Below, in pieces: positions 1 to 41,393 of a DNA stretch of 41,393 nt (the first letter of the stretch is position 1; the number at the start of each line of letters is the position of its first letter). The stretch comes from an uncultured Veillonellaceae bacterium (GTDB lineage Bacteria; Bacillota; Negativicutes; Selenomonadales; Selenomonadaceae): the NCBI GenBank assembly GCA_902801565.1, contig CADCIX010000018.1, forward strand, positions 1-41,393. Reading direction: 5' to 3'. The notes beneath the pieces are model-generated. The model searched no databases. It was not told the origin of the DNA and saw nothing but the letters and a program-made list of their open reading frames with translations. Position numbers and translations under genes: made by a program.

Positions 1-73
1 CCACATAGTAATACTCCTGCCGCACCTGCCGGAAGTCATCTACTCCCACTGGCATCACATAATGCTGCTTCAT
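1..73 (-). CDS. AAA-ATPase-like protein, N-terminal fragment (cut by window edge)
   Basis: Only the first 24 codons are inside the window. They read MKQHYVMPVGVDDFRQVR, then a Tyr-rich stretch. A PVG-x-DF-x2-(I/V)R start followed by YYYV resembles the N-terminus of the AAA-ATPase-like/PD-(D/E)XK family (DUF1703-type proteins), which usually continues with DKT and a P-loop; those parts lie outside. A GGAGG ribosome site sits 8 nt before the ATG at 73. It starts 41 nt after the PTS IIA stop and probably shares its transcript. The role of this family is poorly known; the assignment rests on a short N-terminal match. Confidence 0.6.
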   Translation of the reverse strand, partial: MKQHYVMPVGVDDFRQVRQEYYYV

Positions 74-114
74 GGCACGCCTCCATTCCTGTGAATTTTC
101 TCGCTAAAACTGCG

Positions 115-444
115 TCACCCCTTCTTTTCCAATGTCTCGACGCGCTTATAGACATCAATGAATTCCTGGGCAAGGATCTTGAATGCCTCCGCGCTCATGA
201 GCTGGTCCTCCGCATGGATGATCAGCAGGGGCAAAGGATGTTTTGTCGTGTTGTTGGCCTCCTGCTGAAGCAGAACGGCATGGGCATGATGCCCCTCCAA
301 GAATATTTTGCTGCCCTCCTCAATGAGTGCCTCCGCCCGATCGAAATCCCCCGCCTTGGCCTTCTGGATGGCCTGGATATAGGTGCTGCGGGCCGTCCCC
401 ACCGCTGAAATGATCTGAAATGCAACATTTTCGAACTCGTCCAT
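115..444 (-). CDS. PTS lactose/cellobiose-type IIA component
   Basis: A 109-aa cytoplasmic phosphocarrier of the Lac/Chb PTS family, which accepts phosphate from HPr and passes it to a IIB domain. The length is normal (about 100-115 aa). Visible hallmarks are the N-terminal helix with GTARS, the EGHHAHAVLLQQEA segment and the C-terminal IHAEDQLM, whose His is the expected phosphorylation site; the trimeric helical fold is well predicted. ATG at 444 has a strong GGGGGAG site. The gene has its own promoter and is not followed by IIB or IIC genes; the next gene is an AAA-ATPase-like protein. It is therefore an orphan IIA here and may serve a permease elsewhere or a regulatory task (inference). 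Confidence 0.9.
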   Translation of the reverse strand: MDEFENVAFQIISAVGTARSTYIQAIQKAKAGDFDRAEALIEEGSKIFLEGHHAHAVLLQQEANNTTKHPLPLLIIHAEDQLMSAEAFKILAQEFIDVYKRVETLEKKG

Positions 445-494
445 AAATAAACTCCCCCTACACTATCTATTTTCCAATGATTCAGTCTACTTCA

Positions 495-523
495 ACTATA
501 CCACAAGCGGCCCTTGATTTCAA
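495..523 (-). promoter_or_regulatory. Sigma-A-type promoter for the PTS IIA gene
   Basis: On the minus strand a TTGAAA -35 (518-523) and a TATAGT -10 (495-500) are separated by exactly 17 bp, about 50 bp before the IIA start codon. The -35 overlaps a small dyad (TTGATT-2 nt-AATCAA, 514-527) that could be an operator. Confidence 0.5.
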
Positions 524-623
524 TCAAAACACTCCCCCACTCATGTTCCCCTCATAAATTTTGCCCGGATGGGATATGATTTGAGCCATGAGGATTGCAT
601 GTACCAACGAGAGGTGAGTGATT

Positions 624-1220
624 ATGCAAAAAATATATGGTTATGTGCGCGTAAGCACGAGAGAACAGAACGCAGACCGGCAGCTTGCCGCCATGCGGGA
701 AATGAAAGTCCCAAAGGAACGGATCTTCCTTGACCGCGTATCCGGCAAGGACTTCGACCGTCCGGAATACCAGAGGCTCTTGAAGCATCTCGACAAGAAT
801 TCCCTGCTCTACATCCACTCCATTGACCGTCTGGGGCGGAACTATGCGGAAATCCTGCAGGAATGGCGACGCATCACCAAGGACATGGGAGCGGACATCG
901 TCGTTCTGGACATGCCCCTCCTGGACACACGCCGGGGAAAAGACCTCATGGGAACCTTTCTCAGCGACATCGTGCTCCAGGTGCTGTCCTTCGTAGCAGA
1001 GAACGAGCGCATGAGCATCCGCCAACGGCAGGCCGAGGGCATCGCCGCCGCCAAGAAGCGCGGCGTACAGTTCGGACGCCCCAGGAAGCAGCTCCCCAAG
1101 GGATTCCAACAACAGCGCGAACATTGGAGGAACGGAGAAATCACTCTGGCAGAGGCCGCAAAGAACTGCGGCATGCCCCTCTCCACCTTCTACCACAAGG
1201 CACGAGAACACAAGGCATGA
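624..1220 (+). CDS. Serine recombinase (resolvase/invertase family)
   Basis: A roughly 198-aa small serine recombinase. The N-terminal catalytic domain carries YVRVSTREQN with the nucleophilic Ser near residue 11, then SIDRLGRN and the ENERMSIRQRQAEGI helix leading into KKRGVQFGRP. The C-terminal 40 residues form a helix-turn-helix (ITLAEAAKNCGMPLSTFY) that would bind the crossover site. This is the layout of DNA invertases and transposon resolvases. ATG at 624 is preferred over the GTG at 618 because the GAGGTG site at 611-616 overlaps the region just before GTG but is well spaced from ATG. There is no transposase or invertible gene nearby. A perfect 50-bp palindrome begins one base after the stop and may be its target. 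Confidence 0.92.
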   Translation: MQKIYGYVRVSTREQNADRQLAAMREMKVPKERIFLDRVSGKDFDRPEYQRLLKHLDKNSLLYIHSIDRLGRNYAEILQEWRRITKDMGADIVVLDMPLLDTRRGKDLMGTFLSDIVLQVLSFVAENERMSIRQRQAEGIAAAKKRGVQFGRPRKQLPKGFQQQREHWRNGEITLAEAAKNCGMPLSTFYHKAREHKA

Positions 1221-1221
1221 A

Positions 1222-1271
1222 TATGTAAAACTTTTTTAAAAAAGTATACTTTTTTAAAAAAGTTTTACATA
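1222..1271. repeat. Perfect 50-bp palindrome after the recombinase gene
   Basis: Each base from 1222 to 1271 pairs with its mirror position around the centre between 1246 and 1247. The core is GTATAC, flanked by A6/T6 and T6/A6 tracts, then a C/G and TATGTAAAA arms. There is no loop, so it is a fully symmetric DNA site rather than an ordinary terminator hairpin, though it would also fold in RNA. An 18-bp part (1234-1251) recurs at 1329-1346. Possible roles are a recombinase crossover or resolution site, two abutted element ends, or a cruciform. Confidence 0.9.
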
Positions 1272-1328
1272 CCCATGCCTTACTTATTTATCGTTGAAAA
1301 TAAGCATTTTCTTAAGCGAAATTTTCTA

Positions 1329-1346
1329 TTTTAAAAAAGTATACTT
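1329..1346. repeat. Second copy of the palindrome core motif
   Basis: TTTTAAAAAAGTATACTT here is identical to 1234-1251, 95 bp upstream inside the palindrome. Paired copies of a symmetric core are what one expects of a multi-subsite recombinase target, but this is inference. Confidence 0.75.
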
Positions 1347-1663
1347 GCCAAAAGGATTCAGATATCCCCTCACAAAAAGGTGTTCTGTTTTTCCTCATGT
1401 GGGGCGTTGTAAATCGTTGGCTGGAATTTCCCGGTAAGCAGCAGGTCAAAATCGATCGTGTCAGCGAGAAAGGATGGCTAAATGAGGCAGAGATTCTCTC
1501 TGAAAATGCCCCTGCAAAGATTGTCATAACCATCGCCACTTCCCCGGTCGTCATCATGACGATTCCTATTCGCCTGATTCGTGCTGACGAAATGATTTTC
1601 CGTCATTTACAGAAACATGCAATAAATGCATTAAACGGGTATATAAAAAGCATATAAAATATC

Positions 1664-1695
1664 CCCCATCAGCCGCAATCAAACAGCTGATGGGG
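1664..1695 (-). terminator. Probable terminator of the corrinoid importer operon
   Basis: A 10-bp stem (CCCCATCAGC/GCTGATGGGG) with a 12-nt loop. On the minus strand it is followed by GATATTTTATA, a modest T-rich tail. It lies about 125 bp beyond the ATPase stop codon. Confidence 0.5.
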
Positions 1696-1820
1696 TAATT
1701 TGTCCCAGTCTTCATATGTGATGGACATCAGCTTCCATGTCTGAATTTTAGCCCAAATGCCGGCCTACCGTCAACAATCGAGGCCATTCTTGATAACCAG
1801 GCGCAAATTGGCTGATGTCG

Positions 1821-2609
1821 CTATCCCTTCTGCACGATGGAAATGGGGGAAAGAATCGCCGCTCCTTCGCTGTTGATGAAGATATCGGCCTTTACCCCGA
1901 ATACCTTTGCCAGGGTGTCCACGGTGATGATTTCCTTGGGGGAGCCCTGGGAAAAAATCCCATGGTCCTTGACAATGGCAATCTCATCCGCATACTGCAG
2001 GGCATGATTGATATCGTGGAGCACCATGATGACTGTCATGCCGTATTTCTCATAAAGCTGGCGGACAATCTGCATGACCTCCAGCTGGTGGGCAATATCC
2101 AGATAGGTCGTGGGCTCATCCAGCAGGAGGACCTCCGGCTGCTGGGCAAGTGCCATGGCAATCCAGGCACGCTGCCTCTCGCCGCCGGAAAGGGACACAA
2201 CCTGCCTGTGACGAAAATCCTCCAGATGCGTCACGGAAAGCGCCCACTCCACGGCCTCCCTGTCCTCCCTGGCATTGCTTCCGCGAAACCAGCTTCGGTA
2301 AGGAAACCTGCCGTAGTCCACAAGGCGTTCCACCGTGGTATCCGGCGGAGCCTGCACACTCTGGGGAAGGATGGCAAGCCTTTGGGAAAGCTTCTTTCTC
2401 CCCATTTTCCGGATATCCTCACCGTCCAGCAGGATTTCTCCCTGATAGTGGGGATTCAATGCTGCCAATGCGCGAAGCAGGGTAGACTTCCCTGCCCCGT
2501 TGGGCCCTATGATGGCCGTGCGCTTCCCCTCCGCAAAGCGGATGGAAAGATCCTTCAATATGGTCTTGCCCCCTATCGTCACTGTGAGATCTCTCGTTTC
2601 CAGAAGCAT
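1821..2609 (-). CDS. ABC transporter ATP-binding protein, corrinoid/Fe-siderophore class (BtuD/FecE-like)
   Basis: A 262-aa nucleotide-binding subunit powering import through the adjacent permease. Motifs in order: Walker A GPNGAGKST (about residues 36-44), Q-loop LPQSV, signature LSGGERQR, Walker B VLLLDEPTTYLD, and the switch His in VLHDINHAL. Length and spacing match the FecE/FhuC/BtuD group. It is the last gene of the operon, 3 nt after the permease stop. Family membership alone does not separate haem, siderophore, cobalamin and cobalt substrates; the cobalamin riboswitch upstream favours a corrinoid or cobalt-related ligand. Confidence 0.9.
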   Translation of the reverse strand: MLLETRDLTVTIGGKTILKDLSIRFAEGKRTAIIGPNGAGKSTLLRALAALNPHYQGEILLDGEDIRKMGRKKLSQRLAILPQSVQAPPDTTVERLVDYGRFPYRSWFRGSNAREDREAVEWALSVTHLEDFRHRQVVSLSGGERQRAWIAMALAQQPEVLLLDEPTTYLDIAHQLEVMQIVRQLYEKYGMTVIMVLHDINHALQYADEIAIVKDHGIFSQGSPKEIITVDTLAKVFGVKADIFINSEGAAILSPISIVQKG

Positions 2610-2612
2610 GCC

Positions 2613-3623
2613 CTACAGCTCCCTTCTCAACAGGAACAGGAAAAACGGCGCCCCCAGCACCGCCATGATGATGCCCACGGGAAGTTCCGTGGGCGCAAAG
2701 GCAGTGCGGGCAAAGGTATCGCTGAAGATCACCACCGCCATGCCGAGAAGCGCAGAGGCAGGCAGGAGGAAGCGATAGTCCGAGCCGATCATGAGCCTCG
2801 CCGCATGGGGCACAATCAATCCCACAAACCCCAGCAGCCCTGCCACGGACACAGCACTGGCCGCCAAAAGAGCCGCCACCGCCGTCATGAGAAGCCGCGT
2901 GAGTTCCACCCGGAGTCCCAGCCCTTTCGCCATCTCATCGCCAAGCTGCAGGATGTTTAAGTGCCTCGCCCCCAGGAGTGCCAGAAGAAATCCCGCAATC
3001 GTATAGGGATAGATGATGGCAACATGGGGCCAGCTTCGGGCAGAAAGCCCCCCCACCATCCACATGAGCGCACTGTGTACCCTGTCGCTGTAAAAGATCA
3101 TAAGGGCAGAGATCCCTGCTCCCAGGAATGCCGACACTGCAACCCCGGCCAGGATGATGCGGATGGGACGGATGCCGTTCTTCCAGGCCAGCACATAGAT
3201 GCAAAGGGCTGCCGCCATGGCACCCACAAAGGCAACAGGCGTGACCAGCCACCCCTGCTCCGGCAGGAGCAGCATGACAAAGATACCCGCAAGCCCGGCA
3301 CCGGAGGATATGCCGATGATATGGGGATCCGCCAATGGATTCTTCATGATGGCCTGAAGGATGGCCCCCGACAGGGAGAGATTGATGCCCACCAGAGCCG
3401 CCACGATCGTCCGGGGCAACCGGATGTTCATGAGAATCTGCTCATGGATTCCTCCATTCCCGCCCATGACTGCCTGGCAGATCTCCTCCAGGGGAATCTC
3501 CACGGAACCCTTCACGATGCTCAGGAGGAAGCCAATGCATGACAAAACGGCAAACACTCCCAAAAGGAGTGCCCGCCGTCGATTCGTGCCCTGATATTGT
3601 TTCGCTGCCTCTTGCTGGCTCAT
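2613..3623 (-). CDS. ABC transporter permease, FecCD/BtuC family
   Basis: A 336-aa integral membrane protein with about ten hydrophobic segments, the usual size for BtuC/FhuB-half permeases. Family hallmarks are the NIRLPRTIVAALVGINLSLSG segment, the MKNPLADPHIIGISSGAG block that faces the substrate path, and LLGFVGLIVPHAARL near the C-terminus, the loop that docks on the ATPase. The ATG overlaps the end of the binding-protein gene by 4 nt, indicating translational coupling. With the lipoprotein and ATPase it forms a complete importer of the BtuCDF type. Confidence 0.92.
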   Translation of the reverse strand: MSQQEAAKQYQGTNRRRALLLGVFAVLSCIGFLLSIVKGSVEIPLEEICQAVMGGNGGIHEQILMNIRLPRTIVAALVGINLSLSGAILQAIMKNPLADPHIIGISSGAGLAGIFVMLLLPEQGWLVTPVAFVGAMAAALCIYVLAWKNGIRPIRIILAGVAVSAFLGAGISALMIFYSDRVHSALMWMVGGLSARSWPHVAIIYPYTIAGFLLALLGARHLNILQLGDEMAKGLGLRVELTRLLMTAVAALLAASAVSVAGLLGFVGLIVPHAARLMIGSDYRFLLPASALLGMAVVIFSDTFARTAFAPTELPVGIIMAVLGAPFFLFLLRREL

Positions 3624-4576
3624 TTCCTGAATACCTCTGGATAGACAAGGGAGGCCATCATTTCAACGGCTTCCGGGTAATGGATGCCGGGGCTCAAGAG
3701 AAACAGGTCCTGCGGCAGATAGTAGATCCTGTTTGCCCGTATGGCAGGAACCGTCTGCCATGCAGGATTCTCCTCGATGACCTGCTGCATGTTCTTCTTG
3801 ATTTCCTCAATCTTCCCCATGCTCGTCACAAAGATGATTTCCGGGTTCTGCTCCACAAGTGTCTCCAGACTGTAGGGAGCCGCATCCGGATTCTTTTCCA
3901 TGGGCGTCATGCCGGAGGCGACATTCTCCCATCCCAGCATGGCGGCAATGGAGCCGGCAATGCTTCCCTCCAGCTGCACACTGAGCCCCTGGTTCGTGCT
4001 GTGCAGAATCGCCACGCGATGCTTTTCCCTGGGCAGCTTTTCCTGCACTTCCTTGATCTTGCTGTCCATCCCGGAAACGATCTTCTCCCCCTGCTCTTTC
4101 TCGCCCGTGATCTGGGCAAAGAGGCGAAGCTCCCTTTTCACATCCTCATAGCTCTTCATATCCACCACAGCCACCGGGATGTTATTGCTCTCCAGTGTCT
4201 GCACGAGCTTCTCGTTCATGCCCTTGTTGACAATGACAATATCCGGATTACAGGAAAGGACCTTTTCCACATCAATCTGATAGACCTGCCCCACGCTCGC
4301 TGCGTTCTTGGCATAGTCCGGCATCTTCGTCTTGGAATCCGGCCTGCCAACCACCGAACCGCCCACCTCATGGAGAGGTTCCAGGAAGGACGCCGAGGTC
4401 ACCACGATGCGCTCCGGTTTCTTGGGAAGCGCCACTTCCCTGCCGGCATCATCCTTAAGCACCGCAAAAGCACTCCCGGATCCGCCGGATGAATCCTTGC
4501 CTGCCTGCGTTCCGCAACCGGCGAGCAAACATACCAGCATCAGACATGCCAATGCTGCTGTCAACATCTTTTTCAT
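3620..4576 (-). CDS. ABC transporter substrate-binding lipoprotein (BtuF/FepB-like)
   Basis: The start at 4576 is chosen because it gives a clean lipoprotein signal: MKK, a hydrophobic stretch, and the lipobox LLAGC with the acylated Cys at about residue 21; an upstream in-frame codon at 4615 would bury the signal. The mature protein has two Rossmann-like lobes joined by a long helix, as in class III binding proteins (PF01497). Recognisable are RIVVTSASFLEPLHEVGG at the start of lobe 1 and NPDIVIVNKGMN. It captures the ligand outside the membrane and delivers it to the permease. The corrinoid assignment comes from the riboswitch, not from ligand residues. Confidence 0.88.
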   Translation of the reverse strand: MKKMLTAALACLMLVCLLAGCGTQAGKDSSGGSGSAFAVLKDDAGREVALPKKPERIVVTSASFLEPLHEVGGSVVGRPDSKTKMPDYAKNAASVGQVYQIDVEKVLSCNPDIVIVNKGMNEKLVQTLESNNIPVAVVDMKSYEDVKRELRLFAQITGEKEQGEKIVSGMDSKIKEVQEKLPREKHRVAILHSTNQGLSVQLEGSIAGSIAAMLGWENVASGMTPMEKNPDAAPYSLETLVEQNPEIIFVTSMGKIEEIKKNMQQVIEENPAWQTVPAIRANRIYYLPQDLFLLSPGIHYPEAVEMMASLVYPEVFRK

Positions 4577-4611
4577 AAGACTACCCTTCGTTTCACGCTC
4601 CCCTGCCCGTC

Positions 4612-5313
4612 TCAAACCGTCTTCCGGGTGAGAATGGTAGAGAGATAGTTCACAGGCTCGTTCTTGTGCTGCCCGATATCGTCAATCCGATGCTCATCGG
4701 GAAGCCCGCAGCGGCTCACCATGACGGCCTGCCTTGCCATATCGTTTTCCTCAAGGAGATCGGCAATCTCCGGAAAGTTCTTGTAAACCTTCATGAGCAC
4801 CACGTTGTCCGAAATCTCCACGGCCTTCCGTATGCGCTCCAGATCCGCTGTCGCAGGGATGATGGAAAGGATATCGTTGCCCTCCACGATGGGATATCCC
4901 AGCTTGCTTCCGATGGCGGCAAAGGCGGGAATCCCCGGTATGGTTTCGATGGTGACATCCTCATGCTCCAGCAGGCGGTAAACATAGATGTAGGTGCTGT
5001 AGAACATCGGATCCCCCAAGGTCAGGAAGGCAACATTCTTCCCCGAGCGCAGCAGCCCAAGAATCTCCGCCTTGTTTGCCTCCCATGCCTCCGTGGAATC
5101 CGCGAAGTCCTTCACCATGGGAAAAACCTGATAGACAATCTCCACATCCGGCTTAAGGTAAGGCTTTGCAATGGTCAGGGCGACGCTGCCGTCCTTCTTC
5201 TCCGTCTTCGGCGCAATCAGCACATCCACCTTCTCGATGGCATGGATCGCCTTCATTGTCAAAAGTTCCGGATCCCCGGGCCCAACACCAATCCCGTAAA
5301 ATATTCCGCTCAT
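4612..5313 (-). CDS. cobI: Precorrin-2/cobalt-factor II C20-methyltransferase (CobI/CbiL)
   Basis: A 233-aa SAM-dependent tetrapyrrole methylase that adds the C20 methyl group in the corrin pathway. The start MSGIFYGIGVGPGDPELLTMKA gives the glycine-rich loop typical of the CobI/CbiL branch. FLTLGDPMFYSTYIYV, ETIPGIPAFAAIGSKLG and VVLMKVYK are the further family blocks. ATG at 5313 has GGAGG 5 nt upstream; the in-frame codon at 5355 lies in a leader hairpin and is rejected. It is the first gene after the cobalamin riboswitch and precedes the importer. CbiK in this window chelates cobalt anaerobically, so the physiological substrate is probably cobalt-factor II (inference). Confidence 0.92.
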   Translation of the reverse strand: MSGIFYGIGVGPGDPELLTMKAIHAIEKVDVLIAPKTEKKDGSVALTIAKPYLKPDVEIVYQVFPMVKDFADSTEAWEANKAEILGLLRSGKNVAFLTLGDPMFYSTYIYVYRLLEHEDVTIETIPGIPAFAAIGSKLGYPIVEGNDILSIIPATADLERIRKAVEISDNVVLMKVYKNFPEIADLLEENDMARQAVMVSRCGLPDEHRIDDIGQHKNEPVNYLSTILTRKTV

Positions 5314-5334
5314 AGCTACCTCCAAACAAACTCC

Positions 5335-5355
5335 GTGCGAAACGATGTTTCGCAC
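5335..5355 (-). other. Leader hairpin just upstream of the cobI ribosome site
   Basis: GTGCGAAAC and GTTTCGCAC form a perfect 9-bp stem with a 3-nt loop, ending a few bases before the GGAGG of cobI. It lies downstream of the riboswitch terminator, so it may protect the processed mRNA end or modulate initiation. No T-run follows, so it is not itself a terminator. Confidence 0.5.
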
Positions 5356-5421
5356 TACGCCCTTACACGGAATCTAACCGATTCTGCACCCTTCGGGCTT
5401 GACTCGCTAAGATTCCATAGT

Positions 5422-5451
5422 AAAAAGCCTTTCTTCGTTACAAAGAAAGGC
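5422..5451 (-). terminator. Riboswitch-controlled intrinsic terminator
   Basis: On the minus strand GCCTTTCTT and AAGAAAGGC form a 9-bp stem with a 7-nt loop, directly followed by TTTTTA. It lies about 70 nt after the cobalamin aptamer and before cobI, the expected place for a transcription-off switch when cobalamin is bound. Confidence 0.7.
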
Positions 5452-5518
5452 AGATCTCATTGATTACGGCAATGCCGCAAAATCCCCGTCCCCATCCTTC
5501 GTAGGTCAAATGGTGATT

Positions 5519-5668
5519 GACAGACAGGCAGTTCTCCTGACTCCGGCTCATCAAGGCCTCATACCTTCCCGGGCAACCCCAGTGGCGTATCATGAAGCCT
5601 CTCCCCATTACAGTGGCGTGACCGTACCGGCATCCCACCGGTTTCTCTATTAAGCCCACGGCACCTGT
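5519..5668 (-). promoter_or_regulatory. Cobalamin riboswitch aptamer
   Basis: Read on the minus strand it has the conserved blocks in order: AGGTGCCGTGGG at the 5' end, CCGGTGGGATGCCGGTACGG, CGCCACTGTAAT, the B12-box region CGCCACTGGGGT, GGGAAGG, GATGAGCC, and AGTCAGGAGAACTGCCTGTC at the 3' end. Order and spacing match the AdoCbl-type cobalamin aptamer. A promoter lies just upstream and an intrinsic terminator downstream, so high cobalamin should stop transcription of cobI and the importer. Confidence 0.95.
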
Positions 5669-5692
5669 CCCCTTCATGAAGTTTTCCCTATC

Positions 5693-5721
5693 ATTTTATA
5701 CTCTGGGCAGAAACCTGTCAA
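5693..5721 (-). promoter_or_regulatory. Promoter of the cobalamin riboswitch operon
   Basis: Minus-strand TTGACA (5716-5721), 17-bp spacer, TAAAAT (5693-5698). Transcription would begin about 20 nt before the aptamer. Confidence 0.65.
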
Positions 5722-5880
5722 TTGTATATCGCCGTGAATTTTCTTTGGTTCCACTTGCCCCTGTGCTGCTGTATCCCGCACCGATGTGAAGCATCTGGCT
5801 TGTCACACGTTCCAAATCGCAACGCCCCTCTGCGTCGAAAGGTGCCCTCCTCGGAAAGCAATAACGAGCTGTTCCCATGA

Positions 5881-5909
5881 GTGACATTTGCCCCAAAATA
5901 CGCTATAAT
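5881..5909 (+). promoter_or_regulatory. Promoter of the diguanylate cyclase gene
   Basis: GTGACA (5881-5886), 17-bp spacer, perfect TATAAT (5904-5909), about 60 bp before the chosen start codon. Confidence 0.6.
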
Positions 5910-5969
5910 ATTATATTGGAGATTTTGCGATACAAAAGGGATAAAGGGAATACATTAGAGGTGTACTTT

Positions 5970-7526
5970 ATGGAGCATAAAACCGACGGCCTGCTTTTCA
6001 AGTTCGCGTTGATTTTTTTCATATTCACAACCATAGCCATGCTGATGAGCGGCGTCAGCATCTATGTGAACCAGACGAACCAGTACAAAGAGCAATGCGA
6101 GAAGAACATGCAGAATCTTGCAGATTACATCGAATCCATGCTGATTGCCGACGGCAAGGACTTCCTTGTGCTTCAGGACTACTTTATGAAGCACAAGGGA
6201 GAGATGATGATCCGCCATGATTTCTCCGGGGACTATGCCCCTGCGAAAAAGAAATACGAGGAGCTCTTTGCGGCCCAATATCCCGGCAAGATCCTCGGCA
6301 GCACCATCACCTTCGATGAGCTGTCCCCGGAAGTGAAGAATGCTTATGCCGTCTATTCCTTTGAATACTGGCTTTACAAGATTGAAAAGGCACGGGATCT
6401 CTTCGGGCTGAAATATGTCTATTATATCGTTCCCACCGAGGAACCCCTCCACATGGTCTGGATGCTGGATCTCGTCCGCGACAAAAAGACCGTCAACGGC
6501 GTGGACTATATCGACCTTGGCGCGGATGTCTACGAGCCGATGGAGGAGCATCAGAAGATGTGGGAGGCCTGGAATACCGGAAAGAAGCCGAAGGGCTATG
6601 ATACCTATGACAATGAGTACGGCAAGACCTATGCCTATTACAACCCTCTCTACATCAACGGCAGGAAGGTCGGCCTCATCGGCACGGAAATCGATATCGA
6701 CAATGTGAACAAGGCCATCCTCCGAAACGCCCTGCAGCAGACAGCAATCATGGGGCTTATCCTGTTTCTCTGCGTCAGTGTCATGCTCTGGGCTATCAAC
6801 AAACGATATATCTCCAAACTGTCCCATCTGCAGGCCAATGTCCGGGACTATGCCGACAATAAAGATACCCATATCGCCGATGCCATCGAACATGATGCAA
6901 TAGGAAAGGACGAGATTTCTGCCCTGTCCCTGCAGATTGCCGTCATGATCCGCGAGCTGGAAGAGTACATGAGGAGCCTGTTGGAAACCACAAAGGAACT
7001 GGGCGACACGAAAAAGAGGGCAGCCTCAATGAACGAGCTTGCCAACAAGGACTCCCTGACGGGGCTGCGGAATAAGACCGCTTACGACAACGAGGTCCGG
7101 CGCATCGAATGGGCGCTGGCCGATGGAAAGGCCAACTTCGGCATCGCTGTCATCGACCTGAATTACCTCAAGCGCATCAACGACACTTACGGGCATGAGC
7201 AGGGAAATATCGCCATCAAGAGACTCTGCCGTATCATCTGTGTCGTCTTTGCCCATTCCCCCGTCTTCCGCATCGGCGGCGATGAATTCGCCGTCATACT
7301 CAAGAATGATGACCTGAAGAATGTGGATGCCCTGGTGGAAAAGTTCAACAGCACCTTTGACAAAATGTCCCAGGACGACTCTCTGGAGCCATGGGAGCGC
7401 ATATCCGCAGCCATCGGCATCGCTCTGTACGACCCCCTCTTTGACAACAATCTCACCAATGTATTCAAGCGGGCCGACAAGGCCATGTACGCACGCAAGA
7501 AGGAAATGAAGGCTGTGCGCACGTAA
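5970..7526 (+). CDS. Membrane-bound diguanylate cyclase with extracytoplasmic sensor
   Basis: A 518-aa protein that should make cyclic di-GMP from GTP. One membrane segment lies near residues 9-31 and a second near 258-278. Between them is a roughly 225-aa outer sensor of mixed, Tyr-rich sequence, probably Cache-like but not firmly assigned. A HAMP-like/coiled-coil linker follows, then a GGDEF domain starting at NKDSLTGLRNK. The active site is intact: RIGGDEFAVIL near residue 435. The residues just before it (SPVFR) do not fit the RxxD inhibitory site, so product feedback may be absent. ATG at 5970 has AGAGGTG upstream; the longer frame from 5877 overlaps the promoter and is rejected. Monocistronic, ended by a strong terminator. 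Confidence 0.9.
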   Translation: MEHKTDGLLFKFALIFFIFTTIAMLMSGVSIYVNQTNQYKEQCEKNMQNLADYIESMLIADGKDFLVLQDYFMKHKGEMMIRHDFSGDYAPAKKKYEELFAAQYPGKILGSTITFDELSPEVKNAYAVYSFEYWLYKIEKARDLFGLKYVYYIVPTEEPLHMVWMLDLVRDKKTVNGVDYIDLGADVYEPMEEHQKMWEAWNTGKKPKGYDTYDNEYGKTYAYYNPLYINGRKVGLIGTEIDIDNVNKAILRNALQQTAIMGLILFLCVSVMLWAINKRYISKLSHLQANVRDYADNKDTHIADAIEHDAIGKDEISALSLQIAVMIRELEEYMRSLLETTKELGDTKKRAASMNELANKDSLTGLRNKTAYDNEVRRIEWALADGKANFGIAVIDLNYLKRINDTYGHEQGNIAIKRLCRIICVVFAHSPVFRIGGDEFAVILKNDDLKNVDALVEKFNSTFDKMSQDDSLEPWERISAAIGIALYDPLFDNNLTNVFKRADKAMYARKKEMKAVRT

Positions 7527-7537
7527 ATCATGTAAAT

Positions 7538-7572
7538 AAAGAAGCCATCGCATGAGCAGCGATGGCTTCTTT
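7538..7572. terminator. Bidirectional terminator between convergent genes
   Basis: A perfect 14-bp stem (7538-7551 with 7559-7572) and 7-nt loop, with AAA/TTT ends on both sides. It serves the cyclase on the plus strand and the decarboxylase beta-subunit gene on the minus strand. Confidence 0.85.
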
Positions 7573-7586
7573 GTTTATCAATATAA

Positions 7587-8717
7587 TTACTTGAGCATCG
7601 CAAGCATCGTGCCTGCTGCAACCGCAGTTCCGATGACGCCTGCAACATTCGGGCCCATGGCGTGCATGAGCAGGTAGTTGCCGGGCTTCGCCTTCATGCC
7701 CACCATCTGGCTGACACGGGCTGCCATGGGAACGGCAGAGACACCGGCAGAACCGATGAGGGGATTGATCTTGCCGCCGGAGAACTTGGACATGATCTTG
7801 CCCAGGATCAGGCCGCCTGCCGTGCCTCCGATGAAAGCTACAAGGCCCAGACCGATAATCATGAGGGTCTGCGGGACCAGGAAGTCCTCTGCCGACATGG
7901 TCATGCCGGTACCCGTTGCAAGGAAGATCGTGACCATGTTGCAAAGGGCATTCTGTGCCGTATCGGAGAGACGATCCATGACGCCGGACTCACGGAAGAG
8001 ATTGCCCAGCATGAGGCAGCCGAGAAGCGCCGCAATGGAAGGAAGAAGCAGACTGATGAAGATCGTTGCCACAATCGGGAACACGACGCGCTCAAACCGC
8101 GTCACAGGGCGGAGCTGCTCCATGGCAATCTCCCGCTCCTTCTTGGAGGTCAGAAGCATCATGACCGGAGGCTGGATCAGCGGAACCAGGGACATGTAGG
8201 AATAGGCCGCCACGGCAATCGCGCCGAGAAGATGCGGAGCCAGCTTGATGGAGAGATAAATGGAGGTCGGGCCATCCGCGCCGCCGATGATGCCGATGGC
8301 AGCCGCTTCCTGTACCGTAAAGCCCATGATCATTGCGCCGGCCAGAGCCACGAACACGCCAATCTGCGCCGCCGCTCCAAGGAGCAATGTATAAGGGCGG
8401 GCAAGCAATGGGCCAAAGTCCGTCATGGCGCCAATGCCAAGGAAGATCAGCGGCGGGAAAATCTCGTTGGCAATACCGTAATGGATCGCCATCATGACGC
8501 CCATCTCATCAAAGAATCCTGTGCAGGGAAGATTGGCAAGAACGCAGCCAAAGGCGATAGGCCCCAAAAGAAGAGGCTCGAATTCCTTGACAATGGCCAA
8601 GTACAGAAGAGCAAGGCCGACCAGTATCATGATGCCATTTCCGGCGGTAAACGCCGCAAAGCCACTGTCATTCCAGACAGACTGCAGGGATACGACAAAT
8701 GCGTTAAATAATTCCAT
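7587..8717 (-). CDS. Na+-translocating decarboxylase beta subunit (OadB/MmdB/GcdB family)
   Basis: A 376-aa membrane protein that couples decarboxylation of carboxybiotin to sodium export. Many hydrophobic segments are present, with the family signature [15 protein letters not shown] containing the conserved membrane Asp, and the C-terminal [16 protein letters not shown] and [12 protein letters not shown] blocks. ATG at 8717 has AGGAGG; an upstream in-frame codon at 8783 would overlap the preceding gene. It follows the small delta/gamma-type subunit in an operon. The carboxyltransferase and biotin carrier are not in the window, so the substrate (oxaloacetate, methylmalonyl-CoA, glutaconyl-CoA or malonate) cannot be told; methylmalonyl-CoA would fit a propionate producer (inference). 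Confidence 0.93.
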
Positions 8718-8740
8718 CTCTTTTCCTCCTTCCTGTATTC

Positions 8741-9091
8741 TCAACCAAGGTTCAGGCCACCCATGCGGCCGGACTGTTTCCATCCATCACGGTTCACCGG
8801 GCGGATGGCCCTGATCTCACCAGAAGCGCCGCAGGAGGCCACCGCTGCGGCAATGGCTGCCACGACCTCTGCGGGAATGCCCTCCTCCACCACGGGCTCA
8901 GGCTCAGGCTCAGGAACGGGAGCCGGTACGGGTGCAGCAGGAGCTGCCGGAGCAGGCTCTTCCTTCGGCTTCGTCGGGTCCACGATGTGGATGAGCTTGA
9001 TCATGTACATCAGGCAGATCAACACGATGAATACAACCGTCATGTTGATGAGCATGATGATCAATGGATTCGTTGTCACTGGATGTCCCAT
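8741..9091 (-). CDS. OadG-family small subunit of the Na+ pump decarboxylase
   Basis: A 116-aa protein with one N-terminal membrane segment (about residues 9-30, [18 protein letters not shown]). A Pro/Ala/Glu-rich flexible linker with PEPEPEP follows, then a C-terminal amphipathic part ending in [17 protein letters not shown]. This is the delta (MmdD) or gamma (OadG) subunit that anchors the cytoplasmic carboxyltransferase to the beta subunit. It has a GAGGTGA ribosome site and is first in the operon, 23 nt before oadB. The linker is low-complexity, so the length may vary between strains. Confidence 0.88.
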
Positions 9092-9128
9092 AAAATCACC
9101 TCATAAACTTTATAGAATAATATCTTCT

Positions 9129-9157
9129 ATTATATAGATTTTCCGCACAAATTGAAA
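9129..9157 (-). promoter_or_regulatory. Promoter of the decarboxylase subunit operon
   Basis: Minus-strand TTTCAA (9152-9157), 17-bp spacer, TATAAT (9129-9134). An ATAGAA/TTCTAT dyad lies between the -10 and the gene and could be an operator. Confidence 0.55.
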
Positions 9158-9189
9158 TACTTTATTACAATATTGATGATATCTATCAA

Positions 9190-9999
9190 TTATTTTACTT
9201 TCAAAAGGGCTTTGGCCAGACGGTTCGTCTTCTCCACATAAAGAGCGCGTATTTCCGGATACTCGCCCAAACCTTTCCGACTCGTTCGCACGGAAAATCC
9301 CTCCGCTTCCAGCCGGGATTTCCAGGAGTTCGGCCCACTGCCGGACAAATCCTCCGTGACATGGATCCCCCCCGAAAGCAGCAAGGGAGCCAGGAGCAAG
9401 GATTTCCTTCCCCTCTTCTTCAGCCGTTCGAGAACCATGGAAAAGCTCGGTGTATCCGACTCCTCCAGCACGCCGATATGCACAGGAAGCCCCTTCGCAT
9501 CCGCCCGCTCCTGCAGGATCTCATAGACAGTGTTATGGCGATGGGGGGAACCATGCCCCAGCAGGACCAGCTCCTCCTCTGCCGGTTCCAGTGCCTTCCA
9601 CAGGGCATCCAGCCCCAGGGAATAATCATCCTGGCCGTCGTCCTTCCCCTCACGGAAAAACAGGGGCTCGCCTGCCGCCAATCGGGAAAACCGTCCTTGG
9701 AATTCCTGAACCGAAGCCAGTATCTTGTTGCTGTATTCCTCCCCCGGAGTCAAATGGGAGGGCTGCACCAGCACCTGCCCATATCCTTTTCCAGCCAGAT
9801 CCTCCAGGCATTCTGCAAGGGAAGGGACATAAAGATTCCGCTTCTGCAATCTCTTGCGGATGAAATTGGAAGTATAGGCCTGAAACAGGTCATAGTCCGG
9901 ATGCGCCATTGCAATGTCCGCGGCCAGTGCTTCCAGGCAGTTTTGGCGTGCCTGTTCCTCCGACACGCCAAAACTCGCCAGTACGATGGCCCGCTTCAT
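9190..9999 (-). CDS. cbiK: Anaerobic sirohydrochlorin cobaltochelatase CbiK
   Basis: A 269-aa class II chelatase that inserts Co2+ into sirohydrochlorin, the entry to anaerobic cobalamin synthesis. Family blocks are ASFGVSEEQARQNC at the N-terminus, VLVQPSHLTPGEEY, LLGHGSPHRHN with the first catalytic His, and LLLSGGIHVTEDL with the second. No signal peptide is seen, so it should be cytoplasmic. The ATG overlaps the glmM stop by 4 nt, so it is translationally coupled to a cell-wall gene rather than placed in the riboswitch operon; its expression is therefore probably not cobalamin-repressed from that leader. Confidence 0.93.
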   Translation of the reverse strand: MKRAIVLASFGVSEEQARQNCLEALAADIAMAHPDYDLFQAYTSNFIRKRLQKRNLYVPSLAECLEDLAGKGYGQVLVQPSHLTPGEEYSNKILASVQEFQGRFSRLAAGEPLFFREGKDDGQDDYSLGLDALWKALEPAEEELVLLGHGSPHRHNTVYEILQERADAKGLPVHIGVLEESDTPSFSMVLERLKKRGRKSLLLAPLLLSGGIHVTEDLSGSGPNSWKSRLEAEGFSVRTSRKGLGEYPEIRALYVEKTNRLAKALLKVK

Positions 10000-11345
10000 C
10001 CCTGCTCCTTCTTGATGACATCGGCAATGCGGTTGCAGATGTCGTCCAGCTGGGACTGGTCAGGCCCTTCTGCCATGACGCGAATCAATGGCTCCGTGCC
10101 GGAGGGACGCACGAGAACGCGCCCGTTCTCGCCGAGTTCTTCCTCGCCTGCGGCAATGGCCTCCTTGATGGCCGGATTCTCTTCCCATCCATCCTTTGTC
10201 CCCACCCTGACATTGACCAGAAGCTGGGGATAGGTGGTCATGAGGGCCGTGAGTTCCGAGGCCTTCCTTCCGCTGCGCTTGAGGGAGGAAAGCACCTGAA
10301 GCGCCGTCAGAAGGCCATCTCCCGTCGTGCTGTAATCCGTGAAAATGATGTGGCCGGATTGCTCTCCGCCGATACAGTGCCCATTTGCCAGCATGTTTTC
10401 CAATACGTAGCGGTCCCCCACCTTCGTGATCTCGGCCTTGATGCCGGCTTTCTTGAGGGCCTGGTGGAAGCCGATGTTTGCCATGACCGTCGTCACCACG
10501 GTATTGTTCTTCAGGCGCCCTTCCTTCATCATCTCCATGGCGCACATGACGAGGATGTGGTCGCCGTCGATGAGCTGGCCCTTCTCATCCACGCAGAGGC
10601 AGCGATCTGCATCCCCGTCATGGGCAATCCCGAAATCCGCATGGTTTTCCAGAACGGCCTTCTGCAGGGATTCCAGATGGGTGGAGCCGCATCTGTCGTT
10701 GATGTTCACCCCATTGGGCAGGGCATGGATAACCTTGAGATCGGCCCCAAGGCGCCGCAATACCGTGGGCATGGCCTCATAGGCCGCGCCATTGGCGCAG
10801 TCAAGAACCACCTTCATGCCATCGAAATGCTCCTCGCAGGTGGTGCAGAGAAAGTCGATATACTGGTTCAACAGGTCATTGCGATACTCGATGCGGCCAA
10901 TCTTCTTGCCCGTGGAACGTGCCAGGTCATCCTTCTCCTCCAGACGATGCACAATGGCCTCCAGTTCATCCTCCACCGCATCGGGCAGCTTGTAGCCGTC
11001 CCCGCCAAAGAATTTGATGCCGTTGTCCTGGAACGGGTTATGGGAAGCAGAGATGACAATGCCCGCCCTCGCCTTGAGCTTTTTCGTCAGGTATGCAATG
11101 GCAGGCGTGGGAATGATCCCTATGATAGCCGCCACGCCGCCCGCCGAGCAGATTCCGGCAGCCAGTGCCGCCTCATACATCTGCCCCGATATACGCGTGT
11201 CCCGCCCAATGAGTATGACCGGCTGCTTTTCCGTCTCCTTGCCGAAATAAAGCGTTGCCGCCCTGCCCAAGCGATAGGCAAGCTCCGGCATGAGGGAGAC
11301 ATTTGCCTCACCGCGCACACCGTCCGTCCCAAATAATCTTGCCAT
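9996..11345 (-). CDS. glmM: Phosphoglucosamine mutase GlmM
   Basis: A 449-aa enzyme of full family length converting glucosamine-6-phosphate to glucosamine-1-phosphate for UDP-GlcNAc and hence peptidoglycan and LPS. It starts MARLFGTDGVRGEAN, carries the phospho-Ser loop VISASHNP with Ser101, the Mg2+ site DGDADRC, the sugar loop GEQSGH and the phosphate-binding RPSGTEPLIRVM. It lies third after cdaA and cdaR, the classic conserved cluster; in other Firmicutes GlmM binds and restrains CdaA. Here an FAD oxidoreductase gene is inserted before it. Confidence 0.97.
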   Translation of the reverse strand: MARLFGTDGVRGEANVSLMPELAYRLGRAATLYFGKETEKQPVILIGRDTRISGQMYEAALAAGICSAGGVAAIIGIIPTPAIAYLTKKLKARAGIVISASHNPFQDNGIKFFGGDGYKLPDAVEDELEAIVHRLEEKDDLARSTGKKIGRIEYRNDLLNQYIDFLCTTCEEHFDGMKVVLDCANGAAYEAMPTVLRRLGADLKVIHALPNGVNINDRCGSTHLESLQKAVLENHADFGIAHDGDADRCLCVDEKGQLIDGDHILVMCAMEMMKEGRLKNNTVVTTVMANIGFHQALKKAGIKAEITKVGDRYVLENMLANGHCIGGEQSGHIIFTDYSTTGDGLLTALQVLSSLKRSGRKASELTALMTTYPQLLVNVRVGTKDGWEENPAIKEAIAAGEEELGENGRVLVRPSGTEPLIRVMAEGPDQSQLDDICNRIADVIKKEQG

Positions 11346-11375
11346 AAACGAAACCCCTCCCTAAAAATTCCTAAC

Positions 11376-13004
11376 TTATTCATTATGCGCATGATGCGCA
11401 TTCTTTTCCAAAAAAGCAAGCGCGGCCTTCATTCCATCCACGGCAGCACTCATGATTCCTCCGGCATAGCCGGCCCCCTCGCCGATGGGGTACAATCCGG
11501 AAATGCTTTCCGACTCGAAGCTCTCCTTGTCCCGAAGTATCCTGCAGGGAGCAGAGGATCGGGTTTCCACACCGGTCATCACCACATCCTCCGCCGCAAA
11601 CCCCCGTATCTTCCTGTCAAAATATGGCAAGGCCGCCTCCAGTGTCTGCGTGATAAAAGAAGGCAGACAGCGGTGAAGATCCACCGGCTTTACCCCCGGA
11701 CGATAGGTCGGGGAGGTCAGAAATTGCCTGGAGCCAAAGGTTCCCTTCAGGAAATCTCCCACCGTCTGGACCGGAGCGAGATAGCCGCCGCCGGCCAGTT
11801 CAAAGGCCAGTGCCTCACACTTCTGCTGGAACCGCATGCCATCCAATACCCCGGAACCGAAATCCGCCGGGGACACGGTCACCAAGAGCGCCGCATTGGC
11901 AATCCCGGAATCCCGCCGGTAATTGCTCATGCCATTGGTCACGACCCGCCCTGTCTCAGAAGCAGCCGCAACGACCTTTCCTCCGGGGCACATGCAGAAG
12001 GAATAGGCTCCTCTTCCGGTCTTTGCATCCTTGTAGGTCAAGGCATAGTCCGCAACAGGGAGAAGGGGACTTCCCGCATCCTCCCCGTACTGCGCCCGAT
12101 CGATGAATTCCTGCGGATGCTCAATGCGGACTCCTGCAGCAAAGGGCTTTGCCTCCATGGAGGCCCCTCTTTCCAGAAGCATGGCATAGGTATCCCTTGC
12201 AGAATGCCCGATTCCCAGAAAGACGGCTTCCGCCGGAATCCGCTCCTCACCATTTACCACAACCGCCTCGAGGCTTCCTTCCCTGCCGACCAGAAAATCC
12301 GTGACCTGCATCCCAAAGCGGACCTCGCCCCCCAGTCGGATGATTTCCTCACGGATATTCCTGACGATATCAGAGAGGAGATCCGTCCCGATATGAGGCT
12401 TCTGCAGATAGCGGATTTCCTCCGGCGCGCCTGCCGCCACGAAGGCCTCCAGCACATCGCGTATATGGGGATCGCTGGTCCTCGTGGTCAGCTTGCCATC
12501 GGAAAAGGTTCCGGCTCCTCCTTCCCCAAACTGGACATTGGAACGGGTATCCAAAAGGCCGGTCTCCCAAAATCTTTGGACAGCCTCCCGGCGCCGATCC
12601 ACATCAAGGCCGCGCTCCAGCACCAGGGGTTCCCATCCGGCACGGGCAAGCACCAGGGCAGCGAACATGCCGGCAGGACCAAACCCGACAACCACCGGGC
12701 GGGAATCTCCCGACTGCCTCTTCAGCAATGACAACGGATTCCTCCCGGTATCCTCAGGACTCCTGCTGATATTCCTGTCCCGCCGGAACTTCGCCAGAAT
12801 CTTCTTTTCCGGGACCGTCACGAGAACATCCAGAACGTAGACAAACTGGATGGGAGCGCCATGATACCGCCTTGCATCCACAGCCTTACGCACAATTACC
12901 ACCTCAGGCACAGCCTGAGGTGGTAATTCCAAGCGTTTTGCCGCCAAAGAGGTCAATGGAGCCTGCTCGCGGAAACATACCGCGAGATTTGTTATGCGAA
13001 TCAA
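11376..13004 (-). CDS. FAD-dependent dehydrogenase of the COG2509 type
   Basis: A roughly 542-aa flavoprotein. An N-terminal ~85-residue domain precedes the FAD-binding VVVGFGPAGMFAALVLARAG, with LERG closing the ADP fold. Further blocks are NVQFGEGGAGTFSDGKL, GIGHSARDTYAML, CMCPGGKVVAAAS and the C-terminal YPIGEGAGYAGGIMSAAVDG. These fit the uncharacterised NAD(P)/FAD dehydrogenases often seen near cdaR/glmM in Firmicutes; the substrate is unknown. The start is uncertain: TTG at 13004 (MIRITNLAV) suits the family N-terminus, while the in-frame codon at 13076 would lie 41 nt inside cdaR. A perfect 16-bp hairpin lies in the coding region at 12894-12928. Confidence 0.88.
   Translation of the reverse strand: MIRITNLAVCFREQAPLTSLAAKRLELPPQAVPEVVIVRKAVDARRYHGAPIQFVYVLDVLVTVPEKKILAKFRRDRNISRSPEDTGRNPLSLLKRQSGDSRPVVVGFGPAGMFAALVLARAGWEPLVLERGLDVDRRREAVQRFWETGLLDTRSNVQFGEGGAGTFSDGKLTTRTSDPHIRDVLEAFVAAGAPEEIRYLQKPHIGTDLLSDIVRNIREEIIRLGGEVRFGMQVTDFLVGREGSLEAVVVNGEERIPAEAVFLGIGHSARDTYAMLLERGASMEAKPFAAGVRIEHPQEFIDRAQYGEDAGSPLLPVADYALTYKDAKTGRGAYSFCMCPGGKVVAAASETGRVVTNGMSNYRRDSGIANAALLVTVSPADFGSGVLDGMRFQQKCEALAFELAGGGYLAPVQTVGDFLKGTFGSRQFLTSPTYRPGVKPVDLHRCLPSFITQTLEAALPYFDRKIRGFAAEDVVMTGVETRSSAPCRILRDKESFESESISGLYPIGEGAGYAGGIMSAAVDGMKAALAFLEKNAHHAHNE
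12894..12928. repeat. Perfect 16-bp inverted repeat inside a coding region
   Basis: AATTACCACCTCAGGC and its exact complement are separated by 3 nt (ACA). It encodes part of LELPPQAVPEVVIV in the FAD oxidoreductase, about 25-36 codons after the start. Stems this long and perfect are unusual in coding sequence. No T-run follows on either strand. Confidence 0.9.
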
Positions 13005-13035
13005 GTCCTCGATCAACTCCAATACTCTTATTTTA

Positions 13036-13977
13036 TTATTTGTTATTCTTTTTCTTGCTAATAACAATATTAACACTTACATCGGGATTTGTCACGGTAA
13101 TTCCCTCGGGAAGGATCAATTTCACCGGTATGGTGAATGTCTTGTCATGATCCTTCAGGGAAATGTTCTCCGTGGCAATGCCATCCATGGACCCAATCAA
13201 GGCATCGCTCCCCGCAATCTCTATGCTGGAGGGGAATGCCCGCACGGCCTCCACCACGTAACCCTGGGGCAAATTGTTTTCCAGAACCGGCCGCACGGCG
13301 ACGACCTTCTTGCTCAATCCACGGGCCATCTGAACATCCACTTCCAGCAAGGATGGAACCACCTGCACATCCGGGACTTCGCGTCCCTGGTCATTGATGG
13401 CGGAAAGGGGCACCTGCAGATTGAAGTCCGAATCATTGCCTGTGAGCCCCACATACCCAATCACGCGGGAAACCTGTTCCACAGCGGATTTGGGACCGAT
13501 TACCGTCACCATATCATAGTTCTGCTGAACCTTCGCAATCGTCACACTAGGTGCGGTAGAACCCGTCACGATGAGTTCGGCCTTTATCTGGTTCTCAACG
13601 TAAGGATCCATGACAATCTCCACGGTTCCCGGCTCCATCTCCAGCACCTCAAATCCCTGGGGCATCTGGATATGGATCGGCAGACGGTAAGTCCCTTCCC
13701 CCATGCCTTCCAGGTCCACCTTTGCCTTGAAATCCCCCGAATCCACATTCACGAAATAGGATCTCTGGGCACGCACCTTGAGTTTCATGGTCTCTGCATC
13801 CTGCGCAATCCGATATCCCTTGGGAACATTATCCAGTGTCACTCCAATCGTGTACTCCCTGTCAACCGCCGGATTCTGGTCATCCATGACAATCACCCAA
13901 AGGGTGATTGCCACCATCAGCGCAATGATCTTTGCCGTAAAATTACGTTGTACTATGCTCTTCATGCGTTGAATCAT
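13036..13977 (-). CDS. cdaR: YbbR-domain protein CdaR, regulator of diadenylate cyclase
   Basis: A 313-aa protein with one N-terminal membrane segment (KIIALMVAITLWVIVM) and an outer part made of repeated YbbR beta-domains, visible as repeated NVPKGY, LPQGYVV and LPEGITV turns. It ends in a Lys-rich tail. In Firmicutes CdaR binds CdaA from the outside and tunes c-di-AMP production. The ATG overlaps the cdaA stop by 4 nt, consistent with a stoichiometric partner. Confidence 0.93.
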   Translation of the reverse strand: MIQRMKSIVQRNFTAKIIALMVAITLWVIVMDDQNPAVDREYTIGVTLDNVPKGYRIAQDAETMKLKVRAQRSYFVNVDSGDFKAKVDLEGMGEGTYRLPIHIQMPQGFEVLEMEPGTVEIVMDPYVENQIKAELIVTGSTAPSVTIAKVQQNYDMVTVIGPKSAVEQVSRVIGYVGLTGNDSDFNLQVPLSAINDQGREVPDVQVVPSLLEVDVQMARGLSKKVVAVRPVLENNLPQGYVVEAVRAFPSSIEIAGSDALIGSMDGIATENISLKDHDKTFTIPVKLILPEGITVTNPDVSVNIVISKKKNNK

Positions 13978-14822
13978 TTCTTGCCGCGCCTCCAGTTCCT
14001 AATGAAATCCCCAATGCCTGTCCTGGGAGTCGAAAAGGCCGGCTGGAGGTACTGCCGGAGGCTTTCTGTGTCCAAATGCCGCCTGATGTGCCCACTCTCA
14101 GCAATGGAAATCGTCCCCGTTTCCTCGCTGACAACGACAATGAGCGCATCGCACTGCTCCGAAAGGCCGATGGCAGCACGATGGCGCGTTCCAAGTTCCG
14201 TGGAAAGTGTCCTGTTCTCCGTGAGGGGAAGAAGGCAGCCTGCGGCAATCAAACGCTTGCCGCGGATCACTGCCGCCCCATCATGAAGCGGCGTGTTGAC
14301 AATGAACACATTCAAAAGGAAATCCGCCGTGATAAGACCATCAATATGAATGCCGGTTGAACTGATATCATTGAGCCCCATCTCCCTTTCGATGACGAGC
14401 AAGGCTCCCGTCTTCGTGGAAGACAAGGTCTTGATGGCCTTCACCAGCTCATTGACAACAGAACGTGCCTCGTCATCATCAAGGTATACCGCTGAACTCA
14501 GGAAATGCCCCTGGCCGAGATGTTCCAACCCCCTGCGAAGTTCCGGCTGAAAAACAATAGGAAGCGCAACGAAGAGAAGGGTCACTGCTTTCTGCAACAG
14601 CCAGGAAATCACATGAAGCTGCAACAGATTGCAGGCCATCGTGACAACCAAAAGCACCAGAACCCCTTTCACCAAAGTGATGGCTCTGGTATCCTGCAAC
14701 ATCTCATAGATTTTATAAAGGATGACAGCAACAATGAGGATATCAAAGATATCCAAAAACGTTACCGTTGCCAGAATCCCATGAACATGCACGGGAAGAT
14801 GAATATTGAAATCAACCGGCAT
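13974..14822 (-). CDS. cdaA: Diadenylate cyclase CdaA
   Basis: A roughly 282-aa membrane enzyme making cyclic di-AMP from two ATP. Three N-terminal hydrophobic segments (within residues 15-90) are followed by the DAC domain with PLHDGAAVI (DGA motif) and GTRHRAAIGLSE (RHR motif), both intact. ATG at 14822 follows GAGGAG by 8 nt; the TTG at 14828 is too close to that site. It is the first gene of the cdaA-cdaR-oxidoreductase-glmM-cbiK cluster. The product would control turgor and cell-wall homeostasis, as known for the family. Confidence 0.96.
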   Translation of the reverse strand: MPVDFNIHLPVHVHGILATVTFLDIFDILIVAVILYKIYEMLQDTRAITLVKGVLVLLVVTMACNLLQLHVISWLLQKAVTLLFVALPIVFQPELRRGLEHLGQGHFLSSAVYLDDDEARSVVNELVKAIKTLSSTKTGALLVIEREMGLNDISSTGIHIDGLITADFLLNVFIVNTPLHDGAAVIRGKRLIAAGCLLPLTENRTLSTELGTRHRAAIGLSEQCDALIVVVSEETGTISIAESGHIRRHLDTESLRQYLQPAFSTPRTGIGDFIRNWRRGKK

Positions 14823-14922
14823 AAACAAAACTCCTCGATTACTACTCTTTAAATAAAGCTATTCTCCTTCTTTTCCAAAAAATCCTTGTTGCCGCTCAAT
14901 TTTTTAATTTATATATTGCAAA

Positions 14923-14949
14923 ATCCCCGAACGCCAGGGTTTCGGGGAT
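14923..14949 (-). terminator. Terminator after ilvE
   Basis: A 9-bp stem (ATCCCCGAA/TTCGGGGAT), 9-nt loop, followed on the minus strand by TTTTGCAATATAT. It sits 15 bp beyond the ilvE stop and separates it from cdaA. Confidence 0.75.
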
Positions 14950-14963
14950 ATCACCTGCAATGA

Positions 14964-15989
14964 TTATTTGATTTTGCGGATCCAGCCTTCCGGACCTTCT
15001 ATCGTGCCAAGCTGGATGCCGGTGAGGGTATCATAGAGCTTCTGGGTGATGGGGCCCATCTTCTCCATGCCGCTGGGCAGACAGATCTCCTTGCCGTGGT
15101 CCACGATCTTGCCCACGGGAGAGATGACCGCTGCCGTGCCGCAGAGGCCGCACTCGGCAAAATCCGCCACCTCAGAAAGGGCAACCTTGCGCTCCGTGAC
15201 CTTGAGGCCAAGGTAATGCTCTGCCAGGTAAACCAGGGAGCGACGGGTAATCGAAGGCAGAATGGAATTGGACTTCGGCGTTACCACCTCATTGTCCTTG
15301 GTGATGAAAATGAAGTTTGCTCCGCCGGTCTCCTCCACATAGGTACGGGTTGCCGGGTCAAGGAACATGTTCTCGTCAAAGCCATTTGCATGGGCCGCAA
15401 CATAGGCATGGAGGCTCATGGCATAGTTGAGGCCGGCCTTGATATGGCCGGTGCCCTGCGGAGCTGCACGGTCGAAATCACTGACGCAAATGGTAATTGG
15501 CTTCGCGCCGCCCTTGAAGTACGGGCCGACAGGCGTGCTGAACAGGCGGAACTGATACTCCGCTGCAGGCTTCACTCCGATGACGATTCCCGTGGCAAAC
15601 ATGTAGGGACGAAGATAGAGGGATGCCCCTGTGCCATAGGGAGGAACCCAGTCCGCATTGGCAGAGACCACCGCGTCCACAGCTTCCAGGAATTTCTCCT
15701 TCGGGAAAGGCGGCATCTCCAGCCGCTTTGCGGAATCCACCATGCGCTCGGCATTGAGGTCGGGACGAAAAGCGACGATATCCCCATTCTTCGTCGTATA
15801 CGCCTTGAGACCCTCGAATACTTCCTGGCAATACTGAAGAATGCCCGCGCACTCATTCAATACAACCGTGGAATCCCCCGTGAGCTGCCCTTCTCCCCAC
15901 GCTCCATCCTTATAGTTCGCCACATAGCGCTGCGGCGTCTGTCGATAGCTGAAATCAATATTAGACCAGTCCAGATTTGCTTTGCCCAC
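14964..15989 (-). CDS. ilvE: Branched-chain amino acid aminotransferase IlvE
   Basis: A roughly 341-aa class IV PLP aminotransferase interconverting Leu, Ile and Val with their 2-oxo acids. The PLP Lys lies in GHIKAGLNYAMSL, and EETGGANFIFI and GLCGTAAVISPVG are later family blocks. This is the longer eukaryote-like BCAT form (about 340 aa). The start is taken as GTG at 15989 (MGKANLDWSNIDF), 9 nt after AAAAGGAG; the in-frame TTG at 16010 lies upstream of that ribosome site. It stands alone between two terminators or gaps. With ilvD in this window it covers the last two common steps of branched-chain synthesis. Confidence 0.95.
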   Translation of the reverse strand: MGKANLDWSNIDFSYRQTPQRYVANYKDGAWGEGQLTGDSTVVLNECAGILQYCQEVFEGLKAYTTKNGDIVAFRPDLNAERMVDSAKRLEMPPFPKEKFLEAVDAVVSANADWVPPYGTGASLYLRPYMFATGIVIGVKPAAEYQFRLFSTPVGPYFKGGAKPITICVSDFDRAAPQGTGHIKAGLNYAMSLHAYVAAHANGFDENMFLDPATRTYVEETGGANFIFITKDNEVVTPKSNSILPSITRRSLVYLAEHYLGLKVTERKVALSEVADFAECGLCGTAAVISPVGKIVDHGKEICLPSGMEKMGPITQKLYDTLTGIQLGTIEGPEGWIRKIK

Positions 15990-16069
15990 ACTAACGCACT
16001 CCTTTTGCAATCTTTATCTCATATATATATAATGCAATGTCTCTATTCTATTCCCCTGCTATACAAATG

Positions 16070-17656
16070 TCAAGGGGACTCTTGCGGCTCCTGTTTCTGC
16101 ATTCCGAGACTTCTTATGCCTCTCCGCGCTTCCGGCAGTTTCTCAAGGACATCCGAGGCAATGAGCCCTTCCCCCTTCTCCTCATAGGCAAGGTCTCCTG
16201 CCAATCCATGAAGATAGACACCTGCCAGCGGCGCAAGACCCTCCTCCGTCTGGCACACCAGCCCTGCAATCGTCCCTGCCAGCACATCGCCGCAGCCTGC
16301 GGTCGCCATGCCGGGATTGCCCTTTGTCGTAAAAAAGGCCTCGCCGTCCGGATAGACCACAATGGTGCACTCGCTCTTCACCACAAAGACAGACTGATAT
16401 TCCCGGGCAGCCTCCCGCACCATCGGAAGCAGGGAACTCCGAAGCTCCGGCACCGAGATATCGAGAAGTGCCGCCATCTCGCCCAAATGGGGCGTAAGAA
16501 TCGGGGGCTTTTTGCATTCCGCCAGAAGTTCCGGATGCTTCCGATAGGCATAGATGGCATCCGCATCAAGGATTACAGGCTTGTTGATGTTCGCCAGCAG
16601 ATGACGCACAAGATTCCCTGTCTCATCCCTCCGTCCCAAACCGGGGCCAAGCAACACGACATCATGGGATTCCACCAGCTGCAAGAGGCTTCCCATGGCC
16701 CTGTCCCCGCCCAGGACGCCGGACGCAACCTCGGGAATCGGCTGGGTCATGACCTCTGTGAGCTTTCCCTCCATGATATCATGAAGGCTCTCCGCAACGG
16801 CCAGGGTGGAGATTCCCGCGCCACTCCGAAGCACAGCCCTGGATGCCAGTGCAGCCGCCCCGGTCATCCCCCTTGACCCGGCAACGACAAGGACACGACC
16901 GCAGCTTCCCTTGTGGACATCCATGGGACGAGGAGAGAACAAGGTTTCCGCCAAGGCATCATCGATCAATTCCTGCTTCAATTCCTCTGCCTCAAGGAGC
17001 TGGGAGGGGATACCGATATCATCTACAAGCAGCTTGCCCGTGCATTCCGCTCCCGGGCAGAAGAAATGCCCAATCTTCGGAAGGCCCAGGGAAATCGTCA
17101 AATCTGCCCGCACAGCCTCGCCGGGCGCTTCTCCGGTATCCGCCTCGATTCCCGATGGAACATCAATGGACACGACGGGTTTGCCCGACTCGTTCACAAC
17201 CCTGATCAAATCTGCAATATCCTTTCGCGGCGCCCCTTTGACTCCCGTGCCAAGAATGCCATCCAGGATGCCATCGGCAAAGCGCTTCAGGAAGACGCGT
17301 AGCTTATCCAAGGAGCGTTCGCCCTCCAGAAGCTTCACTTCTATGCCCATCCTGCCCACAATATCTCGGTTCACTGCCGCAGAACGAGTGAGATGCGCAG
17401 GGTTGCCCGCCATGAATACCTTCACCTTCGCCCCATGATTCGACAAATGGCGCGCCGCAACAAAGGCATCTCCCCCATTATTCCCGGTTCCGGCCAGGAC
17501 GCAGATCGTCTTTCCATGGACACCTCCCAAGAAGTTCTCCGTCGCCTCTGCGGCCTGATGTCCCGCATTTTCCATGAGAAGGAGCTCAGGGATCCCGAAC
17601 TCCTCCGTTGCCTTCTTGTCAATCGCCCGCATCTCATCCACCAAGGAAATTTTCAT
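16070..17656 (-). CDS. nnr: Bifunctional NAD(P)HX epimerase/ADP-dependent dehydratase Nnr
   Basis: A 528-aa metabolite-repair enzyme. Residues 1 to about 215 are the YjeF N-terminal epimerase, with LLMENAGHQAAEA, VLAGTGNNGGDAFVAARHL and VSIDVPSGIEADTGE. The rest is the ribokinase-like dehydratase, with KGSCGRVLVVAGSRGMTGAA, LGPGLGR, ILTPHLGEMA and NPGMATAGCGDVLAGTIAGL. Together they restore hydrated NAD(P)H. ATG at 17656 follows GGAGGGG and starts 2 nt after the acpS stop. The acpS-nnr pairing is common in Firmicutes. Confidence 0.96.
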   Translation of the reverse strand: MKISLVDEMRAIDKKATEEFGIPELLLMENAGHQAAEATENFLGGVHGKTICVLAGTGNNGGDAFVAARHLSNHGAKVKVFMAGNPAHLTRSAAVNRDIVGRMGIEVKLLEGERSLDKLRVFLKRFADGILDGILGTGVKGAPRKDIADLIRVVNESGKPVVSIDVPSGIEADTGEAPGEAVRADLTISLGLPKIGHFFCPGAECTGKLLVDDIGIPSQLLEAEELKQELIDDALAETLFSPRPMDVHKGSCGRVLVVAGSRGMTGAAALASRAVLRSGAGISTLAVAESLHDIMEGKLTEVMTQPIPEVASGVLGGDRAMGSLLQLVESHDVVLLGPGLGRRDETGNLVRHLLANINKPVILDADAIYAYRKHPELLAECKKPPILTPHLGEMAALLDISVPELRSSLLPMVREAAREYQSVFVVKSECTIVVYPDGEAFFTTKGNPGMATAGCGDVLAGTIAGLVCQTEEGLAPLAGVYLHGLAGDLAYEEKGEGLIASDVLEKLPEARRGIRSLGMQKQEPQESP

Positions 17657-17658
17657 CG

Positions 17659-18033
17659 TCACCCCTCCATCACGCATTGCGCCGTGGCATATTCCATCGC
17701 ATGGCTCAGGGAAACATGCACATATCGCACGCCCTTCTTTTCTGCCAGATCGGCATAATAGCCGCTTAACCGTATACGGGGGCAGCCCAGTTCATCCGGC
17801 AGGATCTCGATATCCTGCAAGGTACCGCCCCGAAGGCCTGTGCCGAAGGCCTTCAGCACTGCCTCCTTTCCGGAAAAGCGCGCCGCATAAGAGGCCGCTG
17901 CCTGTCTGCCCCGCCCCTCGCAATACTCAATTTCTCCAAGCGTATAGACACGCTCCTTGAACCGCTCATTTTCCAGAGCTCTCTTCATTCTCCCAATCTC
18001 CACGATATCCGTGCCAATCCCCAAGATCCTCAT
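17659..18033 (-). CDS. acpS: Holo-[acyl-carrier-protein] synthase AcpS
   Basis: A 124-aa phosphopantetheinyl transferase that activates ACP for fatty acid synthesis. The Mg2+ Asp lies in GIGTDIVEIGRM, the catalytic Glu in RFSGKEAVLKAFGTG, and the C-terminal HVSLSHAMEYATAQCV is typical. Length is normal. It is the first gene of the acpS-nnr pair and is separated from motB by a terminator. Confidence 0.97.
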   Translation of the reverse strand: MRILGIGTDIVEIGRMKRALENERFKERVYTLGEIEYCEGRGRQAAASYAARFSGKEAVLKAFGTGLRGGTLQDIEILPDELGCPRIRLSGYYADLAEKKGVRYVHVSLSHAMEYATAQCVMEG

Positions 18034-18053
18034 CCTCTATCCCTCGTCTCAAA

Positions 18054-18078
18054 AAAGCCGGCTGCATGAGCCGGCTTT
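18054..18078. terminator. Terminator between motB and acpS
   Basis: A 10-bp stem (AAAGCCGGCT/AGCCGGCTTT) with 5-nt loop. On the minus strand it is followed by three further Ts, ending the motAB transcript 9 bp after the motB stop. Confidence 0.8.
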
Positions 18079-18086
18079 CGTTTTTC

Positions 18087-18881
18087 TCATTTGTCCTGCA
18101 ATTTCGCTTCCAGCGCCTTTCGTTCCGCTTCATGGGGATCAAAATGCTGGCTCCTCGCAATGAGTACCTCAACACGGCGGTTCTGCGTCCTCCCCGCCTC
18201 CTGATTGTTGTCCGCAATCGGCCGATACTCGCTGTAGCCAACGGCACTGAACCTTGCCGGATTCAGGCCGGAATTCAGGGACAACAGGTATTTCATGAAG
18301 TTCAGCGCACGATAAGAGCTCAATTCCCAGTTTGACGGATATTGTGCCGTATTGATGGGAACATTGTCCGTATGCCCGGAAATGAGCACCCTTTGCGGTA
18401 TTGTCGCCAAAAGGCCCGCCACCACGGGGCCAATCTTCTGGGCATCGCCCACCAGCTCTGCCGAGCCGGAGGGGAACAGCGCCTTCTCCTTGATTCGTAT
18501 CATGAGCCCATCATCGGCAAGCTCCGTGCTGAGCTCGTCTTCCAGCTTGTTTTGCTCGATGTACTCGTCCAGCTGCTTCTTGATGTTCTCCAACTGCTGG
18601 TTTTCCTGAATATAGGCATTGTTACCCAGATCCTCGTCACTGACAACCTGGCGCATCATGCTGGGATTCGGGCCTGCCTTGTCGAAAAAGGAAGGACCGC
18701 CCATATTGAACGCAGCCGTGAATGCCTGTGCCATCTCGTTTACCTTGTTCTGATCCGTCTGGGACATGGCAAACAAGGCGATAAAGAGTGCCAGAAGAAG
18801 GGTCATAAGATCGGAATAGGGCAGTAACCAAGCCTCGCCCTCATGTTCCTCATGGGGTTTGCCCCGTTTTTTCCTGGCCAT
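18087..18881 (-). CDS. motB: Flagellar stator protein MotB
   Basis: A 264-aa protein with a basic N-terminus, a single membrane helix carrying the proton- or ion-binding Asp in PYSDLMTLLLALFIALFAMS (about residue 24), a periplasmic plug/linker, and an OmpA-type peptidoglycan-binding domain with ISGHTDNVPIN and NRRVEVL. ATG at 18881 is preferred to the TTG at 18884. It follows motA with 4 nt between the motA stop and its ATG, forming the MotA-MotB stator pair. This implies flagellar motility, as in Selenomonas. Confidence 0.95.
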   Translation of the reverse strand: MARKKRGKPHEEHEGEAWLLPYSDLMTLLLALFIALFAMSQTDQNKVNEMAQAFTAAFNMGGPSFFDKAGPNPSMMRQVVSDEDLGNNAYIQENQQLENIKKQLDEYIEQNKLEDELSTELADDGLMIRIKEKALFPSGSAELVGDAQKIGPVVAGLLATIPQRVLISGHTDNVPINTAQYPSNWELSSYRALNFMKYLLSLNSGLNPARFSAVGYSEYRPIADNNQEAGRTQNRRVEVLIARSQHFDPHEAERKALEAKLQDK

Positions 18882-18885
18882 CAAA

Positions 18886-19659
18886 TCACTCCTTCTTCAA
18901 GCCTTCGCGCTCAGTCTGAGGAATGAACACCATGAGCTTTGCCTCGATTGCCGTCGGCGAATCACCGGCCTGCAAGGACAAGATGCCCTCAATGATCATG
19001 CGCTTCTCGCTGACCTCTGCCTCAGAGAGCAGCTTCAGCTTGTTGGCAAGCGGAAGATAGATAACGTATGCCGAGAAAATACCGAGAATCGTTGCAACGA
19101 ATGCCGCAGCGATCGCATGGCCGAGCTTGTTGACGTCATCCAGGTTGCCCAGTGCAGCGATAAGTCCGACAACGGCGCCAAGCACGCCCAGCGTCGGCGC
19201 ATAGGTGCCCGCCTGGGTAAGTATGGAACGTCCTACGGAATGGCGTTCCTGCATGACCGCCAATTCCGCATCAAGCACGTCGCTGACGAATTCCGGGTCC
19301 ATGCCGTCGATTACCATGCCCAATCCTGTGCGAAAGAAGGGATCCTGTATTTCCTGAACCTTGTTCTCAAGGGCCAGAATACCTTCGCGACGGGCAATCT
19401 GTGACAACTCAATGAACAGCTGCAGCAATTCTGCCTTCTCATGCAACGGCGGCCGAAAAAACGTCATCTTCACCAGTTTTGGCAAAGATTTCAGCTGATT
19501 CATATTGAATGCAATAAACAGACAGGAAAACGTACCGCCAATGATGATCAGGAATGCCGCCGGGTTATTCAGTGAACTGATCGGTGCGCCCTTAATGACC
19601 ATTCCGACGAATACGGAAATAAAACCGGCAACCACACCGATGACTGTCGACATTTCCAA
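18886..19659 (-). CDS. motA: Flagellar stator protein MotA
   Basis: A roughly 258-aa protein with four membrane segments and a large cytoplasmic loop (EKAELLQLFIELSQIARREG...) that contacts the rotor. The functional Pro lies in TYAPTLGVLGAVVGLIAALG. The start is uncertain: TTG at 19659 (MEMSTVIGVV) is 8-9 nt after AGGGGGG and fits the family N-terminus, ATG at 19653 is slightly far from that site, and 19701 would precede the site. It is followed directly by motB. Confidence 0.94.
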   Translation of the reverse strand: MEMSTVIGVVAGFISVFVGMVIKGAPISSLNNPAAFLIIIGGTFSCLFIAFNMNQLKSLPKLVKMTFFRPPLHEKAELLQLFIELSQIARREGILALENKVQEIQDPFFRTGLGMVIDGMDPEFVSDVLDAELAVMQERHSVGRSILTQAGTYAPTLGVLGAVVGLIAALGNLDDVNKLGHAIAAAFVATILGIFSAYVIYLPLANKLKLLSEAEVSEKRMIIEGILSLQAGDSPTAIEAKLMVFIPQTEREGLKKE

Positions 19660-19924
19660 GATAATAGCCCCCCTAACCTTCTTTTCTTGCTGAAGGAACA
19701 TGTTTTACTTTCAAGTATACACCCATGTCTTTCTATAATTCCATACCCAAGCCCAAAAATCCTACTAAAAATCTAAATTTTTTTATCGAAAAATCTTTTT
19801 GCTTCTTTTTTAAATTTTTTTGCATAAATTTCTTTTATTATATCATAGATTTCTCAAAAATATGATATAATGGTTGAAAATAAGTTGAATTTATCAGGGC
19901 CTATCATGTCAAGGGAGCGATATC
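19660..19924. other. A/T-rich divergent intergenic region (motA / lysR)
   Basis: About 265 bp rich in T- and A-tracts, with no gene seen. It must hold both promoters. A TATAAT at 19866-19871 is a candidate -10 for the LysR gene, with only a weak -35 (TAGATT-like). On the minus strand a TATACT near 19718-19723 is a candidate for motA. Confidence 0.4.
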
Positions 19925-20818
19925 ATGGAACTACGTCAACTGGAATACTTCCAAATGGCCAGCCGATTGCGCAACATCACCAGGGCTGCCGAGCGCCTTC
20001 GCGTTTCACAGCCGAACATCACGGTTGCCATCAAGAAGCTGGAAGCAGAACTTGGCATACAACTGTTCGATCGCAGCCAAAAGCAGCTTTCCCTGACACC
20101 GGAAGGCACCGTCTTCCTCAATCGCATCGACCTGGCCCTCCGAAACATACAGGATGCCGTCCTTGAGGTCAACGACTACAAGCAGCTTCAGAAGGGAACC
20201 ATAAAGATCGGGATACCGCCCATGATGGGGGCCTATCTCTTCCCGAAAATCTTTTCCAGCTTCCGCCAAAGCTACTCCAACCTGGACATCTATCTTTACG
20301 AGGAAGGCTCCATGACCATCCGGGAACAGCTGGAACGGGATGAACTGGATTTCGGCATCATCATCATATCCAATGCCTCCACCAACCTTCAGCTCCTGCC
20401 CATGTCAAAGAACCAGATCGTTGCCTGCGTGCCTGAGACCAGCCCCTTGGCAGAAGAGGATTCCCTGACCTTTGAGGACATTTCCTCCTCCGATATCATC
20501 ATGTTGAAGGAAGGCTCCTTCCTGAGACAGCTCATCCTCCAGGAATTCAAGGACGCGGACATCACCCCGAACATCGTTCTGGAGTCCAACCAGGTCGTTA
20601 CCATAAAAGGACTGGTATCCCGCGGCGTCGGCATCTCCTTCCTCCTGGACATCGTTCTGGAGGACTCGCCGGGCATCAAGGCCGTTCCACTTGCCTCTCC
20701 GCTCTTTGTGGATGTCGGGCTTGCCTGGAAAAAAGACAGGTATATTTCCAAGGCTGCACAGTCCTTCATCGATTTCTGCAAGAATATCCTGAAACATACC
20801 AAAGAGGACATTCAATGA
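19925..20818 (+). CDS. LysR-family transcriptional regulator
   Basis: A 297-aa regulator of standard length. The N-terminal winged helix-turn-helix reads MELRQLEYFQMASRLRNITRAAERLRVSQPNITVAIKKLEAELG, here split in description: the recognition helix is VSQPNITVAIKKLE. The C-terminal periplasmic-binding-like ligand domain begins near residue 92 (GTIKIGIPPMMG). AAGGGAG precedes the ATG. LysR proteins usually control a divergent neighbour, here motAB, but the convergent iorA-iorB-paaK operon is a metabolic alternative; neither is shown by the sequence. The ligand is unknown. Confidence 0.93.
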   Translation: MELRQLEYFQMASRLRNITRAAERLRVSQPNITVAIKKLEAELGIQLFDRSQKQLSLTPEGTVFLNRIDLALRNIQDAVLEVNDYKQLQKGTIKIGIPPMMGAYLFPKIFSSFRQSYSNLDIYLYEEGSMTIREQLERDELDFGIIIISNASTNLQLLPMSKNQIVACVPETSPLAEEDSLTFEDISSSDIIMLKEGSFLRQLILQEFKDADITPNIVLESNQVVTIKGLVSRGVGISFLLDIVLEDSPGIKAVPLASPLFVDVGLAWKKDRYISKAAQSFIDFCKNILKHTKEDIQ

Positions 20819-20832
20819 ATGTTTTACAGAAT

Positions 20833-20868
20833 AAAAGCAGTTCTCCTCCATCCGGGAGAACTGCTTTT
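20833..20868. terminator. Bidirectional terminator between lysR and paaK
   Basis: A perfect 14-bp stem (20833-20846 with 20855-20868) with an 8-nt loop and TTTTTT on the plus side, AAAA on the other. It lies 14 bp after the regulator stop and 18 bp after the paaK stop. Confidence 0.88.
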
Positions 20869-20885
20869 TTGCGCCAGCCTATATC

Positions 20886-22121
20886 TCAATCATATCTCTC
20901 GTCAATGACACGCTTCGTCTTCTTTTCGCTACGGGGCAGGATGCCGATCTCGACGATCTTGACCAGGGGCGTGAAGCCGATCTTGCTCTTGACCGCTGCG
21001 GCGATCTTTCCTGCCATCTCCAGGAAGTTCACGCTGCCGTTGGTCTCCACATAGATGCGCATGGTATCCTTGCCATCCAGGTGGGACAGGCGTATCTGGT
21101 ATTCGCTGGAAAGCTCCGGGAAGCTCTCCAGGACTTCCTCGATCTGTTTCGGGAACACATTGACGCCCTTGATCTTTATCATGTCATCGCTGCGTCCGGA
21201 AATGATGTCAATGCGCGGGAACTTGCTGCCGCAGGGGCATTCCCCAGGAATGATGCGTGACAAGTCGTGGGTGCGGTAGCGGATGAGGGGCGCCCCCTCC
21301 TTGACCAAGGTGGTGATGACGATCTCCCCGAATTCCCCGTCGGGCACATTCTCCCCGGTCTTGGGGTCGATGATCTCAAGGTACACATAGTCATCCCAGA
21401 TATGCATGCCGGTGTCATACTTGCAGTTGATGCCAATGCCGGGGCCGTAGATTTCCGTGAGGCCATAGATATCATAGAGCTCAATGCTGAGTTCCTTCGA
21501 GATCCTGTCGCGGATCTTCTTTCCCCAACGCTCGGAGCCAATGACACCCTTCTTCAGGCAGACCTTATCCTTGATTCCCCGCTTCTCGATTTCCTCCGCC
21601 AGAAGCAGTGCATAGGAAGAGGTTGCCGTGAGCACCGTCGTCTTCATATCCATCATCATCTGGATCTGCTTGTTCGTGTTGCCAGGCCCCATGGGAACGA
21701 CCATGGCTCCCAGCTTCTCGGCGCCGTTCTGGAAACCGATACCCGCCGTCCAAAGCCCGTAACCCGGAGTGATCTGGATGCGGTCCTCCTTCGTGATGCC
21801 GGCAAACTCATAGCAACGCTTGAACATTTCCGCCCAATCGTCCACATCCTTTGCCGTGTAGGGAATGATGACCGGCGTCCCCGTCGTGCCGGAGGAGGAA
21901 TGGATGCGCACGACCTCGCTTTCAGGCACCGCCATGAGCCCCAGTGGATAGGCATCCCGTAAATCCTGCTTCTGGGAGAAGGGCAGCTTCTGGAATTCCT
22001 CCACGGTCTTGACTCCCTGAATCCCCGCCTCTTTCAATTTCTTTCCGTAAAAATTGTTGACCTTCAAAAGCCTCTGAATCTGATGGTCTACCTGCTTGAG
22101 CTGTTTTTCGTTGATTTTCAT
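20886..22121 (-). CDS. paaK: Phenylacetate-CoA ligase PaaK-like
   Basis: A 411-aa AMP-forming ligase that activates aryl- or other acetates to CoA thioesters. The ATP loop HSSSGTTGTPVIIPYT, the YGLTEIYGPG block, RTHDLSRIIPGECPCG and the C-terminal GRSDDMIKIKGVNVFP with the PaaK C-domain are all present. It is slightly shorter than aerobic PaaK (about 430-440 aa), as is usual for versions linked to indolepyruvate oxidoreductase. The ATG overlaps iorB by 4 nt. It may work in reverse, gaining ATP from arylacetyl-CoA (inference). Confidence 0.92.
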   Translation of the reverse strand: MKINEKQLKQVDHQIQRLLKVNNFYGKKLKEAGIQGVKTVEEFQKLPFSQKQDLRDAYPLGLMAVPESEVVRIHSSSGTTGTPVIIPYTAKDVDDWAEMFKRCYEFAGITKEDRIQITPGYGLWTAGIGFQNGAEKLGAMVVPMGPGNTNKQIQMMMDMKTTVLTATSSYALLLAEEIEKRGIKDKVCLKKGVIGSERWGKKIRDRISKELSIELYDIYGLTEIYGPGIGINCKYDTGMHIWDDYVYLEIIDPKTGENVPDGEFGEIVITTLVKEGAPLIRYRTHDLSRIIPGECPCGSKFPRIDIISGRSDDMIKIKGVNVFPKQIEEVLESFPELSSEYQIRLSHLDGKDTMRIYVETNGSVNFLEMAGKIAAAVKSKIGFTPLVKIVEIGILPRSEKKTKRVIDERYD

Positions 22122-22708
22122 GAGATCCCCTTTTCCTCCGTATACATCAATGCTTTTTCATTCAAGTCATGGAATTTCGCAGGAACCTTCTCCCGCATGG
22201 CTGTCCGGATGTCCTCCACCTCGAACCCGAGCTCCCCCGTCCGGACCGCCGCCCCCAAAAGAAGCATATTGAGCACCTTTGCAGAACCGAGGTTTTTTGC
22301 CGCTGCCTCGCTGTCGATCAGGATAAGATTTTCTGTCTTTTCCTTGAGGTACTGCAGAACTTCCTCCAAGGGATAGGAAGATGTTCCGATCAGGGCACTT
22401 ACGGGAAGGATGGGGCAGGAACTCACCACCACAGTCCCGCCATCCTTCAGAAAAGGAAGATGGCGTACCGCTTCCGCCGGCTCAAAGCCGATGATGATGT
22501 CCGCCTTTCCCGGAGCGATCATCGGGGAATAAAGGTCCTTTCCCAGCCGCACATGAGAAAAAACGCTGCCTCCCCTCTGTGCCATGCCGATGGTTTCGGC
22601 GGTCTTCACTTCAATGCCCCGCTTCATGGCAGCAGCGGCCATGAGCTTGGAGGCCAGGATGGTTCCCTGTCCGCCGACACCGCATAAGATGATGTTCTTA
22701 TTCTTCAT
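22118..22708 (-). CDS. iorB: Indolepyruvate oxidoreductase subunit beta IorB
   Basis: A 196-aa gamma-type subunit of the 2-oxoacid:ferredoxin oxidoreductase family. IILCGVGGQGTILASKLMA is the family start; GMAQRGGSVFSHVRLG follows. With IorA it oxidises aryl pyruvates to arylacetyl-CoA and reduced ferredoxin. ATG at 22708 overlaps the end of iorA by 11 nt; a GTG at 22720 is possible but lacks a convincing ribosome site. Confidence 0.92.
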   Translation of the reverse strand: MKNKNIILCGVGGQGTILASKLMAAAAMKRGIEVKTAETIGMAQRGGSVFSHVRLGKDLYSPMIAPGKADIIIGFEPAEAVRHLPFLKDGGTVVVSSCPILPVSALIGTSSYPLEEVLQYLKEKTENLILIDSEAAAKNLGSAKVLNMLLLGAAVRTGELGFEVEDIRTAMREKVPAKFHDLNEKALMYTEEKGIS

Positions 22709-24527
22709 TCTTCTTGCCACCCCCGATCGCGCCTACAGGGCAAACCTGCTCGCAAAGAGTGCATCCCGTGCAGAGCGATGCATCGATAAAGGCCCTCTCA
22801 TCCTTGATGATAAGCGCCGGGCATCCCAATTCCCTGATACACTTCCTGCAGCCGATGCATGTTTCCGCATCCACGGTGGAACGTCCTGCCGGTTTCGTCA
22901 TGGCAATACAGGGAGAACGGAAGATCACAGCCTTGACTCCGGGCTCCTCCGCCACCCTCTTGATCGTGTCACGGGCAATCTCATAGTCCAGGGGATTGAC
23001 CGTTTCCACCGTCGTGAGGCCTATGGCGCGCAAAACCTTCTCGATACTGACCTTCTCCACCACCTGCCCCATGACCGTGCGCCCCGTGCCGGGATGTGGC
23101 TGGTGACCCGTCATGGCCGTGGTGGAATTGTCCAGGATAACCAGTGTCATGTCCGCCTGATTGTAGAAGGCATTCACCACCCCCGTGATCCCTGCGGCAA
23201 AAAAGGTGGAATCCCCCACAAAGGCAAAACATTTCGTTTCCTTATCGAGATGGCCGACGCCCTGGGCAATGTTGATGCCTGCCCCCATGCAGAGACAGGT
23301 ATCGCACATATCCAGCGGCATGGCATTTCCCAGGGTGTAGCAGCCAATATCGCCGCAATAGATGGTCTTCCTTCCCTTCATCGCCTGCTTGACCGCATAG
23401 AAGGAGGCGCGATGGGGACAGCCCGCGCAGAGCACCGGCGGGCGCACGGGCAGGGGCACATCCGGCGCGGCAGGCATCGGAACTTCCTCCAGGCCAAGGA
23501 AGGAATGGATTGCCCTGCTGACGGACAGAAGAGTGTTCTCCCCCGCGGAGGCAATATCCCCCGTCAGCTTGCCGTGAATCTTCACGGACAGATGATGTTT
23601 TCCGCAAATCTGAAGCAGCGCACGCTCAATGACAGGGTCCAGTTCCTCGATGCAAAGGACCTCATCCAGCCCATCCAGGAAACGAAGGGCCAGTTCCTCC
23701 GGGAAGGGAAAAGGCGTCGCAACCTTCAGGAGGCGCACATGGTTCTCACTGTCCACAGAATCCAGTGTGTACATATAACTGATACCATGGGAGGCAATAC
23801 CCTTTCTGTCGGAATCCTTCCCATATCTGCCATTCTCCCTCTGGATCTCGTTGCGGGGATACTCTGAAAGCACCGCAGTCAAATCCCTGTTTCTCTTTTC
23901 AATCAGTCCGTGGTTCTTCAAGGACAGACGCGGAAAGATGACCCAACGGGAGGAATCCTTCACAAAGCCCTCCGCCGTCGTCTCGCGGTATTCCCCCGCA
24001 TCCTTCACAGTAATGGCCTCGTAGCCGTGATCCACCCGCGTCGTGCAACGGAAAAACACAGGCGTGCCGTATTTCTCGGAAAAATCAAAGGCTTCCTGTA
24101 TCATCTCATAGGCTTCGGACACCGAAGTCGGATCGAACACCGGAACCTTGGCAAACATGGCAAAGGTTCTCGTATCCTGTTCCGTCTGGGAAGAAATCGG
24201 GCCGGGATCGTCTGCCACCATGACCACCATGCCGCCCTTGACGCCAACGTATTCCAGGCTCATCAAGGGATCCGATGCCACATTGAGCCCCACCTGCTTC
24301 ATGGTGACCATGGCCCTCGCACCGCTGTACGCCGCACCGGCGGCCACCTCCATGGCGGCTTTTTCGTTCACAGACCATTCCACATGGATATTCCCGGGAT
24401 TCCGTTTCGCCACGGTTTCCAGCACTTCCGTCGAGGGAGTCCCCGGATACCCCGCGACAAGCTTCACACCCGCGGCAATGGCGCCAAGGGCAATGGCCTC
24501 ATTCCCCATCAAAAATTCTTTATGCAT
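22698..24527 (-). CDS. iorA: Indolepyruvate oxidoreductase subunit alpha IorA
   Basis: A 609-aa TPP-dependent subunit. The N-terminal pyrimidine-binding domain starts at MGNEAIALGAIAAGVKLVAGYPGTPS; the central TPP domain has CAGCPHRASFYAV and GDIGCYTLGNAMPLD. The C-terminus carries two [4Fe-4S] ferredoxin motifs, CIGCRKCIRELGCP and CTGCTLCEQVCPVG, for passing electrons. All cofactor motifs look intact. ATG at 24527 follows GGAGAG. It leads the iorA-iorB-paaK operon, a route for fermenting Trp, Phe and Tyr via their 2-oxo acids under anaerobic conditions. Confidence 0.95.
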   Translation of the reverse strand: MHKEFLMGNEAIALGAIAAGVKLVAGYPGTPSTEVLETVAKRNPGNIHVEWSVNEKAAMEVAAGAAYSGARAMVTMKQVGLNVASDPLMSLEYVGVKGGMVVMVADDPGPISSQTEQDTRTFAMFAKVPVFDPTSVSEAYEMIQEAFDFSEKYGTPVFFRCTTRVDHGYEAITVKDAGEYRETTAEGFVKDSSRWVIFPRLSLKNHGLIEKRNRDLTAVLSEYPRNEIQRENGRYGKDSDRKGIASHGISYMYTLDSVDSENHVRLLKVATPFPFPEELALRFLDGLDEVLCIEELDPVIERALLQICGKHHLSVKIHGKLTGDIASAGENTLLSVSRAIHSFLGLEEVPMPAAPDVPLPVRPPVLCAGCPHRASFYAVKQAMKGRKTIYCGDIGCYTLGNAMPLDMCDTCLCMGAGINIAQGVGHLDKETKCFAFVGDSTFFAAGITGVVNAFYNQADMTLVILDNSTTAMTGHQPHPGTGRTVMGQVVEKVSIEKVLRAIGLTTVETVNPLDYEIARDTIKRVAEEPGVKAVIFRSPCIAMTKPAGRSTVDAETCIGCRKCIRELGCPALIIKDERAFIDASLCTGCTLCEQVCPVGAIGGGKKNEE

Positions 24528-24547
24528 AACACTCTCCTTCAATCATA

Positions 24548-24567
24548 CACAGCAAAACACAGCAAAA
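24548..24567. repeat. Two tandem 10-bp units upstream of iorA
   Basis: CACAGCAAAA occurs twice without a gap, between the dcuB terminator and the iorA start. It could be a regulator site or a slippage repeat. Confidence 0.6.
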
Positions 24568-24568
24568 C

Positions 24569-24595
24569 TGCCACACGTCCCACGAACGTGTGGCA
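24569..24595 (-). terminator. Terminator after dcuB
   Basis: A 10-bp stem (TGCCACACGT/ACGTGTGGCA) with a 7-nt loop. On the minus strand it is followed by GTTTTGC, a short T-run. It lies about 22 bp after the dcuB stop. Confidence 0.65.
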
Positions 24596-24617
24596 GACAA
24601 TAAGGAACTAACCAAAC

Positions 24618-25982
24618 TCACAAGATGGCATGTGCCACAATATATCCAACCACGCAGCCGGAGGAAATGCCGATAAGGCCTGGGATCATGAAGCTGTGGT
24701 TCAGGATGTACTTGCCGATGCGCGTCGTGCCGGAACGGTCAAACCCGATGCAGGCCAGATCCGAGGGATAGGTCGGCAGGAAAAAATAACCGTAACAGGC
24801 AGAGATAAAGGACAGGATGAGCACGGGATCCATGCCCACATTGAGCGCCATCGGAACCACAATGGCAATCGCCGCCCCCTGGGAGTTCACGAGCTTCGAT
24901 GTAAGGAAGGCGAGCACTGCATAGGCCCAAGGATAGGTCTGGACCGCATTGCCCAGGAACTCCTTGAGGAATTCCATATGTGCACCAAAGAAGGTATCTG
25001 CCATCCAGGCCACGCCATAAACGGACACAAGAGCCACGACACCGGAGCGGAACACCTGACTATTGCCCACATCCTTCGCCTTGACCTTGCAGGACATCAG
25101 GATCATGGCAGCCACAAAGAGCATGACCATCTGGATGACCTGCACCATGGAGATTGCCTTCAGGACCCCCTTGTCATTCGGGAATTGCGGCAGCAACTGC
25201 ACACCTGTCATATTATGGATGGATGAGGCATTACCGAGAATCGCTATGACGATGATGCCTGCAAAGAAGATATACATCGCGCGATAGTATTCTTTCGGCA
25301 GTTCCTTGTCCAGCAGGCTTTCCGTATCGCCATAGACATATGCCCTGTTTTCCGGATCCCTGATGAATTCCTGGAAACGCTCATCCTTTTCGAGATCCTT
25401 GCCACGGCGGTAGCTCCAAAGGGCTGCAAAGAAGACGCCCAATCCGGTGGCGGGAATGGAGACCATGAGAACCTGGAGCAGGGAATAATCGCTTCCTGCA
25501 CCTGCCAGGAACGCCACGACGGACACCACCGCAACAGAAGCCGGGGATGCGCAGATGCCCATCTGGGATGCAACCGAGGCAACGGCCATGGGCCGCTCTG
25601 GACGGATGTTCTCCTTGATCGCGATATCATAGATGATGGGGAACAGCGTGTAAACCGCATGGCCCGTGCCGCAAAGGACGGTCAGGAACCAGGTCGTCAA
25701 CGGTGCAAAGATGGTAATGTGCTTCGGATTGCTCCTCAGGAATTTCTCCGCATATTTCAGCATGACCGTAAGGCCGCCGGAAGTCTGGAGAAAACCTGCA
25801 CAGGTGACCACCGCCATGATGATGAGCATGACATCGATAGGCGGTTTGCCCGGCTTATAGCCGAAGACGAAGGTAAAAATGATGAGGCCAATGCCACTGA
25901 TGACCGCCAGGCCAATGCCTCCATGCCGGACACCAACGACCAAACAGGCCAGCAGTACAACAAATCCCAACAGCATTTCCAC
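24618..25982 (-). CDS. dcuB: Anaerobic C4-dicarboxylate transporter DcuB-like
   Basis: A roughly 454-aa inner-membrane carrier for fumarate, malate, aspartate and succinate exchange. It matches the DcuA/DcuB family throughout: GYKPGKPPIDVMLIIMAVV, TVLCGTGHAVYTLFPIIYD, RPERPMAVASVASQMGI and SPASVAVVSVVAFLAG, with about ten hydrophobic segments. GTG at 25982 is the likely start, 7 nt after GGGAG; ATG at 25976 or 26000 are alternatives. It is single, with a CRP/FNR-like operator about 100 bp upstream. Fumarate/succinate antiport would fit a propionate or succinate fermentation. Confidence 0.93.
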   Translation of the reverse strand: MEMLLGFVVLLACLVVGVRHGGIGLAVISGIGLIIFTFVFGYKPGKPPIDVMLIIMAVVTCAGFLQTSGGLTVMLKYAEKFLRSNPKHITIFAPLTTWFLTVLCGTGHAVYTLFPIIYDIAIKENIRPERPMAVASVASQMGICASPASVAVVSVVAFLAGAGSDYSLLQVLMVSIPATGLGVFFAALWSYRRGKDLEKDERFQEFIRDPENRAYVYGDTESLLDKELPKEYYRAMYIFFAGIIVIAILGNASSIHNMTGVQLLPQFPNDKGVLKAISMVQVIQMVMLFVAAMILMSCKVKAKDVGNSQVFRSGVVALVSVYGVAWMADTFFGAHMEFLKEFLGNAVQTYPWAYAVLAFLTSKLVNSQGAAIAIVVPMALNVGMDPVLILSFISACYGYFFLPTYPSDLACIGFDRSGTTRIGKYILNHSFMIPGLIGISSGCVVGYIVAHAIL

Positions 25983-26080
25983 AAAACCACTCCCTTTCAT
26001 TTTGAAAATATAAAAAACGATATCCTCACTTATTCCTATTCGACAGCCCTTTCCTGTTTCCTTCCATCTGCAAACAAAAA

Positions 26081-26096
26081 TGTGATTTTTGTCACA
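26081..26096. promoter_or_regulatory. CRP/FNR-type operator between dcuB and dapL
   Basis: TGTGATTTTTGTCACA is a perfect TGTGA-N6-TCACA dyad, the consensus half-sites of CRP-like regulators. It lies about 99 bp before the dcuB start and 71 bp before dapL. In E. coli dcuB is under FNR and CRP control, so dcuB is the likely target here; the binding protein is not in the window. Confidence 0.65.
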
Positions 26097-26111
26097 CGAC
26101 TACCCATAACG

Positions 26112-26137
26112 ATAGAGATATGTTACAATAGAGATAT
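26112..26137 (+). promoter_or_regulatory. Direct repeats and -10 region before dapL
   Basis: ATAGAGATAT occurs at 26112-26121 and again at 26128-26137, a 16-bp period, flanking a TACAAT (26124-26129) that is a candidate -10. No clear -35 lies at the right distance. A repressor binding two tandem sites is possible. Confidence 0.35.
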
Positions 26138-26166
26138 ATTCCAACATGATATAGGAGGCATGCCTT

Positions 26167-27402
26167 ATGGCATATATCAACAACAATTACCTGAAACTTC
26201 CCGGCAGTTACCTTTTCGCAGAGATTGCACGGCGCATCAGCGCCTACAAGGCCGACCACCCAGATGCGGACATCATCCGCCTCGGCATCGGCGATGTCAC
26301 CCAGCCCTTGGCGCCTGCTGTCATTGATGCCCTTCACCGCGCCGTGGATGAAATGGCCCATGCCGATACCTTTCGCGGTTACGGTCCGGAACAGGGCTAT
26401 GATTTCCTGATCCAGGCCATCATCGAGAACAACTACAGGAAAAACGGCATCGATATCGGAAGCGACGAAATCTTTGTCAGCGACGGCTCCAAGAGCGACT
26501 GCGGCAATATACAGGAAATCTTCTCCACAGACTGCAAGGTTGCCATCACCGACCCGGTTTATCCTGTCTACCTTGACACGAACGTCATGGCGGGACGCAC
26601 GGGCGATCTGCAGGCAGATGGCCATTTTGCCAACGTCACCTATCTCCCCTGCACAGCAGAAAACAACTTTGCCCCAGAGCTTCCCGACGAGAAAGTTGAC
26701 ATGGTCTATCTCTGCTGTCCCAACAATCCCACAGGAACCACCCTCAGCCGCAAGGAACTGACGAAATGGGTGGATTACGCAAGGAATAACGATGCTGTGA
26801 TTCTCTTCGACGCCGCCTATGCCGCCTACATCACGGAAAAAGATGTTCCCCGCTCCATCTATGAAATCGAAGGAGCAAAGGACGTTGCCATCGAATTCCG
26901 TTCCTTCTCGAAAACCGCAGGGTTCACCGGGACACGTTGCGGCTATACGGTCATCCCCAAAAGCGTCACGGGAATAGCCTCCGATGGTTCCCGCGTCCAG
27001 TTCAACAAGCTCTGGAACCGCCGCCATACCACAAAATTCAATGGCACCGCCTATATCGTGCAACGGGGCGCTGCCGCCATCTACACAGAGGAAGGTCAAA
27101 AGCAGATCCGGGAAACCATTTCCTATTACATGGAAAATGCCCGCATCATCCGGGAAGGACTTCAGGCTGTGGGGCTCACCGCCTATGGCGGCGTAAATGC
27201 CCCCTACATCTGGCTCAAGACACCGGACAACATGCCCTCATGGGACTTCTTTGACAAGCTTCTCACGGAAATCAATGTGGTGGGAACACCCGGCGCAGGC
27301 TTCGGTCCCTGCGGCGAGGGATATTTCCGCCTCACTTCCTTCGGTGACAGGGAGAATACCCTGCGCGCCGTGGATCGCATCAAGAACAAGCTACATTTCT
27401 AA
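26167..27402 (+). CDS. dapL: LL-diaminopimelate aminotransferase DapL
   Basis: A 411-aa class I/II PLP aminotransferase that converts tetrahydrodipicolinate directly to LL-diaminopimelate, supplying lysine and peptidoglycan. The N-terminus [20 protein letters not shown] is typical of DapL, as are [39 protein letters not shown] and the PLP-Lys block [19 protein letters not shown] lies 8 nt before the ATG. Monocistronic, ended by a very strong hairpin. DapL is known from plants, chlamydiae and several anaerobe groups. Confidence 0.97.
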
Positions 27403-27421
27403 GGTGTGTTCATCCAAAAAT

Positions 27422-27468
27422 AAAGAGGCTGACGCGGAAGCATATCCTGCTTCCGCGTCAGCCTCTTT
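27422..27468. terminator. Long bidirectional terminator between dapL and ilvD
   Basis: A perfect 21-bp stem (27422-27442 with 27448-27468) with a 5-nt loop, AAA/TTTT flanks. It ends dapL and, on the other strand, the aroC...ilvD operon 20 bp after the ilvD stop. Confidence 0.92.
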
Positions 27469-27488
27469 TCATGCAAGAAAATCCAAAA

Positions 27489-29141
27489 TTACTTCACCAC
27501 AGCCCCCGTGCTTGCAGATGTGGTGAGTTTTGCGTAGCGGGAGAGATAGCCTGTCTTGATTTTCGGCTCCGGGCAGACCCAGTTCTCCCTGCGCTTCTTC
27601 AGCTCCTCGTCACTGACCTCCAGTTCCAGCTTGCGGTTCGGGATGTCAATGGAGATGATATCCCCATCCTCAATGAGGGCGATGACACCGCCTGCCATGG
27701 CTTCCGGCGAGATATGGCCGATGCATGCTCCCTGGCTGGCTCCGCTGAAACGTCCATCCGTGATAAGCGCGACCTTGAGCCCCATCCCCGTGATGACCGC
27801 CGTGGGGTTGAGCATCTCCTGCATTCCGGGACCGCCCTTCGGCCCCTCGTAGCGGATGACCACCACGTCGCCATCATGGATTTTCCCATCCATAATGGCA
27901 TTCACCCCGTCTTCCTCGGAATTGAAGCAGCGGGCCGTGCCCTTGTAGACCAGCATGTCCTCACTGACTGCCGAGGCCTTGACCACCGCATAGTCCGGGC
28001 AGATATTCCCCTGCAGGATGGCGATGCCGCCCGTCTTGCGATAGGGCTCCTCCACACTGTGGATGACATCCGGGCGCTCGATTTCCGCATCCTTGATGCG
28101 GTCCCGCAAAGGCCCCGTCACCGTCATGACATCGAGATGCAGAAGATTCTTCTTGGAAAGCTCATGCATAACCGCCGAAATTCCTCCGGCCTCATCCAGA
28201 TCCTGCATATGATGCTTGCCCGCAGGACTCAGTTTCGTGATATAAGGCGTCCGGCGGCTGATCTCATCGAACAGCGGCGCAGGAATATCAATCCCCGCCT
28301 CATGGGCAATCGCCGTAAGGTGCAGCACCGTATTGGAAGAGCCGCCGATTCCCATATCCACGGTGATGGCATTCTCAAAGGCCTCCCGCGTCATGATGTC
28401 ACGGGGCTTGATGTCCTTCTTCAGCAAATCCATGACCACGGCGCCAGCGCGCTTTGCCAGAAGCAGACGCGCACCATTGTAGGCTGCCGGAATCGTTCCG
28501 TTCCCCGGAAGCCCCATGCCAAGCGCCTCCGTCAGGGAATTCATGGTATTCGCGGTAAAAAGCCCCGCGCAGGAACCGCAGCCGGGGCAGGCATGTGCCT
28601 CCAGATCTGCCATTTCCGCCTCATCCATCGCACCTGCGGCAAATTTGCCCGCCGCCTCAAAGGACTGGCTCACGCTCACATCCCTGCCATGGAACCTTCC
28701 TGCCAGCATGGGCCCGCCGCTGACAACAACGCTGGGAATATTGAGCCGGGCCGCCGCCATGAGCATCCCGGGCACAACCTTGTCGCAGTTCGGAATGAGG
28801 ATCAAGGCATCAAATCCCGAAGCCATGGCAACCGCTTCAATGGAATCCGCAATGAGTTCCCTGCTTGCCAGGGAAAACTTCATGCCCGTATGCCCCATGG
28901 CAATGCCATCGCAAACACCAATGGCCGGAAACTCAACAGGGGTTCCCCCGGCAGCAGCCACTCCGAGCTTTGCCGCCTCCGTTATGGAACGCAGATGCAT
29001 ATGGCCGGGAATGATCTCATTGAAGGAATTGCAGACACCAATCAAGGGTTTTGCAAGCTCCTCCGGCCCAAAGCCATTCGCATGGAACAAGGAACGATGG
29101 GCGCAACGCGTGGCACCCTTCTTTACAATATCACTTCTCAT
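27489..29141 (-). CDS. ilvD: Dihydroxy-acid dehydratase IlvD
   Basis: A 550-aa Fe-S dehydratase forming the 2-oxo acid precursors of valine/leucine and isoleucine. Cluster Cys residues are in [25 protein letters not shown] and [37 protein letters not shown] lies near the C-terminus. ATG at 29141 sits 8 nt after GGGAG. It is the last gene after mrp, 48 nt beyond its stop. The Mrp neighbour, a cluster carrier, may help to mature it (inference). Confidence 0.97.
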
Positions 29142-29189
29142 ATTCAACTCTCCCGTTCAGGAATTGTTCAAAAACAAAACAAGAAAACA

Positions 29190-30023
29190 TCAGCCCAGCT
29201 TTTGGATGATGTCCATGACAGGCTGCAGTTCGTTCTCCTTCAGGAATTCGATCTCTCCCTTGTCTGCCGCATCGGCAATGGCAGGATCCAAGGGAAGGCG
29301 GCAGATCGTCTTGATATCATACTTCTCCGCAATCTCCTCCAGATGGCTCTTGCCGAAAATATCATGCACCTTGCCGCAGTCCGGGCACTTGAAATAGCTC
29401 ATGTTCTCCACAAGGGCAAGAATGGGAATCTCCATCATCTCTGCCATCTTGACGGCCTTCTCCACGATCATCCCCACCATTTCCTGGGGCGATGTGACCA
29501 CAACAATACCATCAATCGGCAGGGACTGAAACACCGTCAGGGGCACATCCCCCGTTCCGGGAGGCATGTCCACGAACATGTACTTGATATCGCCCCATTC
29601 CACTTCCGACCAGAACTGCTTGACGACTCCTGCAAGAATGGGACCGCGCCATACGACAGGATCCGTCTCGTTTTCCAGGAGCAGGTTCATGGACATGACG
29701 GAGATGCCCGTCTTGCTGCGAACAGCATAAATGCTCTCCTTTGTCCCGGATGCCAGTTCCTTCAAACCGAAACTCTGCGGAATAGAAGGCCCTGTGATAT
29801 CCGCATCCAGCACCGCCGTGGAAAAGCCTGCACGGGAGGACCCCGCCGCCAGCAAGGAAGTCACCATGCTCTTTCCGACGCCGCCCTTGCCACTGACCAC
29901 AGCAATCACCTTATGGACCTTGGACTTCTCATTCAAAGGCACACGAAAATCCACAGCCTCCTCCTGGCGGCTGTCACAGGTCTCCCCACAGGATGAACAA
30001 TCAAAATTGCAATTCTCGCTCAA
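29190..30023 (-). CDS. Mrp/NBP35-type Fe-S cluster carrier ATPase
   Basis: A roughly 277-aa cytoplasmic P-loop NTPase that carries and delivers Fe-S clusters. The N-terminus MSENCNFDCSSCGETC holds a four-Cys motif like that of NBP35. Then come the deviant Walker A VVSGKGGVGKSMVTSLLA, FVDMPPGTGDVPLTVFQSLP and the C-terminal cluster CxxC in FKCPDCGK. TTG at 30023 is chosen: GGGGGAG lies 6 nt upstream and the resulting start fits the family, whereas the TTG at 30038 lies upstream of that site. It sits between aroB and ilvD. Confidence 0.92.
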   Translation of the reverse strand: MSENCNFDCSSCGETCDSRQEEAVDFRVPLNEKSKVHKVIAVVSGKGGVGKSMVTSLLAAGSSRAGFSTAVLDADITGPSIPQSFGLKELASGTKESIYAVRSKTGISVMSMNLLLENETDPVVWRGPILAGVVKQFWSEVEWGDIKYMFVDMPPGTGDVPLTVFQSLPIDGIVVVTSPQEMVGMIVEKAVKMAEMMEIPILALVENMSYFKCPDCGKVHDIFGKSHLEEIAEKYDIKTICRLPLDPAIADAADKGEIEFLKENELQPVMDIIQKLG

Positions 30024-30091
30024 AGAACTCTCCCCCAATACTTTATTATAAATGATAGATCAACATAGACTAATAGTAATACAAGAAACCG

Positions 30092-31180
30092 TCATATGTC
30101 AATAACTTTGGCCATTGCCTTTTTCACAAGATCCTCTGGTACATCGTTGCGAACGACCACGCTCCCTATGGACTCCATCAATACCCAGTTCACCTTGCCA
30201 TTGACCGTTTTCTTGTCATGGAAAATGGATGCATACATATTTTCCACCGTACAGCCTTCTGCCCGGACCGGAAGATGCAATGCCTCAATCAAATCTTTTG
30301 CGCGCTGCACCTCGGCTTCATCCACCAGTCCCATATCACGGCTGATATGCGCCGCTCCCATCATCCCGACGGCAACCGCTTCCCCATGATTGTAACGCAC
30401 ATATCCCGTTTCCTGCTCAATGGCATGGGCCATGGTATGCCCAAAATTCAGGATGCGGCGCAGCCCCGATTCCTTCTCGTCCTCGGAAACCACCGCAGCC
30501 TTGATCTCACAGGAACGGGCAATCATATGGACAAGCGTTTCCTCTTCCAGGGACAGGATCTCTGCCGGATGCTCCTCCAGAAAACGGAAAAACTCCGAAT
30601 CATAGATGATCCCGTATTTCACGATTTCCCCCAGCCCTGTGCGGATCTCACGCTCCGGCAGGGACTCCATGAAGTCCAGTTCCATGAACACGGCATCCGG
30701 CTGGTAGAAGCATCCGATCAGGTTTTTCCCCATGGCGTGGTTCACCGCCACCTTGCCTCCCACGCTGGAGTCCACCTGCGCCAGAAGGCTTGTGGGCAAC
30801 TGGATGAAAGGAACGCCCCTCATATAAGTCGCGGCCGCAAATCCCGCAAGATCCCCCACCACGCCCCCGCCGAGGGCAAACACAGGCGACTTCCGGTCCA
30901 GTCCCAGCCCGATCATCCTGGTGTAGATCTTCTCTGCCTCGGCAAGGCTCTTGGATTTCTCTCCCGCCGGCAGTACATAGATTTCCGCCTCTAATCCCGC
31001 TTCCCTCAATATGCCAAGGACGTGCCTTCCATACAACGGTGCAAGATTGGAATCGGAAATGACCAGGGCCCGCCTGGAATAGTTCCTTGTTTTGAGGAAA
31101 GCACCTATTTCTTTCCCCAGCCCATGGCCAATCACAATGTCATAACTTTTTTCCCCTAATTCCACAGGAATCCTGCGCAT
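30092..31180 (-). CDS. aroB: 3-dehydroquinate synthase AroB
   Basis: A 362-aa NAD- and metal-dependent cyclase for the second step of aromatic synthesis. NAD-binding GGGVVGDLAGFAAATYMRG, PTSLLAQVDSSVGGKVAVNH and the metal His residues in FGHTMAHAIEQ and NHGEAVAVGMM are present. ATG at 31180 follows GGGGGA and starts 1 nt after the aroK stop; the longer frame to 31276 overlaps aroK and is rejected. Confidence 0.96.
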   Translation of the reverse strand: MRRIPVELGEKSYDIVIGHGLGKEIGAFLKTRNYSRRALVISDSNLAPLYGRHVLGILREAGLEAEIYVLPAGEKSKSLAEAEKIYTRMIGLGLDRKSPVFALGGGVVGDLAGFAAATYMRGVPFIQLPTSLLAQVDSSVGGKVAVNHAMGKNLIGCFYQPDAVFMELDFMESLPEREIRTGLGEIVKYGIIYDSEFFRFLEEHPAEILSLEEETLVHMIARSCEIKAAVVSEDEKESGLRRILNFGHTMAHAIEQETGYVRYNHGEAVAVGMMGAAHISRDMGLVDEAEVQRAKDLIEALHLPVRAEGCTVENMYASIFHDKKTVNGKVNWVLMESIGSVVVRNDVPEDLVKKAMAKVIDI

Positions 31181-31181
31181 A

Positions 31182-31703
31182 TCAAATCCCCCTTGCCCGC
31201 AAATGCTGGACGATATCATCGATGACCTGCAAGGGAGACAAGTTGCTCGTGTCCACCGTGTAATCCGCCTGATCATAGAGCCCTTTCCGCTCCTCCATCA
31301 GGGATTCCACGGCCTTCCTGCGGTCCCCGTCGTCCTTTCCGTCCAGCACAGGGCGCGTTCCGCGCCGCCGGGTCCTTTCCAGCACCGTCTCAACATTCGC
31401 GGACAGACAGACGACAAAGCCATGCTTCCGCAATTCCTCCATGTTTTCCGGATCCTTCACCGTGCCTCCGCCGGTTGCAATTACAGTATTCCTGCGTTCA
31501 GCCACACGCTTCACCATCTGCTTCTCGCAATCACGGAAAAAGCTTTCCCCATGCAGCTCGAAGATCTTCGGAATGGACATGCCCTGCTCTTCCTCAATCT
31601 TCTGGTCGATATCAATGAAGGCATATCCCAATTTGTTGGCCAGGGCCCGTCCCGTGCTGCTCTTTCCCGTTCCCATGAAACCGATCAATACGATATTTTT
31701 CAT
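31182..31703 (-). CDS. aroK: Shikimate kinase AroK
   Basis: A 173-aa kinase phosphorylating shikimate at O3. Walker A GFMGTGKSSTGRALA, the shikimate-binding DIDQKIEEEQG, FRDCEKQM and ATGGGTV, and the LID Arg residues in RTRRRGTRPVL are all seen. ATG at 31703 starts 5 nt after the aroC stop codon; TTG/GTG codons at 31715/31712 would overlap aroC and are less likely. Confidence 0.95.
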   Translation of the reverse strand: MKNIVLIGFMGTGKSSTGRALANKLGYAFIDIDQKIEEEQGMSIPKIFELHGESFFRDCEKQMVKRVAERRNTVIATGGGTVKDPENMEELRKHGFVVCLSANVETVLERTRRRGTRPVLDGKDDGDRRKAVESLMEERKGLYDQADYTVDTSNLSPLQVIDDIVQHLRARGI

Positions 31704-31708
31704 GTGTT

Positions 31709-32866
31709 TCACCAATCATCCCGTACTCTCTTCCCATAGGCTTCAAATGCCGCGAGGACATCCACCATGGCATCGCTGCCGAACTTCTCGCAGAGGGCCT
31801 GGGCCATGACAAATGACGTCATCGCCTCGCCGACGACAGAAGCCGCCGACACGGCGCAGGTATCGCTGCGCTCCTTGCATGCAAGGACTTCCGTGCGGCT
31901 TTCCACATCCACGGAATGCAACGGCTGCATGAGAGTCGGTATCGGCTTCATGACTGCCTTCAGGACAATATCTTCCCCATTGCTCATGCCGCCTTCCAAA
32001 CCTCCGGCACGATTCGTTTTCCGATAAACTCTTCCCTGGTCATCCAGATACATCTCATCATGCACCTGACTTCCCGGAAGATCGGCACAGGCAAACCCGG
32101 CGCCAATCTCCACCCCCTTGATGGCCTGAATGGACATCAGGGCGCCCGCCAGACGGGCATCCAGTCGCCGATCCCATTGGATATGGCTGCCAAGTCCCAG
32201 GGGAACGCCCCTCACAACCACCTCAAAAATGCCGCCCAAGGTATCCCCGGACTCCTTTGCTTCACGAATCCGGGACTTCATCTTCTCCTCAGCTTCCGCA
32301 TCGCAGCAATTGAGGTTTGATTCAGTTTTCCCGATACGTTCCCGATCAATCTTTTCCTCATCCACAGCAATGCCGCCGATATTCGTGACATGGGACACCA
32401 CCTTCATCCCAAAGGCCTTGAGGAACTGCTTGCAGACCGCGCCGACAGCCACGCGCATCGTCGTCTCCCGTGCACTGGAGCGCTCCAGGATATCCCTGAC
32501 ATCCTGACGGGCGTATTTCTTGTACCCCGTAAGGTCCGCATGGCCGGGACGGGCAGCCGTCACTTTTGGGCCCGCCGGGCTCCCCATGACAGCCATGCGG
32601 TCCGTCCAGTTTTCCCAGTCCTTGTTTGCCACCCGGAGGGTAATCGGCCCTCCTAAAGTTTCACCGAACCGGACACCGGAAAGGATCTCCGCCTTGTCCT
32701 TTTCTATGGCCATGCGTCCACCGCGGCCATACCCCTGCTGACGGCGCGCCAAATCAGCATTCACAGCTTCCATATCTATCGAAAGGCCGGCAGGCAGGCC
32801 CTCCAGAATAGCCGTAAGACACGGCCCGTGGGACTCGCCTGCCGTCATGAAACGCAATTCACCCAT
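31709..32866 (-). CDS. aroC: Chorismate synthase AroC
   Basis: A 385-aa FMN-dependent enzyme closing the shikimate pathway. Signatures GESHGPCLTAILEGLPAG, ARPGHADLTGYKKY and RSSARETTMRVAVGAV are intact, and the C-terminal DTCAVSAASVVGEAMTSFVMA is typical. ATG at 32866 follows GGGGTG. It is the first gene of aroC-aroK-aroB-mrp-ilvD and has its own promoter, divergent from the T-box transporter unit. Confidence 0.97.
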   Translation of the reverse strand: MGELRFMTAGESHGPCLTAILEGLPAGLSIDMEAVNADLARRQQGYGRGGRMAIEKDKAEILSGVRFGETLGGPITLRVANKDWENWTDRMAVMGSPAGPKVTAARPGHADLTGYKKYARQDVRDILERSSARETTMRVAVGAVCKQFLKAFGMKVVSHVTNIGGIAVDEEKIDRERIGKTESNLNCCDAEAEEKMKSRIREAKESGDTLGGIFEVVVRGVPLGLGSHIQWDRRLDARLAGALMSIQAIKGVEIGAGFACADLPGSQVHDEMYLDDQGRVYRKTNRAGGLEGGMSNGEDIVLKAVMKPIPTLMQPLHSVDVESRTEVLACKERSDTCAVSAASVVGEAMTSFVMAQALCEKFGSDAMVDVLAAFEAYGKRVRDDW

Positions 32867-32891
32867 AAACACACCCCACAAATTAAACGGA

Positions 32892-32921
32892 AATATACCA
32901 CATGAGTATAGTTTATGTCAT
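32892..32921 (-). promoter_or_regulatory. Promoter of the aroC operon
   Basis: Minus-strand ATGACA (32916-32921), 18-bp spacer, TATATT (32892-32897), 26 bp before the aroC start. Confidence 0.5.
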
Positions 32922-33049
32922 CACAGGGCATAAATCAAGTATTCACGCAGGATTTCATCGAGAAACGGAAAAAAGTTCATGGAATCTATGAGGGAAAAAT
33001 ATTTTATAATGCTGAAAAAATAAAAATAAACTTTTTTTGAGAATACAGC

Positions 33050-33078
33050 TTGACAAATGCAGAAAGGAAGACTATGAT
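33050..33078 (+). promoter_or_regulatory. Strong promoter of the T-box leader
   Basis: TTGACA (33050-33055), 17-bp spacer, TATGAT (33073-33078). It places the RNA start near 33085, some 45 nt before the T-box stem I. Confidence 0.8.
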
Positions 33079-33125
33079 AGTCCACGTGAGATGTAAATAT
33101 GAGCACTTACAATAGAAACATTCAA

Positions 33126-33374
33126 TGATGGGAACGAGTAATCCTCTGACGGAGCTCACAGCGAGCCGGGTATGGTGCAAGCCGGCAGCCGAGCAAAGGA
33201 TGAAAATCCTCCCTGAGAAGTGCGGCTGAATCCAGGATGCATTCCCAGTAAGCCGCAACGGCTGCTCCCCGTTAACGGAGACGCGCATGATGGTGCGCTG
33301 ATGAGTGCCATGCTTCGGCATGGAATTTGGGTGGTATCGCGGTCTTTAGCCCGTCCCTTTTAGGGGCGGGCTAT
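33126..33374 (+). promoter_or_regulatory. T-box leader, probably tRNA-Ile responsive
   Basis: Stem I begins near 33128. The loop E pair AGTA (33137-33140)/GAA (33202-33204) is bounded by the ATCCT/AGGAT helix, and ACAGCGAGCCGGG plus TATGGTGCAAGCC form the distal AG-bulge and apical parts. The T-box GGGTGGTATCGCGG is at 33329-33342; a terminator follows. The specifier is at 33205-33208 (AATC): AAT (Asn) or ATC (Ile). The UGGU bulge pairs with a discriminator A, which fits tRNA-Ile and not bacterial tRNA-Asn (G73), so Ile is preferred. A small CCATGC-TTCG-GCATGG hairpin is inserted before the T-box. Confidence 0.92.
33348..33372 (+). terminator. T-box-controlled terminator
   Basis: A 10-bp stem (33348-33357 with 33363-33372, one G-T pair) with a 5-nt loop followed by ATTTATTTT. 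Its 5' arm is close to the T-box, so antitermination by uncharged tRNA is expected. Confidence 0.85.
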
Positions 33375-33427
33375 TTATTTTACCCTTATTTATCTTATTC
33401 TTATACAAATTTTAGGAGGTCTTATTT

Positions 33428-34411
33428 ATGGAAATGTTAAAGAAGATGAGCCACACGCTGGCATCCCACACGGCTCCCTTTGTCATCGCAACAGCGGTGG
33501 TGGCATTCTTTGCCCCGTCCCTGTTCGGCTGGGTGAAGGGCACGAACCAGATTGCGATTCTCTTTGTCATCATGTTCAGCATGGGGCTGACCCTTACAAC
33601 AGAGGACTTCAAATTGCTGGCGAAGCGTCCCCTGGACATCTTCATCGGCGCGGCGGCCCAGTACACGATCATGCCGCTCCTGGCCTATACTCTTTCCAAA
33701 GTGTTCCAGCTTCCCGATGAGATTGCTGTGGGACTGATTCTCGTGGGCTGCTGCCCCGGCGGCATCTCCTCCAACATCATGTCCTTTCTCTGCCGGGGCG
33801 ACGTCCCCTTTTCCGTGGGCATGACGACGGCCTCCACCCTTTTGGCGCCCATCATGACGCCGATGCTGGTTCTTCTCCTGGCGGGAGAGCGCATCGAGGT
33901 TCCGGCAGCGGGCATGTTCCTTTCCATCGTGGAGTCCGTCATCCTGCCGGTATTCGTCGGTTTCCTTCTTAACTATTTTTATGGGAAAAAAGAAGGCTTC
34001 AAGGATGTCCAGCAGGTCATGCCTGCCATCGCGGTCATTGGTCTCGCCCTTATCGTGGGCGGTGTCATTTCCCTGCAGGGAGCGAACTTCTTCACGGCAG
34101 GCGTAGTGATCTTCCTTGCAGTGCTTGCCCATAACAGCCTGGGATATCTTCTTGGATATACCGTCGGACGCCTTACCGGCATGAGCACGGCAAAGAAGCG
34201 CACCATTTCCATCGAGGTAGGCATGCAGAATGCAGGCCTGGCTACGGGCCTGGCCATGGCGCATTTCGCCATCTACCCCCATGCGGCACTGGCAGCGGCA
34301 GTGTCCTGCGCCTGGCATTCCATTTCCGGCACCCTTCTGGCCGGCTGGTTTGCAAAGCGCGACGAAAAAGCGGAGCAGGCAATGCCGGAGGCAAGTGTTT
34401 CGCTGCAGTAA
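33428..34411 (+). CDS. BASS-family Na+-dependent organic anion symporter
   Basis: A 327-aa membrane protein of the bile acid:sodium symporter (BASS) family, with nine to ten hydrophobic segments. Family blocks are FVIMFSMGLTLTTEDFK, VGLILVGCCPGGISSNIMSFL (the crossover helix region) and EVGMQNAGLATGLAMAHF, both near the Na+ and substrate sites. Bacterial members carry diverse acids such as 2-oxoacids or pantoate, so the bile acid name is not informative. GGAGG lies 10 nt before the ATG. The T-box leader ties expression to a charged tRNA, probably tRNA-Ile, which suggests that the substrate is a branched-chain amino acid precursor (inference). Monocistronic. Confidence 0.92.
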   Translation: MEMLKKMSHTLASHTAPFVIATAVVAFFAPSLFGWVKGTNQIAILFVIMFSMGLTLTTEDFKLLAKRPLDIFIGAAAQYTIMPLLAYTLSKVFQLPDEIAVGLILVGCCPGGISSNIMSFLCRGDVPFSVGMTTASTLLAPIMTPMLVLLLAGERIEVPAAGMFLSIVESVILPVFVGFLLNYFYGKKEGFKDVQQVMPAIAVIGLALIVGGVISLQGANFFTAGVVIFLAVLAHNSLGYLLGYTVGRLTGMSTAKKRTISIEVGMQNAGLATGLAMAHFAIYPHAALAAAVSCAWHSISGTLLAGWFAKRDEKAEQAMPEASVSLQ

Positions 34412-34428
34412 GAAACAGAATATCACGA

Positions 34429-34456
34429 AAAAAGGATGCGGTTTGCCAAAAGCCGC
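34429..34456. terminator. Terminator after the BASS transporter
   Basis: GGATGCGG/CCGCATCC stem flanked by A5 and T5, with extra weak pairs inside the loop. It also lies 9 bp from the pilO stop on the other strand and can end both transcripts. Confidence 0.8.
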
Positions 34457-34464
34457 ATCCTTTT

Positions 34465-34992
34465 TCACTTCATCGCAAAAATTGCCAGATCCAGCTGACA
34501 AACAAGATTTCCATGGTCGCTGTGTATCCTGGCATTCCTCACCTGCATGAAACGATCCCCCTCCTGCAGCCCCTGCAGGAAATCAAGCAGCTGGAAATAA
34601 TTGCATTTGAGTTTCACCTGCACGGGCAAAACGGTGACATTCCGCTCCTGTGATTCCTTTTGTGGAACCACGCCAACCAATTCTATCTGCTTTCCCAAGG
34701 CCAGCCTTTGAAGAAACTCCAGGAATTCCCCCTGCTCCAGTTCTTCCGGCATCGCTTTCTTGGCAATCTCCTGATGCTTTGCAGTCTCCTGGCTGAACTC
34801 GTTCATATCACGATGGGCATTCATGAAGTTTTCCACATTCAGTATTTTTTGCTGTTCCTCGAATTCCTCTGAGCGCACCTGCGATATTTCCTCCTGCCAT
34901 GGCTCATGCAGGAAGAAATAGAATCCTGCCAGCATCCATGAGCAGCTGCAGCAGACAATCGCAAAGACGTCCTTTCCTTTCGGCCTTCGCAT
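34465..34992 (-). CDS. PilO-like type IV pilus assembly protein
   Basis: A 175-aa protein with a short cytoplasmic start, one membrane helix (about residues 9-28), a coiled coil to about residue 85, then a ferredoxin-like domain with VQVKLKCNYFQLLDFLQGL. This is the PilO architecture of the inner-membrane alignment complex. It is the last gene of the pilus operon, 13 nt after the PilM-PilN fusion, its expected partner. Sequence similarity is weak, as usual for PilO; context carries much of the call. Confidence 0.75.
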   Translation of the reverse strand: MRRPKGKDVFAIVCCSCSWMLAGFYFFLHEPWQEEISQVRSEEFEEQQKILNVENFMNAHRDMNEFSQETAKHQEIAKKAMPEELEQGEFLEFLQRLALGKQIELVGVVPQKESQERNVTVLPVQVKLKCNYFQLLDFLQGLQEGDRFMQVRNARIHSDHGNLVCQLDLAIFAMK

Positions 34993-35005
34993 CAGGCATC
35001 CCTCC

Positions 35006-36187
35006 CTATAATTTTAATTGAAGGGAAAATCGAACCATATCCCCGCCAGCACCTGACTTCTCCACAGAAGAATCCATCAAAACGGGAGCCGATGGGAAAA
35101 AATCCTTGTCCTCCTCAAATTTCTTCAGGAATTCTGCCAGAGCGGAAAAAGTGACTGCCTCCCCTTCCATAGTCAACAGGTCCTGTTCCGACAGGGCAAT
35201 GTCCCGGATACAAACACCCTCCACCGTCATGCTGCCAAAATGGACCAGCAGACCGTACCAGGGAAAGCTCTCCCGGGAAAGCCCGGCAAGCAGGGAATCC
35301 CGCTGCTCTGTTTCATGGATGCTTCTCTCAATCATATCCTTCTGCTGCTGTTCCTTTCCCAGAAGCATCCATTCACGATGCACTGCGGCCTTGTCATCCC
35401 TGGCTGAATGCAGCTGCCATAAATCCATCCCCGTCACAACGGCAAGGCATATCACTGCAAATCCTGCCACCGTCAGGCAGAGTGCCTTCCAATTCCACGC
35501 ATCCACAACAGTACCATGGGAAAAACTTGCACAAGACTCTTTTCTCAAAAGTCCCGCCCCGAACATAGACGCATAGATTGCTTCTATAGAGTCAGCAGGA
35601 ACATCCGAGGCAGAAAGATTCTTCCCCAGCGGGATCTCCCTATCTGCAAGGACAAGGCATCCTTCCCCCCAACACAGGGATTCCTGTATCGGCGGCATGG
35701 CAACGAATTGGGGCGGTTCCATCTCCTGTTCATTCCATGCCTTTTCCCATTCCACCTTTTCTGCCGCTTCCATCGCAGAGAACCAGTACTCCTCCCCTTC
35801 CCCAATTTTCGTGAATGCCTCGCAAAAATCCCGTTCCCCAAAGATATCCTGCCCTTCGATTTCCCAATGGATGGCCTCCGCCAATGCCTGCTCTTCCAGT
35901 TCCGGCAGCTCCACGCTTCCTGTAAATGAATCCTCCTCCGGAATACATATCGTAAACGATTCCATTCTCCAGCCATTCTTTGCGCAATGCATCCGGACCA
36001 GCTCTGCTGTTTCTTTTTCTTCTTCTGCGTCCATGGAAAGCTGGAGTTCTTCCATGGCGGACAACTGCCATTCTCCTTCCACCCGATCCAGCCATGCGAG
36101 AAATATCTTGTCACCTTTCCGTGAAATACCGATGCTGCTTTGGGGTATTTTCCGAAAGGTCCGTTTCAATGCAGCCAGCATTTCCAT
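35006..36187 (-). CDS. PilM-PilN fusion (GspL-like) alignment protein
   Basis: A 393-aa protein. Residues 1 to about 230 look like a reduced PilM: SSIGISRKGDKIFLAWLD at the start and ELPELEEQALAEAIHWE, a typical PilM block. It lacks the later nucleotide-binding half of full PilM (about 350 aa). A membrane helix at about 235-254 and a coiled-coil plus small C-terminal domain follow, as in PilN. The overall order (cytoplasmic ASKHA remnant, helix, outer ferredoxin-like domain) is that of GspL. It overlaps the preceding pilin-like gene by 22 nt. It should link the assembly ATPase to PilO. Confidence 0.75.
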   Translation of the reverse strand: MEMLAALKRTFRKIPQSSIGISRKGDKIFLAWLDRVEGEWQLSAMEELQLSMDAEEEKETAELVRMHCAKNGWRMESFTICIPEEDSFTGSVELPELEEQALAEAIHWEIEGQDIFGERDFCEAFTKIGEGEEYWFSAMEAAEKVEWEKAWNEQEMEPPQFVAMPPIQESLCWGEGCLVLADREIPLGKNLSASDVPADSIEAIYASMFGAGLLRKESCASFSHGTVVDAWNWKALCLTVAGFAVICLAVVTGMDLWQLHSARDDKAAVHREWMLLGKEQQQKDMIERSIHETEQRDSLLAGLSRESFPWYGLLVHFGSMTVEGVCIRDIALSEQDLLTMEGEAVTFSALAEFLKKFEEDKDFFPSAPVLMDSSVEKSGAGGDMVRFSLQLKL

Positions 36188-36597
36188 ACATATCCCGCTT
36201 CCTTCTGCTCCATAAATCCTTGGGCTGTCTTGAAAAGTGCCGTGTTGTCGCTTGGCTTCTCGGCAATGGACATGAGCATGATCCCTGTGCCCTTTCGTTT
36301 TGCCACAACCTTGAGATGGATCCCCCGTTCGTTCTCCTCCGTGTCCAGTACGGTTTCCTTCGTTCCGCTGATTTTTCCTTCCACGTCCATCTTCCCGGTC
36401 TCTATATCAGCCACAGCCTTGTCCAAAAAGCCTTCCGCATCGAAGCGGAGCTGCACTTCCTGCTCATAGTGGCGAACATCCTCCCCGCCTCGCCTGGCAA
36501 TGTACAGGAGCCCAGCCGCCATGAGGACGGATGCAAAAAGAATGCACATGGCAAAAAATGAAAAGAAGCCATCCTCCTCCCGCATGATCTTTCCCAT
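36166..36597 (-). CDS. Minor pilin-like protein (PilX position)
   Basis: A 143-aa protein with prepilin-like start MREEDGFFSFFAMCILFASVL, hydrophobic helix to about residue 32, then a soluble domain. It has a Gly-Phe cleavage site but lacks the Glu usual at mature position 5, as in some PilX/GspK-type tip pilins. Two starts are possible: 36597 (right after the previous stop) or 36585. It lies between the PilW-like and PilM-PilN genes. No further function can be read. Confidence 0.65.
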   Translation of the reverse strand: MGKIMREEDGFFSFFAMCILFASVLMAAGLLYIARRGGEDVRHYEQEVQLRFDAEGFLDKAVADIETGKMDVEGKISGTKETVLDTEENERGIHLKVVAKRKGTGIMLMSIAEKPSDNTALFKTAQGFMEQKEAGYVWKCWLH

Positions 36598-36598
36598 C

Positions 36599-37123
36599 TC
36601 ATTCCTGCCCCCTCATGAAGACTGCTGTTTCCAGAGTATACTCATGCTTTGTCAGGAAACTCTTTCCCGTCAGCTGCACCTGCATGATATGCGGAGATAC
36701 CATATCACAGCGAAACCTGGTAATATTTACCCGGCCAAAGATGCTGTCCCCGGTCATCGGCATGGAGGGATGATCCACAATCATCCTGCCTTCTCCGTAT
36801 TTCCCGGAATCCTTTTTTGCATAGGTAATGGACATATCCGGCTCCCTTTTCTCCAATGCCGCACGAGATATGTCCTGCCGATAATAGAGGCATACGGAAT
36901 CCCCTTCTGCCAGATGGGTGATTTTTGCATATTCCGCCCGATTCGCATCCTCTACAAGCCGTTCCATCACATAATGCAACTCCTGCTGCAATTCCCAGTC
37001 ACCCTTCTGCCAGCTGACTGTCTTGAAGGACCACAGGATACATCCTCCAAGAGCGGAGAGCAGGAACACGATGACCGGGAGGGATATCAAGGTTTCCAGC
37101 AAAATAGCACCTCTCTCATTCAT
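36599..37123 (-). CDS. PilW/GspJ-like minor pilin
   Basis: A 174-aa prepilin. The start MNERGAILLETLISLPVIVF gives a short leader with the cleavage site after Gly5 and Glu at mature position 5, followed by the long hydrophobic helix. The C-terminal domain resembles GspJ/PilW in length and in ending with a strand region. ATG at 37123 is used since GGGGG lies 9 nt before it; the ATG at 37132 abuts that site. It lies 23 nt after the PilV-like gene. Confidence 0.75.
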   Translation of the reverse strand: MNERGAILLETLISLPVIVFLLSALGGCILWSFKTVSWQKGDWELQQELHYVMERLVEDANRAEYAKITHLAEGDSVCLYYRQDISRAALEKREPDMSITYAKKDSGKYGEGRMIVDHPSMPMTGDSIFGRVNITRFRCDMVSPHIMQVQLTGKSFLTKHEYTLETAVFMRGQE

Positions 37124-37146
37124 CGCTTCCATCCCCCACTATTGAC

Positions 37147-37554
37147 CTATGGAACCGTCGCAACATTCCTGACCATTCTCTCGAAACTGACTCTTCTGGC
37201 TTTTCCTGACTGCTCCCATGCTGCCGTAACCTGCACACGGCAAATTCCCGTTCCGGCATCCAGCGCGGCAACGTCTGCATATACTTCATAGTTCTTCCGA
37301 TTAAGGGACAGCGCCTCCTCCGATCCCAGCCACGACAGCCTTCCCGTGCTGAGTTTTCCCTCACTTCCCTTTTCCGCAACATATGCCATCTGTTCCTGGG
37401 CAAGAAATATCGCTGCAATATGAGCCTTATTGTCGGCATGCATCTGCTCCGATAAACGATATGCCGAAAAAACCCCGGAAAGTGCCATGAGCACCAGGCA
37501 CAACAACAGGGCTTCCAGCAGAAAAAATCCCTTGTCATCTTTCAATATCTTCAT
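37147..37554 (-). CDS. PilV/GspI-like minor pilin
   Basis: A 135-aa prepilin with leader MKILKDDKG, cleavage before FFLLEALLLCLVLMALSG, and Glu at mature position 5. The small C-terminal domain has the VQVTAAW strand typical of GspI/PilV. The ATG overlaps the preceding gene by 4 nt. Confidence 0.75.
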   Translation of the reverse strand: MKILKDDKGFFLLEALLLCLVLMALSGVFSAYRLSEQMHADNKAHIAAIFLAQEQMAYVAEKGSEGKLSTGRLSWLGSEEALSLNRKNYEVYADVAALDAGTGICRVQVTAAWEQSGKARRVSFERMVRNVATVP

Positions 37555-38045
37555 GGCGGTTTCCTATCCACACGTATGCGGCCGGCTGCATCAATGATAA
37601 CGTACCGGTCTGCCCTCTGCGTCCCCATCTTGGAGTACACATGTATCGTCATCACATTCTTTGCATTCCCCCCTTCCTTGAACCTGGCACCCTCTATATT
37701 GATGGGAGATCCCAGAAACACCATCGTCTGGCATATATGTGTCCATCCCTTGAATTTCTGGTATCCGTATCCGCGAACTTCGTAATCTCTATAACGGAAC
37801 TTGACCCAGTAATCATCAGTTGTGGCCGGCCGATTGTCAGGAAACCTTCCAAACCAGCCAGACGCCGTTCGATTGTGCTGCTGTGCCCAACGCAGATCAC
37901 TTGCAAGACATGCCGTCTCGTATTCCACAACGGCCTCCAGCAACAGCTTTTCCCCGACAGTCGCAACACTTCCTATGACCAGCAGAACGGCTGCAATAAC
38001 CACCAATACTTCCATGCAGGAAAAACCTTCCTCTGATGTTCTCAT
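37551..38045 (-). CDS. FimT/GspH-like minor pilin
   Basis: A 164-aa prepilin with leader MRTSEEG and the helix FSCMEVLVVIAAVLLVIGSV, Glu at mature position 5. The rest matches the GspH/FimT type (DLRWAQQHNR, late VIIDAAGRIRV). In related systems this pilin is part of the priming tip complex and in some species binds DNA for uptake. It overlaps the prepilin peptidase stop by 4 nt. Confidence 0.78.
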   Translation of the reverse strand: MRTSEEGFSCMEVLVVIAAVLLVIGSVATVGEKLLLEAVVEYETACLASDLRWAQQHNRTASGWFGRFPDNRPATTDDYWVKFRYRDYEVRGYGYQKFKGWTHICQTMVFLGSPINIEGARFKEGGNAKNVMTIHVYSKMGTQRADRYVIIDAAGRIRVDRKPP

Positions 38046-38614
38046 GGAAAAAATCCCTCATACCATTGCAAGAGCCGGCTGCCGTACAAAAAGGCAATAC
38101 ATCCGCCCATCGAGAGGAATGGGCCAAAGGGAACACGATTCTCCTTCCAATGGCAGCATATCAGGAAGGCTGCTGCAACGCCTCCTGCCAGAAATGACAG
38201 GAAAAGTGCCAGCAACATCATTTCCCATCCCAGCCACAAGCCAAGGACAAAGGCGTATTTCACATCCCCGCCTCCCATTCCCCCGCGGCTTGCCCATCGT
38301 ACAAGAAGCAGGAGCCCACTCCCAAGGAAAGCACCTGCCACTCCATCGAAGGGATCCGCCAGCCATCCAGCAAAGTCCAATGCAGTCCCTATAAGCCCCA
38401 TCGCCAGCAAGAACCGATTGAAGATCAGGCCATAACGAAAATCCATGGCACTGACAAAGAGCATCGATGCCAGGAAAAGGCATCCAAAAAGGAATCGCAT
38501 CCCCGGCACCCCTGCAGCATAAAGCATCGGAACCAGCAGCATCATTCCCAAAAGCACGATTTTTCGCTCAGTCCAGAGATATTTCCAATGAAAACTTCGC
38601 CCAGTCTGTTCCAT
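38042..38614 (-). CDS. Short A24 prepilin peptidase (PilD-like, without methylase domain)
   Basis: A 190-aa membrane peptidase that cleaves the pilin leaders. The two catalytic Asp residues are in SAMDFRYGLIFNR and GMGGGDVKYAFVLG, and the C-terminal ENRVPFGPFLSMG is conserved. It lacks the N-terminal cytoplasmic domain with paired CxxC zinc motifs that methylates the pilin N-terminus; full PilD is about 250-290 aa. It lies second in the operon, so pilins are processed by an enzyme from their own cluster. ATG at 38614 follows AGGTGA; the GTG at 38623 is part of that site. Confidence 0.85.
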   Translation of the reverse strand: MEQTGRSFHWKYLWTERKIVLLGMMLLVPMLYAAGVPGMRFLFGCLFLASMLFVSAMDFRYGLIFNRFLLAMGLIGTALDFAGWLADPFDGVAGAFLGSGLLLLVRWASRGGMGGGDVKYAFVLGLWLGWEMMLLALFLSFLAGGVAAAFLICCHWKENRVPFGPFLSMGGCIAFLYGSRLLQWYEGFFP

Positions 38615-38619
38615 GATGC

Positions 38620-39027
38620 TCACCTGCCAAAGGAGCCCGAGGTTTTTTCATCGCAAACGGCCCTCGTCTGGGATTGCTTTGTATTGTCGCCTGCACCACT
38701 CACAAGCTTGATCGTATAGGCAGTATCCTTGATTTCCACGATTTCTCCACCCTTGAGCCTGCATTTCCCCGTGGGAGGCTTCAGATGGCCGATATCCGTG
38801 ATATAATCCGAGAGGTCTTCCAAGTTTTTCGGAGGAGCGCCTTTCTCCGTTTCGTACATGACGATGGCAGCATCCAGTGTCTGCAAGTCGTTCTGCAATT
38901 TTGCAGTATTCGCTATGGCAATGGAATTCGTGAATTTCGGAACGGCAATCGCCGACAGGATGCCCAAGATGGTACACACCACAAGGACTTCAATGAGTGT
39001 AAACCCCCGTTCTCCCAGGTTTTCCAT
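38620..39027 (-). CDS. Type IV pilin/GspG-like major pilin
   Basis: A 135-aa prepilin: leader MENLGERG, then FTLIEVLVVCTILGILSAIAVPKF, the canonical N-methylation motif with Glu5. The C-terminal domain carries a Pro/Lys-rich GspG-like part with two Cys residues (GKCRLKG and RAVCDEK) that may form a disulphide, and ends near a calcium-loop-like acidic region. It is the first gene of the operon, with GGGAG at the start and its own promoter, as for a highly expressed major subunit. No assembly ATPase (PilB/T) or PilC is inside the window. Confidence 0.85.
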   Translation of the reverse strand: MENLGERGFTLIEVLVVCTILGILSAIAVPKFTNSIAIANTAKLQNDLQTLDAAIVMYETEKGAPPKNLEDLSDYITDIGHLKPPTGKCRLKGGEIVEIKDTAYTIKLVSGAGDNTKQSQTRAVCDEKTSGSFGR

Positions 39028-39122
39028 GCTAAAGACTCCCTTCCCATGCCAATGCGTACAGAATTATGTTTTTATACGAAGAACATGCATTGTTTTTGTT
39101 CTTTTACAATGGACTTATTTAC

Positions 39123-39150
39123 ATTATACACAATCTTCAAATAAAATCAA
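39123..39150 (-). promoter_or_regulatory. Promoter of the type IV pilus operon
   Basis: Minus-strand TTGATT (39145-39150), 16-bp spacer, TATAAT (39123-39128), about 95 bp before the pilin start. The 280-bp divergent region shows no other gene. Confidence 0.6.
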
Positions 39151-39229
39151 GTGTCTCGTGAGAAAAAACATCCAATAAAAAACAGAGAAAGGAACCATTC
39201 TTCTCCCTGAACAGTTTTATAATTTCCTA

Positions 39230-39256
39230 TTGACATACTAGGTTAATTGATATAAT
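39230..39256 (+). promoter_or_regulatory. Promoter of the amidohydrolase gene
   Basis: TTGACA (39230-39235) and TATAAT (39251-39256) with a TG extension just before the -10; the spacer is 15 bp (17 if TAATAT is used). Confidence 0.6.
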
Positions 39257-39308
39257 ATGAATTTGCGTTTGTGAACATCAACAGAATTCTTTCAAATGAG
39301 GTGCGCAT

Positions 39309-40523
39309 ATGAACGAAACAGCACTGAAATCCTTCCTTGAGGAAACATTTGCCTGGCTTCACTCCCACCCGGAACTTTCCTATGAAGAATATGAGACCAC
39401 AGCCAAGTTAAAGGATCTGTTTTCCAAAGAGCTTATCTGCCTGCTGGATCTTCCTCTGGCAACCGGAGCAGTGGCTGAAATAGGCAGCAAGGACGGGCCG
39501 ATGGTTGCTCTCCGGGCAGATATAGATGCACTGCCCATTGAAGAGGAAACCTGCCTTCCCTATGCCTCCAAGTTCAAGGGCAAGATGCATGCCTGCGGCC
39601 ACGATTTCCACACATCGGCGGTACTGGGAGCAGCCCTGTTGTTGAAGGAAAGGGAAAGCACCCTGCCCGGCAGGGTACGGATTATTTTCCAGCCTGCAGA
39701 AGAGGCTCCCGGCGGAGCCAGAAAAATCCTTGAAACAGGCGTCCTGGAAAATGTTCAGACCATCTTCGGTCTTCATATCTCACCGTTTCTTCCCGTGGGA
39801 AGCCTGGGCCTGAGCCCCGGACCGGTAATGGCAGCGGTGGACAGTTTCATCATTCGTTTTCAGGGCAAGGGCTGCCATGCAGCCCATCCGGACCGAGGGG
39901 TAGATGTCATCTCCCTCATTGCCCACTTCATCAGTGCTGTGCAGACCATCGTAAGCCGCAACACAAATCCCTTTGCGGCAAACCTGCTCAGCATAACCAG
40001 AGTGACAGCTGGCAATACCTGGAATGTGCTGCCGGAAACCGCAGAGCTGGAAGGCACTGCCCGCAGCCTGACCCCGGAGGACCGCCAGCTAATCAAGGAG
40101 AGGCTTTATGCACTGGCCCAGGGAGAGGCATCTGCCTTTGGGGCAGAAGTATCTATCGACTGGCATCAGGGACCGCCTCCCACCACAAACGATGCCTCAT
40201 GGACGGATTTCGCCCGGGAGACGGCCAGGAAACAAGGCTTTGACTTGCAGGAAGCTCCTAAATCGCTAAGCGGAGAGGATTTTGCCTATTACCAGGAGAA
40301 ACTTCCCGGTGTGTTCGCCTCCATTGGAACAGGGCTGTCAGCGCCTAATCACAGTTCCAAATTCATAGCTGACCCAGCCGCCTTGCTGCCTGCGGCAAAA
40401 TACCTGACAGCACTGGCCGAAGGGGCATTAAGGAGACTGACAAAACATGATTGGACAAGGACAGCCAGTGGGCAAAGGATATTGCGGATGCCTACAACTC
40501 AAAGGAATTTGCAGAGTACCTGA
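39309..40523 (+). CDS. M20D amidohydrolase with altered C-terminus
   Basis: A 404-aa metallo-amidohydrolase (hippurate hydrolase/IAA-amino acid hydrolase type), probably cytoplasmic. The Zn/Mn ligand motifs ALRADIDALPI, HACGHDFHTSAVLG, FQPAEEAPGGARKI and LGLSGEDFAYY-like LSGEDFAYYQEKLPG are intact; the small dimerisation domain starts near residue 180. The normal family end would be near LAEGALRRL (about residue 379). The last roughly 25 residues (from TKHDWTRTASG) read a metQ-type gene fragment in the wrong frame, so the native stop is lost. The enzyme may still be active. GAGGTG precedes the ATG. Confidence 0.9.
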   Translation: MNETALKSFLEETFAWLHSHPELSYEEYETTAKLKDLFSKELICLLDLPLATGAVAEIGSKDGPMVALRADIDALPIEEETCLPYASKFKGKMHACGHDFHTSAVLGAALLLKERESTLPGRVRIIFQPAEEAPGGARKILETGVLENVQTIFGLHISPFLPVGSLGLSPGPVMAAVDSFIIRFQGKGCHAAHPDRGVDVISLIAHFISAVQTIVSRNTNPFAANLLSITRVTAGNTWNVLPETAELEGTARSLTPEDRQLIKERLYALAQGEASAFGAEVSIDWHQGPPPTTNDASWTDFARETARKQGFDLQEAPKSLSGEDFAYYQEKLPGVFASIGTGLSAPNHSSKFIADPAALLPAAKYLTALAEGALRRLTKHDWTRTASGQRILRMPTTQRNLQST

Positions 40524-40567
40524 AGAATAACAACAACGGACTTTGGTATGTACCGGAGACGAAGTAA
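40451..40567 (+). pseudogene. 3' remnant of a MetQ/NlpA-family lipoprotein gene
   Basis: In a frame shifted relative to the amidohydrolase, codons 40451-40564 read LDKDSQWAKDIADAYNSKEF, then AEYLKNNNNGLWYVPETK and a stop at 40565-40567. The pattern acidic-S-x-(Y/W)A-K-x-(I/L)ADAY-x-S-x-EF-x-EYL, with a Gly-Leu-Trp end, looks like the C-terminus of a methionine-type ABC binding lipoprotein. No start, signal or remaining ~230 codons exist upstream; that DNA is the amidohydrolase gene. It is most simply a deletion that fused two neighbouring genes. Confidence 0.6.
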
Positions 40568-40574
40568 ATAAGAG

Positions 40575-40618
40575 AGGGGCTGTCGCATGAAGGGTAAAAT
40601 CCTCAGGCGGCAGCCCCT
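40575..40618. other. Hairpin at the insertion sequence end
   Basis: AGGGGCTG (40575-40582) pairs with CAGCCCCT (40611-40618), followed on the plus strand by TTTT. It can end transcription running in from the amidohydrolase. One arm encodes the last residues of the transposase. Confidence 0.6.
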
Positions 40619-41393
40619 TTTCGAGATAAGCAATGCTCTTCCCGAAAATCGAAAGGCGACTTCAACTGAAAAATGGCAACGGGGAACAGATGCTGCCCCT
40701 CTTTTCCCGCCTGTATCTTGTTATGCAGACATGTCATATTGTGCGCCATCGCCAACAGCATCGCTTCCACGAGGACGTTCTTCCTTCCGCGGCTCAGGAA
40801 TCTGCGGAAGGAGAGGTTCCCCTTGGCCTGGGCGAACGAGCCTTCTGCCTGTATGCTCCGATTCACCCGGAGTTCAATGCCCTCCGGCGATGTGAGCCGC
40901 TCCAGCGTTTTCTTCCGTTGCTCCTGGAATTTCTTCGCTACCTCGAACCGCTTGGAGCGCTCCTCCATCGGCGTCTTGGAGCTTCCCGCACGGATGCAAT
41001 CGCCTTTCCTGGGGCAGCCCTTGCAATCCGCACATGCGTACTGCGTCTTCTCGCTGACGTAGCCCGTCCTTGTCTTGCTCTTGCGGATGCCTGTGGCTGC
41101 CAGCTTCTTCCCGTTCGCGCAGGTGTAGCTGTCCGTTTCCGCATCGTAGGCCATGTTCTCCATGCGCCCGATGTCCTTCCTTGCGCTGCGCTTCTTGCTG
41201 GTCTCGTAGTTCGCCGGCTTGATGTAGGCAAGCTGCCCGTTTCCCTCAAGCCACGCGTAGTTCTCCTCACTCTCGTATCCTGCATCGGCCACGATGCGGG
41301 GGTACTTCCTGCCGAAGGTTTCTTCAAATTCCCGGAGGAACGGGATGAGCATCGTCGTGTCCGTGGGCTGCGGCCCCTCCGTCACCCACACGA
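40603..41393 (-). CDS. IS1182-like transposase, C-terminal part
   Basis: About 263 codons, open at the window edge. It contains the second catalytic Asp in RIVADAGYESEENY and the Glu in QAEGSFAQAKGNLSFRRFLSRG. A Cys-rich block between them (YACADCKGCPRKGDCIRAG) is typical of IS1182-type transposases. No frameshift is seen inside the visible part. The frame reads through the window edge, so the GTG at 41391 is not a start. Confidence 0.88.
   Translation of the reverse strand, partial: VWVTEGPQPTDTTMLIPFLREFEETFGRKYPRIVADAGYESEENYAWLEGNGQLAYIKPANYETSKKRSARKDIGRMENMAYDAETDSYTCANGKKLAATGIRKSKTRTGYVSEKTQYACADCKGCPRKGDCIRAGSSKTPMEERSKRFEVAKKFQEQRKKTLERLTSPEGIELRVNRSIQAEGSFAQAKGNLSFRRFLSRGRKNVLVEAMLLAMAHNMTCLHNKIQAGKEGQHLFPVAIFQLKSPFDFREEHCLSRKGAAA

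Follow-up and report, generated by a model that had tools for sequence, protein, structure and literature searches.

Likely scar of an internal deletion in an amidohydrolase-metNIQ operon of an uncultured Veillonellaceae bacterium

In Streptococcus pneumoniae, a gene for a putative N-acyl-amino-acid amidohydrolase (hmrB) is clustered with the genes of a putative methionine ABC transporter as metQ-hmrB-metNP, and this cluster is regulated by methionine (PMC5359408). The locus that we describe here lies in a window of 41,393 nucleotides (the whole stretch of DNA analyzed) from an uncultured Veillonellaceae bacterium; compared with it, the pneumococcal cluster has another gene order and is intact (PMC5359408). 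Closer counterparts are the amidohydrolase-metNIQ operons of Selenomonas ruminantium and Pectinatus (loci L044-L048 and L064), which have the same genes, order, strand, and MetQ subfamily as the window. In the Selenomonas loci L044-L047, moreover, the stop codon of the amidohydrolase gene overlaps the start codon of metN, as it did in the window before the deletion. Relative to these operons, the window lacks metI altogether, metN beyond its second codon, and most of metQ. Pseudogenes that are left when an operon undergoes an ordinary internal deletion show the same read-through from the upstream gene into a 3' remnant of the downstream gene, with little homology at the join. Nothing essential sets the window apart from such remnants, and the overlap of stop and start codons makes the case easy to read.

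We consider it very likely that this locus derives from an ancestral amidohydrolase-metNIQ operon that suffered an internal deletion of ~2.4 kb. The amidohydrolase open reading frame (window positions 39309-40523, forward strand; 404 codons, with a TGA stop at 40521-40523) consists of two parts. The first 381 codons (39309..40451, forward strand, ending in ...LTKHD) are native; they score 348 bits against TIGR01891 (E 6.5e-104; cut-off 153.75), which places the protein among the M20-family amidohydrolases, also match PF01546 (E 7.2e-43), and keep the conserved metal-binding and catalytic motifs (HACGHD, PAEE, GLH, and APNHS). Homology to the family stops at ...AEGALRRL(T), near 40442, and the remainder of the frame (40452..40523, forward strand; 23 codons and the stop) is out-of-frame metQ DNA. 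Its 23 C-terminal residues, WTRTASGQRILRMPTTQRNLQST, are 64% identical to an out-of-frame reading of a relative's intact metQ (L029 802-867), and the tail is therefore not amidohydrolase sequence. This agrees with a preliminary description, in which the gene was said to run past its expected end through about 25 codons of a second gene read out of frame. Relatives with the same C-terminus and no metQ, which would have spoken against that description, did not turn up: the extension was absent from the amidohydrolase ends of the relatives compared. Judging from the conserved motifs, the enzyme is probably still active with its 23-residue tail.

At Rfam gathering thresholds, neither a SAM riboswitch nor a T-box was found 5' of the amidohydrolase gene, and its upstream synteny did not match that of the genus-mates in the stretches compared. 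Upstream, on the opposite strand (36599-39027, reverse), we noted by eye a series of small genes resembling those of pilins or prepilins, their N-termini being of the type IV prepilin kind, together with a prepilin-peptidase-like gene. Elsewhere in the window, a cobalamin riboswitch is present at 5510-5683 on the reverse strand (100.6 bits), and at 33116-34408 a T-box leader (128 bits) precedes a transporter gene, by eye of the bile-acid/sodium-symporter type. In Selenomonas L044, L045, and L047, the amidohydrolase-metNIQ operon has a homologue of this transporter gene as its neighbor, which hints at a related amino acid or keto acid as the substrate.

Read in its own frame, the DNA downstream of the amidohydrolase body encodes the C-terminal end of a MetQ/NlpA-like protein (40454..40567, forward strand; 37 codons at 40454-40564 followed by the native TAA stop at 40565-40567), as had been proposed from the letters of the sequence. 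The translation, DKDSQWAKDIADAYNSKEFAEYLKNNNNGLWYVPETK-stop, matches the C-terminal ends of MetQ proteins from dozens of genomes, with amino acid identities of 82-84% to the MetQ of another uncultured Veillonellaceae (L051) and 70-76% to Selenomonas MetQ; a search of the whole own genome found the remnant at E 3e-15. The fragment thus does match NlpA/MetQ proteins, and not by chance; the opposite outcome would have contradicted the preliminary description. On its own it gives a weak, below-cut-off match to PF03180 (E 0.016; model positions 202-230 of 236) because it is so short. The signal peptide, lipobox, and ligand-binding lobes of a full lipoprotein are gone, with the last 37 codons left, and the fragment is no functional MetQ/NlpA protein but a remnant of one. 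Compared with the L051 metQ, it has 4, 3, and 17 nucleotide differences at codon positions 1, 2, and 3, respectively, which indicates that, over most of its past, this stretch evolved under coding constraint. The bias fits a recent loss, although most of the signal predates the deletion. A 38-amino-acid open reading frame with a TTG start begins 3 bases ahead of the metQ sequence proper.

To recover the ancestral gene order, we scanned for the MetQ subfamily, using one genome per species. Amidohydrolase, metN, metI, and metQ genes were found tightly packed on one strand in Selenomonas ruminantium, in other Selenomonas, and in both Pectinatus species found, and the same intact order, which had been predicted beforehand, also occurs in some uncultured Selenomonadales/Veillonellaceae, in Thomasclavelia, and in others. 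The intact arrangement that a deletion scar presupposes is therefore present in relatives. In Thomasclavelia, mccB and a gene for a PatB-type C-S lyase follow the operon. Genome G029 has a matching metQ, and its amidohydrolase falls into the clade of the window gene; there, amidohydrolase-metN-metI is found close to the end of one contig, and metQ-mccB-patB opens another. No intact operon was seen in the two genus-mates, whose genomes are both incomplete: G001 has an amidohydrolase match with no metNIQ beside it, and G002 (79% complete) has no amidohydrolase match.

Comparison with these relatives also locates the join. In Selenomonas L044-L047, the amidohydrolase ends in ...HD-stop within CATGATTAAG or CATGATTGAG, and the same bases double as the metN start (ATG ATT AAG or ATG ATT GAG); in S. 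ruminantium, the stop of the first gene and the start of the second both fall within CATGATT(A/G)A. The ATGATT of the window (40447..40452, forward strand), with a GGAG ~11 bases 5' of it, is placed alike, within the same CATGATT, and represents the start codon and second codon of metN. These six metN bases separate the amidohydrolase body from the metQ tail: the sequence reads AAACATGATT and continues with GGACAAGGACAGCC, in which metQ codes for (K)-D-K-D-S, so that the junction between metN codon 2 and metQ falls at 40452..40453 (forward strand). This breakpoint is read against relatives and not against the true ancestral sequence, and small later changes are possible. The deletion starts one base inside the amidohydrolase stop codon, and that stop is gone because it overlapped the metN start. 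Missing are metN from codon 3, the whole of metI, and all but the last 37 codons of metQ, amounting to ~2.40-2.45 kb in the closest-matching loci and 2.4-2.6 kb across all eight. The loss of the amidohydrolase stop and of most of a methionine-type ABC locus, both part of the preliminary description, is thus borne out, with ~2.4 kb absent relative to the relatives.

The ancestral amidohydrolase-metN-metI-metQ operon would, most simply in one event, have lost ~2.4 kb internally, starting at metN codon 3 and reaching to ~38 codons ahead of the metQ stop; since then, translation of the amidohydrolase would have continued out of frame through 23 codons of metQ DNA up to the new stop. Several successive deletions would look alike. 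The join shares at most ~1 base, which suggests end-joining or replication slippage as the likely route rather than recombination between repeats.

The assembly of the organism itself (69 contigs, 99.78% complete) contains no other pieces of the lost transporter in searches with metN and metQ. Its next best metQ genes reach only ~32% identity, its next best metN is 47% identical to that of Pectinatus, and a divergent metNIQ is present on contig 13. We infer that the transporter encoded at the window locus has been lost; methionine-type uptake may proceed via the divergent metNIQ. A second amidohydrolase copy, on contig 7, shares 80-81% amino acid identity with the window copy (dN ~0.12, dS ~1.15) and could cover for it. 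In a phylogenetic tree, the two copies stand next to each other (support 95/94) in a clade with those of G001 (same genus), G004, and G029 (support 100/100). The contig-7 copy (L025 4721-7097) lies among sulfur genes, with a gene for a PatB-type C-S lyase directly 3' of it, and the contig also carries an mccB homologue (80% identical to that of G029) at a distance of ~25 kb; this locus could be another broken-up amidohydrolase-metNIQ-mccB-patB cluster. G001 and G004 have other sequence 3' of the amidohydrolase, and none of the contig-7, G001, and G004 copies has the extended C-terminus. An amidohydrolase without adjacent metNIQ is therefore common in the clade, and among the copies seen, only that of the window has a visible metQ stump. 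As a separate observation, in G033, another member of the family, the homologous amidohydrolase gene (contig 39; L030 ~4866-5289) has lost most of its interior and is reduced to its ends plus a short central piece, a decay that is independent of the event in the window.

Beyond the metQ remnant, one end and the 3' part of the transposase gene of an IS1182-family element occupy 40576..41393 on the reverse strand (NF033551, PF13751), where the contig end cuts the element off. The transposase fragment matches NF033551 at E 2.7e-45, below the model cut-off because of this truncation. The IS end, GGGGCTGTCGCA, is the terminal repeat found at either end of an apparently complete copy in G022; in the own genome it occurs just twice, each time at a contig end. 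The preliminary description was correct in placing an IS1182-like end a few bases past the metQ stop, and this proximity (9 bp) invites the idea that the element, on inserting or moving, caused an adjacent deletion; that description had considered help from the element as a possibility. Such a deletion should end at the IS border, whereas here the junction (40452/40453) and the border (40576) are ~123 bp apart, a stretch made up almost entirely of kept metQ, so that direct involvement of the element is very unlikely and this part of the earlier interpretation finds no support. A search of the own genome for the other border of the IS, next to sequence 3' of metQ, found none, and no target duplications could be read. 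The element is most simply seen, from its position, as a separate insertion downstream of the metQ stop; an indirect role, by recombination between copies and later loss, is possible, given that the far IS flank is unassembled.

That the assembler joined two unrelated loci is a concern in a draft genome of 69 contigs, the more so as this contig breaks off within the IS, 0.9 kb beyond the junction. Nevertheless, the two halves are parts of one operon in relatives, in the right order and on the right strand, the junction has, judged by the relatives, no repeat through which an assembler could join, and the missing operon body is nowhere else in the 99.78%-complete assembly; we regard an artefact as highly improbable. 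The extended amidohydrolase could also be a selected fusion, in which the 23-residue tail or the uncoupling from the transporter is adaptive, in keeping with the intact M20 core motifs and with the dN of ~0.12 and dS of ~1.15 between the two copies of the own genome. Yet the tail is out-of-frame metQ, gives no sign of being conserved itself, and was seen in one genome only, and dN/dS mainly reflects the time before the deletion, which makes selection for the fusion extremely unlikely. We give similarly little credence to a further, highly doubtful proposal: that the deletion uncoupled a salvage amidohydrolase from its transporter and became fixed because, with a second amidohydrolase and a second metNIQ at hand, the transporter could be spared, while the new tail altered some property of the enzyme.

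The internal deletion that we favor makes the scar a case of ordinary gene decay, a common phenomenon that is unusually readable here, and it leaves wider understanding unchanged. For annotation, it means that the C-terminus of the 404-amino-acid amidohydrolase is not native and that the metQ fragment is no gene. It also provides a clear example of operon decay, in which one deletion drops a transporter and, owing to the overlap of stop and start codons, at the same time gives the upstream enzyme a different end.
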